A stretch of DNA of 64,000 nt from Bacteroidetes bacterium GWF2_40_14 (GTDB lineage: Bacteria > Bacteroidota > Bacteroidia > Bacteroidales > UBA932), in assembly GCA_001769195.1 (NCBI GenBank), contig MEOK01000038.1, positions 31,415 to 95,414 on the forward strand, given 5' to 3'. Both the position numbers and the translations under genes were made by a program. Positions 1 to 64,000 of this stretch are shown here, in pieces. Positions within the stretch are counted from its first letter, which is position 1. Each line of letters starts with the position of its first letter. The notes under the pieces were generated by a model. It saw only the letters and a program-made list of their open reading frames with translations, was not told where the DNA came from and did no database searches.

Positions 1-1236
1 AATTTTGCAGTTGCTACCGTTAATTTTAAACTAAGGGGAGAGGAGAGCGATGCTGACGAGGCACTCGTTAAAAGATGGACCGCAGACAGAGGTATCAGAT
101 GCTATTCTAAGTCATTTGAAACTGAAAGCTATGCCAAATCAGAAAAAATATCTATCGAGATGGCAGCCAGAGATTTGAGATACTCATGGTTCTACGAAAT
201 TATGGATAAGGAAGGATTTGATTATCTGGCTATAGCACATAATCTTAACGATTCTGTGGAGACACTTTTTCTTAATTTATCAAGAGGTACAGGAATTGAC
301 GGTTTGTCTGGAATTCGCGTAAAAAATGGCAGGATAATACGACCTCTGTTGAAATTTTCGAGGCAGGAAATTACTGATTATGCTGCAAAGGAGGAGATTC
401 CATACAGAATAGACAGGACTAACTTAGAGAGTTACTACTCCAGAAATCGCATTCGAAACAGGATCTTTCCGGAATTCGAAACAATAAATCCATCATTTTT
501 GCACACAATTGAGCGGAGTATTGAATATTTCTGCACTGCCGGAGAAATTATAAAGGCTCAATACGCACTAAAAAGAGAGAGAATTATTGAGTATAGTATG
601 GGAACAGCCGATATAAAAATAAATATATCTGCATTAGTGGCAGAGGAACATTCAAAATACTGGCTTTATATGTTACTCACAGAGTATGGTTTCAACTCTT
701 CTCAGACAGATCAGATATATGATTCTCTTGAAGGACAACCCGGCAAGGAGTTTCATTCACTTACTCATTTACTCATAAGAGACAGGGACTATCTGCTTGT
801 ATATTCAAAAGGTGAGAAACACAATCCACCAAAAAAAGAATGTCAGATAGATGGTATTGTTCTCAAAGAGCCGGACAGTTTTGGTTATATGGTTGTATTC
901 AGAGGAAAAGAGTTGCAGTTTAGAAGTTATCCTAAAGACTCAGGATTTAAGCCAATACCATCAAAATCTGTTTTTTATATGGATGCAGATAAAATAAAGT
1001 TCCCGTTGATTTGCCGTATATGGAAAGATGGAGACAGATTTATACCGCTGGGAATGAGTGGATTCAAAAAACTTAGCGATTTTTTTATTAATGAAAAGGT
1101 AGACATAAAGAGCAAGGAGGATAAAATTGTACTTATCTCAGGAGAAAATATAATCTGCTTGCCCGGTCACCGTATTGATGACCGATGCAAGATAACAGAT
1201 TTAACCAGTAATATTTTTGAAGTACAGATTAATTGA
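1..1236 (+). CDS. tilS: tRNA(Ile)-lysidine synthase, 5'-truncated by window edge
   Basis: Frame 1 is open from the first base, so the gene begins before the window; 411 residues are visible. The first residues read N-F-A-V-A-T-V-N-F-K-L-R-G-E-E-S-D, the conserved block just after the PP-loop of TilS. The ATP-binding SGGxDS loop itself is therefore outside. The catalytic region continues with AHNLNDSVET and LSRGTGIDGLSG, followed by the TilS middle domain and the C-terminal substrate-binding domain (IWKDGDRFIPLGM, then KKLSDFFI). The enzyme converts C34 of the CAU-anticodon tRNA-Ile to lysidine using ATP and lysine in the cytoplasm. Its last 8 bases overlap the convergent sppA. Full-length family members are about 430-450 residues, so only a short N-terminal piece is missing. 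Confidence 0.93.
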   Translation, partial: NFAVATVNFKLRGEESDADEALVKRWTADRGIRCYSKSFETESYAKSEKISIEMAARDLRYSWFYEIMDKEGFDYLAIAHNLNDSVETLFLNLSRGTGIDGLSGIRVKNGRIIRPLLKFSRQEITDYAAKEEIPYRIDRTNLESYYSRNRIRNRIFPEFETINPSFLHTIERSIEYFCTAGEIIKAQYALKRERIIEYSMGTADIKINISALVAEEHSKYWLYMLLTEYGFNSSQTDQIYDSLEGQPGKEFHSLTHLLIRDRDYLLVYSKGEKHNPPKKECQIDGIVLKEPDSFGYMVVFRGKELQFRSYPKDSGFKPIPSKSVFYMDADKIKFPLICRIWKDGDRFIPLGMSGFKKLSDFFINEKVDIKSKEDKIVLISGENIICLPGHRIDDRCKITDLTSNIFEVQIN

Positions 1237-2992
1237 AAACAACATTGAAAGGCAGACGTGCATATGTTTTCAGCCCTGTTTCACTTTTAAGACCAGCATA
1301 AGCTTTCTCTATAAGAAGTTTTGGGTTTGCAAGAACCTTTGCACTTTGGGTAGATTCAGTCAACTGTTCAATTATTTTGTCAATCTGAGATTTCTTAACA
1401 GGATATTCTAAAAGTCTGTATGATTTTAGGTCACACATAGCAGCTGCAGTTATCAAGGCCTCATGCAAACCTCCCTTTTCGTCGGCCAGTCCAATCTTCA
1501 AGGCATCATATCCCGACCAGATTCTTCCCTGAGCAATAGAGTCAACACCAGCCGTTGTAAGATCTCTGCCCTGAGCAACCAACTCAAGAAACTGATTGTA
1601 AATAATCTCAACTGATGATTGAATAAACGCAACCTCTTTCCCGTCCAATGGCCTGTATCCCGACATAATATCGCTATGTAGATTTGTATTTACTGTTCCG
1701 GTATACAAAGAAAGATGCTTGTTCATAGCTTTTTGTCCGTTAAGGGCCATGCTGAAAACTCCTATTGAACCAGTCAGTGTCGTATTGTTTGTTATGATTT
1801 TGTCGGCCTTGGCAGATACCCAGTAACCACCGGATGCTGCATAGTCACCCATACTAACAATAACAGGTTTATTTTCTCGCATAAGAGCAAGTTCGCGATC
1901 TATAATCTCTGAGCTTTGTGCAGAGCCACCCGGTGAGTTAACCCTGAAAATCACAGCCTTTATTGTACTGTCCTTCCTTATCTTAGTTAGCATACTTACG
2001 TAAGAATCAGATGCAATATTGTCGTCGCTTTTGCCCATTACAATCTCTCCGTCAGCATATACAATTGCAATTTTGTTCTTCTCCTTGAAATTTGTCTTTG
2101 CCCTGGCTTTTGAATAATCTGTATTTGATATTAACTTGAGTTCCTTCTCCTCTTTTACCCCAAAAAGATGCACCAATGTATCTGATAGTTGGTCCTTGTA
2201 CAGCAAGCCGTCTACCAAGCCACCCTCCAGAGCCTTTTGTGCAGAGTTGAGCTCCAGGTTACTGGTCATTTCGTTTATCCTCTCCTGAGAAATTCTCCTT
2301 GAGGTAGAAATGTCTGCTATCCATGTGTTCCATACAGCATCCAGATAGGATTGTAACTGTTCACGGTTTTCTGCGCTCATTTTATTGCTTATGAATTGCT
2401 CAGCAGCAGCTTTGAACTTGCCGTGACGAATCAGTTGTACCTCAATTCCTAGTTTGTCAAGAAGATCCTTGAAGAATATAGTGCTAATACTCAGACCAGT
2501 CAATGTTGCAGAACCTGCTGGATTTAGATATACTTTGTCTGAAACCGAAGCAAGATAGTAGCCCACCTGAGAGTAATTGTCGGCATAGGCGATTATTGGT
2601 TTTCCACTCTCACGGAAACGCACAAGAGCGGCCCTTATCTCCTCAATATGACTTATACCTGCATTGAGTTTGTCTAAATTCATATAGATAAACTTTATTG
2701 CAGGATCGGTGGCAGCTTTGTCTATCGTCTGGATTACATCAAGGATACCATCCGTTTTGGTTGACATCTCAACAAACGGATTCATGTTTGCGAACGGGTC
2801 GTCTGTTGACTGTTCAGTAATTGCATTTTTGAAGTTCAATCCGAGAATTGCCGATGATGGAACCGTTGGTGTGCTTTTATCTGCAAGTGATGCAAATGAG
2901 CTTACTACACCTATAAGTATAAATGTGCCAAGGATTATGGCTAAAAGAGCGCCCACGAATGTGCCTGCTATTATTTTTAGAAAATTTTTCAT
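1229..2992 (-). CDS. sppA: Signal peptide peptidase SppA, 67K type
   Basis: A 587-residue protein with one N-terminal membrane segment (about residues 5-35) and two tandem Clp-like S49 peptidase domains. The catalytic dyad of the long SppA type is visible: Lys194 in GKFKAAAE of the N-terminal domain and Ser387 in YAASGGY of the C-terminal domain. It is expected to degrade cleaved signal peptides in the inner membrane, with the catalytic part facing the periplasm. Length and domain order match the long Gram-negative form. The start ATG at 2990-2992 is followed directly by MKNFLKI and the membrane helix. It converges with tilS with an 8-base overlap, so the two transcripts share their 3' ends. 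Confidence 0.95.
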   Translation of the reverse strand: MKNFLKIIAGTFVGALLAIILGTFILIGVVSSFASLADKSTPTVPSSAILGLNFKNAITEQSTDDPFANMNPFVEMSTKTDGILDVIQTIDKAATDPAIKFIYMNLDKLNAGISHIEEIRAALVRFRESGKPIIAYADNYSQVGYYLASVSDKVYLNPAGSATLTGLSISTIFFKDLLDKLGIEVQLIRHGKFKAAAEQFISNKMSAENREQLQSYLDAVWNTWIADISTSRRISQERINEMTSNLELNSAQKALEGGLVDGLLYKDQLSDTLVHLFGVKEEKELKLISNTDYSKARAKTNFKEKNKIAIVYADGEIVMGKSDDNIASDSYVSMLTKIRKDSTIKAVIFRVNSPGGSAQSSEIIDRELALMRENKPVIVSMGDYAASGGYWVSAKADKIITNNTTLTGSIGVFSMALNGQKAMNKHLSLYTGTVNTNLHSDIMSGYRPLDGKEVAFIQSSVEIIYNQFLELVAQGRDLTTAGVDSIAQGRIWSGYDALKIGLADEKGGLHEALITAAAMCDLKSYRLLEYPVKKSQIDKIIEQLTESTQSAKVLANPKLLIEKAYAGLKSETGLKTYARLPFNVVFN

Positions 2993-3068
2993 AATGGTTG
3001 TATAAAAATTACTAGATTAGCGTTTTAGTAGTCAATTTGATATCAACAAATTTATGTATAAAGTATGA

Positions 3069-3200
3069 AAAAAGCAAGGTGTGTCTTTTTATTGTTTTCT
3101 AGACGAGGCAAAAGGATATCTGTATGGGCTCAATCTGATAAATGAAGAGATATACAGGTATGATATCAGGAAGATTTTAAATAAAACAAAAACTAAATAA
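3069..3200 (+). pseudogene. C-terminal remnant of a protein gene, possibly a beta-propeller
   Basis: Between sppA and the next lipoprotein gene, one frame reads a protein-like tail from 3102 (DEAKGYLYGLNLINEEIYRY and about 12 more residues) to a TAA at 3198-3200. Upstream the frame loses sense and hits TGA at 3066-3068, and no start codon fits. The tail has the rhythm of a propeller blade (GYLYG, IYRYDI) and lies directly before an intact 6-bladed propeller gene, so a decayed family member is plausible. The assignment is inference; only the open, protein-like tail is seen. Confidence 0.35.
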
Positions 3201-3210
3201 CTATTTCTTT

Positions 3211-4278
3211 ATGAAAAATTTCAAACAATTTTTTGCGGGCATATTATTAGTCATGCTAATTAGTTGTGGAAGCAGCATAAAAAAAAAGGACTCACTTACA
3301 GTTATTCCTATGGACCTGAATAATGTTAATAAAATTGACATTAACTCATCTAAATGCATAAATACAACTGCTTTGGAAACCAAAACAGAGTCATTACTCG
3401 GCAATATAAACAATATCTTTTTCAAGGGAGATACATTGTTTATTCATTCTTCAGGTAAATTGTCTGCTTTTAATAAAAAGGGCCTTTTTTTATTCAATGT
3501 CGGCACCAAAGGAAGGGCTGCGAACGAATATTTAACTCTTAAAAGTTTCTTTATTAAAAAAGGAGAATTATATCTGCACGACTGGGATGGAAGAAAGCTT
3601 TTGAGATTTAATACAGGAAGTAAATTTATTGAAAAGCACGATTTTAAAAAAGGAGGATGGATGCCTGACCATATTTTTCCTTTCAACAGTACTATGTATG
3701 TTGTAAAGAACACATACAGTGGCGAACAGATAAGTGTTCCTTTGATATCTGTTTATGATGAAAATCTTAACATTATAAGTTCATCTTCCAGAATGCAGAA
3801 GAATGGCAGCTCATTAGCCGACCTGTTTTTTCCGTTTAAAAACGAAGTGTTGTATTGGGAGATCCTTTGTGACACTGTATACACTATAAATAGAAGTGCA
3901 GCAATTGCCCCTAAATATTTTGTAGATTTTGGGACTCATAGAGTACCTGAAAAAATAAATGGTTCAGATGACTTATATAATAAGATTGAATTTGTAAATA
4001 AAGAGGAGAACAAAGACAGATATGCTACAATGGTAAGTAATGTGAGAGAAGATGACAGATATCTGTATTTTAGTTTTGTATACGGATACGGAATAATACA
4101 TTTTGCCAGATTTGACAAGATAAACGGAAAGACGGCTATATTCAGATTAATAGATTCCAAAACCAAAAAAAATGTGAAATTCACATATATGACCGTTCAG
4201 AATGGTGATATCATAGTTGCCGCACTGCCGGATGAAGAAAGCGGGGACAATCAGGTATTATACAGAATACGGCTTTAA
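3211..4278 (+). CDS. 6-bladed beta-propeller lipoprotein
   Basis: A 355-residue protein with a lipoprotein signal: KN...K, a hydrophobic core, then LISC with Cys19 as the likely lipidated residue. The rest lacks membrane segments and resembles the Bacteroidota 6-bladed beta-propeller family: a start like NKIDINSSKCINTTALETK, then repeating strand patterns (GKLSAFNKKGLFLFNVGTKG, GRAANEY). It is therefore likely anchored to the periplasmic side of a membrane or to the surface. The ligand is unknown. A second family member lies at 6210-7445, and a decayed fragment lies just upstream. Family membership is recognised from overall sequence style, not from a search. Confidence 0.75.
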   Translation: MKNFKQFFAGILLVMLISCGSSIKKKDSLTVIPMDLNNVNKIDINSSKCINTTALETKTESLLGNINNIFFKGDTLFIHSSGKLSAFNKKGLFLFNVGTKGRAANEYLTLKSFFIKKGELYLHDWDGRKLLRFNTGSKFIEKHDFKKGGWMPDHIFPFNSTMYVVKNTYSGEQISVPLISVYDENLNIISSSSRMQKNGSSLADLFFPFKNEVLYWEILCDTVYTINRSAAIAPKYFVDFGTHRVPEKINGSDDLYNKIEFVNKEENKDRYATMVSNVREDDRYLYFSFVYGYGIIHFARFDKINGKTAIFRLIDSKTKKNVKFTYMTVQNGDIIVAALPDEESGDNQVLYRIRL

Positions 4279-4307
4279 ACATTTAATCAAAAAAAACAAA
4301 AAAAGTA

Positions 4308-4349
4308 TTGGATTTCAAAAAATGTTTGTATATTTGTACTATACAAATA
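4308..4349 (+). promoter_or_regulatory. gntR-slipin promoter with overlapping palindromic operator
   Basis: A -7 element TATATTTG (4329-4336, matching TAnnTTTG) lies 18 bp after a TTG (4308-4310) as the -33 element. A perfect 8+3+8 palindrome, TATTTGTA-CTA-TACAAATA (4331-4349), overlaps the -7 element and the expected transcription start. Short GntR regulators of the YtrA type usually bind such sites in their own promoters, so autoregulation is likely. The start codon follows at 4371. Confidence 0.7.
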
Positions 4350-4370
4350 GGACAATATAATAATATAACA

Positions 4371-4742
4371 ATGATTGAATTTAAACTTGATTCAACAACC
4401 GGAATGCCTTTTTACAGGCAGATCATAGACCAGATCAAGTTTGGAATTGCATCCGGTAACCTTAAGATAGGCGAGCAACTTCCAACGGTACGTTCACTGG
4501 CAGTGGACCTCAAGGTCAATCTTAATACAGTGGCAAAGGCTTACAAAGAACTTGAGATTCAGAATGTTCTTGAAACCCAGCAGGGTACGGGGACATTTAT
4601 TTTTAAAACGGACATACAGGTTTCAGAGAAAGAGAAAAACAATAAACTGAAAGAGATATGCACCCAGTTTTCGACCATAGCACTCAGCTACGGTTTCACA
4701 ATTGACAATATTATAGATGAACTTAAAAAACAAAAAATATGA
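4371..4742 (+). CDS. GntR family transcriptional regulator, YtrA-like short form
   Basis: The protein has 123 residues from ATG 4371. The in-frame start at 4308 is rejected because it would place the promoter and operator inside the gene. The N-terminal winged helix-turn-helix is typical of GntR: PFYRQIIDQIKFGIASG, then LPTVRSLAVDLKVNLNTVAKAYKELE and GTGTFIF. After the DNA-binding domain there is only a short helical tail of about 40 residues, as in the YtrA subfamily, and no ligand-binding domain. The gene overlaps the next one by ATGA, so the regulator and the slipin are co-translated. The palindrome at 4331-4349 is its most likely operator. YtrA regulators usually control membrane-stress or ABC operons; here the target is an SPFH protein. 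Confidence 0.88.
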   Translation: MIEFKLDSTTGMPFYRQIIDQIKFGIASGNLKIGEQLPTVRSLAVDLKVNLNTVAKAYKELEIQNVLETQQGTGTFIFKTDIQVSEKEKNNKLKEICTQFSTIALSYGFTIDNIIDELKKQKI

Positions 4743-5620
4743 AAGCAAATTTTGTAACCAAAGGAGTTTTTAACCCAATTTCGGCCATGGTGTTTATAAT
4801 CCTGGCAGGATCTTCCGTCGCTTTATATGTATTCAATGTTATAGGAATCGTGCTGTTTGTGGCTCTACTTCTATGCGCTATCCTTGTTGCAAGTTCCATC
4901 AATATTGCCGACCAGTGGGAGAAGGGAGTTGTGTTAAGGATGGGAAAATACAATGGTCTGAGGGGCCCCGGCCCGTTTATGATTATCCCTGTAATTGATA
5001 AGGTTGTCAACTATATAGACCAGAGGATCCGCGTTACAGAGTTTAAAGCTGAACAAACTCTTACAAAAGATACGGTGCCGGTAAACGTAGATGCAGTTGT
5101 ATACTGGACGGTATGGGATGTTGAAAAAGCAGCACTTGAGGTTCAGGACTACGAGCGTGCGATTGCATACATTGCTCAGACCGGATTAAGGGATACTATA
5201 GGTAAAAATGAACTCTCCGAGCTATTACAGGAGAGAGATAAAATTGCAGAAGATCTCCAGAAGGTGCTTGACAACAACACAAACTCGTGGGGTATAACCT
5301 GTCAGACAGTTGGCATTAAGGACATTATCATTCCTCAGGCACTTGCCGATGCTATGAGCAAAGAGGCTCAGGCAGAGAGAGAACGTAGGGCAAGAGTGAT
5401 ACTTGGAACCGCAGAAACAGAAATTGCTGAGAAATTTGCACTGGCAAGCCTTCAATATAAGGACAATCCTGTAGCTCTACATCTTAGAGGTATGAACATG
5501 CTCTTTGAGGGTTTGAAAGAGAAGGGTTCAATGGTAATTGTGCCTAGCTCTGCTCTGGATTCGATGAATCTTGGTGCCATGGGTGGACTTATCTCACTGG
5601 CTAAAACAAACGAAAAATAA
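4739..5620 (+). CDS. Slipin (SPFH/stomatin-like) membrane protein
   Basis: A 293-residue protein: an N-terminal hydrophobic hairpin (about residues 14-53), then the SPFH/PHB domain opening with WEKGVVLRMGKYNGLRGPG and IPVIDKV, as in prokaryotic stomatins (slipins). The domain runs on through VNVDAVVYWTV and GKNELSELL to a charged helical region (KEAQAERERRARVI). Such proteins oligomerise in the inner membrane and organise membrane patches or control partner proteases. No NfeD partner gene lies nearby; the downstream gene codes for a different membrane protein. The ATG overlaps the gntR stop (ATGA). Expression is likely controlled by the upstream GntR protein. Confidence 0.9.
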   Translation: MKANFVTKGVFNPISAMVFIILAGSSVALYVFNVIGIVLFVALLLCAILVASSINIADQWEKGVVLRMGKYNGLRGPGPFMIIPVIDKVVNYIDQRIRVTEFKAEQTLTKDTVPVNVDAVVYWTVWDVEKAALEVQDYERAIAYIAQTGLRDTIGKNELSELLQERDKIAEDLQKVLDNNTNSWGITCQTVGIKDIIIPQALADAMSKEAQAERERRARVILGTAETEIAEKFALASLQYKDNPVALHLRGMNMLFEGLKEKGSMVIVPSSALDSMNLGAMGGLISLAKTNEK

Positions 5621-5630
5621 ATTACCGGAT

Positions 5631-6158
5631 ATGTCTGAAATAATGGAATTGACTGAGAGCGATATCAAGGTAATGAAAGGAGAAAAACGAATTGCTTATG
5701 TATTTTCAGGTATAGTAATGGCATTCGGATTACTGTTCAACGTCGTGTATATGATTATGGTTAAAGATAGAGATTTGCTAACCTTGCTATCGGCCGATGC
5801 TGCTATTATATTATTAAGTTTCCTTATCCCTAACCGCATGAATAAGAAAATAAATAAAGATATCAGAGAGGAAACAATACAATTACGAAAGGCCGAAGTG
5901 CTGGGTAAAGAGAATGTGACCTCTTACGAAGCCGGAAGTGGCACACTTCATATTCCTGTACTCGGCAACTTGTTCCCTAAACTCTGGAGTCAGAAAATGA
6001 GAGAGACATCAAAATTTTATTTGATAATTGAACGGTACAGGTATGAAGTAGGGCAGGAGCTATATGAAAAGGTAAATGAAAAAGAGTTTGTAAAGATGTA
6101 CTTTTCGCAACATAGTGACATACTGCTTAGAATTGAGCTTAATGATAAACCATGGTGA
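5631..6158 (+). CDS. Unknown two-helix membrane protein of the gntR-slipin operon
   Basis: The chosen start is ATG 5631, ten bases after the slipin stop, giving 175 residues (MSEIMELTESDIKVMKG...). A longer in-frame start at 5571 lies inside the slipin gene and is not used. Two membrane segments are visible (about residues 24-46 and 52-68), followed by a soluble domain rich in charged residues with a conserved-looking FPKLWSQKMRETSKFYL stretch. No family is recognised. Tight spacing suggests it is the third gene of the gntR-slipin operon and could be a slipin partner. The function is not known. Confidence 0.75.
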   Translation: MSEIMELTESDIKVMKGEKRIAYVFSGIVMAFGLLFNVVYMIMVKDRDLLTLLSADAAIILLSFLIPNRMNKKINKDIREETIQLRKAEVLGKENVTSYEAGSGTLHIPVLGNLFPKLWSQKMRETSKFYLIIERYRYEVGQELYEKVNEKEFVKMYFSQHSDILLRIELNDKPW

Positions 6159-6179
6159 TTTTTTTGGATATAAATTCAC

Positions 6180-6187
6180 TATATTTG
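6180..6187 (+). promoter_or_regulatory. -7 element of the second propeller lipoprotein gene
   Basis: TATATTTG matches the Bacteroidota -7 consensus TAnnTTTG and lies 22 bases before the start codon at 6210. No good -33 element is seen at the usual distance. This suggests transcription separate from the gntR operon. Confidence 0.4.
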
Positions 6188-6209
6188 GGTACAATTACAT
6201 CTATGTGTT

Positions 6210-7445
6210 ATGAAATCACCATTTTCACTAAAAATTATGGCTGCTCTATTATTCATTGTAGTAGCCTGTGCCCCACGAAAGAGTAATAAGGACATTAAGG
6301 TTATTGCGTTGGAAAGAGAGGTGGGAAGAGGATCGGTAGAAAAATTAAGTGATTATGTTAAGGATATTCGTTATGTTGTTCTGGAAACAAACGACAGTTC
6401 TATCCTGGGTAATATTGTTTCTGTTTTTTATGAGAAAAAGCTAATATATGTACAGGATAATAACAATTTATGTAAAATATTTGATGAGAGCGGAAGGTAT
6501 CTGAGAACCTTTAAAAGAATAGGTCGGGGGCCGCAGGAGTATTTGGATATCAGAGGTTTTGATGTTAATGAAGAGAATGGAGATATATGTATACTATCTT
6601 ATGACGGGCAGATAAAAGAATACGACTGCAACGGCAATTTCATAAAAAACATACCTAGACCAATGCAATTAAAAAAAGGCACCTATTGGGACTGTAAGAA
6701 GATTGACGGGAAAAATTATATTGTGAGCACTTTTACAATGTCAGAAGTTTCAGAAACCAAATATTTTGTTTGTGATGTCTCCTCAAATATTTTAAAAGAA
6801 GTAACACATGTAACAAAAACCAAAGCAGCAGATGCCAGGAATAATATGATGAATATAGATCCCGATAGATTCTACAGATACGGAGATGATATCCGGATAG
6901 TCAGCAAAAACGATACAATTTTCTCTATCGATAAAAATTTACAAATCACAGATAAGTACATTATGGATTTTGGTAAGTACAGACAATCACCGGATATGAG
7001 TGCAGAAGATTGGATTTCTACCGATAAAATGTTCATTTCAAAATTGCCAATGTATTGTGAAACGGACGATTATTTGTTTTTGGCATTTAATTTCAGAGGC
7101 TTTGCTACTGAACCGGTAGAAAAAGTCATGAAGTTACCTGACGGTAGTGAATCTGTAAGAAAATGGCCATATGTATACGGAATTTTTAACAAAAAAAGTG
7201 GAAAACTGAGTCTGCTGAATCAACCTTACAAAGGAGAACTCGGTCTTCTAAATGACATAAACAACGGATTTGTATTCTGGCCAAGATTCAGATCATCAAA
7301 AGGAGAAATGATTACTTGCTATAACGCATTGAATTTTATAGAGAATGCTGCTAGTGGAAAATATGACTCACCTGTAATAAAGGAAATTGCCGCCAAACTA
7401 AGAGAGAACGATAATCCTGTAGTGGCAATTACGACTCCTTTCTGA
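6210..7445 (+). CDS. 6-bladed beta-propeller lipoprotein
   Basis: A 411-residue protein with a lipoprotein signal ending in FIVVAC (Cys20). After the signal it shows the hallmarks of the Bacteroidota 6-bladed beta-propeller family: LSDYVKDIRYVVLET, then ILGNIVSVFYEKKLIYVQD, then the blade signature FDESGRYLRTFKRIGRGPQEY. The IGRGPQEY block is a common feature of this family. It is probably a periplasmic or surface-anchored protein of unknown ligand. The 3' end overlaps the convergent response regulator gene by 17 bases. In Bacteroidota such proteins often sit beside secreted-peptide loci, and here it adjoins the two-component system of one, but a functional link is inference. Confidence 0.82.
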   Translation: MKSPFSLKIMAALLFIVVACAPRKSNKDIKVIALEREVGRGSVEKLSDYVKDIRYVVLETNDSSILGNIVSVFYEKKLIYVQDNNNLCKIFDESGRYLRTFKRIGRGPQEYLDIRGFDVNEENGDICILSYDGQIKEYDCNGNFIKNIPRPMQLKKGTYWDCKKIDGKNYIVSTFTMSEVSETKYFVCDVSSNILKEVTHVTKTKAADARNNMMNIDPDRFYRYGDDIRIVSKNDTIFSIDKNLQITDKYIMDFGKYRQSPDMSAEDWISTDKMFISKLPMYCETDDYLFLAFNFRGFATEPVEKVMKLPDGSESVRKWPYVYGIFNKKSGKLSLLNQPYKGELGLLNDINNGFVFWPRFRSSKGEMITCYNALNFIENAASGKYDSPVIKEIAAKLRENDNPVVAITTPF

Positions 7446-8103
7446 GTCTGTAGCCCACACCTCTTATGTTTTCCACATTTACCGATGTGCAATCCAGTTT
7501 CTTTCTAAGATGCGAAGCAAGTGCTTCTAGTGATTTCTTTGTGTCAATATCTTTATCGTCCCAGATAGCTACAACCAGATCATTAACCTTGCATACCTGA
7601 TTATAGTTGTTGCAAAGAATCTGAAGTAACTTGTTTTCATAGAAAGAGAGGGTTATAAGAGAACCATCCTGCTTTATAAGACTCCTGTCATCAGGTGAAT
7701 AGTTCATGTTCCCCAGAGTGAAAATGTCGTTATCCTTATTTGAAATCTGAAGACACTTCTGTACCCTTATCAATAATTCCCTTAATCCGAATGGTTTTTT
7801 CAGATAGTCACTGCAACCTATTTCAAATCCGTTGGCTACACTGCTGTCGTCGCTTATTGATGTAATGAAAATTATTGGAATGTTCTTGTCTGTGGTCCTT
7901 ATTAGCCTGGCAAGTTCAAAGCCGTCAATTTCAGGCATGTTGACATCAAACAGGCAGAGGTCGGGATGAAATATATTATACTGTTCCAACGCGGTGCGCC
8001 CATCGTTTACAAAGGTGAGTTCGTACCCACTCATCTTCAAAAACTCGCACATCGCATAGCCAAAATTGACCTCATCATCTGCCAGCAGAATCTTCTTTCC
8101 CAT
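7429..8103 (-). CDS. OmpR-type response regulator of the peptide locus
   Basis: The protein has 224 residues. The receiver domain (1-120) carries acidic residues D10/E11, the phospho-acceptor Asp53 in LFDVNMPEIDG, a Thr/Ser switch in FITSIS and Lys103 in LKKPF. The C-terminal part is a winged-helix trans_reg_C domain ending in NVENIRGVGYRLR. It is the partner of the upstream histidine kinase, whose gene overlaps it by 29 bases, and resembles Bacteroides RprY. The pair is divergent from the leader-peptide/exporter genes, so the natural guess is that it regulates them. The exact target is not shown by the sequence. Confidence 0.93.
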   Translation of the reverse strand: MGKKILLADDEVNFGYAMCEFLKMSGYELTFVNDGRTALEQYNIFHPDLCLFDVNMPEIDGFELARLIRTTDKNIPIIFITSISDDSSVANGFEIGCSDYLKKPFGLRELLIRVQKCLQISNKDNDIFTLGNMNYSPDDRSLIKQDGSLITLSFYENKLLQILCNNYNQVCKVNDLVVAIWDDKDIDTKKSLEALASHLRKKLDCTSVNVENIRGVGYRLRKES

Positions 8104-9457
8104 GTTCGTTATTGATTAATAGTGTAAACTTGCTTCCTACACCGACTTCGCTTGTCAGTAATACTTTTCCTTTATGAGATTTTACAACCCAATTGACGTA
8201 GTTCAGACCAAGCCCGAAACCCTTTCCTTTCTGAGAATGTTCTCGTTTATTTACTCTGTAGAACTTCTCGAATACCTTTGACAGTTCATCTTTTGGTATG
8301 CCAATTCCATTATCTTCTACAGCAATATGAAAATATTTGCCATCTGTTTTTGTCGAGATCTTTATATTGACAATGTCGTTGGAATACTTAATTGCGTTGT
8401 CAATCAGATTACCTATCGCATTAGAAATATGCAGCTGGTCACCATAAATGTTTTCCTGGCCAGGTGTAATGTCGGTTGTAATTGTAACATTCTTCTTCGA
8501 CTCAACATTGTGTCTGGCTATGTGAGGCTCAATCGCTTCGTTTATATTGAACAATGTTTTATTGAGTGGAGCCTGTCGTTTCTCAAATTTATTTATATCA
8601 AGTATGTTTTCTATCAAGCCATTCAGAAAATAGAGCTGCTCCTTAGCCTTCCCCAGAAAATATGGCGCTGTCTTGGCATCGGCCATCTCGCCAACCTCCA
8701 GGTTTGTAATTGATGCCTGAAGTGGAGAACGTAATTCATGTGTAAGGAAATGGGTGATATTCTCCTTCAGCTTTGCCAGTGACACCTGTTTGAACAACAT
8801 CCTGGTCTGTATGATTATGCTGACTAAAATAAATATTGTCAGTATAAGGGACAATGACAGGATTATGAGAAGGTCGCCTTTGAATACAGTACTGGGATAG
8901 AAAACCTTTGCATCAATCATTAATTCATTAGAAGATGTTAATGGTATGCTCAGATCAAAAAACGAAAACAATATTGGTATAGTAGTGTATCCACCATCAA
9001 ATTCCTTCACAACAGATTTGTCGTCCCTCCAATAGGTAAGAATAAAATTTGTCGGTTTCTCCAGTTTTGTCAGGAACTCAGAAAAATAATTTGATAAAGT
9101 ATCCAAGTTTAGAGGATATTTATTCTTGTACGCTAATTGAAGAGCCTCCTCAAAAGTGAATTTTGTGAAGTCCTTATAGTTGTTTTTTAAACTTACAGAC
9201 TGAATTTTATTTTTATATTGGGGCTCAGTAGGAAGATTATTTGATATTGTTACACTAAATTTATCGCTTTTGCCGACTTTTTCAAGCCTTGTATTCAGCT
9301 CTTTATTAATGGCATCCCTCAGTACTTGTTCGGTTTGTTTGCGGAAAGTACTCTTCTCATTATCAATTATTCTAAAAAGCCATACAGCCTGTAGTGACAG
9401 TAAAAATAAAATCGCAATTATGGAAATCGATAGCGCCCTGTTTAACATATTCAGCAA
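8075..9457 (-). CDS. Sensor histidine kinase of the peptide locus (RprX-like)
   Basis: The protein has 460 residues: membrane segment 1 at about 8-30, a periplasmic region of about 165 residues, membrane segment 2 at about 196-220, and then a classical kinase core without a HAMP-PAS stretch. The H-box is FLTHELRSPLQAS with His240. The N-box is NLIDNAIKYS, G1 is VEDNGIGIP, the F-box lies in VFEKFYRV, and G2 is KGFGLGL. It should phosphorylate Asp53 of the adjacent regulator. The periplasmic domain could sense an extracytoplasmic ligand. Since the only small secreted product encoded next door is the 42-residue double-glycine peptide, that peptide is a candidate ligand, but this is inference. 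Confidence 0.93.
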   Translation of the reverse strand: MLNMLNRALSISIIAILFLLSLQAVWLFRIIDNEKSTFRKQTEQVLRDAINKELNTRLEKVGKSDKFSVTISNNLPTEPQYKNKIQSVSLKNNYKDFTKFTFEEALQLAYKNKYPLNLDTLSNYFSEFLTKLEKPTNFILTYWRDDKSVVKEFDGGYTTIPILFSFFDLSIPLTSSNELMIDAKVFYPSTVFKGDLLIILSLSLILTIFILVSIIIQTRMLFKQVSLAKLKENITHFLTHELRSPLQASITNLEVGEMADAKTAPYFLGKAKEQLYFLNGLIENILDINKFEKRQAPLNKTLFNINEAIEPHIARHNVESKKNVTITTDITPGQENIYGDQLHISNAIGNLIDNAIKYSNDIVNIKISTKTDGKYFHIAVEDNGIGIPKDELSKVFEKFYRVNKREHSQKGKGFGLGLNYVNWVVKSHKGKVLLTSEVGVGSKFTLLINNEHGKEDSAGR

Positions 9458-9487
9458 ATTATCAGTGTTTAATCAGCATTCTGTATG

Positions 9488-9495
9488 CAAATGTA
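9488..9495 (-). promoter_or_regulatory. -7 element for the histidine kinase gene
   Basis: On the minus strand TACATTTG matches TAnnTTTG and lies 30 bases upstream of the kinase start codon. The same 83-bp divergent region must hold the promoter of the peptide gene; the best candidate there is TTTATTTG at 9510-9517 with one mismatch. No convincing -33 element was found for either direction. Confidence 0.4.
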
Positions 9496-9540
9496 ACAAT
9501 TATTATTAATTTATTTGTACAACAAAAAAACAATAAAGCC

Positions 9541-9669
9541 ATGAAAGCAACATTTGAAAAACTGAATGAACAAGAGATGATTAACGTAAACGGCGGTGAT
9601 GTTTATGTTATTATGGTAACCGACAGAAACGGTAACGTTTATTATGTAATTATCGAAGACGGAAACTAG
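9541..9669 (+). CDS. Double-glycine leader peptide, cargo of the adjacent exporter
   Basis: A 42-residue product from ATG 9541; the longer frame from 9394 runs antisense into the kinase gene. The leader is MKATFEKLNEQEMINVNGG (residues 1-19), the Bacteroidota GG-leader pattern (FEKLxxxEMxxVxGG). It would be cut after Gly19 by the C39 peptidase encoded next. The mature part (20-42, 23 residues) has no Cys, five charged residues (net -3) and two hydrophobic beta-prone runs, VYVIMV and VYYVII, around a DRNGN turn, so it looks like a beta-hairpin. It is unlike cationic pore-forming bacteriocins. It could be a signal, a bacteriocin or a structural peptide; the leader is clear, the role is not. Confidence 0.85.
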   Translation: MKATFEKLNEQEMINVNGGDVYVIMVTDRNGNVYYVIIEDGN

Positions 9670-9704
9670 TACTCGGTCAGTAAAAAAGGAAGTTTGATGA
9701 TAAC

Positions 9705-9721
9705 TTGCTGATTTTCAGCAA
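9705..9721 (+). promoter_or_regulatory. Stem-loop between peptide gene and exporter gene
   Basis: TTGCTGA-TTT-TCAGCAA forms a 7-bp stem with a 3-base loop, flanked by GATG (9696-9699) and CATC (9726-9729) that can add a weak outer stem. It lies in the 125-bp gap between the peptide gene and its exporter. No U-run follows, so it is not a classical terminator. It could act as an mRNA-stability or partial-attenuation element giving more peptide than transporter. Confidence 0.35.
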
Positions 9722-9794
9722 AAAGCATCACTTTGTTCAGGCGTAATATTAATTATGCATAGGTAATTTTATCCCTTAATAAGGAATTTGACAT

Positions 9795-11987
9795 TTGAAA
9801 AGATTTAAACATTTTTCCCAGTTAGACTCTGCAGATTGTGGACCGACATCTCTTAGAATGGTTGCGCAGTATCACGGACGTCATTTTTCACTGGATACAC
9901 TTAGAAAAAAATGTGAATACACACGAGTAGGCGTAAATCTTTTTGGAATATCCAAAGCAGCAGAGAGTATAGGTTTAAGGACGCTGGGAGCCAAATTGTC
10001 CTTCGAAGATCTCTGCAAATCAAATTTTCCCTGCATAGTTCACTGGAACCAGAAACACTTTGTGGTCCTTTACGGAACAAAAGGCAAGGGTAAGGATTTC
10101 AGGATGCTTGTTGCAGATCCCGCATCGGGCTTGGTAAAACTTACTGAAGGCGAATTCAAAAAGTCGTGGTTCAGTACAGTGAGTAACGGAGAGGGAAGAG
10201 GTATTGCACTCTTTCTAGATCCTACACCACAATTCTATGCAAATGAGGGCGAAAGAGTAAACACAAAAGGCTTTGGCTTTTTGTACTCATATATAAGACC
10301 ATACAAAAAGCTCATAATTCAGCTTTTTCTTGGATTGCTTGTTGGCAGTCTTCTTCAGTTGATTCTTCCATTTCTTACACAGAGTATTGTTGACGTTGGC
10401 ATAGGATCTCAGAACCTCAACTTTATCTGGCTGGTTCTTATTGCCCAGTTAATGCTTACTATAAGCATGGCCTCTGTGGATTTCATCCGTGGTTGGATTC
10501 TCCTCCACCTCGGAACAAGAGTAAACATCTCACTTATCTCCGATTTTCTCGCAAAGCTCATGAAGTTGCCGATTGGCTTTTTTGACACAAAAATGACAGG
10601 TGATTTGTTGCAAAGGATAGGGGACCATAAACGCATACAGACATTTCTTACAGGATCGTCGCTGAACATTCTTTTTTCATTGTTTAATATTGTTATTTTT
10701 GGAATAGTCCTGCTTTACTACAGCGCATTGATCTTTGCAATTTTCTTGTTTGCTTCAATAATTTATGTATTATGGGTGATGCTCTTCATGAAGAGGCGCA
10801 GGGAGCTGGACAATAAGGCATTCACCCAGAATGCTGCTAATCAGAATTCTGTAATACAGCTTATTACAGGTATGCAAGAGATAAAACTGAACTCCTGTGA
10901 GAGACAAAAAAGGTGGGAGTGGGAGAGAATACAGGCAAAACTGTTCAAGGTGAGTATTAAAGGGCTTGCCCTTGGTCAGTATCAGGAGGCAGGTGCCACT
11001 CTTATCAACCAGCTTAAAAATGTATTCATCACTATTGTGGCTGCAAGCTCAGTTCTGAATGGCGAATTAACCCTTGGAATGATGTTATCGGTGCAGTTTA
11101 TAAATGGTCAGCTGAATGCACCTATTGCTCAGATTATCAGTTTTATGCAATCCTCTCAGGATGCAAAGCTCAGTCTTGAAAGACTTTCTGAAATTCACGA
11201 TAAAAAAGACGAAGAAAATAATGATTCAGAACTACTTTCAGATATACCAAAGGACAAATCAATATCAGTCGAGAACCTCTCATTCAAGTACGAAGGAGCC
11301 GGATCTGAATTGGTTCTGAAGAATATCAATATGACAATAGAGAATGCCAAAATTACTGCATTAGTGGGAACAAGCGGCAGCGGCAAAACAACACTTGTAA
11401 AACTTCTTCTGGGTTTCTATCCACCTGTAGTCGGCTCAATAATGTATGGACAGCATAATCTATCGTCACTGAGCATGGAGGCATGGAGAAAAGAGTGCGG
11501 TGTTGTAATGCAGGATGGATTCATTTTCTCAGATACTATTGCCAACAATATTGCCCCCGGGGCCGAAATCATTGATAAGGAGAGACTTTTAAAAGCTGTT
11601 GAGGTGGCCAATATAAGAGAGTTTGTAGAGAGTCTGCCTCTAGCTTACAATACGAAAATTGGACAGGAGGGACATGGACTGAGTCAGGGACAGAAACAGA
11701 GATTACTGATAGCAAGGGCTGTCTATAAAGATCCGCAATTCATAATGTTCGACGAAGCTACCAATGCTCTTGATGCAAATAATGAAAAGCAGATAATGGA
11801 CAATCTCAATGAGTTCTTTGTAGGCAAGACTGTATTGATTGTCGCACACAGATTAAGCACCGTAAGAAATGCAGACAATATAATAGTATTGGATAAGGGG
11901 GAGATTATTGAAACCGGTAATCATGAAGCATTGGTAGAGAAACGCGGAGCCTATTACCAGCTTGTAAAAAATCAGCTATATGTCTAG
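9795..11987 (+). CDS. Peptidase-containing ABC transporter (PCAT, C39 peptidase)
   Basis: The protein has 730 residues from a TTG codon at 9795. TTG is the only usable start, because the frame has a stop at 9789 and the C39 domain begins at once; AAGGAA lies about 10 bases upstream. The C39 peptidase (1-140) has Cys15 in DSADCGPTSL, His88 in KHFVVLY and Asp108 in VADPA. Six membrane helices follow (about 165-450), then an ABC ATPase with Walker A GTSGSGKTT, signature LSQGQKQR, Walker B FIMFDEATNALD and the H-loop VAHRLST. It should cleave the GG leader and export the mature peptide. The stop overlaps the next gene by 8 bases. Confidence 0.95.
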   Translation: MKRFKHFSQLDSADCGPTSLRMVAQYHGRHFSLDTLRKKCEYTRVGVNLFGISKAAESIGLRTLGAKLSFEDLCKSNFPCIVHWNQKHFVVLYGTKGKGKDFRMLVADPASGLVKLTEGEFKKSWFSTVSNGEGRGIALFLDPTPQFYANEGERVNTKGFGFLYSYIRPYKKLIIQLFLGLLVGSLLQLILPFLTQSIVDVGIGSQNLNFIWLVLIAQLMLTISMASVDFIRGWILLHLGTRVNISLISDFLAKLMKLPIGFFDTKMTGDLLQRIGDHKRIQTFLTGSSLNILFSLFNIVIFGIVLLYYSALIFAIFLFASIIYVLWVMLFMKRRRELDNKAFTQNAANQNSVIQLITGMQEIKLNSCERQKRWEWERIQAKLFKVSIKGLALGQYQEAGATLINQLKNVFITIVAASSVLNGELTLGMMLSVQFINGQLNAPIAQIISFMQSSQDAKLSLERLSEIHDKKDEENNDSELLSDIPKDKSISVENLSFKYEGAGSELVLKNINMTIENAKITALVGTSGSGKTTLVKLLLGFYPPVVGSIMYGQHNLSSLSMEAWRKECGVVMQDGFIFSDTIANNIAPGAEIIDKERLLKAVEVANIREFVESLPLAYNTKIGQEGHGLSQGQKQRLLIARAVYKDPQFIMFDEATNALDANNEKQIMDNLNEFFVGKTVLIVAHRLSTVRNADNIIVLDKGEIIETGNHEALVEKRGAYYQLVKNQLYV

Positions 11988-13290
11988 TGAGAAGAGGATC
12001 GAAATAAGATCGGAGGATGTAAACGACATTCTATCAAGACCACCGGGATGGATACTATCCTGGGGGACCGCCGTCATTCTCTCGGTGATTCTTCTTATTC
12101 TTGCGGGCAGCGCCATATTCAAATATCCTGACAAATTAACTGCCCCTGTATTGATTACATCAGAGAACCTTCCTGCCCAACTCGTTGCAAAGACAAGCGG
12201 GAGACTTCAAAAGGTCTTTAAAAATGAGGGAGACTTGGTTTCTGTCGGAGGTGTTGTTGCAATAATAGAGAATCCCATATCATACGAAAACTATCTTGAT
12301 CTTAAATCGATTGTGCAACAGTTCTCAGATACACTGGCTGTCAATGGTAACATAAGTAACTGTTCTTTTATATCAAATCTGCAGTTTGGGGAGCTGCAAA
12401 GTGGATACACACAGTTTTATAAAAGTCTTATTGAATACAAAAACTTCCTGCAAATAAACTATCACAAGAAAAAAATTGCAATTCTCAAACGTCAGATCGA
12501 TGCACAGAAATCACTACAATCACTGAGTGAAAGACAGGTCTCTCTATCTAAGGAGCAGATGGAAATTTCTGAAAAGATTTATAAAAGAGATTTGTCTTTG
12601 TTTGATCAGAAGGTAATTTCACAACTGGAGATTGAAAGGAGTAAAAGCACACAATTAGCAACCAGACAACAGCATGAAGCAGCCTTGTCCGACCTGAACA
12701 CTATGAAGATAAATATTCTTCAGGCTGAACAGAGTGTCTTTGATATGGAACTGGCCAGAGAGGAGCAGGTGGGCCTGCTTGAAAGGTCACTAATGGGTAA
12801 CTACGACAATTTGCTTGCTGAGATAAGGCAGTGGGAACAGAACTACCTTTTTGTCAGCCCCGTGAATGGTAAGGTCTCATTTACAAAATTCTGGCAAGAG
12901 AACCAGAATGTATCTGCCGGAGATATAGCATTTACTATTATACCTTTAAAAGCAGCAAGAATAAACGGGAAAATCTACCTGCCCCTGGCTGGTGCCGGAA
13001 AAGTCAAGGTTGGACAAAAGGTCAATATCAAGCTTGACAACTATCCATATATGGAATTTGGTATGGTTGAGGTAAAGGTTGGGAGTATATCAATGATTCC
13101 CACAGACATGAATAATAATAAAGTATATATTGTAGGGGTAAGTTTTCCTGAGAGATTAAAGACCAACTATGGCACTGACCTTATTTTTACGGAGCAGATG
13201 CAGGGAACAGCAGAGATAATTACTGCCGACCTGAGTTTATTGAAAAGAATTTTGTTCCCGTTTAAACATATTTTTAAAAGCCGGTTATAA
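11980..13290 (+). CDS. HlyD-family secretion adaptor of the peptide exporter
   Basis: A 436-residue protein with a short cytoplasmic start, one membrane segment (about 27-47), a first lipoyl-like strand pair (LPAQLVAKTSGRL), a long coiled-coil arm (about 150-280) and a second half (FVSPVNGKVSF) typical of membrane-fusion proteins. It bridges the ABC exporter to the outer membrane; no dedicated TolC gene is present in the window, so a chromosomal TolC-like channel would be needed. The start overlaps the exporter gene by 8 bases, which indicates translational coupling. It is expected to act in the periplasm, anchored in the inner membrane. Confidence 0.92.
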   Translation: MSSEKRIEIRSEDVNDILSRPPGWILSWGTAVILSVILLILAGSAIFKYPDKLTAPVLITSENLPAQLVAKTSGRLQKVFKNEGDLVSVGGVVAIIENPISYENYLDLKSIVQQFSDTLAVNGNISNCSFISNLQFGELQSGYTQFYKSLIEYKNFLQINYHKKKIAILKRQIDAQKSLQSLSERQVSLSKEQMEISEKIYKRDLSLFDQKVISQLEIERSKSTQLATRQQHEAALSDLNTMKINILQAEQSVFDMELAREEQVGLLERSLMGNYDNLLAEIRQWEQNYLFVSPVNGKVSFTKFWQENQNVSAGDIAFTIIPLKAARINGKIYLPLAGAGKVKVGQKVNIKLDNYPYMEFGMVEVKVGSISMIPTDMNNNKVYIVGVSFPERLKTNYGTDLIFTEQMQGTAEIITADLSLLKRILFPFKHIFKSRL

Positions 13291-13300
13291 TAAATAAAAT

Positions 13301-13666
13301 ATGAGCGTATCAATTATTATATTTTCTATTGGAATAACATCTGCAATCTGCACCAGTCTTATTGCATCGGTATTACATAAGATGAGCTGGCATAGATATG
13401 TAAAGAAATCTGGATTGAGGAGCGTTAATATGTTCCTTAGCAATTTCTACCAGTTCAATTATCGTTTTTACAGTTCTTTCTCTTTTCTCAGGGAATTGAT
13501 GATTAACTCTTTTATCGTCAGCTTGATTTTCAAATACTTTGTATGCGAGACTGACCATTTACAAGCCAAATGTATCATTGGCTCCTTTATTCTGACTTGT
13601 GTTCTAAGACTTATTAACCAACTTGTGGTTTATTCTAAGTTTTATGATGAGGAGCTTGTTAAATAG
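13301..13666 (+). CDS. Small unknown membrane protein of the peptide-export operon
   Basis: A 121-residue protein starting 11 bases after the adaptor gene. Three hydrophobic segments are visible (about 3-25, 67-85 and 90-108) with a basic, aromatic-rich central loop (NFYQFNYRFYSSFSF). No family is recognised. In peptide-export loci the small membrane protein after the exporter is often an immunity or accessory factor, and its place as the last gene of the operon fits, but that is inference from position only. Confidence 0.65.
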   Translation: MSVSIIIFSIGITSAICTSLIASVLHKMSWHRYVKKSGLRSVNMFLSNFYQFNYRFYSSFSFLRELMINSFIVSLIFKYFVCETDHLQAKCIIGSFILTCVLRLINQLVVYSKFYDEELVK

Positions 13667-13669
13667 AGA

Positions 13670-13685
13670 TAAATTTGTACTTTTG
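13670..13685 (+). promoter_or_regulatory. Tandem -7 elements before the Cys/His-rich gene
   Basis: Two adjacent matches to TAnnTTTG are seen: TAAATTTG (13670-13677) and TACTTTTG (13678-13685). They lie just behind the stop of the previous gene and just before ATG 13692. They indicate a separate transcript for the metal-related genes and support the short start. No clear -33 element was found. Confidence 0.45.
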
Positions 13686-13691
13686 CGCTCA

Positions 13692-14123
13692 ATGAGGAAG
13701 TTGTTGAAATATTCAGTTTCTATATTGCTGGCATTTATGTATTTGCTGGCAAGCGTCGGAATTGGTGTACATGAGTGTTCAGCTTCAGATACAAAAAGTG
13801 TCGTGTTTTTCTATAGTGACAGCTCATGTGAGGCAATCCATAGTCATTGTGCCTGTGGTTCTCACGATTGTCATAATAACATAAAACACTCAAAAGAATG
13901 TTGTGCAACAGAGTTTCATCATTTGAACAACGACTACGATATAAGTCAGTTTAATTTCCATTCGCAAACGATTATTTCTACTCTTGCATGTATATGTACC
14001 TTAGGTTTATATAGTACAGATTATTTATCGGCAAACAGCAACTATTCAAATATTTCGTATGCCGACCATCCACCGTCAATTAAATATGACACATATTCGT
14101 TCCACTCTCAGTGGAGGTTGTAG
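13692..14123 (+). CDS. Secreted Cys/His-rich protein, HYC_CC_PP-like
   Basis: The protein has 143 residues from ATG 13692; the longer frame from 13623 overlaps the preceding gene and its promoter. An N-terminal hydrophobic signal (about 7-27) is followed by a region dense in Cys and His: GVHECS, HSHCACGSHDCHNN, KECCATEFHH, and later ADHPPS. This order (vH.C, a CC pair, a PP pair) matches the Bacteroidota HYC_CC_PP type protein often found before a TonB receptor for metals. A second hydrophobic stretch near 100-115 may be membrane-associated. It is likely periplasmic and metal-binding. The family name is from memory of the motif order and was not checked. Confidence 0.65.
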   Translation: MRKLLKYSVSILLAFMYLLASVGIGVHECSASDTKSVVFFYSDSSCEAIHSHCACGSHDCHNNIKHSKECCATEFHHLNNDYDISQFNFHSQTIISTLACICTLGLYSTDYLSANSNYSNISYADHPPSIKYDTYSFHSQWRL

Positions 14124-14164
14124 AGATTCTATTCTTATAGGAATAGATATCTTTTACAATTAAT

Positions 14165-16417
14165 ATGAATATGAAAAAAACAGTTATATCATTTTTATTT
14201 TTTATTTCAATTGCATCGTTCCTTAATGCACAAAACATTACCGGTGTGGTTAAGGTTCAGAAAGCAAACGGCGAAGTCGAACCGTTGGCTTACGCATCAA
14301 TTTACTGGCTTGAAGGAAAGTCAGCATTTGTGTCCGATGACAACGGGCATTTCTCATTTAACGGCAAAAAAACAGAAAATATCTCATTGATAGCAGCATA
14401 CATTGGCTATATCAAAGATACTATTGTACTTGCTAGTGGTCAGGATAAGGTTGAATTTATCCTGAGGGAGAGTAATAACCTTAATGAGGTACGAGTTGTT
14501 GGCAGGCAGCAGGGTAACTTTCTGTCAAAGACAACACCAGTAAAAACAGAGGTTATATCAGCTGCCGGTTTATGTAAGATGGCATGTTGCAACCTTGCAG
14601 AAAGCTTTGAAAACTCTGCAAGCGTAACAGTTGGTTATGCCGATGCAATAACCGGAGCCAGACAGATCAGACTGCTAGGATTATCAGGTCAATATACCCA
14701 GATGCTTGATGAGAATCGTCCTGTTATGAGAGGAATTGCATCACCATTCGGGCTATCTTACATTCCAGGACAATGGCTCGAAAGCATACAGATTGCAAAG
14801 GGTCCATCGTCAGTAGTAAATGGGTTGGAGGCCATCACAGGCCAGATTAACCTTGAACACAGGAAACCAACCACTGAACAACCACTTTTTGTCAACCTCT
14901 TTCTTAGCAATACATTACGATCAGAGGCAAATCTAGTTTCGTCTCTCCAGCTTAATTCCAAGCTTAGTACAGCAATATTTGGCCATTTTTCAACTGACCC
15001 CCTGGGCCATGACGGAAACCACGATGGTTTTAAGGATGAGCCAGTATCTATGCAGTTTAACCTTGCAAACAGATGGTTATACATGTCTGAAAACGGAAGT
15101 CAGATAAGATTCGGGTTTAAGGCACTATCAGACGACAGGCTTGCCGGCCAGAATGATTTTAAAAAAGATTCACAAAGGGACTATGCAATTTGGGGTTCAA
15201 ACATAAAGAACAAAGGATTAAATAGTTATATAAAAATTGGTGTGCCTCTCAATCCTGAAAATACTAAGAACATAGCAACGGTCATTGACTACACCTATCA
15301 TAACCTCGACTCCTATTTTGGCATGAAGGACTATAAAGCAGAACAAAATTCCCTGTTTATGAATCTGATGTTTATGAATACCATTAACGAGAAGCATAAA
15401 TACATTCTTGGACTGAGTGGTCAGTATGATAACTTTGATGAAAAGGTAAGTAACCATAGAACAATCAATTTAGACGAGATGATTAATCCGCTCGCTTATG
15501 AAATAGATGCAGGAAGAGAGGAGATGTCACTTGGTGGTTATGGTGAGTATACATATACAAGTGGAGAAAAGCTGAGTTTTGTTGCAGGAATTAGATTAGA
15601 CAGAAACAATCTGCATGGATGGTTGTTCGCACCTCGTGCCAACCTTAAGTATGCATTTATGGAGAAACTTATATTCAGAGCATCTGGAGGCAGGGGTTTC
15701 AGATCTACCAATGTAATTGCCGACAATCTTGGAATGCTATCTACAGGAAGAAGTATTAGACTTGACAACAACCTTGATATTGAGGACGCATGGACATACG
15801 GAGCCAATCTGACGAGCTACTTTTCATTGGGTTTTGGAGAAGATGCTTCACTTAGCTTTGACTACTTCAGAACAGATTTCAACAAACAGATAGTTGTTGA
15901 TCAGGAGAGAGATATGAGATATGTATGGCTTTACAATCTGGACGGGCGTTCATTTACAAATACATACCAAATAGACCTAACAATTGAACCTGTAGAAAGA
16001 CTTACTATTCTTACCACCTTCAGATACACAGATGCAAAAGTTACCTTAAACGGGCAAGGTCTGGTTGAGAAACCTCTTACAAGCAAGTACAAGGGAGTGT
16101 TTAATGTGCAGTATGCAACAAGGATGAACAAATGGACATTCGATGTTACCGCTCAGCTCAACGGTCCAAGTAAACTTTTCTACTTTGCAGATATGGAGAG
16201 ATCACCAGTGTACGGAATGCTTTATGCTCAGGTGACCAAAAAATTCAAGGATCTTGATGTCTATATAGGTGGAGAAAACCTGACAAACTATCGTCAGCAT
16301 AATCCTATTATTGATGCACAGGACCCTTATTCACAAACATTTAATTCCACTGTAATATGGGGACCACTGATGGGCATAAAGGTTTATGTCGGTCTAAGGT
16401 TCACAATCTGGAAATAA
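14165..16417 (+). CDS. TonB-dependent outer-membrane receptor, probable metal transport
   Basis: The protein has 750 residues with a signal peptide ending near LNAQ (residue 23). It contains a CarboxypepD_reg-like domain (about 24-105), a plug domain (about 115-230: TPVKTEVISAAGL, MACCNLAESFE, ITGARQIRLLGLSGQY, IQIAKGPSSVVNG) and a beta-barrel to the C-terminus. The KMACCN pair of cysteines in the plug is characteristic of a receptor subgroup found with HMA proteins in Bacteroidota, consistent with copper or another soft metal. It is energised by TonB-ExbBD, not encoded here. Neighbours are the Cys/His-rich protein upstream and an HMA-domain protein downstream. An alternative start at 14171 removes two residues. 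Confidence 0.92.
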   Translation: MNMKKTVISFLFFISIASFLNAQNITGVVKVQKANGEVEPLAYASIYWLEGKSAFVSDDNGHFSFNGKKTENISLIAAYIGYIKDTIVLASGQDKVEFILRESNNLNEVRVVGRQQGNFLSKTTPVKTEVISAAGLCKMACCNLAESFENSASVTVGYADAITGARQIRLLGLSGQYTQMLDENRPVMRGIASPFGLSYIPGQWLESIQIAKGPSSVVNGLEAITGQINLEHRKPTTEQPLFVNLFLSNTLRSEANLVSSLQLNSKLSTAIFGHFSTDPLGHDGNHDGFKDEPVSMQFNLANRWLYMSENGSQIRFGFKALSDDRLAGQNDFKKDSQRDYAIWGSNIKNKGLNSYIKIGVPLNPENTKNIATVIDYTYHNLDSYFGMKDYKAEQNSLFMNLMFMNTINEKHKYILGLSGQYDNFDEKVSNHRTINLDEMINPLAYEIDAGREEMSLGGYGEYTYTSGEKLSFVAGIRLDRNNLHGWLFAPRANLKYAFMEKLIFRASGGRGFRSTNVIADNLGMLSTGRSIRLDNNLDIEDAWTYGANLTSYFSLGFGEDASLSFDYFRTDFNKQIVVDQERDMRYVWLYNLDGRSFTNTYQIDLTIEPVERLTILTTFRYTDAKVTLNGQGLVEKPLTSKYKGVFNVQYATRMNKWTFDVTAQLNGPSKLFYFADMERSPVYGMLYAQVTKKFKDLDVYIGGENLTNYRQHNPIIDAQDPYSQTFNSTVIWGPLMGIKVYVGLRFTIWK

Positions 16418-16466
16418 TCATCTTTTTATTAAAACTTTTATTTATTTTTACAAACAACAAACAAAA

Positions 16467-16781
16467 ATGAAAACTCTTATAAAATCACTTACTTTAGTGC
16501 TCGTGGCACTTTTCGTTTTAGCAAGCAATTCAAATGCTCAGGACAAGAAAATTAAAAAAGATGCTGAAGTTACATATACAGTTGACATTGATTGTCCTAG
16601 CTGTGTAAAGAAGCTAGAGGCAAAACTTCCTCACGAAATTGGAGTCAAGGATCTTAAAATTGATCTTGCTACAAAAACCGTTTGGTTCAAATATCAGATT
16701 GACAAGACAAATAAAGAGAACTTAGCCAAGGCACTTGAAAAGCTGGGTTACCCTGCAAAAGAGGTAGAGACAAAAAAATAA
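16467..16781 (+). CDS. Secreted heavy-metal-associated (HMA) domain protein
   Basis: A 104-residue protein with a signal peptide (to about NSNAQ, residue 25) followed by a single HMA fold. The metal site is IDCPSC with Cys43 and Cys46, then the alpha-helix VKKLEAKL and strands DLKIDLATKTVWF. This is the CxxC Cu(I)/Zn(II) chaperone pattern. Because it is exported, it would bind metal in the periplasm, where it could take metal from the upstream TonB receptor or pass it on. It lies 49 bases after the receptor gene and only 4 bases before the next gene. Confidence 0.9.
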   Translation: MKTLIKSLTLVLVALFVLASNSNAQDKKIKKDAEVTYTVDIDCPSCVKKLEAKLPHEIGVKDLKIDLATKTVWFKYQIDKTNKENLAKALEKLGYPAKEVETKK

Positions 16782-16785
16782 ACAA

Positions 16786-17598
16786 ATGAAAAGACTTTTG
16801 TCTTTTACAATATTAGTTGCAATCACCTTTGGCCCCCTGTTTTCACAGGTGACCAAAGGTGATTCTCCTTTTTATGAACAGATGAGGATACTCTCATTTG
16901 AGGATAGAGAGGCGCTTATCTTCAGGGAGATAGCTTCTGGCAATATCCCGCGTTACATGAAAGGTTTTGTGAAAGTAAAGAGTGTTCAGAAAGATACAAA
17001 GGGGCATAAACACAAGGTTGTGATTTTTGTAAAACCAGATTATCTTTCTGTTGGCAACGACAGCTGCACTTTCATAATTCCTATGGGACCTCTTACCGCT
17101 CAGAAGATTGCAGATTCTTTCGACTGTTCTCTTCCAACTCCAAAGGTAGTAGACATAATCTATAAGAAATCTGAACTAAAGCTTGAGCCATTCAATTACA
17201 TTCCCAGAGGAAACAGAAATGAGACTCCGGACATACTTAACGATCACTCAAGGGTTATTTTCGCCCAGATGAAAGCAGCCGGATATAAACCGGGAGTCTT
17301 TGTGGCCGGGACAAAGAAGGATATTGTAATTTCATCAAAGCTTAGCGACCCTGTAAAGAAGAAAAACGTAACTATCTATGGATGGCACAAGCTCGACGGA
17401 AAACCAATACAACCGACATATAATGGACATATAGAGATTTATGTGGATTATAGCCATGGTGTTCGTCTTATATCCAACAGGGTGATAGTTGACGGCAGGG
17501 ATTATAATTACAGAGATATTCTTAAAGATCCGCTACTTCACTCATTGTTGAGCGATGAACCTGAGCCCCTCCAAAGAACATCATATCTTGACAAATAA
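16786..17598 (+). CDS. Unknown secreted protein between HMA and GH9 genes
   Basis: The protein has 270 residues with an N-terminal signal peptide (to about LFSQ). No membrane segment follows. A distinctive block near the C-terminus reads GHIEIYVDYSHGVRLIS, then NRVIVDGRDYNYRDIL; the His-containing YSHGVR suggests a conserved active or binding site, but no family is recognised with confidence. It starts 4 bases after the HMA gene, so it is probably co-transcribed with it, and the GH9 gene follows after 29 bases. It may be an uncharacterised hydrolase, or a protein acting on a cell-wall or extracellular polymer; this is a guess. Confidence 0.75.
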   Translation: MKRLLSFTILVAITFGPLFSQVTKGDSPFYEQMRILSFEDREALIFREIASGNIPRYMKGFVKVKSVQKDTKGHKHKVVIFVKPDYLSVGNDSCTFIIPMGPLTAQKIADSFDCSLPTPKVVDIIYKKSELKLEPFNYIPRGNRNETPDILNDHSRVIFAQMKAAGYKPGVFVAGTKKDIVISSKLSDPVKKKNVTIYGWHKLDGKPIQPTYNGHIEIYVDYSHGVRLISNRVIVDGRDYNYRDILKDPLLHSLLSDEPEPLQRTSYLDK

Positions 17599-17627
17599 AC
17601 AGTAATATTTATCTAAACCATAAAAGC

Positions 17628-20126
17628 ATGAAAAAAGTAGCTCTTTTAATGATTTTCTTACTGATGGCTGTATTTACCTATGCAACTGAACCACAGTCAT
17701 GGATACGGGTAAACCAGGCCGGATATCTGCCGTCTGATATCAAAGTAGCGGTCTTCATATCACTATCAGGGAATACAAAACCAGATTTTGAGCTGTTTGA
17801 GGCTCTAACAGGCAAACGAATCTATACCGGTACAGGAAAAATTGTAAATGCTTCATTATGGGGGATGAAGAACGCATACAGGATGGACTTTTCTAAAGTT
17901 AACAATCCGGGAGGGTATTACATTGTATCCAATGGAGTGAAATCTCAGAATTTCAGGATAGCACCAGATGCATATGACGGACTCTCAGATTTTCTTTTGG
18001 TTTACATGCGCCAGCAAAGGTGCGGAGATAACCCCTATACAGGAGTGCTTTGCCATCAGGATGACGGCTATATTGTTGACCATCCTACAAGAACAGGGGA
18101 GAAGATTGATGTGAGAGGGGGTTGGCACGATGCAACTGATTATCTTCAGTATCAGACTACATCGGCAACAGCAGCATATCATCTGATGTTTGCATGGGAG
18201 CAACAGAAGGATAAATCTGTCTTTAAAGATTTGTACGATGCCAGAGGAAGGAAAGGTTCTAACGGAATTCCGGATATTCTCGATGAGGTAAAGTGGGGAC
18301 TCGACTGGCTGATCAGAATGAATCCGGAAGATAAAGTAATGTTCAATCAGATAGCAGATGACCGTGATCATGCAGGGTTCCGACTTCCTCAGAATGACAA
18401 GGTGGATTATGGTTGGGGAGCCGGTACTGGCAGACCGGTCTATTTTGTAACAGGCGAGCGACAAGGGTTGAAAAAGCATATCAACCGCACAACCGGTGTA
18501 TCATCTACTGCGGGAAAATTCGCCTCAAGTTTTGCACTTGGGGCAGAGGTTTTTAAAAATATTGATCCTGAATTTTCTGAAATAATGAGAATCAAGGCAG
18601 AACAAGCCTTTGCATTTGCAGTGGAAAGACCAGGTAACACTCAGACAGCCTGTGTAGTATCGCCCTACTTCTACGAGGAGGATACCTATGTAGATGACAT
18701 TGAGCTTGCTGCAGCAACATTTTACAACTATGGCAAGGATGCGGCATGGAGACAAAAGGCCGACTACTGGGGAGAGCTGGAACCTGTCACACCATGGATG
18801 GAACTTGGCAGGGGAAGACACTATCAGTACTACCCCTTCATAAATCTTGGCCACTACTATCTGGCAACATCGGAAGACAATGGCATAAAAGAGAAATATC
18901 TTGCCTATATGAAACAAGGTTTGGAAGATCTTAAAAATAGAGCAGCTGATGACCCATTTGTATACGGTGTGCCTTTTTTATGGTGTTCTAATAATCTGGT
19001 TTCTGCTGCAATCACTCAGGCACACCTCTACAGAAAGGCTTCAGGTGACAGTACCTATCTTGAGATGGAAATGGCCCTGAGAGATTGGCTATTTGGCTGC
19101 AACCCATGGGGAACATCAATGCTTGTGGGATATCCTGAGGGCGGTGATTATCCTGACTCTCCTCACTCATCTTATACAAAGGTGAAAGGCGACCTTACTT
19201 ATGGAGGTCTTGTTGATGGCCCGATTTATTATGATCTTTTCAAGACAAGGGCAGGTGGAGCTTTGACAAAAAAGGATAGTTATGCATTATTTAACAACGG
19301 AAAAGCAGTTTATCATGACGATATGGGTGACTACTCATCCAATGAGCCTACAATGGATGGCACCGCGGGTTTGAGCTACTATTTTGCTTCAATGGAAAAT
19401 GAAGGGAAGGAGTTTCAAAATGCAAAAATGGATGTTTCCTCGGTAGTAAGGGATTCACAGGGGGCGATAATCAGGGTAAATCCCGATAAAAAGGTCATTT
19501 ACCTTATTTTCTCTGCCGATTCCATGTTCCAGGGAGGCAGTAAGATACTCGCTACACTGGCGAAAAACAAGATAAAGGGATCGTTCTTTTTTACAGGTAA
19601 TTTTTTCAGGCTTGATTCACAGAAGTCAATCATACATAAGATAATCAAAGATGGTCACTACGTGGGCGGGCATTCTGACAAACATCTGCTGTATGCTCCA
19701 TGGGGCAACAGGTCAAAGTCTCTTCTCACAAAGGACAGCGTTGCAAATGATCTTAGACTGAATTATGCTGAGATGGCAAAATTCGGTATTAAACATGAGG
19801 ATGCTACATGGTACCTTCCTCCTTATGAGTGGTATAATACTGAGTCAGTAAATATTGCTTCAGCTCTGGGCATAACAACAATGAACTACACCCCCGGCAC
19901 AGCTACACCGGCTGATTATACCGCACCATCAATGAAGAATTACCGTTCCAGCCAGGAGCTTATTGACAAACTGTTCAGTTTTGAAAAATCTGATGGATTA
20001 AACGGAGCATTTATACTTATTCATCCCGGAGTTGTAGATGAGAGGAGCGATAAACTATACGACAGACTAGGCGAAATAGTTATTCGTCTGAAAAGACTTG
20101 GTTACTCTTTTGAACGTTTATTCTGA
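17628..20126 (+). CDS. GH9 glycoside hydrolase fused to a NodB-type polysaccharide deacetylase
   Basis: An 832-residue secreted protein (signal to about residue 20). Domain order: CelD_N immunoglobulin-like domain (23-112, IRVNQAGYLP), GH9 (alpha/alpha)6 catalytic domain (about 115-590) and C-terminal NodB-like deacetylase domain (about 620-832). The GH9 base motif is GGWHDATDY (Asp168/Asp171, T replacing the usual G); the acid is expected in YSSNEPTMDG. The deacetylase keeps the metal motif GGHSDKH and the ILIHPG motif, but its first motif reads IFSADS instead of TFDDG, so activity is uncertain. The combination suggests a substrate with N- or O-acetylated sugars, such as chitooligosaccharide or peptidoglycan-like material. 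The domain calls are firm, the substrate is not. Confidence 0.9.
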   Translation: MKKVALLMIFLLMAVFTYATEPQSWIRVNQAGYLPSDIKVAVFISLSGNTKPDFELFEALTGKRIYTGTGKIVNASLWGMKNAYRMDFSKVNNPGGYYIVSNGVKSQNFRIAPDAYDGLSDFLLVYMRQQRCGDNPYTGVLCHQDDGYIVDHPTRTGEKIDVRGGWHDATDYLQYQTTSATAAYHLMFAWEQQKDKSVFKDLYDARGRKGSNGIPDILDEVKWGLDWLIRMNPEDKVMFNQIADDRDHAGFRLPQNDKVDYGWGAGTGRPVYFVTGERQGLKKHINRTTGVSSTAGKFASSFALGAEVFKNIDPEFSEIMRIKAEQAFAFAVERPGNTQTACVVSPYFYEEDTYVDDIELAAATFYNYGKDAAWRQKADYWGELEPVTPWMELGRGRHYQYYPFINLGHYYLATSEDNGIKEKYLAYMKQGLEDLKNRAADDPFVYGVPFLWCSNNLVSAAITQAHLYRKASGDSTYLEMEMALRDWLFGCNPWGTSMLVGYPEGGDYPDSPHSSYTKVKGDLTYGGLVDGPIYYDLFKTRAGGALTKKDSYALFNNGKAVYHDDMGDYSSNEPTMDGTAGLSYYFASMENEGKEFQNAKMDVSSVVRDSQGAIIRVNPDKKVIYLIFSADSMFQGGSKILATLAKNKIKGSFFFTGNFFRLDSQKSIIHKIIKDGHYVGGHSDKHLLYAPWGNRSKSLLTKDSVANDLRLNYAEMAKFGIKHEDATWYLPPYEWYNTESVNIASALGITTMNYTPGTATPADYTAPSMKNYRSSQELIDKLFSFEKSDGLNGAFILIHPGVVDERSDKLYDRLGEIVIRLKRLGYSFERLF

Positions 20127-20143
20127 ATTTCACCGACATTTCT

Positions 20144-20151
20144 TAACTTTG
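20144..20151 (+). promoter_or_regulatory. -7 element for nfnA
   Basis: TAACTTTG matches TAnnTTTG and lies 30 bases before the nfnA start chosen here. Its place shows that the in-frame ATG at 20098 is upstream of transcription and not used. Confidence 0.5.
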
Positions 20152-20181
20152 CAGCCGATTCCCCTATTTAATCATCAAAAT

Positions 20182-21063
20182 ATGTACAAAATAATTTCAA
20201 AGAGGTTCCTGACCCCCATAATTTGTCTTATGGAGGTAGATGCTCCCCGTATGGCCAAGGCGGCAAAACCGGGACAATTTCTTATAGTAAGGGCTCACGA
20301 AAAGGGTGAGAGAATTCCACTTACAATATGTGACTATGATTCAGAAAAAGGTACAGTTACAATTGTCACACAAATAGTTGGCGCATCGAGCCGGCAGATT
20401 TGTCACCTGAATGAGGGTGACTCTTTTGTGGACTTTGTAGGTCCCCTGGGGCTCCCCTCAGAATTTGTCCATATGAGCGATGATGAGATAAAAGGGAAGA
20501 AGATCATCTTTATTGCAGGAGGTCTGGGTACGGCTCCTGTATATCCTCAGGTTAAGTACCTTCACTCAAGAGGAGTAAGTGTAGATGTAATAATTGGTGC
20601 AAAGAACAAGGATATGATCATTTTTGAAAATGAGATGAGAGCCATATGTAACAACCTTTACATTTGTACAGATGACGGTTCTGCGGGGCGCAAGGGTCTG
20701 GTTACGGAGCAGCTAAAGGAGCTTCTGGATGGTATTGAGGCAGGCACTGTAAATAACGGAGTGAAGTATGACCAAGCAGTTGCAATAGGCCCCATGATTA
20801 TGATGAAATTCGTCAGTATCACTGCAAAACCATATGGATTGCCATTAATTGTAAGCCTTAACACCCTTATGGTAGATGGAACAGGAATGTGCGGGGCATG
20901 CAGGGTGTCAATAGGGGGAAAGACAAAATTTGCATGTGTGGACGGGCCGGAATTTGACGCCTATCTGGTAGACTTCAATGAGGCCATGCGTCGTCAGGGC
21001 ATGTATAAGAATATTGAAACAGAGGCAGATCATAAATGTAACATAGGGCTTGACCAAAAGTAA
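20182..21063 (+). CDS. nfnA: NfnA-like FAD/NAD-binding subunit (ferredoxin-NADP reductase subunit alpha)
   Basis: The protein has 293 residues from ATG 20182. It has the ferredoxin-reductase fold: an FAD-binding motif ERIPLTICDYD, NAD-binding GGLGTAPVYPQ, and a C-terminal [2Fe-2S] cluster site GTGMCGACRVS...KFACVDGPEF. This is the PyrK-like sulfide dehydrogenase/dihydroorotate-dehydrogenase-like protein that pairs with a GltD-like subunit to form NfnAB, which couples NADPH with NADH and ferredoxin by electron bifurcation. The GltD-like partner follows after 17 bases, which supports NfnAB over PyrK. No pyrD is adjacent. Confidence 0.88.
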   Translation: MYKIISKRFLTPIICLMEVDAPRMAKAAKPGQFLIVRAHEKGERIPLTICDYDSEKGTVTIVTQIVGASSRQICHLNEGDSFVDFVGPLGLPSEFVHMSDDEIKGKKIIFIAGGLGTAPVYPQVKYLHSRGVSVDVIIGAKNKDMIIFENEMRAICNNLYICTDDGSAGRKGLVTEQLKELLDGIEAGTVNNGVKYDQAVAIGPMIMMKFVSITAKPYGLPLIVSLNTLMVDGTGMCGACRVSIGGKTKFACVDGPEFDAYLVDFNEAMRRQGMYKNIETEADHKCNIGLDQK

Positions 21064-21080
21064 AAGAAATTTATTGTGTA

Positions 21081-22466
21081 ATGAGAAACAAAATTCCAAG
21101 AGTACCTGTAAGAGAACAGGATCCAGCAGTAAGAGCAAAGAACTTTGAAGAGGTTTCATATGGTTACGACCAATCTGAGGCAATGCTTGAGGCATCACGT
21201 TGCCTTGGATGCAAGAAACCATCCTGTGTGCCGGCCTGCCCGGTCAGCATTCAGATTCCGCAATTCATATATGCAGTTGAAACCGGCAATATAGAGGAGG
21301 CAGCACGCATTATTTCAAAAGACAGCTCTCTGCCGGCAGTTTGCGGAAGAGTCTGCCCACAGGAGAGTCAGTGTGAAGGAGCTTGTATTCTTGGTGTAAA
21401 AGGAGAGCCGGTTTCTATTGGAAAACTGGAGCGTTTTGTTGCCGACTGGAGCCGTGAAAGAGGTGTCAAATTTACTGAAAAAGCTGAGCCTAATGGAAAG
21501 AAAGTGGCAATTGTAGGGAGTGGTCCGGCAGGATTGGCTTGTGCAACCGACCTTGCAAGAATGGGCTACGATGTTACAGTATTTGAAGTTTTGCATGAGG
21601 CAGGCGGTGTTCTGCAATACGGAATTCCTGAGTTTCGTCTCCCTAAGGAGAGCGTAGTAAAATACGAAATTGACAATGTACGTGCCCTAGGGGTAAAAAT
21701 CGAGACAAATATAGTTGTTGGAAGAACAGTAACCATAGATACCCTTATGGACAAGGAGGGCTTTTCTGCTGTATTCATTGGTTCCGGAGCGGGCCTTCCA
21801 AAGTTTATGGGAATCCCGGGAGAAAATCTTAACGGAGTAGTATCTGCGAATGAGTTTCTTACAAGAAACAACCTTATGCGAGCTTATGACCCGTCATATG
21901 ATACACCAATATATGTAGGCAAGAGAGTAGCAGTTGTAGGAGGCGGTAATGTGGCCATGGATGCTGCTCGCTCTGCTTTGCGTCTGGGTGCCGATGTAAC
22001 TGTAGTATACAGAAGAACAGAAAAGGAGCTCCCTGCACGTGTAGAGGAGGTTCATCACGCAAAACAGGAGGGAATTGTATTCAGGATGCTGACAAATCCC
22101 GTAGAGGTTCTTGGCGACGAGAGAGGATGGGTTACAGGACTGAAATGTCTCAAAATGGAACTTGGGGAACCCGACCAGAGCGGCAGACGTTCACCAGTGC
22201 CAATTCCTGATTCTCACTTCGATATTGATACCGATGTTGTAATTATGTCTTTGGGTACCTCACCAAACCCTCTGATATCATCAACAACACCCGGTCTTGA
22301 AATAAATAAATGGAACTGTCTGGTTGCAGATGACGATGGTGCTACATCGCGTCCCGGTATTTTTGCCGGTGGCGACGCAGTCACCGGAGCAGCTACAGTA
22401 ATTCTGGCAATGGGAGCGGGGCGTAAAGCTGCTGCTGCAATTGACAAATATCTAACTAATAATTAA
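21081..22466 (+). CDS. nfnB: NfnB-like NADPH-binding subunit (GltD-like)
   Basis: The protein has 461 residues. N-terminal [4Fe-4S] cluster cysteines lie in [14 protein letters not shown] and [15 protein letters not shown], followed by two Rossmann dinucleotide folds: FAD in [14 protein letters not shown] and NADPH in [15 protein letters not shown] with [12 protein letters not shown]. The C-terminal ATG-type FAD motif is [15 protein letters not shown]. Together with NfnA it should form the cytoplasmic bifurcating transhydrogenase; the same sequence type is often named glutamate synthase small subunit, but no gltB large subunit is nearby. One base separates its stop from the hisS start. Confidence 0.9.
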
Positions 22467-22467
22467 A

Positions 22468-23826
22468 ATGGCACAGAAACCCTCAATACCAAAAGGAACA
22501 AGAGACTTTGGCCCGGCAGAGATGGCCAGAAGGGACTATATTTTCAACACTATAAGGGGTATTTTCAAATTATACGGCTACTCACCAATCGAGACACCGG
22601 CAATGGAAAATCTCTCCACCCTTCTTGGAAAGTATGGAGAAGAGGGTGACAAACTTCTTTTCAAGGTACTCAACTCCGGGGATGCTTTTTCTGGAATAGA
22701 CTCATCGCTGCTCAACAACAGCAACGCTCTATCTGTAAAGGTCTGCGAAAAAGGACTCCGATACGACCTTACCGTTCCGTTTGCCCGTTTTGTGGTACAG
22801 CACCAGAACGAAATAGTCTTCCCTTTCAAGAGATATCAGATACAGCCTGTATGGCGCGCAGACAGACCCCAGAAGGGTCGCTACCGCGAGTTTTACCAAT
22901 GCGACGTAGATGTAATTGGTAGCAAGTCCCTTATAAATGAACTGGAACTTGTGCAGATAGTGGACTCTGTCTTTCATAAGCTTGACATATCTGTCTGCAT
23001 AAAAATAAATAACCGCAAGGTACTTTCCGGAATATCGGAGGTTATCGGTCATCCGGATAAGCTGATTGACATAACAATAGCCATAGACAAAATAGATAAG
23101 ATTGGTCTTGATGCAGTAAAGGAAGAACTTACATCAAAGGGGCTGGATGAAAAGGCAATTAATATAATCGAACCCATATTGAACCTTAAGGGTACCAATA
23201 TTGAGAAACTGAGTGCCATGAGACCTATCCTGGCATCTTCAGAAATAGGAACAGCAGGGCTCGATGAACTTGAGACCGTCTTTGAGCTAATAGAAAAGGT
23301 GGGCATCGGCCAGGAGGTTGAACTTGACCTCTCTCTGGCAAGGGGACTCAATTACTATACAGGGGCAATCTTCGAAGTTAAAGCCAAGGATGCTGAAATG
23401 GGAAGTATCTGCGGTGGTGGTCGTTATGATGATCTAACTGGAATTTTTGGTCTTCCCGATGTTTCCGGTGTAGGTATTTCATTTGGAGCAGACAGGATTT
23501 ATGACGTACTGCTCACTCTGGATAAGTTTCCTTCCGGTTCGGTAGGGGGGACAAAGGTTATATTCACCAACCTGGGAGAAAATGAGGTTCTCTACGCGCT
23601 TCCGGTATTAAAAAGTGTAAGGGAGGCTGGAATCGTTGCCGAGATTTATACCGAGAAAACAAAGCTGAAAAAACAGTTCGACTATGCAGACAAAAAGTCT
23701 ATCCCTTACATGGTTATAGTTGGAGAAGATGAGGTAAAGGGCAGCTGTTTCAATCTTAAGAATCTCCTTACCGGAGAGCAGCAAACATTGGCCAAAGAGC
23801 AACTTATTGAGCAACTTCAAAAATAA
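22468..23826 (+). CDS. hisS: Histidine-tRNA ligase
   Basis: A 452-residue class II synthetase of the HisRS type. Motif 1 lies around [12 protein letters not shown], motif 2 has the F-Y-Q-C-D-V-D core, the histidine-specific loop reads [10 protein letters not shown] and GGGRYDDL, motif 3 is [12 protein letters not shown], and the C-terminal anticodon-binding domain holds [10 protein letters not shown] and [22 protein letters not shown]. It charges tRNA-His in the cytoplasm. It starts one base after nfnB and probably shares its transcript. The tRNA-fMet gene downstream has its own promoter. Confidence 0.96.
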
Positions 23827-23827
23827 A

Positions 23828-23859
23828 TTTGTTTAATTATACATATTGAACTATCTTTG
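23828..23859 (+). promoter_or_regulatory. Consensus promoter of tRNA-fMet
   Basis: -33 TTTG (23828-23831), a 20-bp spacer and -7 TATCTTTG (23852-23859) match the Bacteroides-type promoter exactly. Transcription would start near 23866, about 33 bases before the tRNA. Confidence 0.75.
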
Positions 23860-23898
23860 CAGACCAATCAAAAAGGAACATTTGAAATAAAAATATAT

Positions 23899-23971
<73 letters not shown>

Positions 23972-23972
23972 C

Positions 23973-24016
23973 AAAAGCCCTCTAATTATCAGTAATAAGA
24001 TATTAGAGGGCTTTTT
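23973..24016 (+). terminator. Rho-independent terminator after tRNA-fMet
   Basis: Perfect 14-base arms AAAAGCCCTCTAAT (23973-23986) and ATTAGAGGGCTTTT (24002-24015) with a 15-base loop and a T-run. It marks the end of the conserved block before the accessory DNA. Confidence 0.88.
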
Positions 24017-24062
24017 CATTTTCTAGCCGGGACAGATTCGGGACACCGTTAAATTTCAAGTG

Positions 24063-24101
24063 GAGCAAAAGTCTGGATCTGCTTTTGCCACACTTTTGCT
24101 C
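24063..24101. repeat. 10-bp inverted repeat in accessory DNA
   Basis: GAGCAAAAGT (24063-24072) and ACTTTTGCTC (24092-24101) are perfect inverted copies 19 bp apart, just downstream of the tRNA terminator and a G/A-rich stretch (24030-24045). No transposase is nearby. It may be a relic of an insertion boundary. Confidence 0.4.
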
Positions 24102-24103
24102 AA

Positions 24104-24238
24104 TTATGATATATCATCTATTTCTTTTTCAGCGTCTTTTGGCATAGGTATCGTTTTCCTGATGTCAGGAACATGATACTCTACTTTGCTAGATACTAAA
24201 AAATCTTGTAATTCTTTTGCGCTCCAACATTCAATACC
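24104..24238 (-). pseudogene. Decayed DinD/BRO-like fragment
   Basis: On the minus strand a 44-residue open stretch begins GIECWSAKELQDF, like the (E/C)-W-S-A-R-E-L-Q start region of DinD/BRO-N proteins. It then jumps to a tail-like end (IPMPKDAEKEIDDIS) before TAA at 24104-24106. There is no start codon and a stop lies directly upstream, so this is a relic with an internal deletion. The assignment rests on one short motif. Confidence 0.35.
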
Positions 24239-24269
24239 TTAGGATTTAACGAGTGTTATGGGCTGGGCA

Positions 24270-24564
24270 TCATTTATATCCTATTAGCTTTTTAGAAATA
24301 TCATTTTTTAAGCTATTCAATTCATCAATCTTTTCGAGTAGATAACCGGTCACAATTTGTGACCAGTTGGATTGTTTCTTCTTTTGTCAATTCAAACATA
24401 AAATCCAATGGAAACCTATTTATTATATTCCTTTTAACTTGTTGTTTTAAAACCTTTGTTTCTGTCTCGTACAAGGCAGCAAGATTGATATCTACCATAA
24501 CCTTGTATCCCCTGGATTCAAAAACTAATGATTCATAACTCCCTTTAATCAACCCCTCTTCCAT
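24270..24564 (-). pseudogene. ORF6N-domain protein, internally deleted and frameshifted
   Basis: The first 79 codons read an ORF6N domain: ESRGYKVMVDINLAALYETETK, then VLKQQVKRNIINRFPLDFMFEL and TKEETIQLVTNCDRL, ending in a premature stop. Shifting frame at that point gives a coiled tail, YLLEKIDELNSLKNDISKK, that runs to a TGA at 24270-24272, like the end of full-length ORF6N proteins (usually 170-200 residues). The middle is missing. ORF6N domains come from phage and mobile DNA. The gene is probably non-functional. Confidence 0.7.
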
Positions 24565-24586
24565 AATTTTTTTGTGTATTTGCCTT

Positions 24587-24722
24587 GGTATAACGGATTG
24601 GCAGCATGTTTTTGTTGCCGATTTCGAAGCACTGACCTGTCAAGTTACACGAAAGTTTATTAGATGCAGAAATGCTGAAACCCGCACTGCCTCGGCAATA
24701 AAATATACCGCCTGTTATAGCC
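24587..24722 (-). repeat. attC-like fold-back element behind the hybrid kinase gene
   Basis: Outer arms GGTATAAC (24587-24594) and GTTATAGCC (24714-24722) and inner arms TTGCCGA (24615-24621) and TCGGCAA (24692-24698) let one strand fold into a bulged hairpin. Read on the minus strand the element follows the kinase stop codon by about 40 bases and ends in CCGTTATACCAA, nearly the same end as the element at 28643 (CCGTTATAGCCAA). That is the arrangement of an integron gene cassette, but the core does not match the textbook GTTRRRY consensus and no integrase is present. Confidence 0.4.
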
Positions 24723-24760
24723 ATGTGCTTTATATCCATAATTTTACTCAACGGTTAATT

Positions 24761-27700
24761 TTAGTCATTTCCGAAATACTTTTGTATTAATGCAAACAAT
24801 TTTTCTTTTTTAATAGGTTTTGGCAGATAGCCATCGCACCCGGCAGCAAGAAAACGTTGCTCGTCGCCAGTTTGGGCATGGGCCGTGGTTGCGATGATCG
24901 GTAATTCCGGCCGAAATTCGCGAATAAGTTTTGTAGCCTCCAATCCATCCATAACAGGCATTTTTATATCCATCAGCACCAGTGTAATATCCGTATGTTG
25001 TTTGCAAAGTTCCACAGCTTCGAAACCATTTATAGCCAGAAAGTAATCGCATTCTGCCTGTTTCAAAACCTTTTCCATGTACAAATAGTTTAATTCATCG
25101 TCCTCAGCTATAAGTATTAAGGGTTTCCCATTAACAACAGCATGCTTTGCCTCAATCGGTGAAGGTCTTTCTGCAGCTTGAGTTTCTTTGAATGGCACTG
25201 TAAATGTAAAAGTTGAGCCTTTGCCCTTTTCAGAAGTGACCGAAATCGTTCCTCCCAGTAACTTAACCAATCCACTGGCAATAGAAAGTCCTAGTCCGCT
25301 CCCTTCATAACCACGCGTCATTGATGGGTCTTCCTGGGCAAATATGTTAAAAATCATTTCTTGCTTGTCGTGGGCTATTCCTTTGCCGGTATCCTGGACA
25401 AAAAACTCAACAAAACCCGGTTTAATCAGGTAACCACAACTTATTTTGCCTTGTTGGGTGAATTTAAAGGCATTGTCAAGCAATTTACCCATGATTTTTT
25501 GTATAAGCACAGGGTCGGAATGAAGATACAAATCAACATGTTCGCTGGGTATTTTAGTTTCGAAATCAATCTTTTTTTCTATACGTGACTGTCTTTTGCT
25601 TTCGATCATTTCTTCGCAAAAATTTTGCAGAGCAAATTCTTTTTTATTCACTTCTATTGTACCAGAAAAAATCATGGCCATGTCCATATAATCGATCATG
25701 GTATTTATCAGGCGGTTACTGGAATTTTGCATATGTGCCAGCATTTCTTTTTTGTCTTCCGGGGAAAGTTCCATTTCCGCCAATAAACCGCCAAAACCAA
25801 GTATCCCGTTAAGCGGTGTCCTGATTTCGTGCGAGATATTGTTGAGAAAAGCTGTTTTCAGTTTGTCACTCTCTTCGGCTTTTTCTTTGGCTATTATAAG
25901 ATTTTGCTCAATAATAATGCGCTTTTTAATATTAACCAACATTTGAGCAAATACGAAAAGAAGTAACTCATCTGTTTCTTGATATTTATGATGTTCCTGT
26001 ACAGAGTCAAATCCTATTAAGCCTATACATTTATGTTCATCCATAATAGGAATAGTTATCAAACTTTTAACGTTTTGTGGCTCTAATATTTGCCTTACCA
26101 CGTCAGATTCATGCAAAGCAAAAACATCAGGTATATTAATTGCTTTCCCTTCCTTATGAGTATTGACCCAAAATGGGACGTTCTCAAGCGGGACGTTTTG
26201 GAGATTGTATATTTGTGGAGTAATTCCCTTGCCACACCACTCATATGTATTGTTACAAACATCTTTATCCCAATCATAGTCAAACACATAAGCCCTGTCG
26301 GCATTAACGAATCTACCAACTTCTTCCAAAGATTTGTGAATGGTTGAATCAACTTTTTCTAAAGGGATATTGATATAATTCAATGCAATTTTCCTTAATA
26401 ATTCTTGCATTCTGGTTTGATATATAAGCTCTTGTTCTGCCTTTAATTTCTCTGTGATGTCACGACCAACCGCCTGAAATTCAACGACCTCATTTTGTTC
26501 ATTCAAAATAGCTGTTTTAGTCCATTCCATTTGCATCACCGAACCGTCCGGTTTATTTCCTGAAGTCAAATACGTGTGAGAAGGATTGTCAGCGTTTAGA
26601 TTTTTTAGACCCGATAAAATATTCTCCCATTCATATTTGGGTGCCAATTCCAGAAATTTTAGACCTATAAGTTCCTGCTCATTCCTTCCGAAAATGTTGC
26701 AGTATGCTTTGTTTACAAAAGTCAGCGTGGTATCAGGAAGATGTCGAGCAATCAACTCATGTTGGGTTTCCATTACAGATGAAAGCAGTTGGTCTTTTAT
26801 TCGCAATTCTTCTTCAGCGCGAATTTGATCGGTGATATCGTACATATAACCATAATATTGATCCAATTTTCCATTTGCATCGAATTTACCGGCAATATTC
26901 TCGTTGCATACTATGTTGGTACCATCCTTATGCTTCAGTTTTAATTTATAGTTTCTTATTACTTTTTCATTTTGTATCAAGTTTAAGAATTCCTGTCTTT
27001 CATCGGGGTTTTGATAAAATTCAACAATATTTTTGCCAATAATGTCTTCAATAGTATCATATCCCATTATTTCAATAAATGCAGGGTTACAAAACAATAT
27101 TTCACCATCGGCTCTTGCGATAAAATCTCCGGTGAGGTCTGCTTCGAAAAATTCACGGTATCTCGCTTCACTTTCTACAAGAAGTCGCCTCTGTTGACGC
27201 TTTTCGCTTTCATCCTGAAATGAAATAACAATTCCTGTTACCTTTCCGGATGCATCAAAAAGAGGGGCACCGGTATCCATAACAGGAATTTGCGTCCCGT
27301 TTTTTGTAATCAGGATGGTATGATTGCCCAGCTCCTTTGCAAACCCTTTTTTTAATACTTTGTCAAGAATGTTGTTTTCCTGCTGACCGGTATCTTCATT
27401 GATAACATTGTATACCTCATGAAAGTCCCTGCCACGTGCTTCTCTTAAATTCCAGCCGGTTAACTCTTCTGCCCTGTTATTGATATATTGAATGTTGCTA
27501 TTTAGGTCAAGGGTGATAATACCATCACCGATACTATCCATAACTACATTGAATTTTTCCTGTTGCAGCCAAAGTTCCCGTTCTTTTTCAAGTAATCCTT
27601 TGTAAATATTCTTTTGACGTGTATTAAACCAATACGCAATAAAAAGTCCACTTAAAGCAACTAAAAGTAAAACCCAAACAATGATGGATAATGCCTCTCC

Positions 27701-28597
27701 CGTTAGCTCTTGAAGCAACTCATTTGTATCGACTTTGGCAATCAAAACACAGTTGGTCCCTTCAATATTGTTAATGGAAGCCAACACATCAATATTACGG
27801 TAGTCTTTACCCAGGTATATCCCTTGCTGACCGGATGTGTATATTTTTGACAAGAGATCATTGTCCTTAACCATGAGTTTGGCCCTGGTTTCAATTTCTA
27901 CCTGATGCTTGGTCTCACTTATAAATAAGATATTGTTGGTTTCATTACTGAAGATAAATGATTCCCCTGTTTGGCTTTCAATCGGCCAACTTTCAATTAT
28001 CGGTAGAATGTCATTAGCGACATCAACTCTCAGAATTATAGCATAGTTTGGACTATTTACATTACTATTTAAAAGTGAGATGAAAGAAATAAGGTTTTGC
28101 TTATTGCCATTCTGCGATGCATTGAAAAAGCCGGTAGAAACAGCATCTCCTTTTTGAATGGCGATTTTCAAAGAGCTCAATTCTTCAGGATGGAAAGGTT
28201 TGGTTTGGCTATTTGTAGCAGCAATTATACTGCCATCTAATGAAGTCAAAAAAACTTCGGCTAATTCGTGTTCAAGTTGGATTTGGTTTAATAATTCCAA
28301 TAAGCTGATGCTGTCATCCGGCGAATTTGAACCGACGAAGGTTTTGGCAACTTCATCCAACCAAGGGTTCGCTGAGATTATCTGAGCATCTTTTAACTCC
28401 TCCTTGTACCACATCTCTACCTGTTTTGCCTTAAGGGTGGCTATGGCAGTCAGTGTTCTTTCTTTTTGTTGTACAATTTGTTCTTTTTCCCGGCCATAAT
28501 ACCAATATCCTCCTATTGCAACAATTACAGCAATTAATGTAATGTAGAAGACTACTTGCCTTTTACTGCTTAACCGGAACTTCGTTTTGTTTTTCAT
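24761..28597 (-). CDS. Multi-PAS/GAF hybrid histidine kinase
   Basis: A 1278-residue protein. Order: membrane segment 1 (about 13-33), extracytoplasmic sensor region of about 260 residues, membrane segment 2 (about 297-320), three PAS domains (about 345-740, e.g. DGIITLDLNSNIQYIN; FIARADGEILFCNPAF; LTFVNKAYCNIFGRNEQEL), a GAF domain with the ending PIMDEHKCIGLIGFDS, then HisKA and HATPase (ISHEIRTPLNGILGF, LDNAFKFT, VQDTGKGIA, GLGLSIASGL) and a C-terminal receiver (LMDIKMPVMDG phospho-site, TAHA, LPKPIKK). It has no output domain or partner regulator nearby. It sits alone in accessory DNA between two fold-back elements. Confidence 0.92.
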   Translation of the reverse strand: MKNKTKFRLSSKRQVVFYITLIAVIVAIGGYWYYGREKEQIVQQKERTLTAIATLKAKQVEMWYKEELKDAQIISANPWLDEVAKTFVGSNSPDDSISLLELLNQIQLEHELAEVFLTSLDGSIIAATNSQTKPFHPEELSSLKIAIQKGDAVSTGFFNASQNGNKQNLISFISLLNSNVNSPNYAIILRVDVANDILPIIESWPIESQTGESFIFSNETNNILFISETKHQVEIETRAKLMVKDNDLLSKIYTSGQQGIYLGKDYRNIDVLASINNIEGTNCVLIAKVDTNELLQELTGEALSIIVWVLLLVALSGLFIAYWFNTRQKNIYKGLLEKERELWLQQEKFNVVMDSIGDGIITLDLNSNIQYINNRAEELTGWNLREARGRDFHEVYNVINEDTGQQENNILDKVLKKGFAKELGNHTILITKNGTQIPVMDTGAPLFDASGKVTGIVISFQDESEKRQQRRLLVESEARYREFFEADLTGDFIARADGEILFCNPAFIEIMGYDTIEDIIGKNIVEFYQNPDERQEFLNLIQNEKVIRNYKLKLKHKDGTNIVCNENIAGKFDANGKLDQYYGYMYDITDQIRAEEELRIKDQLLSSVMETQHELIARHLPDTTLTFVNKAYCNIFGRNEQELIGLKFLELAPKYEWENILSGLKNLNADNPSHTYLTSGNKPDGSVMQMEWTKTAILNEQNEVVEFQAVGRDITEKLKAEQELIYQTRMQELLRKIALNYINIPLEKVDSTIHKSLEEVGRFVNADRAYVFDYDWDKDVCNNTYEWCGKGITPQIYNLQNVPLENVPFWVNTHKEGKAINIPDVFALHESDVVRQILEPQNVKSLITIPIMDEHKCIGLIGFDSVQEHHKYQETDELLLFVFAQMLVNIKKRIIIEQNLIIAKEKAEESDKLKTAFLNNISHEIRTPLNGILGFGGLLAEMELSPEDKKEMLAHMQNSSNRLINTMIDYMDMAMIFSGTIEVNKKEFALQNFCEEMIESKRQSRIEKKIDFETKIPSEHVDLYLHSDPVLIQKIMGKLLDNAFKFTQQGKISCGYLIKPGFVEFFVQDTGKGIAHDKQEMIFNIFAQEDPSMTRGYEGSGLGLSIASGLVKLLGGTISVTSEKGKGSTFTFTVPFKETQAAERPSPIEAKHAVVNGKPLILIAEDDELNYLYMEKVLKQAECDYFLAINGFEAVELCKQHTDITLVLMDIKMPVMDGLEATKLIREFRPELPIIATTAHAQTGDEQRFLAAGCDGYLPKPIKKEKLFALIQKYFGND

Positions 28598-28642
28598 GGC
28601 ATGTAAATCTGTGTTTATATTCTGAAATTTTTTCTAAGCATT

Positions 28643-28756
28643 GGCTATAACGGTTTCGGGTGTTCCCGATGTTCATCTGCACGAGTACTTCCGAACTAAT
28701 CAAGCTTTAAGCTGATGAATGTCGGGAACATCTTGTTAAATGACGTTGCACGCGGC
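28643..28756 (-). repeat. attC-like fold-back element behind the small membrane protein gene
   Basis: Left arm GTTCCCGATGTTCATC (28662-28677) pairs with right arm GATGAATGTCGGGAAC (28714-28729) over 16 positions, 14 Watson-Crick and 2 G-T. The outer parts GGCTATAACGG (28643-28653) and ACGTTGCACGCGG (28743-28755) complete the element. On the minus strand it ends in CCGTTATAGCCAA and follows the stop of the gene at 28854 by about 100 bases, mirroring the element at 24587. Confidence 0.45.
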
Positions 28757-28853
28757 AGTAACCAATACCAATAAACATCACCCAATTACTAAAAATTTTA
28801 GACATCCTTTATCTTTCTTATCGTAATTGTTTAAATGCAATTATCTGTTGTTA

Positions 28854-29126
28854 TTATAGTTTACCCATATGAAGTACTATAGTTAACTCCATTACAAATA
28901 GAGTTAATAATGATACTCCGAAGTGAAAAAAGGCAACCATTCTTTTCTTCTGCACTATTAAATTATGTAACCCCAAAAACATCATACTCAAGGCTATGCT
29001 TATCTGAGTACATATCCGAAAAGTCAAATTATTTACATATATAAATGACATTATAGCAAACCCAAATGTCACGACACCAAAAGCAATAATTATTATTGGA
29101 AGAACCTTTTTACTTTCTAACTTCAT
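28854..29126 (-). CDS. Small membrane protein, possibly DUF3953-like
   Basis: The protein has 90 residues from ATG 29126, preceded by AGAGGTG. Three hydrophobic segments alternate with short basic loops (KVLPIIIIAFGVVTFGF; TQISIALSMMFLGLHNLI; KKRMVAFFHFGVSLLTLF). This resembles small DUF3953-type membrane proteins, but the match is by general layout only. It stands alone between non-coding stretches and is followed by an attC-like fold-back, so it may be a cassette gene. Confidence 0.55.
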   Translation of the reverse strand: MKLESKKVLPIIIIAFGVVTFGFAIMSFIYVNNLTFRICTQISIALSMMFLGLHNLIVQKKRMVAFFHFGVSLLTLFVMELTIVLHMGKL

Positions 29127-29417
29127 GTTACACCTCTTTGAATAAATTTTTTCTTTTTTGGTTTAATATTGGATTCACATAAATATTTACATACTATTTA
29201 CTAGCGCGCAATTTCATATAACTTGTATATCTACTACATTTATTCAATATATCCCTCCCAAATAGAGGCCAAGGGTAAAATGTGGGATAATATTGTAATA
29301 ACCGGTATTCTCTTTGCTATAAATCAATGTAAGCATGTAACTGTTTTCATGGCAAAGCGGTATAAAGTTATGGCTATTAATACTTTTTTGCAAATATTTA
29401 AACATCAATTTTATAAT
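29127..29417. other. AT-rich non-coding stretch
   Basis: About 290 bp between the small membrane protein gene and the GNAT promoter. Six-frame reading gives only short, low-complexity ORFs. No RNA gene, clear repeat or terminator is visible. It marks the return from accessory DNA to conserved genes. Confidence 0.5.
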
Positions 29418-29425
29418 TACCTTTG
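29418..29425 (+). promoter_or_regulatory. -7 element for the GNAT-mgsA pair
   Basis: TACCTTTG matches TAnnTTTG. Transcription would begin near 29432, which excludes the in-frame ATG at 29423 and leaves 29441 or 29450 as starts. Confidence 0.5.
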
Positions 29426-29449
29426 CACACAAATCAAAGCATGCTTAAC

Positions 29450-29926
29450 ATGAATTTTCTCATAAGGAACGCGGTTGAGAGTGATATTGCAACCATCTTT
29501 GGGTTTATCTGCGAATTGGCTGAATACGAAAAACTTAGCGACGATGTCACAGCTAGTGAAGAGACTCTTTACGAGAGTCTGTTTGTAAAGAGGCAGGCCG
29601 AAGTGTTGATTGCAGAAGTTGATAACGTACCTGTAGGTTTTGCCCTTTTCTTCCACAATTTCTCTACCTTCAAGGGAAGAGCCTGCCTCTATCTGGAAGA
29701 TCTCTACATAAAACCGGAATACCGCGGAAAAGGTTATGGTAAGGAGGTGTTCAAGGCGCTGGCAAAAATTGCAGTAGAAAGAGCGTGTGACAGATTTGAC
29801 TGGTCGGTTCTTGACTGGAACAAACCATCTATAGAGTTTTATAAAAAAATGGGGGCCATAGCTATGGATGACTGGACAGTATACCGGCTTACCGGGGATA
29901 GTCTAAAAAGCCTGGCCTCTGATTAA
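29450..29926 (+). CDS. GNAT N-acetyltransferase, SSAT-like
   Basis: The protein has 158 residues from ATG 29450, which gives the family start MNFLIRNAVESD; 29441 is a possible alternative. The acetyl-CoA loop is PEYRGKGYGKEV, preceded by CLYLEDLYIKP and followed by WSVLDWNKPSIEFYKKMGA and WTVYRL. These features are typical of the diamine/thialysine acetyltransferase subgroup of GNAT. It would acetylate a small amine with acetyl-CoA in the cytoplasm; the substrate cannot be read from the sequence. mgsA follows after 10 bases. Confidence 0.85.
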   Translation: MNFLIRNAVESDIATIFGFICELAEYEKLSDDVTASEETLYESLFVKRQAEVLIAEVDNVPVGFALFFHNFSTFKGRACLYLEDLYIKPEYRGKGYGKEVFKALAKIAVERACDRFDWSVLDWNKPSIEFYKKMGAIAMDDWTVYRLTGDSLKSLASD

Positions 29927-29936
29927 TATATTTGAA

Positions 29937-30401
29937 ATGAGAATACTGACAATTGCACTAGTTGCACATGACAACAGAAAGAAGGATCTTATCGAGTGGG
30001 TTGAATTCAACAAAGGGACACTCGCCAACCATAAACTTGTATGCACAGGAACAACCGGGAGGATGGTTGAGGCGGCCCTCAACCAGAATCGCAGAAAGGA
30101 TAATTCCAACATTGACATTACATTACTTAAATCCGGCCCTCTTGGTGGTGACCAGCAGTTGGGTGCAATGATTTGCGAAGGTAAAATTGACATGCTCTTC
30201 TTTTTGTGGGACCCTATGCAACCGCAGCCTCATGATGTAGATGTAAAGGCCCTCCTTAGAATCTCAAGTCTGTATAACATTCCCACAGCAACAAACCGTT
30301 CTACGGCAGACTTTTTAATATCTTCACCACTTTTTGAAAGCGACTACACACCAAAAAAGAAAAGCTTCTCGGATTATCTTGGCAGATCTATAGATCTATA
30401 A
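29937..30401 (+). CDS. mgsA: Methylglyoxal synthase
   Basis: A 154-residue protein matching MgsA closely. The phosphate-binding region CTGTTG, the catalytic GPLGGDQQLGA with Asp72 (E. coli Asp71), FFLWDPM and QPHDVD with His99, and NIPTATNRSTAD are all present. It converts dihydroxyacetone phosphate to methylglyoxal and phosphate, a bypass of lower glycolysis when phosphate is short. Its last 6 bases overlap the convergent thioesterase gene. Confidence 0.95.
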   Translation: MRILTIALVAHDNRKKDLIEWVEFNKGTLANHKLVCTGTTGRMVEAALNQNRRKDNSNIDITLLKSGPLGGDQQLGAMICEGKIDMLFFLWDPMQPQPHDVDVKALLRISSLYNIPTATNRSTADFLISSPLFESDYTPKKKSFSDYLGRSIDL

Positions 30402-31127
30402 TTTCTCGTAGCTCAGTTTAAACTGAAAAATTGAGGTGTCGCCCCTTTTTCCCTCAATAAACATCATTTCTGGTGTGTCGTATTTATAGAAGTCGATTGA
30501 ATCTCCCATTCGGCTCTCTGTGTTGAAGTTAATAATCAGCTCAGTTATCCGGATTGCAGTTATAATCTCTTCTTTTATACAATCTAATGCCCACTCTGTG
30601 TATTTGGCATTATTGGTGTGTCTGTTTATATCCACATCGCTGAATGCCACAACTCTTGTTCTGACAAACTCCATTTCCTGTGGCGAAACCAGCCTCTCCG
30701 CAGCCTCTTCAATGGCATGTCTGGAGTCGCTGCCTTCAGTATTCTCCCCCATAATGTTCTCCATCCTCTGTAAACGTCTGGTCCTGGTGTTTATGACCAG
30801 CCACGACGATGTAGCCAGAATAATTTTCTCGCCCGAACTGTCCTGAACCTCAAAATCTCTGAATCCGAATAGTCTGTCTGTACCTTTGTGCCATGTTTCA
30901 AGATGTATTTCATCTTTCCATCTGGGTAATTTAAGAAACTTAACATGAATTCTTGACAGGACCCATGCTATGTCTGTTTTTATAAGATTGTCATAACCAA
31001 AGCCCAGAGAGTCTGCATGTAATCCGGCTACCTCCTGAGCAAAATTCATAAAGGAGTAGAGTTTCAGATTTGCATTAATATCTGTTTCGTAACTCTTCAC
31101 TTTAAGTGTCTCTTTATAGCTAATCAT
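30396..31127 (-). CDS. Acyl-ACP thioesterase, double hot-dog
   Basis: A 243-residue protein of the bacterial acyl-ACP thioesterase family. The first hot-dog domain starts YKETLKVKSYETDINANLKLYSFMN and contains SRIHVKFLKLPRW and LETWHKGTDRLFGFRDFE. The second has DVDINRHTNNAKYTEWALD, which holds the catalytic Asn-His pair. It releases fatty acids from acyl-ACP in the cytoplasm. It is divergent from pyrG, with a good -7 element in between. Confidence 0.88.
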   Translation of the reverse strand: MISYKETLKVKSYETDINANLKLYSFMNFAQEVAGLHADSLGFGYDNLIKTDIAWVLSRIHVKFLKLPRWKDEIHLETWHKGTDRLFGFRDFEVQDSSGEKIILATSSWLVINTRTRRLQRMENIMGENTEGSDSRHAIEEAAERLVSPQEMEFVRTRVVAFSDVDINRHTNNAKYTEWALDCIKEEIITAIRITELIINFNTESRMGDSIDFYKYDTPEMMFIEGKRGDTSIFQFKLSYEKL

Positions 31128-31158
31128 AGAGTAAGATATGTGTTGCGATATTTAGCGG

Positions 31159-31166
31159 CAAAAGTA
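31159..31166 (-). promoter_or_regulatory. -7 element for the thioesterase gene
   Basis: On the minus strand TACTTTTG matches TAnnTTTG, 31 bases upstream of the thioesterase ATG. No -33 element is evident. Confidence 0.45.
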
Positions 31167-31175
31167 GAGATAAAA

Positions 31176-31207
31176 TTGGGATAAAGATTAATTTTAGCTT
31201 ACCTTTG
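31176..31207 (+). promoter_or_regulatory. Promoter of pyrG
   Basis: TTG at 31176-31178 as -33, a 21-bp spacer and -7 TACCTTTG (31200-31207); the start codon follows at 31239. Confidence 0.65.
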
Positions 31208-31238
31208 TATCCCTGTATTACAATCCATATAAAAATCT

Positions 31239-32864
31239 ATGAGTACCAAGTATGTATTTGTTATGGGAGGAGTTACATCTTCCCTGGGAAAAGGCATTAT
31301 TGCATCATCTTTAGCTAAATTGCTACAAGCTAGGGGATTATCAGTAACAATCCAAAAATTTGATCCCTATATCAACGTTGACCCCGGAACACTCAATCCA
31401 TATGAACACGGTGAGTGCTTTGTTACCGAAGACGGTGCCGAAACAGACCTTGACCTTGGTCACTATGAAAGGTTTCTGAATGTCTTTACATCCAAGGCAA
31501 ACAATGTAACAACAGGAAAGATTTACCGCACGGTTATTGACAAAGAGCGTCAGGGTGCATACCTTGGCAAAACCGTACAGATCATACCCCATATTACCGA
31601 CGAGATTAAGAGGAGAATGATGCTGATTGGGAAATCCGGCAAGTATGATGTGATTGTCACAGAGCTTGGAGGCACAGTCGGCGACATGGAATCACTCCCG
31701 TTTATTGAGGCTGTCAGACAACTTCAATGGGAACTCCCTGATGAGGATTGCCTGGTGATACACCTTACTCTTGTACCTTACCTGAGTGCTGCCAAGGAGC
31801 TTAAGACAAAACCTACACAACACTCGGTGAGAATGCTGCAGCAGAACGGAGTTCATCCCGATGTTATAGTTTGCAGGACGGAACATCCACTGCCTGCCGA
31901 GATAAGGAGAAAAGTTGCACTTTTCTGCAATGTAAGGCCAAATGCAGTTATTGAATCGCTTGATGCAAAAAGCATTTACGAGGTGCCTCTCAATATGTAC
32001 AGAGAAAAACTCGATGAAATTGTACTCAAAAAATTCCAGCTCCCTGCAATAAACAACCTTCCGGACATGGCCAAATGGAATGTTTTCCTGGACAAGCTGT
32101 ATAATCCTAAAGAGGTTGTAGATATTGCCCTTGTTGGAAAATATGTTGAGCTGCAGGATGCCTACAAGTCAATACTGGAATCGTTCATCCACGCAGGAGC
32201 GGAAAATGAATGCAAAGTAAATGTTCATTGTATTCACAGCGAATATATAACAGAGGGGAATGTTGCAGAGAAACTCAAAGGTATGCATGGAGTTCTGGTA
32301 GCTCCGGGTTTTGGGGAGAGGGGAATAGAGGGCAAGATTGTAGCTGTGAAATATGCAAGAGAACAAGAAGTTCCATTTTTCGGAATATGTCTGGGCCTTC
32401 AAATGGCAGTTATAGAATATGCTCGTAACGTTCTTGGCATGGAAGATGCAATGACTACAGAGATAAAGCAGAATGCTAAATATCCTGTAATTGACCTGAT
32501 GGAAGACCAGAAAAGCCTTACAATAAAAGGTGGAACGATGAGGCTGGGCGCTTATTCATGTCAGCTGGAACCGGGTTCACTTGCTGCCAGTATTTATGGA
32601 TTGAAAGAGATAACAGAGAGACACAGACACCGTTACGAGGTAAATGAGGCATATGTAGATGATTTGAAGAGAGGGGGACTTATGCCAAGTGGTAGAAATG
32701 CAGAAACAGGTTTAGTTGAGATTATGGAAATGCCAAAACATCCGTTTTTTATAGGTGTTCAGTTTCATCCGGAACTAAAAAGCACACCGGAGAGACCACA
32801 ACCAATTTTTGTAGCTTTTGTAAAAGCCTCAATTAATTATAAAAATGCTCACCTGGAGAATTAA
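31239..32864 (+). CDS. pyrG: CTP synthase
   Basis: The protein has 541 residues. The synthase domain begins KYVFVMGGVTSSLGKGI (P-loop) and continues with DPYINVDPGTL and EHGECFVTEDGAETDLDLGHYERF. The glutaminase domain has the oxyanion-hole region APGFGERGIEGK, the nucleophile in FGICLGLQMA (Cys in GICLG), and the His-Glu of the triad in GVQFHPELKS. It makes CTP from UTP, ATP and glutamine. The start of the next gene overlaps its last 20 bases. Confidence 0.97.
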   Translation: MSTKYVFVMGGVTSSLGKGIIASSLAKLLQARGLSVTIQKFDPYINVDPGTLNPYEHGECFVTEDGAETDLDLGHYERFLNVFTSKANNVTTGKIYRTVIDKERQGAYLGKTVQIIPHITDEIKRRMMLIGKSGKYDVIVTELGGTVGDMESLPFIEAVRQLQWELPDEDCLVIHLTLVPYLSAAKELKTKPTQHSVRMLQQNGVHPDVIVCRTEHPLPAEIRRKVALFCNVRPNAVIESLDAKSIYEVPLNMYREKLDEIVLKKFQLPAINNLPDMAKWNVFLDKLYNPKEVVDIALVGKYVELQDAYKSILESFIHAGAENECKVNVHCIHSEYITEGNVAEKLKGMHGVLVAPGFGERGIEGKIVAVKYAREQEVPFFGICLGLQMAVIEYARNVLGMEDAMTTEIKQNAKYPVIDLMEDQKSLTIKGGTMRLGAYSCQLEPGSLAASIYGLKEITERHRHRYEVNEAYVDDLKRGGLMPSGRNAETGLVEIMEMPKHPFFIGVQFHPELKSTPERPQPIFVAFVKASINYKNAHLEN

Positions 32865-33621
32865 ATATCTATCTGAACTTTTAATAGTTTCTGTCATTTT
32901 AATGCTAGTGGCAAGCCCGTTATTTGCTCAAAAAAAATACAAGATAAAGGTTCTGGAGGTTTTACCACATGATGTCGGCTCATATACACAGGGGCTGTTC
33001 TTCTATAATCAGCAACTTTACGAGAGCACCGGAATAAAGGGAGAATCAAAGTTCAGAAAGGTCGATATCAAAAAAGGGACAACCCTAAAAAGCATAATTT
33101 TTCCCAATGAGTATTTTGCAGAGGGTTCTACGGTTATAGACAACAAACTTTACATTCTCACTTGGACCAACAAAGTTGTCTTCGTCTATGATATAAATAC
33201 ATTCAAACCAGTCAAAACGCTATTCAATCCAAAAGATGGGTGGGGCCTTACTACAGATGGAAAAATGCTGATTATGAGCGATGGGTCATCAAATATCTAC
33301 TTTATTGATCCCGCTAATTTTCAGGAGAAATCAAAAATTGAGGTAAAATTAAAGGGGAAGAGTGTCGATCAGCTTAATGAGCTGGAGTACATTAATGGAG
33401 AGATATGGGCAAACGTTTACTTAACCGATAATATCATGATAATCGACCCCAAAACCGGTGTGGTAAAGGCAACTATCGATTGCAGGAACCTGCTACCAGC
33501 AAGACTCAGAACTGAAAAGACGGATGTGTTGAACGGTATCGCATATGATCCTTTAAACAAACAAATATATCTTACCGGCAAGTATTGGCCAACAATGTAC
33601 AGGGTTCAGATTGTCAACTAA
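32845..33621 (+). CDS. Glutaminyl-peptide cyclotransferase (beta-propeller type)
   Basis: A 258-residue exported protein with a signal peptide ending near LFAQ. It shows the plant/bacterial-type glutamine cyclotransferase propeller: LPHDVGSYTQGLFFYNQQLYESTG, GLTTDGKMLIMSDGSSNIYFID, VDQLNELEYINGEIWANVY, VLNGIAYDP and the closing LTGKYWPTMYRV. It forms N-terminal pyroglutamate on exported proteins; in Bacteroidota many mature exported proteins start with Gln, as with the ...AQ signals seen in this window. It overlaps pyrG by 20 bases and mnmD by 4. Confidence 0.9.
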   Translation: MLTWRIKYLSELLIVSVILMLVASPLFAQKKYKIKVLEVLPHDVGSYTQGLFFYNQQLYESTGIKGESKFRKVDIKKGTTLKSIIFPNEYFAEGSTVIDNKLYILTWTNKVVFVYDINTFKPVKTLFNPKDGWGLTTDGKMLIMSDGSSNIYFIDPANFQEKSKIEVKLKGKSVDQLNELEYINGEIWANVYLTDNIMIIDPKTGVVKATIDCRNLLPARLRTEKTDVLNGIAYDPLNKQIYLTGKYWPTMYRVQIVN

Positions 33622-34331
33622 TAATTGCGCGTTGCTCTTACAATGTGACGTTTGCCAGCCGGCCCATTTAGCCTGCATACTTCAAAACCTGATTCTCTCA
33701 AAGCTTGTTTTACAACTCCTTTAGATGAGTAAGTGACAAGTATCCCGCCCGGTTTGATGGACTTGTATATCTCTCCGAACACCTCTCTTGTCCATAATTC
33801 CGGCTGACTTCCGGGAGAAAATGCATCAAAATAGACAATGTCATTTATCTGCCCGTCACCCTTGTACAGGAGAATATCGGAATTAATCTTTGTTAAAGTG
33901 AAATTTGGAAGGATTTCTACACATTTGTCCCAATCTGCTAACTGTATCATTTCATTGATTTTCTGTATCCCGGTAACCTCTTCTGCAGAAAAAATGTCGG
34001 TTTTCTTCAATATTGCTTCAATATGGTTCAAAGAGTGGAACTCCTCGTTAGTAACCGGATATTTCTCTATCCCGGTGTATTTTATTGCTATACTTCTGTT
34101 TTTCAGTGCAAATATGGCAGATAAAATACAGTTTAATCCCGTTCCAAAACCTACTTCGTATATGTTTATCCCCTTACAGAGGACATTTTCTGTATAGTAT
34201 TTCAAGCCACATCTTATATAGATGTAGTTACTCTCTGCCAATGCCCCGTTAATCGAGTGGTATGATTCGTCAAATTCTGTTAGTTTGAGTGTATTTGACC
34301 CATCGGCACTCGTAATCAGTTCTCTTTTCAT
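33618..34331 (-). CDS. mnmD: tRNA U34 MnmD-type methyltransferase
   Basis: The protein has 237 residues from ATG 34331; an upstream GTG at 34337 is also in frame, but the ATG gives the usual MKRELITSADGS start. The SAM-binding motif is IYEVGFGTGLN, the catalytic/binding region is YFDAFSPGSQPELWT, and the end RLNGPAGKRHIVRAT is typical of MnmD (the stand-alone form of the MnmC methyltransferase domain). It methylates nm5(s2)U34 in tRNA to mnm5(s2)U34. There is no fused MnmC oxidase domain. It converges with the cyclotransferase gene. Confidence 0.88.
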   Translation of the reverse strand: MKRELITSADGSNTLKLTEFDESYHSINGALAESNYIYIRCGLKYYTENVLCKGINIYEVGFGTGLNCILSAIFALKNRSIAIKYTGIEKYPVTNEEFHSLNHIEAILKKTDIFSAEEVTGIQKINEMIQLADWDKCVEILPNFTLTKINSDILLYKGDGQINDIVYFDAFSPGSQPELWTREVFGEIYKSIKPGGILVTYSSKGVVKQALRESGFEVCRLNGPAGKRHIVRATRNY

Positions 34332-34340
34332 CTTCACAAA

Positions 34341-34372
34341 TTTAGAAGTTTACATCTATTTTTTTATCTTTG
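34341..34372 (+). promoter_or_regulatory. Promoter of secA
   Basis: -7 TATCTTTG (34365-34372) with TTTA (34341-34344, one mismatch to TTTG) 20 bp upstream. Start codon at 34412. Confidence 0.55.
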
Positions 34373-34411
34373 TAGACTACAATCACGAAGTTTTATTTTA
34401 AAGAATATAAA

Positions 34412-37400
34412 ATGTCATTTATTACAAGCCTTTTAAAGAAATTTTTCGGCACCAAAGCAGACAGGGATCTGAAAATAATACAACCATATGTTGACAAGAC
34501 AATAGAGGCATACAAACGAATTGATTCGCTTTCGCATGATGACCTCAGAGCTGAGAGCTTGATTATCAAAGAAAAAATTGCTGTAAGGATAGCTGAGGAC
34601 GAAGCCAGGAAGAGAGAACTCAGAACGAAACTGGAAGACGTCATGATTGAAGTTAGCGAGAAGGAGGCGCTTGCAACAGAAGTAGACAAGCTTACAAAAA
34701 AAATTGACGAAGAGATTGAAGAGATTCTTCTGGAGGTACTTCCGGATGCTTTTGCAATAATGAAGTCAACAGCCAGACGACTTAAGGAAAATAGTGAAAT
34801 AAGGGTTAAAGCATCCGAAAATGACAGGGATCTGGCTGCAAAGCGCGACTTTGTCTCTATTGACGGTGATACTGCCATATGGAAAAACAACTGGATGGCA
34901 GGAGGTAACAACATTGTATGGGACATGGTTCATTACGATGTGCAGCTGATAGGAGGGGTTGCCCTTCATCAGGGGAAAATTGCTGAAATGGCAACTGGTG
35001 AGGGAAAAACCCTTGTTGCTACACTGCCGGTTTTTCTAAATGCACTGGCAGGAAAAGGAGTTCACATTGTTACTGTAAATGATTATCTTTCCAAACGTGA
35101 CTCTGAATGGATGGGTCCCCTTTACCAGTTCCATGGTTTAAAGGTTGACTGTATAGACAAGCACGAACCAAACTCAGAATCGAGAAAGGCAGCCTATAAG
35201 GCCGATATAACATTTGGTACAAACAATGAATTCGGTTTTGATTATCTGCGCGACAACATGGCAATCAATCAGGAAGATCTTGTTCAGAGAAAGCATCACT
35301 ATGCAATTGTGGATGAGGTTGACTCGGTATTGATAGATGATGCCAGAACTCCATTGATAATATCGGGACCAGTTCCAAAGGGGGAGGATCAGCAATTCAA
35401 CGAGTACAAGCCATTTGTAGAAAGGATATATGCTGCACAGAGAGCTGTTGTCACTCAGTTGTTGAATGACGCAAAAAAAAAGATATCGGAGGGCAACGAA
35501 GAGGAGGGCGGAGTGCTACTGCTAAGGGCGCATAAGGGTCTCCCAAGGTACAATCCGCTTATTAAATATCTGAGCGAGCCGGGTAAGAAGCAAATCCTGA
35601 ACAAGACGGAGAACTTCTACATGCAGGATAACAACAAGCAGATGCATAAAATAACCGATGATCTGTACTTTGTAATAGAAGAGGCTCAAAAGTCAGTTGA
35701 ACTTACAGATAAAGGACATGAACTAATAGCAAAAAGCGTTAGCGATTCCAAATTCTTCATCCTGCCTGACATCGGCCTGGAAATCTCTGAGATGGAGAAA
35801 CAAAATCTTACACCTGAAGAGAAAATATCTGCAAAGGATTCTCTTCTAAGTGACTATGCATTGAAGAGCGAACGTGTTCATACCGTTAACCAGCTGCTTA
35901 AGTCATACACAATGTTTGAAAAGGACGTTGAGTATGTGGTTTTAGATAATAAGATAAAGATTGTTGATGAGCAGACAGGTCGTATTCTGGAGGGCAGAAG
36001 ATACTCCGACGGTCTTCATCAGGCTATTGAGGCAAAGGAGATGGTTAAAGTTGAGGCTGCCACTCAGACCTTTGCTACAATTACTCTTCAGAATTTTTTC
36101 AGGATGTATCACAAGCTGGCCGGTATGACTGGTACTGCCGAGACTGAGGCTGGTGAGTTCTGGTCTATATACAAACTGGATGTAGTGGTAATTCCTACTA
36201 ACAGGCCAATAGTAAGAAAAGATATGGAGGACCTTATCTTTAAGACTAAAAGGGAAAAATTCAATGCTGTTATTGAGGAGATTGAGAAACTTACAAAGGC
36301 AGGTCGTCCTGTATTGGTTGGAACGACTTCTGTTGAGATATCGGAACTCCTTAGCCGAATGTTGAAAATAAGAGGTATTAAACACAATGTGCTTAATGCC
36401 AAGCAGCATGCAAGAGAGGCAGATATTGTAGCGGAAGCAGGTCAGCCCGCAGCGGTTACCATTGCTACCAACATGGCAGGTCGTGGTACGGATATAAAGC
36501 TTGGTGCAGGAGTTAAGGAGGCAGGAGGTCTTGCAATTCTCGGTACTGAAAGACATGATTCAAGACGGGTAGACAGACAGCTCAGGGGACGTGCCGGTCG
36601 TCAGGGAGACCCAGGCTCATCAAGTTTCTATGTTTCGCTGGAAGACGATCTTATGAGACTTTTTGGGTCTGAGAGAATCGCCGGACTTGTAGACAAGATG
36701 GGGATGAAGGAGGGAGAGATCCTGCAACACTCAATGCTTTCAAAATCAATTGAAAGAGCTCAGCGAAAAGTAGAGGAAAATAACTTTGGCGTTCGTAAAC
36801 GACTGCTTGAATATGACGATGTCATGAACTCGCAGAGGGAGGTTATATACACCCGCAGAAGAAATGCTCTTTACGGAGAGAGGGTCGACGTAGATGTTCA
36901 GAACATGATAACTGACTATTGCGAAAATCTGGTTTCATCAAATCATGGTTCCTCGGATTTTGAGCAATTTTCATATGAAACAATCCGTAACCTCTCTCTG
37001 GAACCCGGTATGGACCAGGAGGTTTATGAAAAGGGCTCTTTAGAAGAGGTTAACAGGCTTTTCTACGAGAACGTTCAGACGGTTTATAAGCGCAGGTCAG
37101 ATGTTTTAGTTCAGCAATCATGGCCAATAATGAAGCAGATATATGAGACACAAAGTGCCACATATGAAAATATAGCAATTCCTGTAAGCGATGGAATCAA
37201 GATGATGCAGATGGTTGTCAATCTTAAAAAAGCATATGAGAGCCAGGGCAGGGAGGTTGTAAGGGCACTTAACAAGTCCATTACCCTTTTGATGATAGAC
37301 GAACACTGGAAGGAGCATCTGAGAGAGATGGACGAACTTAAGCAATCGGTACAAAATGCCACTTACGAACAAAAGGATCCGCTATTGATATACAAATTTG

Positions 37401-37699
37401 AAAGTTTTCAACTATTTAAGGGAGTATTGGATAAGGTGAGCAAAGATGTATTGTCATTCCTGTTAAGGGCTCATATTCCAATGAGAGAGACTCAGCAGGC
37501 ACCTGTAAGTGTAAGGCAGGAACAAAAAAGAAAGACAGATTTAAGCAATATGCAGACATCAAGGCAGGATTTGCTTGCTTCGGGAGGAGAACCAAAATCG
37601 CAGGGACCGGTACATGTAGAGAAGAAGGTTGGAAGAAATGACCCATGTCCATGCGGCAGCGGTAAAAAATATAAGAATTGTCACGGAGCAAATGAATAG
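34412..37699 (+). CDS. secA: Preprotein translocase ATPase SecA
   Basis: The protein has 1095 residues, longer than the 901 of E. coli, because of inserts usual in Bacteroidota SecA (the acidic stretch near 60-110 and a region around 340-430). Walker A is MATGEGKTL, Walker B is [19 protein letters not shown] and [13 protein letters not shown] are present, and the C-terminal zinc site is [18 protein letters not shown]. It drives secretion through SecYEG and is needed for the many signal-peptide proteins in this region. It is followed by lpd after 11 bases. Confidence 0.97.
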
Positions 37700-37710
37700 G
37701 AGAAAGGGAA

Positions 37711-39099
37711 ATGTTTGATTTAATTGTCATAGGATCGGGACCTGGCGGTTATGTAGCTGCTATAAGGGCATCACAACTGGGTATGAATACTGCAGTTGTG
37801 GAGAGAGCAGAAATAGGTGGGATTTGTCTGAACTGGGGTTGTATACCAACCAAGGCTCTTTTAAAAAGTGTTCAGGCTCTTCATTATGCTCAGCATTCTG
37901 CAGATTATGGTTTTACAATTGAGGGTGAGATTAAGCCCGATATTGCTAAAATAGTCGAAAGGAGCAGGGGAGTAGCATCAAATATGAGCAAGGGTATTGA
38001 TTACCTTTTCAAAAAAAATAAAGTGACCGTTATTAAAGGTACCGCAAGATTAATTGGAAATGGGCAGGTAGAAGTGAAGAGTGATGATTTGTCTGTATCT
38101 GTAATAGGAGCAAAGAATATTATTATTGCAACAGGAGCAAGAGCTAATTCCTTGCCGTTTGCTCCAATTGATGGAAAAAAAATAATATCATACAGGCAGG
38201 CCCTCGTCCCTGAAACTCTTCCTAAGAGCATGGCTGTCATTGGATCAGGTGCTATTGGCAGTGAGTTTGCTTACTTTTACCGCTCATTAGGAGTTGATGT
38301 TCATCTGATTGAATATCTGGATAATGTTGTTCCACTGGAAGACGAAGAAGTGTCGGCACAATTAAGCCGCTCATTCAGAAAAATAGGAATGAAGGTAATG
38401 GTCTCTGCACAGGTAAAGAGTGTTGATACATCCGGTGAGTTATGCAAGCTTACTGTTCAGACCAAAAAAGGTGAAGATGTCATTGAAGTTGAAAGGGTTC
38501 TTTCTGCTGTAGGTGTTATTGCCAATCTGGAGAATATCGGATTGGAGGAACTGGAGATTGTGGTTGAAAGGGGAAAAATCAAGGTAGATGAGTTTTACTC
38601 AACAAACATTTCAGGTGTTTATGCAATTGGAGATGTTATTGCAACCCCTGCACTTGCACACATCTCCTCTGCAGAGGCAATCTGTTGTGTGGAAAAAATT
38701 GCAGGGCTTGATCCTAAACCGCTTAATTATAATAATTTTCCCGGGTGTACCTACACATCGCCTGAGATTGCTTCTGTCGGCATGACTGAAAAGACAGTAA
38801 AAGAGAGCGGGATTGAATACAAAATTGGAAAATTCCCATTTACGGCATCTGGTAAGGCAGCAGCAGCAGGTGAGAAGGATGGTTTTGTAAAACTGATAGT
38901 TGATGCAAAGACAGATGAGATACTGGGAGCGCATCTGATTGGGGCAAACGTAACGGAAATGATTTCAGGGTTGGTTGTTGCGCGAAATCTGGGAGTTAAA
39001 GCGAAAGATATAATTCGGTCAATTCACCCTCATCCAACAATGAGTGAGGCAATTATGGAAGCGGCTGCAGCAGCACACGGAGAAGTAATTCATATTTAA
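37711..39099 (+). CDS. lpdA: Dihydrolipoyl dehydrogenase
   Basis: A 462-residue flavoprotein. FAD fold start LIVIGSGPGGYVAA, redox-active disulfide in GGICLNWGCIPTKALL, NAD fold SMAVIGSGAIGSEFAYF, GDV in VYAIGDVIATPALAH and the C-terminal His-Glu pair in IHPHPTMSEAIME. It reoxidises lipoyl groups of 2-oxoacid dehydrogenase or glycine cleavage complexes. No E1 or E2 genes are adjacent. It lies between secA and bactofilin with short gaps, perhaps one transcript ending at the 39505 terminator. Confidence 0.94.
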   Translation: MFDLIVIGSGPGGYVAAIRASQLGMNTAVVERAEIGGICLNWGCIPTKALLKSVQALHYAQHSADYGFTIEGEIKPDIAKIVERSRGVASNMSKGIDYLFKKNKVTVIKGTARLIGNGQVEVKSDDLSVSVIGAKNIIIATGARANSLPFAPIDGKKIISYRQALVPETLPKSMAVIGSGAIGSEFAYFYRSLGVDVHLIEYLDNVVPLEDEEVSAQLSRSFRKIGMKVMVSAQVKSVDTSGELCKLTVQTKKGEDVIEVERVLSAVGVIANLENIGLEELEIVVERGKIKVDEFYSTNISGVYAIGDVIATPALAHISSAEAICCVEKIAGLDPKPLNYNNFPGCTYTSPEIASVGMTEKTVKESGIEYKIGKFPFTASGKAAAAGEKDGFVKLIVDAKTDEILGAHLIGANVTEMISGLVVARNLGVKAKDIIRSIHPHPTMSEAIMEAAAAAHGEVIHI

Positions 39100-39109
39100 A
39101 AATAAAGAT

Positions 39110-39490
39110 ATGTCTAAACATGAAATTGTAGCTCAAGTAAACGAAGTCAACAGGATTTCAAACGGAACAGATTTCCAGGGGACACTTATATCACAATGTG
39201 ACATTAGAATTGACGGAACTTTTGAAGGAAAATTAACTACAACCGGAAAATTGGTTTTAGGAGAGTCTGCAAGATTATATGGCGATGTAGTTTGCAGAAG
39301 TTGTGATATTTGGGGGGTAATGGAAGGCAAACTTTTAGTCAAGGAGGTTTTCGGCCTAAAGAAGAGCGGCTCTATAACAGGAAACGTTGGCTGCCAGAAA
39401 ATATTCATAGAAGAGGGGGGAGTCTTTAATGGATCCTGTAAAATGATTAATGATTCAAGTTTTGAGGATTTGAAACTTAAGCTATCATGA
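39110..39490 (+). CDS. Bactofilin (polymer-forming cytoskeletal protein)
   Basis: A 126-residue protein whose central part is a right-handed beta-helix with the bactofilin rhythm: NGTDFQGTLISQCDIRIDGTFEGKL, then LVLGESARLYGDVVCRSCDIWGVMEGKL, then GSITGNVGCQKIFIEEGGVFNGSC. Short flexible ends flank it. Bactofilins polymerise without nucleotides into membrane-associated filaments. It is convergent with an actin-like gene that lies just behind the shared terminator, so two cytoskeleton-type genes meet here. Confidence 0.9.
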   Translation: MSKHEIVAQVNEVNRISNGTDFQGTLISQCDIRIDGTFEGKLTTTGKLVLGESARLYGDVVCRSCDIWGVMEGKLLVKEVFGLKKSGSITGNVGCQKIFIEEGGVFNGSCKMINDSSFEDLKLKLS

Positions 39491-39504
39491 GGTTATAATC
39501 ATAT

Positions 39505-39559
39505 CCAGATATAAAAAGGGCTGTATCAAAATAGAAGATACAGCCCTTTTTATATCTGG
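39505..39559. terminator. Bidirectional terminator between bactofilin and actin-like genes
   Basis: Perfect 23-bp inverted repeat with a 9-base loop (arms 39505-39527 and 39537-39559, GC core AAAGGGCTGTATC/GATACAGCCCTTT). Runs of A and T on either side of the GC core make it work in both directions, ending both convergent transcripts. Confidence 0.9.
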
Positions 39560-39566
39560 ATTGATG

Positions 39567-40649
39567 TTATAGCAATATAGAAACGCAAGTTGTGGCATTC
39601 CCGATATCTATACCTATATACTGAGTTGTACTATCTTCCGGAACATAAGACAATGCGTCTTTGTCTGCTATTTCGGTGCCACTGACAAGTTTGGAATTAA
39701 TAGCATATCCTATTGATGCGCATTTTTCAGGAGAGGGAACCGATGTAATTGGACAGAATTCCCCGAACTCTTCAGTAAACAAATTAACCAGGTCCTGATG
39801 ATATGCTCCACCTCCAACAAGAACTATTTTTGAGCAAATTTCAAAGTCTTCGTCAGACATGTATCGTTTAATTGCCGGAGAGATTACATTCGAATAATAA
39901 AGTTGCAAAGATCTTCTTTTTTCTTCTCCGAAATCTTTTCGTTTCCTGTCTATATAAACAAAACCTTTAGTGAAAATCTGGTCTACCTGGTGGTCGGTTT
40001 TAAGCCTTAGATATGCATTCTTGTTTAACTCCTGGGTAAAAAGGTCAACGGCATAACTCATTCCATGTGTGCTAAATGTAGATTTACTCAGAAGGCCTTC
40101 GGGTTTGCTTACTGCTCCTTCGCATGTTCCATACCCTAAACTTATTATTATGAAATTTCCGTCAATTGGATTTTCTCCCTTTCTCAATGCTATATCACAA
40201 CCGGCAAGTTCAGGCAGGATACTTACTTTGCAGGCAGGAATTAATTTCTGTTCGGTAATGGTATTCCCGTTTTCTTCTGCTTTGTAGTATGTTATTACCT
40301 TTTCTGATTTGTAATACTCTTCGGCCTCCTCCTTGTTGGATTGGAAAGTAGCAAATGGAAAACCTGTAGTAATTGACAAATTCGGCAATTTTACGAATTT
40401 GGAATTACTCATGCAGGAATTGCTTGCGAGCAGAATTGCAGATTGGCTGATAATTCTGTAATCTGCATCTGAAGGAGATGCATTGATAGCCTTGTGAGGT
40501 GAAACTCCCTCAAAAAGTGCTTGCAAACCAACTATATAATCTACACCATCAAGTTTTATTTTGGAAAAGCCCAAAATAGGATCATTACTTGTATAGTACT
40601 CCCGGATTGTTGCTTCGTATACACTCGGGAATGAAAATGTTTTAACCAT
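39567..40649 (-). CDS. ParM-like actin ATPase with phosphate-1 motif at the C-terminus (apparent circular permutation)
   Basis: The protein has 360 residues. It opens directly with FSFPSVYEA, DYIVGLQALFEG and SPSDADYRIISQSAILLA, which in ParM/Alp proteins come after the phosphate-1 hairpin. Phosphate-2 follows (IIISLGYGTCEG, 166-177), then the adenosine motif (KIVLVGGGAYHQDL, 274-287) and connect-2 (EKCASIGYAINSKL). After a linker, the last 17 residues read a typical phosphate-1 motif, YIGIDIGNATTCVS (Asp348), right before the stop. Normal order would put this at the N-terminus. The fold and ATP site could still close if the ends are adjacent. It may form filaments; plasmid segregation is not implied on a chromosome. 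It could be co-transcribed with the GT2 gene 51 bp upstream. Confidence 0.82.
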   Translation of the reverse strand: MVKTFSFPSVYEATIREYYTSNDPILGFSKIKLDGVDYIVGLQALFEGVSPHKAINASPSDADYRIISQSAILLASNSCMSNSKFVKLPNLSITTGFPFATFQSNKEEAEEYYKSEKVITYYKAEENGNTITEQKLIPACKVSILPELAGCDIALRKGENPIDGNFIIISLGYGTCEGAVSKPEGLLSKSTFSTHGMSYAVDLFTQELNKNAYLRLKTDHQVDQIFTKGFVYIDRKRKDFGEEKRRSLQLYYSNVISPAIKRYMSDEDFEICSKIVLVGGGAYHQDLVNLFTEEFGEFCPITSVPSPEKCASIGYAINSKLVSGTEIADKDALSYVPEDSTTQYIGIDIGNATTCVSILL

Positions 40650-40700
40650 ACTCTACTTTTTTTAAATTTAGGTAAATTTAAGTAATTTTTTTAATAAAAA

Positions 40701-41654
40701 TTATAACGTTGACTTAATCTTGTAAATATTTCTTTCACTGCTGTTTCTTGAGATTAATTCGCCAATAAAACCGGCCAGAAAAAGTTGCATTCCAATAATT
40801 AAAGCCACCAGCGAAATATAGAATAGAGGTTGATCAGTAACAGCCCTGTAGGCAAGACCTTGCGATTGAGTGACTACCTTGTTTATAATAAGATACAGTG
40901 AAATCATGGCTCCAATGAAAAATGTCAGGCTGCCAATAAGCCCAAAGAAATGCATTGGTTTCTTGCCAAATCTTGTCAGGAACCAAAGTGATAGGAGATC
41001 AAGAAATCCGTTAACAAAACGACTCATCCCGAATTTGCTTTTACCAAACATTCTGGGCTGATGCTTTACAACCTTCTCTCCGATTCTTGTGAAACCGGCA
41101 TTTTTGGCTAAATATGGAATGTATCTGTGCATCTCACCATAAACCTCAATGTTTTTCACAACCTCATTCCTGTATGCCTTTAACCCGCAGTTCATGTCGT
41201 GTAGCTTAATGCCGGTTACTCTTCTTGCAGTGGCATTGTAAATCTTTGATGGTATGTTTTTTGCGAAAATATTGTCTTTCCTCTTTTTCTTCCATCCGGA
41301 GACGAGGTCGTATTTACCTGATCTGATCATCTCTATCAAAGCAGGTATCTCTTCCGGACTATCCTGTAAATCAGCATCCATAGTAACAATGATCTCACCA
41401 CGTGCCGCCTCAAACCCACAGAAGAGTGCTGCAGATTTTCCGTAATTTCGAATAAACCTAATACCCCTGATAATTTCGGGATACATTTCATGAAGAGATT
41501 GTACCACGCTCCATGATGAATCTGTGCTGCCATCATCTATTAAAATAACCTCATATTCAAGATGACTATCATTAAGGGCGCGGTTAATCCAGGAAAGTAA
41601 ATCCGGAAGCGACTCCTCTTCGTTATAGAGTGAAATTACAATTGAAAGATCCAT
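40701..41654 (-). CDS. GT2 glycosyltransferase, DPM1/ArnC-like, membrane-bound
   Basis: A 317-residue protein with a GT-A domain: SIVISLYNEEESLPDLL, ILIDDGSTDSSW, GKSAALFCGFEAARG, and the metal motif MDADLQDSPEEIP. Two C-terminal membrane helices (about 232-258 and 274-297) follow. This layout is that of polyprenyl-phosphate sugar transferases (ArnC, GtrB and relatives), which put a sugar on undecaprenyl phosphate at the inner membrane. The sugar is not predictable. The DUF4199 gene is 25 bp upstream; this pairing is common in Bacteroidota. Confidence 0.92.
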   Translation of the reverse strand: MDLSIVISLYNEEESLPDLLSWINRALNDSHLEYEVILIDDGSTDSSWSVVQSLHEMYPEIIRGIRFIRNYGKSAALFCGFEAARGEIIVTMDADLQDSPEEIPALIEMIRSGKYDLVSGWKKKRKDNIFAKNIPSKIYNATARRVTGIKLHDMNCGLKAYRNEVVKNIEVYGEMHRYIPYLAKNAGFTRIGEKVVKHQPRMFGKSKFGMSRFVNGFLDLLSLWFLTRFGKKPMHFFGLIGSLTFFIGAMISLYLIINKVVTQSQGLAYRAVTDQPLFYISLVALIIGMQLFLAGFIGELISRNSSERNIYKIKSTL

Positions 41655-41679
41655 CAGATTTTAATTTGCAGTCAGATGA

Positions 41680-42180
41680 CTATTCTGTAAAAATATCACC
41701 TTTCTTTGTGTAGTTAGCAATAATAGATGAGACTATTATGCCAAATATGGTATAATAAAAAAGTGAAAAGACAGATATTATTTGTGGAAGTTTGCCTCCT
41801 ATTTTATCAAGCACAGCCATTCCATCTGGATTACTTGACTGTATTGCTGATGATATCTGTTCAAGTTGGGCAGCCATACTGTCAGGGAAAATAACAGCAT
41901 AGTGAAGAAACATGTAGCAGGCACAAATAAGTGATGACAACAGGCTTATCATGAAACCAAAACGGAACCCGTCCTTGTATGTAAATAAATCCTGATCCTT
42001 AGCATAATCTTTGATGAAATAGTACAACAATCCCAGGCTACTTATGAGCTTCACCAGCCAAAGCAGCCATATAATTGCTGTTCCGGGAGATAAAACAGTC
42101 TGGATAAGAGTAACCGTAATTGTTACAAGAGCAAGCAACAGACCGTCAAGTGCAGCAACACTCCATTTATTAGTTTGCAT
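41680..42180 (-). CDS. DUF4199 membrane protein
   Basis: The protein has 166 residues from ATG 42180 (MQTNKWSVAALDG). The longer frame to 42225 is excluded because a consensus promoter (42223-42253, minus strand) overlaps it. Four membrane helices (about 10-30, 36-58, 72-96 and 137-160) with the FTYKDGFRFGF loop mark the DUF4199 family, found across Bacteroidota directly before a GT2 transferase. The function is unknown; it may assist the glycosyltransferase in the membrane. Confidence 0.85.
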   Translation of the reverse strand: MQTNKWSVAALDGLLLALVTITVTLIQTVLSPGTAIIWLLWLVKLISSLGLLYYFIKDYAKDQDLFTYKDGFRFGFMISLLSSLICACYMFLHYAVIFPDSMAAQLEQISSAIQSSNPDGMAVLDKIGGKLPQIISVFSLFYYTIFGIIVSSIIANYTKKGDIFTE

Positions 42181-42222
42181 AATAATTTGATTTATAGGTT
42201 TATCGAAATAATTTAAGTTCAT

Positions 42223-42253
42223 CAAATTTAACTAAAAATGAATACTAACCAAA
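42223..42253 (-). promoter_or_regulatory. Consensus promoter of DUF4199-GT2 operon
   Basis: Minus strand: -33 TTTG (42250-42253), 19-bp spacer, -7 TAAATTTG (42223-42230). It is an exact match to the Bacteroides consensus. It decides the DUF4199 start at 42180. Confidence 0.75.
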
Positions 42254-42254
42254 A

Positions 42255-42285
42255 TTTAAAGTTTAATAAAAAATAGTTACCTTTG
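42255..42285 (+). promoter_or_regulatory. Promoter of the thrS-infC operon
   Basis: -7 TACCTTTG (42278-42285) with TTTA (42255-42258, one mismatch) 19 bp upstream. It lies back to back with the DUF4199 promoter; the -33 boxes are adjacent. thrS starts at 42313. Confidence 0.6.
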
Positions 42286-42312
42286 ACGTCCAATTGAATT
42301 CAGAAAACAATT

Positions 42313-44250
42313 ATGATCAATATTACATTTCCGGACGGTAGTGTCCGTGCCTTTGAAAGAGGGGTGACTGCATACGATATCGCAAACAGCATAAGCCCCA
42401 GACTGGCGCAGGAAATTCTTGCAGCTTCTGTAAACTCAGTCATTTTTGAACTCAACAAGCCAATTAATGAAGACTCATCAATAAAACTTCATAAATGGGA
42501 TGATCAGGAGGCAAAGAGTACTTTCTGGCACTCATCGTCACATCTTATGGCAGAAGCTCTTGAACTTCTGTATCCGGGTATAAAGTTTGGTATAGGGCCT
42601 TCCATAGAGGTGGGGTTTTATTATGATGTAGATTTGGGAGAAAAGACTATTACAGAATCTGATCTTATCAAAATTGAGAATAAGATGCTTGAGCTTGCAC
42701 GCGAAAAACAATCTTTTGTAAGAAAGGATGTCAGCAAGGCAGAAGCTATGGCAACTTATACAAAAAAAGGTGACGAGTATAAATGCGAGCTTATAAAAGA
42801 TTTGACGGACGGAACAATTTCGTTTTATACAATTGGCTCCTTTACTGACCTTTGCAGGGGGCCACACCTTGTAGATACATCTTTGATAAAAGCTGTAAAA
42901 CTGACATCGATAGCTGGTGCATACTGGAGGGGGAACGAAAAAAACAAAATGCTGACCCGTATCTATGGTGTCACATTTCCTCAAAAGAAGCTGCTTGACG
43001 AATATCTTCTTATGCTTGAAGAGGCTAAAAAACGTGACCATAGAAAATTGGGTAAGGAACTTGAACTTTTTGCATTTTCTCAAAGGGTAGGACAAGGTCT
43101 GCCGTTATGGCTGCCAAGAGGAGCCATGCTAAGAGAGAGACTTGAGAACTTTCTGAAAGCAGTTCAGAAGAAAGGGGGATATCTTCCGGTAATCACTCCA
43201 CATATCGGTCAAAAAGAACTTTATGTAACATCTGGCCACTATGCCAAATATGGTAAGGACTCCTTTCAACCTATTCACACTCCTCAGGAGGGTGAGGAGT
43301 TTTTGCTAAAACCCATGAACTGTCCACACCATTGCGAAATATACAAAACTAAGCCTCGTTCATATAAGGACATGCCTCTGAGACTAGCAGAGTTTGGAAC
43401 AGTATATCGTTACGAACAGAGCGGAGAACTTCACGGATTGACCCGTGTAAGGGGATTCACACAGGATGACGCACATATATTTTGCCGTCCCGATCAGTTA
43501 AAAGAGGAGTTCCTTAAAGTTATCGATATTGTATTATATATCTTTAAGACCTTGGATTTCAAGGATTATACTGCTCAGATTTCTCTAAGGGACCCTAATG
43601 ACAGAGAAAAATATATTGGTACTGATGAAAACTGGGATAAGGCTGAGAGTGCTATTATTGAAGCATCTGCCGAAAAGGGGCTAAAGACTGTTATTGAATT
43701 GGGCGAAGCCGCATTTTACGGGCCTAAGCTAGATTTCATGGTAAAAGATGCTATAGGTAGAAAATGGCAGTTAGGAACTATTCAGGTTGATTATAATCTT
43801 CCTGAAAGATTTGAACTTGAATATGTTGGAGCAGATGACAAGAAGTATCGTCCTGTAATGATTCATAGAGCACCATTCGGATCTATGGAGAGATTTATAG
43901 CAGTTTTATTGGAACATACTGCTGGTAAGTTTCCTTTATGGCTTGCTCCGGAACAGGCTGTAATCATCCCTATCAGTGAAAAATACAACGATTATGCAAA
44001 AAAAGTTGTAGATTTACTCAATAATAACGATATTCGCGCCTCAATTGACGACCGGAACGAAACTATCGGTAAGAAAATCAGGGAGAATGAGCTTAAAAGA
44101 GTTCCATTCCTCTTGATTGTTGGTGAAAAAGAGGTTGAATCTGGTACCATTTCTGTCCGTAAACAGGGAGAGGGAGACAAGGGTCAGGTTATGTCAGTTG
44201 AAGAGTTCACTATGTTTATTGAAAAAGAGATTAAACAACAGATAGATTAA
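42313..44250 (+). CDS. thrS: Threonine-tRNA ligase
   Basis: The protein has 645 residues. Order: TGS domain (1-62), editing domain with [11 protein letters not shown] and [16 protein letters not shown], class II catalytic core with [10 protein letters not shown] (zinc Cys), [14 protein letters not shown] and [14 protein letters not shown], and an anticodon-binding domain ([30 protein letters not shown]). It is the first gene of the classical thrS-infC-rpmI-rplT order. Confidence 0.97.
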
Positions 44251-44276
44251 TAACTAAAAAATAGGAGGATTTACTT

Positions 44277-44891
44277 ATCGCTACACCTTTTAAACCTCGC
44301 CCGGGAGGATTTATCAAACGGACACCCAGTCAGAACCGAACCGTAACGCAGAACAGACAACATGCAGGTGGTTCTAAAGATGATGGTCCAAGAATGAATA
44401 ATGAAATCACAGCTGCTCGAGTAAGAGTTGTTGGTGAGAATGTTCCTAATCCTGGAGTTTTTTCTCTGTTTGAGGCCATCAAGATGGCAGAGGCGTTGGA
44501 ATTGGACCTTGTGGAGATATCTCCAAGTGTAGACCCGCCAGTATGCAAGATAATTGACTATCAAAAGTTTATTTATCAGCAGAAAAAGAAGGCAAAGGAG
44601 ATGAAAGCCAATGCCAGCAAAGTTATTATTAAAGAAATCAGGTTTGGCCCTAATACGGATGAGCACGATTTCCAGTTTAAACTTAAACATGCACAATCTT
44701 TCCTTCAAGAGGGATCAAAAGTTAAGGCTTTTGTATTTTTTAAAGGAAGGTCAATCTTGTTCTCTCAGCAAGGAGAGAAATTGCTTCTCCGTTTTGCCCT
44801 TGAACTTGAGGAGTACGGAAAAGCGGACCAGATGCCAAAATTGGAGGGAAAGCGCATGATAATGATGCTCTCTCCGGCAAAAAAGAAATAA
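44277..44891 (+). CDS. infC: Translation initiation factor IF-3, AUC start
   Basis: The protein has 204 residues from ATC 44277. An internal ATG at 44394 would delete the N-terminal tail. The ATC is preceded by AGGAGG (44264-44269) with 7 bases spacing, a strong Shine-Dalgarno that is rare in this phylum, and from it the frame reads a basic tail ([18 protein letters not shown]) and the IF3 core: [50 protein letters not shown] and [14 protein letters not shown]. Non-AUG starts in infC let IF3 repress its own translation, since it discriminates against such codons. It lies 26 bases after thrS. Confidence 0.9.
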
Positions 44892-44916
44892 TGTTAACTA
44901 TTTAAAATAAGTACAG

Positions 44917-45111
44917 ATGCCCAAAATTAAAACCAACTCCGGTGCAAAAAAGCGCTTTGAGCTTACCGGAACGGGAAAAGTGAAAAGAAAGCATGCTTTC
45001 AAAAGTCACATTTTAACCAAAAAAACAACTAAACAAAAAAGAAACCTTACCTATTCGTCTTTAGTAGCTTCTGTAGACGAGAAGAGAGTTAAGGCTATGT
45101 TAGTTGCGTAA
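44917..45111 (+). CDS. rpmI: 50S ribosomal protein L35
   Basis: A 64-residue basic protein with the L35 pattern [20 protein letters not shown], then [15 protein letters not shown] and KQKRNL. It lies 25 bases after infC and before rplT in the conserved order. It is part of the large ribosomal subunit. Confidence 0.96.
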
Positions 45112-45188
45112 CCATTTATTAACCTGAATGAACAGCAGAGAAGATTCCCTATGGAGGGGAGCGCTGACATTCTTAAAACAAAATTAAA
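45112..45188 (+). promoter_or_regulatory. rpmI-rplT spacer, possible L20 leader
   Basis: A 77-base gap in an otherwise tight operon, holding a short hairpin TTCCCT-ATGG-AGGGGA (45135-45150). L20 autoregulates its operon in other bacteria by binding leader RNA near rpmI-rplT. The hairpin here is only 6 bp with one G-T pair, so a leader role is inference. Confidence 0.3.
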
Positions 45189-45533
45189 ATGCCAAGATCG
45201 GTAAATTCGGTAGCATCAAGAGCTCGCCGGAAAAAAATTCTAAAACTTACGCGCGGTAATTTTCTTGCCCGTGCAAATGTGTGGACTGTAGCTAAGAATA
45301 CCTATGAAAAAGGTCTTACTTATGCCTATCGTGACCGTAAAGTCAAAAAACGCCTTTTCCGTTCTCTTTGGATACAAAGGATTAATGCAGCAGCAAGACA
45401 GCACGGGATGAACTATTCACAGTTCATCGGCAAGCTGGCAAAGAACAACATTGGCCTTAACCGCAAAGTGCTTGCAGATTTAGCCATGAATAATCCTGCA
45501 GCTTTTGATGCGATAATAAATTCAGTTAAATAG
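45189..45533 (+). CDS. rplT: 50S ribosomal protein L20
   Basis: A 114-residue basic protein with the L20 start [19 protein letters not shown] and the core [21 protein letters not shown] and [11 protein letters not shown]. It is required for early assembly of the 50S subunit. lepB follows after 7 bases. Confidence 0.97.
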
Positions 45534-45540
45534 ATTCTTT

Positions 45541-46890
45541 TTGAAAAATCTCCAGATATTAGGTAACAAGTGGTTCAAGTTTTCATTATGGGCCACAATT
45601 TACTTGCTTTGGGTAATATGGTTCGATAATTGGTGGTTCCTGCTGGGGCTCATCGTAATATTCGACCTGTATATCACAAAGAAAGTGAAATGGGCCTTCT
45701 GGAAAAAGAAATACGAGAAAGGAGAAAAGAGAAATGCGTGGCTGGACTGGCTTGATGCAATAATTTTTGCACTCATTGCCTCTACATTTATCAAGTCTTT
45801 CTTTTTTGAGGCCTATATGATTCCCACTTCGTCAATGGAGAGAACTCTTATGACAGGTGACTATCTTTTTGTAAGTAAGATAGCTTATGGCCCAAAGGTT
45901 TCACAAACCCCTATCTCATTTCCACTGGTTCATAATGTCTTACCTGTTACCGGAGGAGAGTCATATCTTACATGGATACAGAATCCGTATAAGAGAATGG
46001 CTGGTTTCAGAGATGTTAAAAGAGATGATATAGTTGTTTTCAACTTTCCTCATGGCGACACTGTTCTCAAAGCTGATCCTACAGCCGATTATTACACTTA
46101 TGTTAGAATATATGGAAGGGAGTACACCCAGAAGACATACGGACCATATGTTGTAAGACCGGATGATAAAAAGGATAACTATGTGAAGAGATGTGTTGCA
46201 ATTGCCGGAGATTCGCTTGAAATAGTAAACGGAAAAGTGTTTGTGAACGGTATACCTCAAAAGAATATTGCAGGAATACAAAACACATATACCGTATATA
46301 CTAACGGTACCCCTCTTAACTCAAAGATTATTGAGGATATGGGTCTGAATGCAGAAGAGATATATTACGATGTAAATCTTCCGGGTTATCAGGCTTTTCC
46401 TCTGAATGAAGACGAGGTTTCCAAACTCAGGTCCTTTGGCAATGTTGTTGATATTCGTCAGAATATTGATACTTATCCGCCTGATATACCAGATTCACCA
46501 CTGATGATTTTCCCATTTTCGGAGAACTTTAAATGGACAAGAGATAATTTTGGCCCTTTATGGTTACCTTCGGCAGGAAGCAGTGTGGCTCTTACTTTGG
46601 GAAATCTCCCTCTGTTCAGGCGAATTATAACATCTTATGAGAGGAATACACTTGAGGTAAAAGACTCGCTTATTTTCATCAATGGAAAGCAGGCAAGCAG
46701 CTATACATTTAAAATGGATTATTACTTCATGATGGGTGACAACAGGCATAACTCTCTGGATTCCCGTTACTGGGGATTTGTTCCGGAGTCACATGTTGTT
46801 GGAACACCATCCATAGTCTGGTTTTCAAAAGACCAATATAACTCTTTCCCTAAGAACATAAGGTGGAAGAGGATTTTTAAAATTGTGTAA
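45541..46890 (+). CDS. lepB: Signal peptidase I, long Bacteroidota type
   Basis: The protein has 449 residues from TTG 45541, the only possible start as there is no ATG before the catalytic region. N-terminal membrane helices (about 12-45) and another at about 72-90 precede the catalytic domain. The nucleophile is Ser98 in IPTSSMERTL, and the general base is Lys216 in NYVKRCVAIAGD. The C-terminal box is YFMMGDNRHNSLDSRYWGFVP. A large insert (about 250-390) is typical of this phylum. It cleaves the signal peptides of Sec substrates at the outer face of the inner membrane. Confidence 0.93.
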   Translation: MKNLQILGNKWFKFSLWATIYLLWVIWFDNWWFLLGLIVIFDLYITKKVKWAFWKKKYEKGEKRNAWLDWLDAIIFALIASTFIKSFFFEAYMIPTSSMERTLMTGDYLFVSKIAYGPKVSQTPISFPLVHNVLPVTGGESYLTWIQNPYKRMAGFRDVKRDDIVVFNFPHGDTVLKADPTADYYTYVRIYGREYTQKTYGPYVVRPDDKKDNYVKRCVAIAGDSLEIVNGKVFVNGIPQKNIAGIQNTYTVYTNGTPLNSKIIEDMGLNAEEIYYDVNLPGYQAFPLNEDEVSKLRSFGNVVDIRQNIDTYPPDIPDSPLMIFPFSENFKWTRDNFGPLWLPSAGSSVALTLGNLPLFRRIITSYERNTLEVKDSLIFINGKQASSYTFKMDYYFMMGDNRHNSLDSRYWGFVPESHVVGTPSIVWFSKDQYNSFPKNIRWKRIFKIV

Positions 46891-46893
46891 ATA

Positions 46894-46925
46894 TTTGGAT
46901 AATACAAAAAAAATCTTGATATTTG
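46894..46925 (+). promoter_or_regulatory. Promoter of rpmB-rpmG operon
   Basis: -33 TTTG (46894-46897), 20-bp spacer and -7 GATATTTG (46918-46925, one mismatch to TAnnTTTG). Start codon at 46976. Confidence 0.6.
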
Positions 46926-46975
46926 CAGCCTTTAAAAGGGTACTTAAAAGATAATAACAAACAACAGTTTATACA

Positions 46976-47218
46976 ATGTCACGAGTTTGTCAAGTTACAG
47001 GTAAAAAAAGGATGATCGGGAACAATGTTTCTCACTCTAAACGCCGTACCAAGCGTGAATTTGCACCAAATCTGCAGAGCAAGCGTTTTTGGTTAGAAGA
47101 GGAGAACAGGTTCGTTAGCCTTAAAGTTTCTTGCGCAGGGATGCGCACAATTAATAAGAATGGTCTGGCTGCAGTTTTAAAGGCATCAAAGGCTAAAGGT
47201 TTACTTAATTTGGTATAA
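46976..47218 (+). CDS. rpmB: 50S ribosomal protein L28
   Basis: An 80-residue protein starting [20 protein letters not shown] with [18 protein letters not shown], the L28 signature. It lies upstream of L33 and the DUF4295 gene, a conserved trio in Bacteroidota. Confidence 0.96.
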
Positions 47219-47229
47219 TATAACAGAAT

Positions 47230-47412
47230 ATGGCAAAGAAAGGTAATAGAGTTCAGGTTATCCTAGAGTGTACCGAACAGAGAGAAAGTGGTGTTCCAGG
47301 AGTTTCACGATACATCACAACTAAAAACAAAAAGAATACAACTCAGCGTCTTGAACGTAAGAAGTACAATCCTTTTATGAAAAAGGTTACTGTGCATCGT
47401 GAGATTAAGTAA
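47230..47412 (+). CDS. rpmG: 50S ribosomal protein L33
   Basis: A 60-residue protein with L33 features: [42 protein letters not shown] and a basic end. The four-cysteine zinc site of some L33 forms is absent; only one Cys remains, so this is the zinc-free type. Confidence 0.95.
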
Positions 47413-47432
47413 TAAGAAAATAAGAATATACC

Positions 47433-47594
47433 ATGGCAAAGAAAGTAGTTGCTACATTCAGTAGTACAAAAGGCTCAGGCAAAAATAACGTTAAATGCAT
47501 TCGTATGGTTCGCTCGGAGCGTAGTGGTTCTTATGCTTTTAAGGAGGAGATGGTTCCAACTGAAGCTGTAAAGGAGTTCTTCGAGAAGAAATAG
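47433..47594 (+). CDS. DUF4295 small basic protein
   Basis: A 53-residue protein from ATG 47433 (MAKKVVATFSSTKGSGKNNV, then KCIRMVRSERSGSYAFKEEM) to TAG. It is the DUF4295 protein found after rpmG in Bacteroidota, believed to be ribosome-associated because of this position and its basic composition. A terminator follows. Confidence 0.88.
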   Translation: MAKKVVATFSSTKGSGKNNVKCIRMVRSERSGSYAFKEEMVPTEAVKEFFEKK

Positions 47595-47619
47595 ATTTTT
47601 CGGTAATATAGGGTGAAAT

Positions 47620-47649
47620 GGGGATGTAGATAGCATCTCCATTTTTTTT
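47620..47649 (+). terminator. Terminator of rpmB-rpmG-DUF4295 operon
   Basis: GGGGATG (47620-47626) and CATCTCC (47634-47640) form a 7-bp stem with one G-T pair and a 7-base loop, followed by ATTTTTTTT. Confidence 0.75.
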
Positions 47650-47650
47650 G

Positions 47651-47658
47651 TATCTTTG
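47651..47658 (+). promoter_or_regulatory. -7 element for ftsY
   Basis: TATCTTTG matches TAnnTTTG and starts two bases after the T-run of the preceding terminator. With the start codon at 47677 the leader would be about 12 bases. It rules out the in-frame ATG at 47656. Confidence 0.55.
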
Positions 47659-47676
47659 ACAGTTAAAACGATAGAA

Positions 47677-48630
47677 ATGGCATTATTTGGAATTTTCGGA
47701 TCAAAAACGAAAGAGGAGAAACAAGCACTGAATGAGGGACTTGAAAAAACCAAAGTGGGAATTTTTGAGAAATTGTCACGTGCAGTTGTTGGTAAATCCA
47801 AGGTAGATGACGAAACACTTGACGGAATTGAGGAGGCTCTTATTGCTTCAGATATTGGAGTTGAAACTACATTGAGAATCATTGAGAGGCTTGAAACAAG
47901 GGTTGCAAAAGACAAGTTTGTGAATGTAAATGAGTTGAATGCAATTTTAAGGGAGGAGATTGAGGGGCTATTGGACATTGACGACAATTACGAGGGAGAG
48001 ATTCCTTTTGATTTTTCAAAAAAACCATACGTTATAATGGTTGTGGGTGTTAACGGGGTTGGTAAGACCACAACTATAGGAAAACTTGCTGCAAGATTAA
48101 AAGCTTCAGATAAAAAGGTGATTCTTGGTGCAGCTGACACATTCAGGGCTGCAGCTGTTGAGCAACTTACAATCTGGAGTGAAAGGGCTGGTGTCCCAAT
48201 TGTCAAACAACAGATGGGGTCAGATCCTGCATCAGTTGCATATGACACTATTGCATCGGCAATTACTCAAGGGGCAGACGTAGTTCTTATTGACACAGCC
48301 GGCAGACTTCACAATAAGGTTAACCTTATGAATGAACTTACCAAGATAAGAAACGTCATGAGAAAGCTTATCCCCGATGCGCCACATGAGGTGCTGCTGG
48401 TTCTTGACGGTTCTACAGGGCAGAATGCCTATATGCAGGCCATGGAGTTCACAAAGGCTACTGATGTTACTGCACTTGCTGTGACAAAGCTTGATGGTAC
48501 AGCAAAAGGGGGGGTGGTTATAGGAATTTCTGACCAGTTCAAGATTCCCGTTAAATTTATCGGGGTTGGAGAGAAAATAGAAGATCTGCTAATTTTTAAT
48601 AAAAAAGAGTTTGTTGAATCTCTTTTTTAA
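47677..48630 (+). CDS. ftsY: Signal recognition particle receptor FtsY
   Basis: The protein has 317 residues from ATG 47677 (MALFGIFGSKTKEEK). It has only a short A region before the NG domain. GTPase motifs: G1 VVGVNGVGKTTTIGKLA, DTFRAAAVEQL, G3 IDTAGRLHNK, G4 TKLDGTAKGG and the closing FIGVGEKIEDL. It docks SRP-ribosome complexes to the membrane. pheT follows after 40 bases. Confidence 0.96.
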   Translation: MALFGIFGSKTKEEKQALNEGLEKTKVGIFEKLSRAVVGKSKVDDETLDGIEEALIASDIGVETTLRIIERLETRVAKDKFVNVNELNAILREEIEGLLDIDDNYEGEIPFDFSKKPYVIMVVGVNGVGKTTTIGKLAARLKASDKKVILGAADTFRAAAVEQLTIWSERAGVPIVKQQMGSDPASVAYDTIASAITQGADVVLIDTAGRLHNKVNLMNELTKIRNVMRKLIPDAPHEVLLVLDGSTGQNAYMQAMEFTKATDVTALAVTKLDGTAKGGVVIGISDQFKIPVKFIGVGEKIEDLLIFNKKEFVESLF

Positions 48631-48670
48631 ACCAGTAACTATAAAAATAATTGACAAAATATAATCGGAT

Positions 48671-51136
48671 ATGAAGATCTCATACAATTGGTTAAAAAAC
48701 TATATTAATCTTACAATTAAACCTGAAGAGGTTGATAAAATACTTAGTTCGATTGGTCTTGAAGTTGAGGCGATGGAGAGTGTGGAGCAAATTCCGGGGG
48801 GGCTTGAAGGAGTCGTAGTTGGCGAAGTGGTTGAGTGCTCAAAACATCCTGATGCAGATAAGCTAAGCCTTACAAAGGTGAATACCGGCGGAGAAGAGCT
48901 ACTGCAGATTGTTTGTGGTGCGCCGAATGTTGCAGCTGGCCAGAAGGTTTTGGTAGCAACTGTTGGAACGAACCTTAAATTCAGTAATGGCGAAGAGATT
49001 AAGATAAAACGGTCAAAAATACGTGGAGTAGAGAGTATGGGTATGATCTGTGCAGAGGACGAGTTGGGCATAGGTACGTCGCATGAAGGGATAATGGTTC
49101 TACCGGCTGAAACAAAAGTCGGAGTTGCTGCCAGGGAGTATCTTAATTTAAAGAGTGATACAATTTTTGAAATAGGTCTAACTCCAAACAGAGTTGATGC
49201 TGCTTCGCATATTGGTGTTGCCAGGGATCTCTCTGCATACCTCAAGCTTAATGGCAAAAGTGGTGACATGATACTGCCCTCTGTGTCGGAATTTGAGAAT
49301 TTAAAACGAACATCATCGTCTGTCAGACCAATTGAAATTGTTGTGGATAGTAAAGATGGAGCACCCAGATATTCGGGGCTCACATTTGACAATATAAAAA
49401 TTGCACCGTCACCTGAGTGGTTGCAGACAGCACTAAAGTCAGTGGGATTGAGACCTATCAATAATGTAGTGGATATTACAAATTATATTCTTCAGGAGAC
49501 TGGTCAGCCACTCCATGCGTTTGATTACAGCAAGATTGAAGGAGGCAAGGTTGTTGTACGTGAGGCGAGGAAGGGAGAGCGATTTGTAACCCTGGATGGT
49601 GTTGAAAGAGAGCTGTCGCCGGAAGATGTTATGATATGCAATATAAATAGTCCGATGTGTATCGGTGGAGTTTTTGGTGGGTTGCATTCAGGAGTATCTA
49701 ATGAGACTACTGCAATTTTTCTTGAAAGCGCATATTTTAATCCGGTATCAATAAGAAAAACATCTAAAAGACATTCTCTTAAGACAGATGCTTCATTCAG
49801 ATATGAGAGGGGTGCTGACCCTGCAAATGTTCCGTATGCACTAAAAAGGGCCGCAATTCTATTACAGGAGATTACTGGTGCAAATGTAGTTGGTGATATT
49901 TGTGAGGTCTATCCTAAACCAATCGAGAGAGTTCAGATTTCCCTTGATTTTAATAGAATAGAGGAGTTCATTGGTAAGAAAATAGGTGCGGGTACTATTA
50001 TGGCCATTCTTGGTTACATGGACTTTGAAGCAGTTACAAGCAGCGAATACGGTGCAGAGGTACTGGCTCCATTATACAGGGTGGATGTTACAAGGGAGTG
50101 TGATGTTGTCGAAGAGGTGTTGAGGATATACGGATACAACAACATTGAGCTTCCGGGAAGTGTTCATGCTTCAATCAACGCTACTCCAAAACCTGATCCG
50201 GAAAAGGTACGTTCATTGGCTGCTGATTTTCTTGCCAATAACGGCTTCTATGAAACAATGAATAACTCGTTGACTAAAAGTGAATATTATTCAAAACTAA
50301 AGACATTTCCAGAAAATAAGCTTGTAAGGATTTTAAATCCTTTGAGCACAGATCTCAATTCGATGCGTCAGACTTTAATTATCAATGGTCTGGAGGTTAT
50401 ATCGTATAATATTAACCGACAGCATCCCGATCTGAAACTTTTTGAAATGGGGAATGTCTATTCAATTGAAAATGGTACAGATGGTAATGATCTGATTTCA
50501 TATGCAGAAGCACCAAAACTCTCTTTATTTGTTTCCGGACCTGGTAATGCTTCGTGGAGGAACGTAGCAAGACCAGCTAGTTATTTTTCCTTAAAAGGTT
50601 ATTTGGAACTGCTCTTAAAGAGATTCGGGATTCGTCTGGATGAATTGGAATACGAGGCTGCTCCTGCAGACATCTTTACTGAGGGTCTGATATATAAAAC
50701 TCAGGGGGGCAAGGAACTTGCAATTATGGGAACAATAAACAATCAACTTCTTAAACAATTCGGCATAAAGCAACAGGTTTTTGCTGCTGAAATTTCATGG
50801 AACGTGCTGTTCAATCAGGTTAAGAAGCAAAAGGTGTTGTTCAGCGAACTGCCAAAATTTCCTGAAGTAAGAAGGGACCTGGCACTGTTGATTGATGAAA
50901 ATGTGTCATTTGCCGAGTTGAGAAAACTGGCATTCAAGACTGAAAAGAAAATACTTAAGCAGGTGACTCTTTTTGATGTATACCGAGGAGACAAGATTCC
51001 TGACGGGAAAAAGCAATATGCACTAAGCTTTACGCTTCAGGACATAGAGAAGACTCTGACTGACAAATATGTTGAGGAGGTAATGAACAGATTACTTGGT
51101 TCTTTTATGGAGCGTTTTGGCGCAACTCTCAGGTAG
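48671..51136 (+). CDS. pheT: Phenylalanine-tRNA ligase beta subunit
   Basis: The protein has 821 residues: MKISYNWLKNYIN start, tRNA-binding OB domain (GEVVECSKHPDADKLSLTKV), B3/4 editing domain, B5 domain, catalytic-like core and C-terminal anticodon-binding FDX-ACB domain (FPEVRRDLALLIDENVSF; TDKYVEEVMNRLL). pheS is not in the window, so the two subunits are encoded apart, as is usual in this phylum. Confidence 0.97.
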   Translation: MKISYNWLKNYINLTIKPEEVDKILSSIGLEVEAMESVEQIPGGLEGVVVGEVVECSKHPDADKLSLTKVNTGGEELLQIVCGAPNVAAGQKVLVATVGTNLKFSNGEEIKIKRSKIRGVESMGMICAEDELGIGTSHEGIMVLPAETKVGVAAREYLNLKSDTIFEIGLTPNRVDAASHIGVARDLSAYLKLNGKSGDMILPSVSEFENLKRTSSSVRPIEIVVDSKDGAPRYSGLTFDNIKIAPSPEWLQTALKSVGLRPINNVVDITNYILQETGQPLHAFDYSKIEGGKVVVREARKGERFVTLDGVERELSPEDVMICNINSPMCIGGVFGGLHSGVSNETTAIFLESAYFNPVSIRKTSKRHSLKTDASFRYERGADPANVPYALKRAAILLQEITGANVVGDICEVYPKPIERVQISLDFNRIEEFIGKKIGAGTIMAILGYMDFEAVTSSEYGAEVLAPLYRVDVTRECDVVEEVLRIYGYNNIELPGSVHASINATPKPDPEKVRSLAADFLANNGFYETMNNSLTKSEYYSKLKTFPENKLVRILNPLSTDLNSMRQTLIINGLEVISYNINRQHPDLKLFEMGNVYSIENGTDGNDLISYAEAPKLSLFVSGPGNASWRNVARPASYFSLKGYLELLLKRFGIRLDELEYEAAPADIFTEGLIYKTQGGKELAIMGTINNQLLKQFGIKQQVFAAEISWNVLFNQVKKQKVLFSELPKFPEVRRDLALLIDENVSFAELRKLAFKTEKKILKQVTLFDVYRGDKIPDGKKQYALSFTLQDIEKTLTDKYVEEVMNRLLGSFMERFGATLR

Positions 51137-51153
51137 TCGGAATAAAATATGAA

Positions 51154-52026
51154 ATGTCAAATACCATTATTAAAGAGATTGGCAAATTCCTGAAACTTGT
51201 CAAATTCTCGCATACAATATTTGCTCTGCCTTTTGCTCTTATAGGGTTCTTTCTGGCTGTCAAAATTACAGGAAATAATTTTTCATGGTGGTTGTTTGGA
51301 TTGATATTGATGGCAATGGTGTTTGCCAGGAACTCTGCAATGGGATTCAACAGATATCTGGACCGGGAGATTGATGCAAAAAATCCGAGAACTTCATCCC
51401 GCGAGATACCTGCAGGTCATCTTTCACCAGGGGCAGTAAAGGTTTTTGTAATTGCCAACATATTGCTTTTCCTTATAGTTGCCCTGATGATAAATTCTCT
51501 TTGCTTTTATCTCGCTTTTCCAACTTTAGCTATATTGCTCCTTTACAGTTTTATGAAAAGAATCACCTCACTTTGTCACTATGTACTGGGCCTAGCTTTG
51601 GCAATAGCGCCTGTTGGTGCCTATCTGAGCATTGCCGGGGTGTTCCATCCTGCACCTTTGGTCTTGTCATTGATAGTTTTGCTATGGGTGAGTGGTTTCG
51701 ATATTATATATGCACTTGCCGATGAAGAGTTTGACAAAGAGCAGAATCTGCATTCTGTTCCACAGTTATATGGTAAAAGGGGGGGATTGATAATTTCTGC
51801 CATTGGTCACTTGCTTATTATCCCGCTTCTCTATCTGTTTTATGTGGTGGCAGAGATGGGTGCAATTTACCTGGTTGGGGCCGCAATCTTTGTTGTGCTT
51901 CTTGTCTATCAGCATCTTATTGTCTCACCATCAAACATGTCAAGGATCAATGCCGCGTTCTTCACAGCCAATGGTTTTGCATCTGTAATCTTTGCTGTCT
52001 TCACTATTGCTGACATTCTGATTTAA
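51154..52026 (+). CDS. UbiA-family polyprenyltransferase (MqnP/UbiA-like)
   Basis: A 290-residue membrane protein with about eight helices. The first prenyl-diphosphate motif is NRYLDREIDAKNPRTSSREIPAG, the second is YALADEEFDKEQNLHSVPQ. This is the 4-hydroxybenzoate-type UbiA subgroup; in Bacteroidota such genes are often annotated as MqnP of the futalosine pathway of menaquinone synthesis. No other quinone gene is nearby, so the substrate is open. The gene starts 17 bases after pheT and ends at the fold-back element. Confidence 0.87.
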   Translation: MSNTIIKEIGKFLKLVKFSHTIFALPFALIGFFLAVKITGNNFSWWLFGLILMAMVFARNSAMGFNRYLDREIDAKNPRTSSREIPAGHLSPGAVKVFVIANILLFLIVALMINSLCFYLAFPTLAILLLYSFMKRITSLCHYVLGLALAIAPVGAYLSIAGVFHPAPLVLSLIVLLWVSGFDIIYALADEEFDKEQNLHSVPQLYGKRGGLIISAIGHLLIIPLLYLFYVVAEMGAIYLVGAAIFVVLLVYQHLIVSPSNMSRINAAFFTANGFASVIFAVFTIADILI

Positions 52027-52030
52027 AGTT

Positions 52031-52213
52031 TTTCTCCATCAGAGAGCCAATAGCCTCCTATGCTTTTTTTTAACGCCATTTTTGTCAGTTTTTCAGGGAG
52101 CTGCGGAACTCCTCACTACGTTCGTCAAACAGTCCTCACTCTTATTCCTGAAAAACTTCTAAAAATTTGGCTAAAAAAGCGAAGTCAGCTTATGTGACTC
52201 TCTGATGGAGAAA
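52031..52213. repeat. 183-bp fold-back element at the edge of the defence operon
   Basis: Outer 16-bp perfect arms TTTCTCCATCAGAGAG (52031-52046) and CTCTCTGATGGAGAAA (52198-52213) and inner 11-bp arms AGTTTTTCAGG (52087-52097) and CCTGAAAAACT (52147-52157), with further partial pairing between (CTTTTTTTTAACGCCA against TTTGGCTAAAAAAG). The centre, GCGGAACTCCTCACTACG and CAAACAGTCCTC, resembles a repeat I recall from other Bacteroidota genomes. It may be a REP/MITE-like element that also ends both convergent transcripts. Confidence 0.65.
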
Positions 52214-52218
52214 GAATA

Positions 52219-52914
52219 TTAATACATAAATACTTCCAATTTGATCTTCCATCTTTTCCAATCCGGCATTTCTGTTGAAAGTAAGTCGAAAAAATCTTTT
52301 GTATGGCTTCTATGCAATAGATGACAAAGCTCATGTGTTATTACATATTCAATACAGGGGCGAGGTGCTTTAATAAGCTCAGTGTTCAAAATAATCTTTC
52401 CCTTATTTGTACAACTACCCCATCGGGTTGCCATTTCTTGAATATAAAGTGAAGTTGGTTGGATATCGTATTTTTTAAATCGTTGGATAATTGGTTCTGC
52501 AATTTCTGCAAACTTTACTTTGGAATGTTCTCTGTACCACTCTTTCATTAATCCCTCGGCTTTTGATTTTGGAGAACAGATTATCTCAAAATACCGACCT
52601 TTATATTTTACGCTATTTGGTTTTCCTTCTGATAATCGTAAAAGATACTGTTTGCCCAGATACAAATGAGATTCACCGCTTATATACCTTCGTTTTGGTG
52701 TTTTTATACCTAAGGATATGAAATAGTTTTGCTGTTTTAATATCCAACCCGCTCTTTTTTTTATTTTTTCTTCTATTAAAGATATTGTTGCATCAAGTGG
52801 CGCTCTAACTGTAGTTGCTCCGTCTGGGCTGACCTGTATCCGAAGAGTTTTTCTCTCCGCATAAGTAACTGAATACTTAATTGTTGTTAAACCAAAAACA
52901 ATCTCTTTCTCCAT
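52219..52914 (-). CDS. YgjP/WLM-type M48 metallopeptidase at the end of the RM operon
   Basis: The protein has 231 residues from ATG 52914, whose first base overlaps the hsdR stop (TAATG); an ATG at 52926 is also in frame. The C-terminal half has the zinc site YVITHELCHLLHRSHTKDFF (HExxH plus a later His) and MATRWGSCTNKGKIILN, which define the YgjP-like (DUF45/SprT-like) family. Such genes often travel with type I hsdR. The role in the system is unknown; it may trim or turn over the restriction subunit. It is the last gene of the operon. Confidence 0.88.
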   Translation of the reverse strand: MEKEIVFGLTTIKYSVTYAERKTLRIQVSPDGATTVRAPLDATISLIEEKIKKRAGWILKQQNYFISLGIKTPKRRYISGESHLYLGKQYLLRLSEGKPNSVKYKGRYFEIICSPKSKAEGLMKEWYREHSKVKFAEIAEPIIQRFKKYDIQPTSLYIQEMATRWGSCTNKGKIILNTELIKAPRPCIEYVITHELCHLLHRSHTKDFFDLLSTEMPDWKRWKIKLEVFMY

Positions 52915-55900
52915 TACTTGAACCATAATTTAGCAACATCTACACAACGGTCAATTATTGAGTCCATATCTTCAAAAGTCATAGGAATCTCCCATGTTCT
53001 TTTAATTTCGTCAATCAAAAAATCTTCCATTTCTATCTTCATTTTACCAATCACATTAATTTTTGACTGCCAGTCTACGATTACTTTATCGTTTTCCTTC
53101 ACAAATCTTTGTATGATTGAATCAAAAGCAAGAGCAGTATCGAGTGCAAGCCGTTTTGTGTCAAATAAATTTGTCTCGTTATGGAACGTTTTATATACCT
53201 CCAAACTTAAGCCGAAATATGCTTTTCCTGCATTATTCCGGGAAAGAGAAGATGGTATTTCATCATCTGTATGAGATAGAACGGCATCTCTATGATTGAT
53301 TACCTTCTTCAAATACTCAGCCTCATCAATACGACCTTGTTCATATGCAGAAATTGTTTCTTTAAGTAATTCCGAAAATTTCTTATAAAAAGCGGGATCC
53401 GTATCGATGTTTTCATTGATATACTTATTAGTCCGCGATGCAATTGTATCTGCTTTTGCCGCTTGTCCGATAATTTTTTCAACCTCTTCTGCAAATCTGT
53501 CTTTATCGAATATATTTACAAGTTCGGTTATTGTTTTTACCGCTCCACTTTCTATGTGAGTGTCTATCAATTTCTGAATTTGTCCCTCATACTGTTTGTA
53601 ATTTATACTATCTGAATACCTTTCCTGTACGGAGCTCCTTAGTTTCAAGAACATTGCCAAGTCTTCTTTGTATCGGGCGATATCTTTTTCCGGAACTTGT
53701 TTGTGAAAATCAATTGAAGAGAGTGCGATTTTAAGACATCTTGCATAACCGGCCAATTTATCATAAAAGTTTTGCCTTACATCTTCATGCCTTAGGAGTT
53801 GTTCATAGGACTCCAGATTTTTCTTATTGGAAATCTCTTTGAAAAGGTCCCATAATTCGGAATACTTCTGAGGAAGTTTATTAACTTCTTCGCTAACATC
53901 TGCAAAGACCCCTTCAAGATCTTCAGGGTCATAATCGGAATAGATATCCAATGCATCATTAAGAGCTCCCAAAACACCATAATAATCAATAATAAAGCCA
54001 TATTCTTTATCGTCACAAACCCTGTTCACACGGGCAATTGCCTGCAAAAGATTGTGATCACTTAGCTTTCGATCCAAATATATTACTGTGTTTTTTGGTT
54101 CATCAAAACCGGTTAGTAATTTGTCAACTACAATAATAATTTCTGGATGTTCACTATTCTTAAACCTATTGATAATATTCGTTTCATATTTTTTTGCCGT
54201 GCCGTGCTCATCCATCATCTTTTTCCAGAAAGCCTTTTCGGTATTGCTTGTTTCTCCGAATGCAGCATCTTCTCCCTCTCTGTCATCGGGAGATGTAATA
54301 AGTACTTCTGAGGAGACAATTCCGATTTCGTCTAAAAACTCTTTATATTTAATTGCAATGCGCTTTCTGGGACATACTAACTGCCCTTTAAATTTAGTGC
54401 CTTGCCAGTTATCACGATAATGTTGTGATATGTTCCAGGCAATTGCATAGACTCTTTGTTCCGCTTGGTTTAGTTGGTCGGCCCGGCTAAACTTCTTTTT
54501 CATATCAAGACGCTGATAATCATTCAGCGGTTCACAAACCATATTGAAATAGTTATCAATCGCTTTTTCGTGCACTTCCTGCGAAACTATGCGTCCTTCA
54601 TAGAGTAATGGTACAACTGCTTTATCTTTTACTGCTTGATCTACTGTGTAAACGGGTTGTATAATACCTCCGAATTTTTGTGCCGTGCTCTTCTCCTTTT
54701 TCATCAGGGGTGTACCAGTCATTGCAATAAAGCAAGCGTTTGGCAGTGTCTTCTGCATCTGAATATTACGCTCCTTATATTGACTCCTGTGTGCTTCGTC
54801 TATTAACACAAAAATATTTGGATCTTCGAGCGGTGGTTTGATTTTGCTCACAGCTGTTTCAAACTTATTAATTACTGTAGTTATTACAGCATCTGTTTTG
54901 CTTTCAAGTAATTCAACAAGCTGAGTACCTGTTTTTGCATTCTCAACATAAGTCCCGCACTTTTTGAAAGTCCCTGTTATTTGTCTGTCAAGGTCAGTTC
55001 TGTCGGTTACAAGAATTATTTTAGGATTTTTAATGCTTTTATCCAACACAATCGCTTGTGCAATAAATACCATCGTCAATGATTTACCACTTCCCTGTGT
55101 GTGCCAGATAACGCCACCTTTGCGTTTCCCTTCAGTTACGACTCGAACTCGTTCCAGCGTTTTTTTAACAGCAAAATATTGTTGATAACGAGCAATTTTC
55201 TTAATACCATCGTCAAAAATTGTAAAACTGAAAATGAAATCAAGAAATCTTTCCGGATGACACAGACTATATAAATATGCATTTTGTTCGGAAGGTTCTA
55301 TCGTCTGCTTTTCAAGTTCATCGAAATGACCGGCAACATAATGATACCTGTTTTGAAAGAGCTTTTGTTTTTGTTCAGGGCTTAATGCTGTATTCACGAC
55401 TTTGCGAAGATTCTCATTATAAGCATCATCTTCTCCCTGTGAGGCAAATTGTTCTTTCCATTTTCCCCAAAATTTCTCCGGCGTTCCGGTTGTTGCGTAG
55501 GAGGCAAAGGAGGTTGCCAGACTTAATAATAATGAGGAATAAAGATATAATCCGCGGATACCATCTTCTTTTTGATTTCTAAGATGCTGCGATATTGCTT
55601 GCTGGAGAGAATCTTTGATATCAGGGCGCTTACATTCAATTATGCATAAAGGGATACCATTTACAAACAAGACTATATCCGGGCGGCACGTGTCGGACTT
55701 ACCTGTGCGGGTTACAGCAAACTCTTCAGTAACATGAAAAATATTCCGTTCAGGATTCTCCCAGTCGATATAGCGTAAAGTAAAACTTTTTTTATCTCCA
55801 TCAACACTCTGTTCCAATGGTTTTCCGTATGTCAGTAAATCATACACATACTGATTGGCAGAAATGTATCCTTCGTCCAATGGCACATTGCGTAAGGCAA

Positions 55901-56135
55901 CTATGCCATTTTCAATATTCTGTGTAGAAAACAGTGCCGTTTTATTGCTACTAACCTGAATAGAATTAATCTCTTCAAGTTGTTTTCGAAGGATTGGCTC
56001 AAGCAAAACATTTGTTGTTTTACCATCTCGCAAATCAAAAGCCTCTTCTTGCGAAAGATATGTATATCCTAGTTTTTGCAATAATTGCAAGGCTGGTATT
56101 TGGCTTATGTGGTCTTCTTTGAATGAGATGTTCAT
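52914..56135 (-). CDS. hsdR: Type I restriction enzyme R subunit
   Basis: The protein has 1073 residues from ATG 56135, 7 bases after the nucleotidase stop; the longer frame to 56171 overlaps that gene and is less likely. The N-terminal nuclease has the PD-ExK motif RPDIVLFVNG and CIIECKRPD. The SF2 helicase motor shows Walker A HTQGSGKSLTMVF, motif II LIDEAHRSQ, motif III AMTGTPL and motif VI QAIARVNR. It cleaves unmodified DNA after ATP-driven translocation in complex with HsdM and HsdS. hsdM lies four genes upstream in the same operon. Confidence 0.96.
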   Translation of the reverse strand: MNISFKEDHISQIPALQLLQKLGYTYLSQEEAFDLRDGKTTNVLLEPILRKQLEEINSIQVSSNKTALFSTQNIENGIVALRNVPLDEGYISANQYVYDLLTYGKPLEQSVDGDKKSFTLRYIDWENPERNIFHVTEEFAVTRTGKSDTCRPDIVLFVNGIPLCIIECKRPDIKDSLQQAISQHLRNQKEDGIRGLYLYSSLLLSLATSFASYATTGTPEKFWGKWKEQFASQGEDDAYNENLRKVVNTALSPEQKQKLFQNRYHYVAGHFDELEKQTIEPSEQNAYLYSLCHPERFLDFIFSFTIFDDGIKKIARYQQYFAVKKTLERVRVVTEGKRKGGVIWHTQGSGKSLTMVFIAQAIVLDKSIKNPKIILVTDRTDLDRQITGTFKKCGTYVENAKTGTQLVELLESKTDAVITTVINKFETAVSKIKPPLEDPNIFVLIDEAHRSQYKERNIQMQKTLPNACFIAMTGTPLMKKEKSTAQKFGGIIQPVYTVDQAVKDKAVVPLLYEGRIVSQEVHEKAIDNYFNMVCEPLNDYQRLDMKKKFSRADQLNQAEQRVYAIAWNISQHYRDNWQGTKFKGQLVCPRKRIAIKYKEFLDEIGIVSSEVLITSPDDREGEDAAFGETSNTEKAFWKKMMDEHGTAKKYETNIINRFKNSEHPEIIIVVDKLLTGFDEPKNTVIYLDRKLSDHNLLQAIARVNRVCDDKEYGFIIDYYGVLGALNDALDIYSDYDPEDLEGVFADVSEEVNKLPQKYSELWDLFKEISNKKNLESYEQLLRHEDVRQNFYDKLAGYARCLKIALSSIDFHKQVPEKDIARYKEDLAMFLKLRSSVQERYSDSINYKQYEGQIQKLIDTHIESGAVKTITELVNIFDKDRFAEEVEKIIGQAAKADTIASRTNKYINENIDTDPAFYKKFSELLKETISAYEQGRIDEAEYLKKVINHRDAVLSHTDDEIPSSLSRNNAGKAYFGLSLEVYKTFHNETNLFDTKRLALDTALAFDSIIQRFVKENDKVIVDWQSKINVIGKMKIEMEDFLIDEIKRTWEIPMTFEDMDSIIDRCVDVAKLWFK

Positions 56136-56142
56136 AATGATT

Positions 56143-57078
56143 CTATTTGCTCTTAATATTTGTAATTCCAAAAGGAATATGTACAGATGGTATGTTTGTT
56201 AAATTGGACAAATGCCCCATTTGATCATCAAAAAACATATGTGGATGCATAATATCCAAAACTCTTGATTTGTCAATTCCACCAAGGAAAAAAGCTTCAT
56301 TTACATCAACACCCCAACTTTTTAATGTGTTAATTAATCTCTCGTGGGAAGGAGCATTTCTTGCTGTGACTATTGATGTTTTTAGAATTCTTTTATAATC
56401 TGGATCTTTTTGTTGTCGTTTTGCCTCCATTTTTTGGAAATAGGAAATTTTCTTGAATAAATCGCCCAATAATCCTGGTTCTAATGGAGTATTTGCAAAG
56501 TTTCTCTCATGATTGTGAAATGCCTCCATACCTTCCTCCTGATAGACTTTTTCTGCTTCATCTGTTGCAATTACTCCATCAAAGTCGAAGGCAATCCTTA
56601 ATTCATAATCATTGTCAGAGTCGCTATCCTGCATCCTTGAATCTAACACCCGACCTGCGGCAATGCCATTATCACAAGCAGACTGCACATCTTTCTCATC
56701 TGCAGACAAAAAAAGAGATGCATTAAAAGCAGGTAAGTATTTGTATGGAGAGGTGCCAGAGAAAAATCCTGCACGTGTAATATTTAACCCGTAATGCTCA
56801 ATAGTTTTAAATGCACGAATTCCTGTTTCGGGACTATTTCTGGACATTAATACAACTTCAACCGGCTGTTCTTCGGAGAAGACCTCGTTTAATCGTAATA
56901 ATCTTTTTAAAAAAGGAAAAGCAACACCTTTTTGAAAATGGTTATTCACATTCTTTTCCTGATATTTACGATACTCTTCAACACCATAATTTTTATAGAT
57001 TGCGTGTGATTCCGTTAAATCGAATAGCGCACTTGATGCGACTGCTATAACGAGCTTTTTTTCAATAGGATATGGCAT
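56143..57078 (-). CDS. Cytosolic 5'-nucleotidase (PF06189-type) within the RM operon
   Basis: A 311-residue protein of the NT5C1A-like 5'-nucleotidase family: VIAVASSALFDL, VVLMSRNSPETG, and the HAD-type core with nucleophile motif AFDFDGVIATDEAE, IVTARNAPSHERL and MFFDDQMGHL. It would remove the 5'-phosphate from (deoxy)nucleoside monophosphates in the cytoplasm. Being inside a restriction operon is unusual; it could act on DNA breakdown products or lower nucleotide pools during phage infection. That role is inference. It precedes hsdR by 7 bases. Confidence 0.88.
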   Translation of the reverse strand: MPYPIEKKLVIAVASSALFDLTESHAIYKNYGVEEYRKYQEKNVNNHFQKGVAFPFLKRLLRLNEVFSEEQPVEVVLMSRNSPETGIRAFKTIEHYGLNITRAGFFSGTSPYKYLPAFNASLFLSADEKDVQSACDNGIAAGRVLDSRMQDSDSDNDYELRIAFDFDGVIATDEAEKVYQEEGMEAFHNHERNFANTPLEPGLLGDLFKKISYFQKMEAKRQQKDPDYKRILKTSIVTARNAPSHERLINTLKSWGVDVNEAFFLGGIDKSRVLDIMHPHMFFDDQMGHLSNLTNIPSVHIPFGITNIKSK

Positions 57079-57096
57079 GTTAAAATAATTTTGACA

Positions 57097-57336
57097 TTAA
57101 TTCTTCTTGTCTTTTGGCGGGCAAGGATCTTCGCCATGACTACTAGGGTTTTGAATTTTTCCATCTTTACCGTGCGGAATAAGCTCTCTTCCTTCTTTTA
57201 TAGCTTGATTTCGACTCCACACCATAGCATCTTGTTTCGTATCAAAATGTTTTGAGATTTTCGATAGTTCCGGTTTATTGGCATCCCAACCCCCTTTATC
57301 TGTGTTTGGAACAATATGTATTTCTTTCCTTTTCAT
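57097..57336 (-). CDS. DUF2188 small protein
   Basis: A 79-residue protein with the DUF2188 core: HIVPNTDKGGWDANKP, KHFDTKQDAMVWSRNQA, ELIPHGKDGKIQ and a proline/charged tail. The fold is small and of unknown function; members are found near mobile and defence genes. Gaps of 14 and 18 bases to its neighbours place it in the same transcript. Confidence 0.85.
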   Translation of the reverse strand: MKRKEIHIVPNTDKGGWDANKPELSKISKHFDTKQDAMVWSRNQAIKEGRELIPHGKDGKIQNPSSHGEDPCPPKDKKN

Positions 57337-57350
57337 AATTCAACTGAATA

Positions 57351-58304
57351 TTATATTTGTTGTTTTAATATTTCTAATGCGGAATCTACAAGAGGTGTGA
57401 TTCTATTCGCTGCAACACCAATGACAATTCCTTTAATCGCATTAAATGCTGATTTGATAACTTTTGGTTGTTGGTATTGACTACCTAATTCCATCTTTAT
57501 TTTTACGACTTCTGCTACAAGATCTTCTCTATCAAGATCAATATTATGTACAAGTTCTTCAATTTTATCAGTTATGGAACGAAGTTCTTCTTTCGCTTTA
57601 CTGTAAATTTCGATATTGTTTCTGTTGCCTCCAACAATTGTTGAATCACAAATATTTGCAATTCCCTTATCTTCAATATATACACCAGCATTAATTGTTT
57701 TATTAATAATCCTGTCGATTTCTCTTTTCTTATTCATCACATCGAAGTCTATTTCCTGATTAAACATTGTGTCGTTAAATTCTAAAAATATATCAAGAAG
57801 TTTGTTCTTTGCAGTTTGTATGATTGCTTCAAAAAAATGACGAGACACAATTTTATTTATTCTCATTATTTGACAATTAGGCATAATCATTTGAATCATA
57901 TAAACTTCATTCGGGCCCAAACTATAAGCAATATCATCCTTTGTATTTTCTAATACACTTTGAATTACGGATAATGAATCTTTAACTTTAATTTCGGTTA
58001 TCTGCTCATATTTTTCATTACCTAAATTCACAATAGGTATTTCAGTGTTTTTATATTGCATCATTCCAAAGCCATGAGGGGTAATAAAATCTGCATATAC
58101 GCCTGTTATTGTGCTTTTCCTGTGTTTTGGAATAATTGCGTCATCAATATATCCATTAACAAATTCACTATCTACCCAGTCAGTAAATATTTTATTTTTA
58201 AGTAGCCTCGAAATTACTTGTACTTTACTGCCTACTGTACTTATTGATACATTATATGTTAAATCGCAGATTACTTCTTCGATTAACTTCCTTATATTAA
58301 TCAT
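57351..58304 (-). CDS. AbiTii-domain protein, candidate abortive-infection factor
   Basis: The protein has 317 residues. The N-terminal 200 residues match the AbiTii style: SKVQVISRLLKNKIFTDWVDSEFVNGY, with YTGVY-like and SVIQSV regions and SRHFFEAIIQTAKNKLLDI. The C-terminal part has a charged helical region (KAKEELRSITDKIEELVHNI) and a hydrophobic end (AIKGIVIGVAANRI). AbiTii takes its name from lactococcal abortive infection. Its ATG overlaps the hsdS stop (ATGA). The family call is by eye and the mode of action is unknown. Confidence 0.72.
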   Translation of the reverse strand: MINIRKLIEEVICDLTYNVSISTVGSKVQVISRLLKNKIFTDWVDSEFVNGYIDDAIIPKHRKSTITGVYADFITPHGFGMMQYKNTEIPIVNLGNEKYEQITEIKVKDSLSVIQSVLENTKDDIAYSLGPNEVYMIQMIMPNCQIMRINKIVSRHFFEAIIQTAKNKLLDIFLEFNDTMFNQEIDFDVMNKKREIDRIINKTINAGVYIEDKGIANICDSTIVGGNRNNIEIYSKAKEELRSITDKIEELVHNIDLDREDLVAEVVKIKMELGSQYQQPKVIKSAFNAIKGIVIGVAANRITPLVDSALEILKQQI

Positions 58305-59494
58305 AATTTAACTCGAGTTTTACCTGTTAGTAGTTTTTGCATTAAGCAGTTTTTTTGGGAGCGGAAAGCCCCAAGAATTTCTCTTGCCAGATCAATCTCT
58401 GTATCAATGCATGAAATTATTTCTGCAATTTTATTCTGCTCTTCAATGCCAGGGAGAGGAATGGTAATATATGAAAATTTTGATATCCAATGTCTTTCAT
58501 GCCCTCCAATTGCATATTTTATTTGTTGCATAGCCTCATATACAAATTTGATATTAACATTTTTTTTGGCTTTTAATAATTTCATTGCCGAGGATTTTGC
58601 TTTAAATGGAAAATTTACAAATTTGGAAGCTGTAGTAAAATCATCAAAAATTATTACTGGTAAATCAACAAAAACACCATCAATCTCATTTGTGTAACCA
58701 AGAACAAAAGTCTTTCCCGCAGTCAGCACAGGTACTGGGTATTTATTGTCATAAAGTGTATCTCTCACTAAATATGGAGTTGGCTGAATATAATCGAGTA
58801 AATCACCTAATTCAGTGTCTCCCCATTTTATTGCAAATCCAGAAAGACGGATTTTCCCCCTCATAATAGGTTGCATAATTGCTCGCTTTCTTCTCTCTAA
58901 TTTTTCAACCAATTGTTCTTGCTTTTCAATTGCTTTGTCCCAGAAAAATAAGATTTCTGCTATTTTCTTTTGTTCTGGCAAAGTGGGTAAAACAATCTCA
59001 ATTTTTTTTAAATGGAAAGGATAAATATGAACAATAGAGTGTCCTTGCCCAAACTTGTATTTTTGTTTATTGCTAACTGAGGAGTTCAATAAATATGATA
59101 GAGTAATACTTTCGGACTCATAAGGTTTGAAAATAATAATATCACCACCTGCAAAAGCGATTTCTTTGTCAATATAAGCAACACACTTTCCAATATCTTC
59201 TATAGTTTCACCCGAGCCAGCAAATAGAATATCTCCAAATTCAATTTTCTGACTTTCCAAAGCAGCACTATCATCAATAAAAGATTTAATGTTTTTTATA
59301 ACAAAATTATACTTAGTGTAGATATCACCATACGTAAGGCAAGGATTTCCAAATGATTTAATTTTATCCTTTGGTATACCTTTCCCTTTTAAAAAGACAC
59401 CGAGTTCATCCAATTTTTTCACCTGCCAGTCTTCCGGAATTATCCCAAGCGGACTATCCTTGTATCCTGCAGGGATTTCCTTATATTGCTTCAT
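58301..59494 (-). CDS. hsdS: Type I RM specificity subunit, two target domains
   Basis: The protein has 397 residues. Two target-recognition domains each end in the conserved region: first VLPTLPEQKKIAEILFFWDK with the coiled KLERRKRAIMQ, second PLPGIEEQNKIAEIISCIDT ending LMQKLLTGKTRV. Start PAGYKDSPLGIIPEDWQVKKL is typical. It sets the DNA target for the complex. It overlaps the upstream RhuM gene by 14 bases and the AbiTii gene by 4. Confidence 0.95.
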   Translation of the reverse strand: MKQYKEIPAGYKDSPLGIIPEDWQVKKLDELGVFLKGKGIPKDKIKSFGNPCLTYGDIYTKYNFVIKNIKSFIDDSAALESQKIEFGDILFAGSGETIEDIGKCVAYIDKEIAFAGGDIIIFKPYESESITLSYLLNSSVSNKQKYKFGQGHSIVHIYPFHLKKIEIVLPTLPEQKKIAEILFFWDKAIEKQEQLVEKLERRKRAIMQPIMRGKIRLSGFAIKWGDTELGDLLDYIQPTPYLVRDTLYDNKYPVPVLTAGKTFVLGYTNEIDGVFVDLPVIIFDDFTTASKFVNFPFKAKSSAMKLLKAKKNVNIKFVYEAMQQIKYAIGGHERHWISKFSYITIPLPGIEEQNKIAEIISCIDTEIDLAREILGAFRSQKNCLMQKLLTGKTRVKL

Positions 59495-60881
59495 CTTTCT
59501 TGCTCTCCAGTTGTTTTACAATTCGATCGAAATCGGATTCAATTTTTTGTCGTTTATTGAATGACTCATATTCATTTTCGGCTTTTTCATCGGCCTGCTG
59601 CCGGCTAATGGTTCCTTTCCCTTTCAGGATCTTGAACTCATTAAATTCCAAAAATTTGTTAACGCTTCCGGCAAATTCTGCCATAGTAAAATATGTTCTC
59701 GTTTCTATTAATCTTTCGACATAATCAAAGTAAGATGATATGGTTCGCTCCAAAATCCGGATTTGATCTTCTGCAAGGTAGTTTTTCGCAATTTTTGTAT
59801 CGCTTATAAGTACCCTTCCGGCAGGGGCGTTTTTAAATGTTTTTAACCCCATAAACTCGTTGTCTGCCTTGGCGCTTAGATAGATAATTTCCGGAGCTGT
59901 TTTGCCGGTAATAGCATAATGGAATTTATTCTGCACCTCGGCATAAAACTCGTGAGCAATACTTGATTTAGAATCATAGTCAATACTGCATTCGGCAAAT
60001 ATGTCTGTAATTTTCTGGTAAATCCGTCGCTCACTTGCCCGAATTGAACGGATTCTTTCGAGTAACTCTTTGAAATAATCCTTGCCAAAGAACCTGCCAT
60101 TCTTAAGTCTATCATCGTCCATTGCAAAGCCCTTAATCATATACTCCTTCAGGACACTTGAAGCCCATATCCTAAATTGTGTGGCACGAGTGGAATTTAC
60201 CCTGTATCCAACGGATATTACAGCATCTAAATTGTAATAATTTACTTCATATATTTTGCCATCGGAGGCAGTTGTTTCCAAAATGGAAACAACTGAATTT
60301 TCATCCAATTCTTTGCTGTGAAAAATATTTTTTAAGTGTTTGGAAATCGCAGGTCTATTAACATCAAACACCAGACTCATATGTTCTTGCGTGAGCCAGA
60401 TTGTCTCATTTGATAGTATCGCTTCTACTTTTATATCACCATTTGGTGCTGTATATAATAAGAAGCTCGTTGTTTCATCATTGATAGATAACTTCCTCAA
60501 TGAAAAGGGGGTATCTATTGTTTTTCTAAATGATTTGCCGATAAAAAAACTTTCTGCTTTTTCTCTGGATACTTTCGATCTATCAACATTCAACGAAATC
60601 AAATAACATGCATATTTAGTTAATTTTGTGGACCTTAATTCTCTTTGTGCTCCAGAGCCGATTGTAACCATTTCGTTGAGCTCAACGAAATGGTCTTCTA
60701 TTTTTTGATTGCTCAAACTTAATGCTTCCTTTGATCTTTCAATTACTTTTTCAAAATTGCGATAATCTGAATAATCAAATGCTTTAGCCAGATCTCTTGA
60801 GTTCCAGAACTCTATTCCGAAATCATCGATTCTTCGAATATTTTCAAAGATTGATTTATTATTCTTTGCTGAATTTTTCAT
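59481..60881 (-). CDS. DinD-like N-terminus fused to RhuM
   Basis: The protein has 466 residues. The first ~100 resemble DinD/BRO-type proteins: FENIRRIDDFGIEFWNSRDL, AKAFDYSDYRNFEKVIERSK and DHFVELNEMVTIGSGAQREL, then LTKYACYLISL. From about 145 a full RhuM protein follows: SFLLYTAPNGDIKVEAILSN, ETIWLTQEHMSLVF, ISKHLKNIF and YYNLDAVISVGYRVNSTRAT, then QFRIWASSVLKEYMIKGFAMDDDRL. RhuM proteins are frequent between hsdM and hsdS. The DinD part is normally a separate protein. The function is unknown; DNA-binding or regulation of the restriction system is plausible. Confidence 0.85.
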   Translation of the reverse strand: MKNSAKNNKSIFENIRRIDDFGIEFWNSRDLAKAFDYSDYRNFEKVIERSKEALSLSNQKIEDHFVELNEMVTIGSGAQRELRSTKLTKYACYLISLNVDRSKVSREKAESFFIGKSFRKTIDTPFSLRKLSINDETTSFLLYTAPNGDIKVEAILSNETIWLTQEHMSLVFDVNRPAISKHLKNIFHSKELDENSVVSILETTASDGKIYEVNYYNLDAVISVGYRVNSTRATQFRIWASSVLKEYMIKGFAMDDDRLKNGRFFGKDYFKELLERIRSIRASERRIYQKITDIFAECSIDYDSKSSIAHEFYAEVQNKFHYAITGKTAPEIIYLSAKADNEFMGLKTFKNAPAGRVLISDTKIAKNYLAEDQIRILERTISSYFDYVERLIETRTYFTMAEFAGSVNKFLEFNEFKILKGKGTISRQQADEKAENEYESFNKRQKIESDFDRIVKQLESKKDEAI

Positions 60882-60892
60882 TTAAATAGATA

Positions 60893-62422
60893 TTAAAATC
60901 CCAGTTCGGCAAGGTATTGCTTCATTTTTGCCTGTACCTCTTTTAGCTCGATCTCAAGAGTGTCAATCTCTTTTTGAACGGCAACGATGTCAATCTCCTC
61001 TTCCTCTTCGAAAGTATCCACATAACGCGGGATGTTTAAGTTGTAATCATTTTCTGCTATTTCTGCAGGGGTAGCAACATAAGCGTATTTATCTTCTGCT
61101 GTTCCTTCTTTCAGCTCACCTGCCGAAAACTTACAGTATGTAGAAACAATGTGTTCAATGTCTTGCGAGCGTAATTTATTTTGATTTTTCCCATTCTCGA
61201 ACTCTTTGCTTGCATCGATAAAAAGTACATTTTTATTCTTTTTGCCCTTATTGAATATAACGATAGCTGCAGGGATACCTGTTCCAAAGAAAAGGTTTGC
61301 CGGCAATCCAATTACGGCTTCCAAAATGTTTTCTTCAACAGTTTGTTTGCGGATTTTTCCTTCACTTGACCCCCTGAATAATACACCATGTGGAACAACT
61401 ACTCCCACTTTACCTGTTTTTTCGTGAGCCACCTCAATCATATGACTTATGAATGCCCAGTCTCCTTTGCTCTTTGGAGGAACACCACGCCAAAAACGCT
61501 GGTAAGAATCATGTTCTGCTTCATCTGCTCCCCATTTGTCCAAGGAAAAAGGAGGATTTGCGACAACTGTGTCAAATTTCATAAGAAGGTCGCCTTCTTT
61601 TAGTTTTGGCGTGCGAAGGGTGTCGCCCCAACGAATTATCGCACTGTCAAACCCATGCAAAAACATATTCATCATTGCCAGAGCCCAGGTACTTCCATTG
61701 AGCTCCTGACCATATAATGAGAAGTTGTCTCCGTCAACTTCCATCCCTGCTTTAATAAGTAGTGATCCTGAACCACAGGTGGGATCGCAAATCCTTGCTC
61801 CGGGTTTGCTTTTTGTTAGTTTTGCTAATAATGTGGAAACTTCTGCCGGAGTAAAGAAATCTCCTGCCTTTTTGCCGGATTCGCTTGCAAATGTTGATAC
61901 AAGATACATATAGGCATCTCCAATAATATCGTTGCCCTCCAAATGGGATTCGTCAAAAATCATTTTTTCATCGGAGAAATCCAGGATTAAATTTTTTAAG
62001 CGGGTATTTTTATCTTTTGCATCTCCAAGGTTACTACTGTTGAAGTCAATGTTTCTGAAAATGCCACTTCCATCTTCGCTGCTCATCTTTTCTCTGTTGG
62101 CATCTTCAAGGTCTGCAAGGGCTATGTTGATTAATTCACCGATGTTACTTTCATTTCTAAATTCATATAGAAAATCAAATGAGCTGGTTTTTGGAACTAT
62201 GAATCGTTCATGTCGCATAGCTCTCTCTGCTCTTTCAAGATTCCCGTCGTATTTTTGAAGATGTTCATGAAATTTTGATTTATGTACATCACTTACATAT
62301 TTCAGAAATAGCATAGTAAGTATATAGTCCTTGTATTGACTTGGATCAATAACACCTCTGAATGTATCGCATGCTTTCCATACAATTCTGTTAATCTCTG
62401 CCTGCGTTGTTTTTGTTGCCAT
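60893..62422 (-). CDS. hsdM: Type I RM N6-adenine methyltransferase subunit
   Basis: The protein has 509 residues. N-terminal helical domain (WKACDTFRGVIDPSQYKDYI), SAM-binding motif I ICDPTCGSGSLLIKA, catalytic motif IV VVANPPFSLDKW, and EAVIGLPANLFFGTGIPAAI. A C-terminal helical tail (EIDTLEIELKEVQAKMKQYL) contacts HsdS. It methylates adenine at the site chosen by HsdS. The half-S gene lies 7 bases upstream, RhuM 11 bases downstream. Confidence 0.96.
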   Translation of the reverse strand: MATKTTQAEINRIVWKACDTFRGVIDPSQYKDYILTMLFLKYVSDVHKSKFHEHLQKYDGNLERAERAMRHERFIVPKTSSFDFLYEFRNESNIGELINIALADLEDANREKMSSEDGSGIFRNIDFNSSNLGDAKDKNTRLKNLILDFSDEKMIFDESHLEGNDIIGDAYMYLVSTFASESGKKAGDFFTPAEVSTLLAKLTKSKPGARICDPTCGSGSLLIKAGMEVDGDNFSLYGQELNGSTWALAMMNMFLHGFDSAIIRWGDTLRTPKLKEGDLLMKFDTVVANPPFSLDKWGADEAEHDSYQRFWRGVPPKSKGDWAFISHMIEVAHEKTGKVGVVVPHGVLFRGSSEGKIRKQTVEENILEAVIGLPANLFFGTGIPAAIVIFNKGKKNKNVLFIDASKEFENGKNQNKLRSQDIEHIVSTYCKFSAGELKEGTAEDKYAYVATPAEIAENDYNLNIPRYVDTFEEEEEIDIVAVQKEIDTLEIELKEVQAKMKQYLAELGF

Positions 62423-62429
62423 ATATTTA

Positions 62430-62987
62430 TTATTTTATTGTTTCAGTAAGTATTTTGCTTGTCAATACTTTTTTTTGAGAAGAAATCGATCTGTATAATT
62501 CTTCTTCCTTCTTTTGTAGGTTGCTAATCTCCATAATAAGCCGCTGTTTTTCGATTGAAGGTAATTCAAACTCAATATCTTGAATCATAGATTTTGTTAT
62601 TGACGGAATTGAACTCCCAACCGCATGGTTTTTTAAAGTTTTCAATATGTCATGTGAGTTAAGAAACCAACATAAAAAATATGGGTTAACCTCAGTATTC
62701 TTGATTCTTATTACAAAAAAAGAGGATGAAGCTACTGCTTTTCCAATAGATATATTATACACAACACAAAAATTAGATGTCCCTTTGGCTGCAAATAATA
62801 GATCTCCCTCTAAAAGCAGATGATTTGAAATATTTCCATTATCTTTAATAGATGGTTCAAGATTGCTAGTTGTGTTGTTATTTATTTCAAAATCTTTAAT
62901 TTGCAAATATATAACATCTCCATCAGGAGCAGTTTTAAGGTAAACACCTGATTGAATATCTGCTATTTCTCTAATTTTTCTATTCAT
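62430..62987 (-). CDS. Half-length HsdS-like protein with one target domain
   Basis: The protein has 185 residues: one target-recognition domain (REIADIQSGVYLKTAPDGDV; LLEGDLLFAAKGTSNFCVVY; AVGSSIPSITKSMIQDIEFEL) and one coiled-coil region (IMEISNLQKKEEELYRSI). This is about half of a normal HsdS. It could be an S subunit that works as a dimer, a second specificity for the same HsdM, or a remnant; its frame is intact and it opens the operon with its own consensus promoter, so it is probably expressed. Confidence 0.82.
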   Translation of the reverse strand: MNRKIREIADIQSGVYLKTAPDGDVIYLQIKDFEINNNTTSNLEPSIKDNGNISNHLLLEGDLLFAAKGTSNFCVVYNISIGKAVASSSFFVIRIKNTEVNPYFLCWFLNSHDILKTLKNHAVGSSIPSITKSMIQDIEFELPSIEKQRLIMEISNLQKKEEELYRSISSQKKVLTSKILTETIK

Positions 62988-63015
62988 TTTTATCTAAGTA
63001 GTACGATTACTAATG

Positions 63016-63046
63016 CAAAGGTAGTAATTTATTTTAAATGTCCAAA
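63016..63046 (-). promoter_or_regulatory. Consensus promoter of the defence operon
   Basis: Minus strand: -33 TTTG (63043-63046), 19-bp spacer, -7 TACCTTTG (63016-63023). Exact match. The first start codon is at 62987. No other clear promoter was noticed within the nine-gene run down to 52219. Confidence 0.75.
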
Positions 63047-63102
63047 AAAATCTGAGTAATGCATCTACGAATTATGTGTTAGTGGATTTATAGTTGTTAT
63101 TA

Positions 63103-63185
63103 TGCATCTCGTATACATTGATTGTGTACCTTCCTAAATGCGGTACACGACCCATTTAGGAAGGTACACAAACAAAAGAGATGCA
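63103..63185. repeat. Nested palindrome upstream of the defence operon
   Basis: Inner 19-bp perfect arms (63122-63140 and 63153-63171, with core GTACCTTCCTAAATG and its complement) around a 12-base loop, and outer 8-bp arms TGCATCTC (63103-63110) and GAGATGCA (63178-63185). It lies between the 3' end of the M14 gene and the operon promoter. It lacks a T-run, so it may be a repeat, a recombination or binding site, or an mRNA-end hairpin. Confidence 0.7.
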
Positions 63186-63196
63186 ATATTATATTA

Positions 63197-64000
63197 TTAT
63201 AAGATACGGCAAACAGGATAACGACTGACATTTGGTTCAACGTTTTCCCTTACCTTAGACATAAAAAACTGCAGGATTGCCTGAGGGTCATTTGCAAATG
63301 CTGGGTCGTTTGCCTTCTTGGTCTCGAACTCCTTTTTTAATGCAGGGTCCTTTGCAATCATCTCCCGTCCTTTAACCTCCATGTAGTTTAGCCTTATCCA
63401 GAACTCAGTTGCCGGACGTGCAAAGAGGTTATAGAATCCCCAATAGACAAGAGATGTGGGTGATTTTGGCTCAAGCATGTGAGCTATGATTTTCACCTTT
63501 GGTTGTGCTGTTAAAATTATCAAATCTCCTTTTCTAAATTTTACATACTCTTTTTGGGTAGTATATCCGGTTGTCAGAGTTACTCGGCCTTCATTTGGAA
63601 ATTCGGACCATTTTGGGTTTACAAAACGATATGTTTCCACGTAAATTGTGGTATCTGTATTAAGTATGCTGTATTTGATTCCATGCAGATCAAGCAGCTC
63701 TCTTGTTGCAATTTGTTCCTGTGGTATTATATAGGCTTTTGGAAGCTTGATCATAAGATCCTTCTTATAAGATGTGAAAAGCGGTAGACGGATGGTTACA
63801 GGCGATGTTCTGTCGGAGTAAGTCCAATCTGCACCCGAAAGTTCACTCTTTACCTTTTTATCGTTCCATGCAAGATAATCAACTAATATGCTGTCTTTAA
63901 AGTCATGAGAGAACATAAGCGGGAGCGAATCTCTTCGAAACATGTCGGATGCAGAATTTCTATCTGCAAGAGCTATCTCCTTTTGTAGTTCTCTGCTGTT
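63197..64000 (-). CDS. Probable M14 zinc carboxypeptidase, C-terminal part
   Basis: The frame is open from the window edge (minus strand, 64000) to the stop at 63197, giving 267 visible residues; the codons before ATG 63943 (NSRELQKEIALADRNSASD) show that this ATG is internal. The part resembles the C-terminal region of long Bacteroidota M14 metallopeptidases: a beta-rich domain (TTIYVETYRF), then SLVYWGFYNLFARPATEFW, then IAKDPALKKEFETKKANDPAFA, and the end SRYPVCRIL. The zinc-binding catalytic domain would be outside. The identification is by memory of this ending, so moderate. Confidence 0.6.
   Translation of the reverse strand, partial: NSRELQKEIALADRNSASDMFRRDSLPLMFSHDFKDSILVDYLAWNDKKVKSELSGADWTYSDRTSPVTIRLPLFTSYKKDLMIKLPKAYIIPQEQIATRELLDLHGIKYSILNTDTTIYVETYRFVNPKWSEFPNEGRVTLTTGYTTQKEYVKFRKGDLIILTAQPKVKIIAHMLEPKSPTSLVYWGFYNLFARPATEFWIRLNYMEVKGREMIAKDPALKKEFETKKANDPAFANDPQAILQFFMSKVRENVEPNVSRYPVCRIL

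What the first reader, a model, noticed from the sequence alone, without database searches (positions are those of the whole stretch)
39567..40649. Actin-like ATPase whose phosphate-1 motif has moved to the C-terminus
Seen: the protein starts at the FPS-V and VGLQALFEG region, has phosphate-2 (SLGYGT), adenosine (VLVGGGA) and connect-2 motifs in normal order, and ends with IGIDIGNATTCVS, a textbook phosphate-1 hairpin, right before the stop. In actin, MreB, ParM and Hsp70 that motif is at the N-terminus. The breakpoint falls cleanly between the phosphate-1 hairpin and the next strand, as a true circular permutation would. The first Asp of phosphate-2 is replaced by Ser (SLGYGT). I do not know a described circularly permuted ParM family. 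It stands opposite a bactofilin gene across a shared terminator, so two filament-type genes meet here.
Basis: partly seen in the sequence, partly recalled or inferred. Interest (0 to 1): 0.85.

Follow-up and report, generated by a model that had tools for sequence, protein, structure and literature searches.

The report
Circularly permuted bacterial actin, bactofilin-linked
A bacterial relative of actin has had its first nucleotide-binding hairpin moved naturally from the front of the protein to its end, and its gene repeatedly sits beside the gene of a second filament protein, bactofilin, which suggests an undescribed two-filament cytoskeletal module.

Summary
The 360-residue ORF at 39567-40649 (-) is a ParM-type actin-like protein whose phosphate-1 hairpin (G-x-D-x-G-N-[AS]-x-T) lies at the C-terminus; a stop codon just upstream of the start leaves no room for an N-terminal copy. 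All 39 full-length family members inspected (window protein included; nine families, 33-64% identity) have this order; 0 of 37 aligned have an N-terminal phosphate-1. Moving the tail to the front in silico restores the missing start of two ParM/Alp profiles (Pfam ALP_N +10 bits; PHROG 691 +13 bits); shuffled tails do not. AlphaFold2 was too poor (pLDDT 49, twice) to test the fold. The phosphate-2 Asp is absent in 37 of 37 (Ser in 34). A bactofilin gene lies within about 1.2 kb in 16 of 26 genomes, usually co-directional and downstream, and beside both copies in two genomes with a duplicate; 10 of 26 lack the link. Most likely the protein forms nucleotide-dependent, slowly turning over filaments that work with bactofilin in envelope morphogenesis; this function is inferred. 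My paper searches found no described circularly permuted actin-like protein.

The parts
39567..40649 (-). circularly permuted actin-like protein (cpALP), 360 aa
   Evidence: Pfam ALP_N residues 3-129 = profile 17-131; PHROG 691 partition protein residues 4-296 = profile 25-300, E 1.7e-20
40620..40631 (-). FPSV, residues 7-10: new N-terminus, corresponding to the stretch just after phosphate-1 in ParM
   Evidence: profile 4 = residue 26 of 6ixw
40209..40214 (-). Pro146-Glu147; E147 invariant in the 37 aligned, aligned with the Glu of Hsp70 NEPTAAA
40119..40148 (-). phosphate-2 motif IISLGYGTCE, Ser170 in place of the usual Asp
39804..39824 (-). adenosine motif VLVGGGA (G279-G281 invariant in the 37 aligned)
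39690..39731 (-). connect-2-like segment PEKCASIGYAINSK, residues 307-320
39621..39689 (-). linker to the moved hairpin, variable in length and sequence among homologues
39573..39620 (-). phosphate-1 hairpin YIGIDIGNATTCVSIL at the C-terminus
39110..39490 (+). bactofilin, 126 aa, convergent neighbour; the only PF04519 match in this genome
   Evidence: PF04519 E 9.6e-25
39503..39561 (.). 25-nt perfect inverted repeat with 9-nt loop between the two genes, likely bidirectional terminator
40701..41654 (-). GT2 glycosyltransferase, co-directional, upstream; conserved neighbour in the genus
41680..42225 (-). DUF4199 protein, co-directional; conserved neighbour in the genus
37711..39099 (+). dihydrolipoamide dehydrogenase-like gene (name by recall, not scanned), upstream of bactofilin; conserved neighbour in the genus

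Best explanation
The gene encodes a ParM-type actin-like protein that is naturally circularly permuted: the N-terminal phosphate-1 beta-hairpin was transplanted to the C-terminus through a short linker, where it should fold back into the same place of the nucleotide cleft (order shown by sequence; fold inferred). The permutation is fixed in a chromosomal family spread over at least two classes of its phylum, and no intermediate was seen among the proteins inspected. The missing phosphate-2 Asp predicts nucleotide binding with slow or no hydrolysis, hence stable rather than dynamically unstable filaments (inferred from the ParM and AlfA Asp mutants). Because its gene is recurrently paired with a bactofilin gene, in one family inside an M23 peptidase-cpALP-TPR-bactofilin cluster, the most likely role is a filament or scaffold that cooperates with the bactofilin polymer in positioning envelope growth (inferred). 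The 28 genomes checked all keep MreB, so it adds to MreB and does not replace it.
For: Permutation: ALP_N matches from profile position 17 at residue 3. Moving the tail to the front raises ALP_N from 31.3 to 41.2 bits with profile start 1; shuffled tails give 32.6 and 33.8; L031 40.7 to 48.1, L050 39.7 to 48.4, L032 34.1 to 42.6. PHROG 691: 74.5 to 87.9 bits, one shuffled control 74.0; L032 67.1 to 73.6; L031 74.0 to 80.7. The native profile matches pCBH ParM 6ixw (E 3e-8, profile 4-307 = chain 26-344), and its tail 316-339 matches the N-terminus of Hsp70 (3iuc 22-45) while 99-180 and 247-310 match 152-241 and 336-399 of the same chain (pieces of 2.3, 10.2 and 6.8 bits). Tail invariants in 37 of 37. 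Permuted order in 39 of 39 full-length proteins, window's own included; in one class 31 of 35 matches run over essentially the whole profile, tail included, and 2 of the 4 partial ones include the tail as well. Bactofilin: 16 of 26 genomes have one within about 1.2 kb of cpALP, each genome having 1-4 PF04519 matches; both copies paired in G461 and G505; Pfam confirms 7 of 7 linked bactofilins scanned outside the window; M23 and TPR neighbours. MreB in 28 of 28 genomes checked. Precedents: ParM-derived FcmB controls cyanobacterial cell shape (PMC12645912, abstract, one section and a term search); bactofilin works with an M23 peptidase (PMC10945521, title and start of abstract in a search listing); ParM D170A leaves static filaments (PMC5539076, passage).
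Against: AlphaFold2 gave mean pLDDT 49 twice, with nearly all of the tail under 50, so the hairpin's placement is not shown. 10 of 26 genomes have no bactofilin beside cpALP (3 of f71, 3 of f96, 4 of genus g239). In the window genus the two genes are convergent, not an operon, and bactofilin is present in 24 of 24 other genus genomes with or without cpALP. Linked bactofilins do not form one clade. One scanned member (L050) gets no PHROG match in either order. In the 9-sequence PDB test the un-permuted profile gained ParM 4xhp (E 9.5e-5) but lost many weak Hsp70 matches that the native order listed. I have no polymerisation, nucleotide or phenotype data.
Confidence: 0.6

Rival explanations
1. 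A chromosomal DNA-partition actin that happens to be permuted: it moves or positions DNA like ParM, with bactofilin only as a scaffold or a mere neighbour.
For: Closest canonical profile is PHROG 691 'partition protein' and closest structures are ParMs; bactofilins are linked to chromosome segregation in some bacteria (recalled).
Against: The adjacent ORFs of at least 80 aa in the window are GT2 and bactofilin, with no ParR-like small gene among them; plasmid matches are weak and cover under 40% of the query, and phages and viral contigs give none; loss of phosphate-2 Asp argues against dynamic instability; envelope-type neighbours in f94.
Confidence: 0.15
2. A degenerate, non-polymerising actin-fold scaffold or sensor (like PilM or FtsA) that binds nucleotide statically and docks to bactofilin or the membrane.
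For: Phosphate-2 Asp lost in 37 of 37; variable C-terminal extensions, in f71 ending in a conserved KFLKTGMW-like motif.
Against: Other cleft residues (phosphate-1 Asp, E147, GGG) are invariant in 37 of 37, so the site is under selection; the closest relatives by profile are filament formers.
Confidence: 0.2
3. The C-terminal GIDIGNATT is a chance or unrelated motif and the protein is a ParM-like protein that simply lost phosphate-1.
For: Fold models do not place the tail with confidence.
Against: Invariance in 37 of 37 at 33-63% identity to the window protein; profile gain only with the real tail; the motif occurs in no other protein among 795 frames.
Confidence: 0.03
4. An assembly or annotation artefact (frameshift, wrong start, chimaeric contig).
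For: The 11 genus relatives of known title come from metagenome-assembled genomes.
Against: Same order in independent genomes and at least two classes, including single-contig genomes such as G431 and G607; stop codon just upstream of the start.
Confidence: 0.01

Closest known systems
ParM / Alp plasmid and phage partition actins (Pfam PF17989 ALP_N; PHROG 691; PDB 6ixw pCBH ParM)
   Same: Body aligns over nearly its whole length with the later motifs in order; best profile matches.
   Different: Phosphate-1 is C-terminal; phosphate-2 Asp absent; the recurrent neighbour is bactofilin, not ParR.
FcmB, ParM-derived cell-shape actin of filamentous cyanobacteria (CorM of Anabaena, PDB 9rmi, listed, may be related: my guess)
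   Same: Chromosomal ParM-lineage actin; a shape role is proposed here by analogy; weak FcmB profile match in 2 of 9 members (PMC12645912).
   Different: FcmB is described with an ordinary ParM-like domain and a partner annotated as ParR; 'permut' and 'bactofilin' do not occur in that text.
MreB
   Same: Actin fold; the adenosine-motif region matches weakly.
   Different: A separate full-length MreB exists in all 28 genomes checked; motif order differs.
Chromosome-encoded ParMs (cParM, PMC12270681)
   Same: ParM-type protein on a chromosome.
   Different: Described with characteristic ParM structures and mostly with ParR-like partners; 'permut' and 'bactofilin' do not occur in that text (passages and term search).
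Bactofilin-M23 morphogenesis modules
   Same: In three f94 genomes the cluster is M23 - cpALP - TPR - bactofilin - AtpI-type gene.
   Different: The listings of my searches show no such module with an actin-like member.

Membership tests
Actin/ASKHA nucleotide-binding fold | phosphate-1, phosphate-2 and adenosine motifs all present | tested here: met
   All three motif regions conserved in 37 of 37, but phosphate-2 lacks its Asp
Actin/ASKHA nucleotide-binding fold | motif order phosphate-1, phosphate-2, adenosine along the chain | tested here: not met
   Phosphate-1 last in 39 of 39 full-length proteins, window's own included
ParM/Alp (PF17989) | ALP_N match over the curated cut-off of 26.3 bits | tested here: met
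   31.3 bits in the window protein; 31.6-40.7 in four homologues scanned as they are
ParM/Alp (PF17989) | N-terminal phosphate-1 strand pair of the domain | tested here: not met
   Profile positions 1-16 unmatched at the N-terminus; matched only after the tail is moved
ParMRC partition system | adjacent ParR gene | tested here: not met
   Neighbouring ORFs of at least 80 aa are GT2 and bactofilin; shorter ORFs were not examined
ParMRC partition system | parC centromere repeats | not tested
   Only inverted repeats between the gene and bactofilin were searched
ParM/actin filament formers | nucleotide-dependent polymerisation | not testable with these tools
   No biochemical data
ParM/actin filament formers | catalytic Asp in phosphate-2 | tested here: not met
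   0 of 37
Actin fold, permuted | C-terminal hairpin packs as the first strands of subdomain IA | tested here: inconclusive
MreB | MreB_Mbl (PF06723) match over its cut-off | tested here: not met
   Not among the window protein's matches; homologues L031 and L032 as they are give 13.3 and 12.7 bits against a cut-off of 27

The most novel reading that the evidence does not exclude
A naturally circularly permuted actin, locked by loss of its catalytic phosphate-2 Asp into stable filaments, forms with bactofilin a two-polymer cytoskeleton of cell-envelope growth in this phylum: one polymer nucleotide-gated, the other not.
Probability: 0.35. Interest if true: 0.9.

Novelty: new variant of a known kind. 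Interest (0 to 1): 0.8.

Why it matters
As far as I know (recall), actin's chain order is the same in its described relatives. A permuted family fixed over at least two classes shows that evolution tolerated cutting the chain inside subdomain IA, right at the nucleotide-binding hairpin, and gives a natural test of which chain connections actin needs for folding, nucleotide sensing and polymerisation. The bactofilin pairing makes a direct, testable prediction of an actin-bactofilin partnership.

Tried and rejected
AlphaFold2 with 12 sequences (the window protein and 11 from related-loci loci), with two different first rows: both poor. Plasmid, phage and viral-contig searches for relatives gave only weak ParM/StbA matches on plasmids or nothing. 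PF17989 in 198 genomes of the class: 0, but the window's own genome is missed too, so that search is too insensitive to exclude canonical relatives. NCBIfam gave no match over a cut-off for the window protein; over nine members the best was one member to PRTRC_D at 5e-5. Replacement of MreB: rejected, MreB in 28 of 28. Presence of cpALP tied to presence of bactofilin: rejected within the genus, where all 24 others have bactofilin. Linked bactofilins as one clade: not seen. Whole-genome searches covered only this phylum; distribution outside it is untested except for one pattern-based scan of genome contigs, which found 11 loci, all in records titled Bacteroidales, Bacteroidia or Bacteroidetes.

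Full report
Observation. The minus-strand ORF 39567-40649 encodes 360 residues. Upstream of its start codon there is one codon and then an in-frame stop, so there is no room for an N-terminal phosphate-1. Pfam ALP_N matches residues 3-129 from profile position 17 onwards (E 2.8e-7), and a sub-threshold MreB-like_C match covers 186-283. The last residues, YIGIDIGNATTCVSILL, hold a phosphate-1 motif.

Homologues. Of the window genome and 40 relatives, 12 of 41 carry the protein, all 12 in one genus of which 25 genomes were searched; identity to the window protein 55-64%, matches over the full length. Eleven same-genus contigs are titled Bacteroidales, Bacteroidia or Bacteroidetes MAGs. A class search found 4 of 295 genomes, a phylum search 24 of 395, one of them only by a fragment, and a search of the class of G461 31 of 244; the first two counts include the window's genome. 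The G461 chromosome, 3,551,823 bases, has the size I recall for Salinibacter ruber DSM 13855. I inspected 39 full-length proteins: 12 of the genus, the window's own included, 3 of family f71 and 24 others; nine families in all. All 39 have the phosphate-1 motif last. In the 37-row alignment A4, from which two near-duplicates (L004, L005) were left out, identity to the window protein is 33-63%, and G346, D348, G350, N351, T354, E147 and G279-G281 are invariant. None of the 37 has the motif near its N-terminus. In one search, 31 of 35 matches cover profile positions 2 or earlier to 336 or later of 341; the four partial ones are G641, G711 and two of G783, of which G711 and one of G783 include the tail; three of the four touch the first bases of a contig.

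Tests of permutation. (1) Moving the real tail to the front makes ALP_N match from profile position 1 and adds 9.9 bits for the window protein (31.3 to 41.2) and 7.4, 8.7 and 8.5 bits for L031, L050 and L032; two shuffled tails give 32.6 and 33.8. (2) PHROG 691 'partition protein' matches the native protein at profile 25-300 with 74.5 bits, the tail-first copy at 3-300 with 87.9, a shuffled-tail copy at 23-300 with 74.0; L032 and L031 gain 6.5 and 6.7 bits; L050 matches in neither order. Of nine members, 7 match in native and 8 in moved order. (3) The native profile of A4 hits pCBH ParM 6ixw at E 3e-8 (profile 4-307 = chain 26-344), and in BiP 3iuc it matches in three pieces whose order is permuted: profile 316-339, 99-180 and 247-310 on chain 22-45, 152-241 and 336-399; the pieces are weak one by one (2.3, 10.2 and 6.8 bits). 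(4) With nine-row profiles, the moved order finds ParM 4xhp (E 9.5e-5), including an ungapped stretch across the new joint (profile 6-36 = chain 14-44, 4.9 bits), which the native order does not list up to E 1; against this, many weak Hsp70 hits appear only in native order. (5) The motif is absent from all other frames of at least 100 aa in the 21 sequences scanned: 21 hits in 795 frames, all in cpALP. Structure prediction could not add to this, and Foldseek on the poor first model, with ParM 6ixw at E 6.7e-10, is only suggestive.

Active site. Phosphate-2 reads S-[LI]-G-[YF]-G-[TS]-x-E in 34 of 37, with Gly in 2 and Asn in 1 in place of Ser. In the alignments this position faces the Asp of ParM and of Hsp70. 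A passage of PMC5539076 states that ParM D170A and the AlfA mutant lose filament dynamics while static filaments remain. I therefore expect slow hydrolysis and stable polymers. This is inference.

Gene neighbourhood. In the window genus the order DUF4199, GT2, cpALP, convergent bactofilin, lpd, secA recurs in 7 of the 8 loci laid out (window included; L019 differs). A convergent bactofilin lies about 70-105 bp away in 9 of 12 loci, window included; L019 and L020 have none on the DNA held, and L023 ends at a contig end. The 13 of 25 genus genomes without cpALP all keep GT2 next to bactofilin (13 of 13). On an lpd tree of 24 genomes several cpALP-less groups are nested among cpALP-bearing rows, suggesting repeated loss (midpoint root, several weak forks). 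Outside the genus I fetched 20 larger loci, of the 25 non-own matches (left out: G370, G509, both of G505, the G641 fragment). In 14 of 20 a bactofilin lies on the same strand downstream, from abutting to about 1.2 kb; L056's printed 1535 bp is an artefact of overlapping frames, since the two genes share one base. Six of 20 have none (L057-L061, L075), nor do the three 4-kb loci of f71. By genome, 16 of 26 have the pair: G000, G625, G361, G383, G395, G431, G440, G461, G465, G505, G509, G533, G556, G579, G607, G650. The other ten (three of f71, three of f96, four of genus g239) do not. Each genome has 1-4 PF04519 matches (some are two pieces of one gene), so chance adjacency is of the order of a few in a thousand per locus (my arithmetic; lineages share ancestry). 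In G461 and G505 both cpALP copies have their own bactofilin. In three f94 genomes the cluster is M23 peptidase, cpALP, TPR protein, bactofilin, AtpI-type gene (the families were scanned in one of the three, L062). Linked bactofilins fall in several places of the bactofilin tree, some beside unlinked ones (one gene is entered there twice, as L108 and L072).

Function. All 28 genomes checked have an MreB. The family resembles ParM by profile but the recurrent neighbour is bactofilin, not a ParR-like gene. FcmB of cyanobacteria is a precedent for a ParM-type actin turned to cell shape (PMC12645912, abstract, one section and a term search), and bactofilins act with M23 peptidases in morphogenesis (PMC10945521, title and abstract start in a search listing). 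I conclude that an actin-bactofilin morphogenetic module is the most likely role, at moderate confidence.

Literature. Seven of my ten searches looked for a permuted actin-like protein or an actin-bactofilin link. Nothing listed describes one, judged by titles and abstract starts. For the papers I also looked at the passages with the permutation words: they concern kinase folds in general, phage genome ends, fluorescent proteins, DNA bending assays and NlpC/P60 enzymes; in PMC7203096 the passage lies outside the text held and was not seen. The listing was swamped by MreB papers. The library holds open-licence papers only, so absence there is not proof.

Noticed in passing
L024:1216-2511, L025:1222-2514, L026:1219-2514 (family f71): After the phosphate-1 motif these homologues carry about 100 extra residues, low-complexity in look and ending in a shared R-[LI]-x-KFL-x-[TS]-G-x-W, possibly a docking or membrane tail added at the new C-terminus.
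   Followed up: partly
L062, L070, L072: Gene order M23 peptidase, cpALP, TPR protein, bactofilin, AtpI-type gene, joining a wall hydrolase, two filament proteins and an ATP synthase-type gene.
   Followed up: partly
G461 and G505 (L064, L071, L040, L054, L047, L055): Two diverged cpALP copies per genome, each with its own adjacent bactofilin, as if the pair was duplicated as a unit.
   Followed up: partly
L019, L020 (G013, G022): cpALP sits at a different locus without bactofilin on the DNA held, while in G013 the GT2-bactofilin site lacks it: relocation or re-acquisition.
   Followed up: partly
L085-L090, L096-L098: Bactofilins of these genus genomes, which lack cpALP at the locus, are 47-52% identical to the window's, whereas those directly beside cpALP are 62-73%; other cpALP-less genomes keep 64-69%. 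Possible change of constraint after loss of the partner; not tested.
   Followed up: partly
L057, L058 (family f96): cpALP lies between a pentapeptide-repeat protein of about 1239 aa and a sortilin-like protein of about 1178 aa with a secretion-type C-terminal domain (scanned in L057 only); no bactofilin nearby.
   Followed up: no
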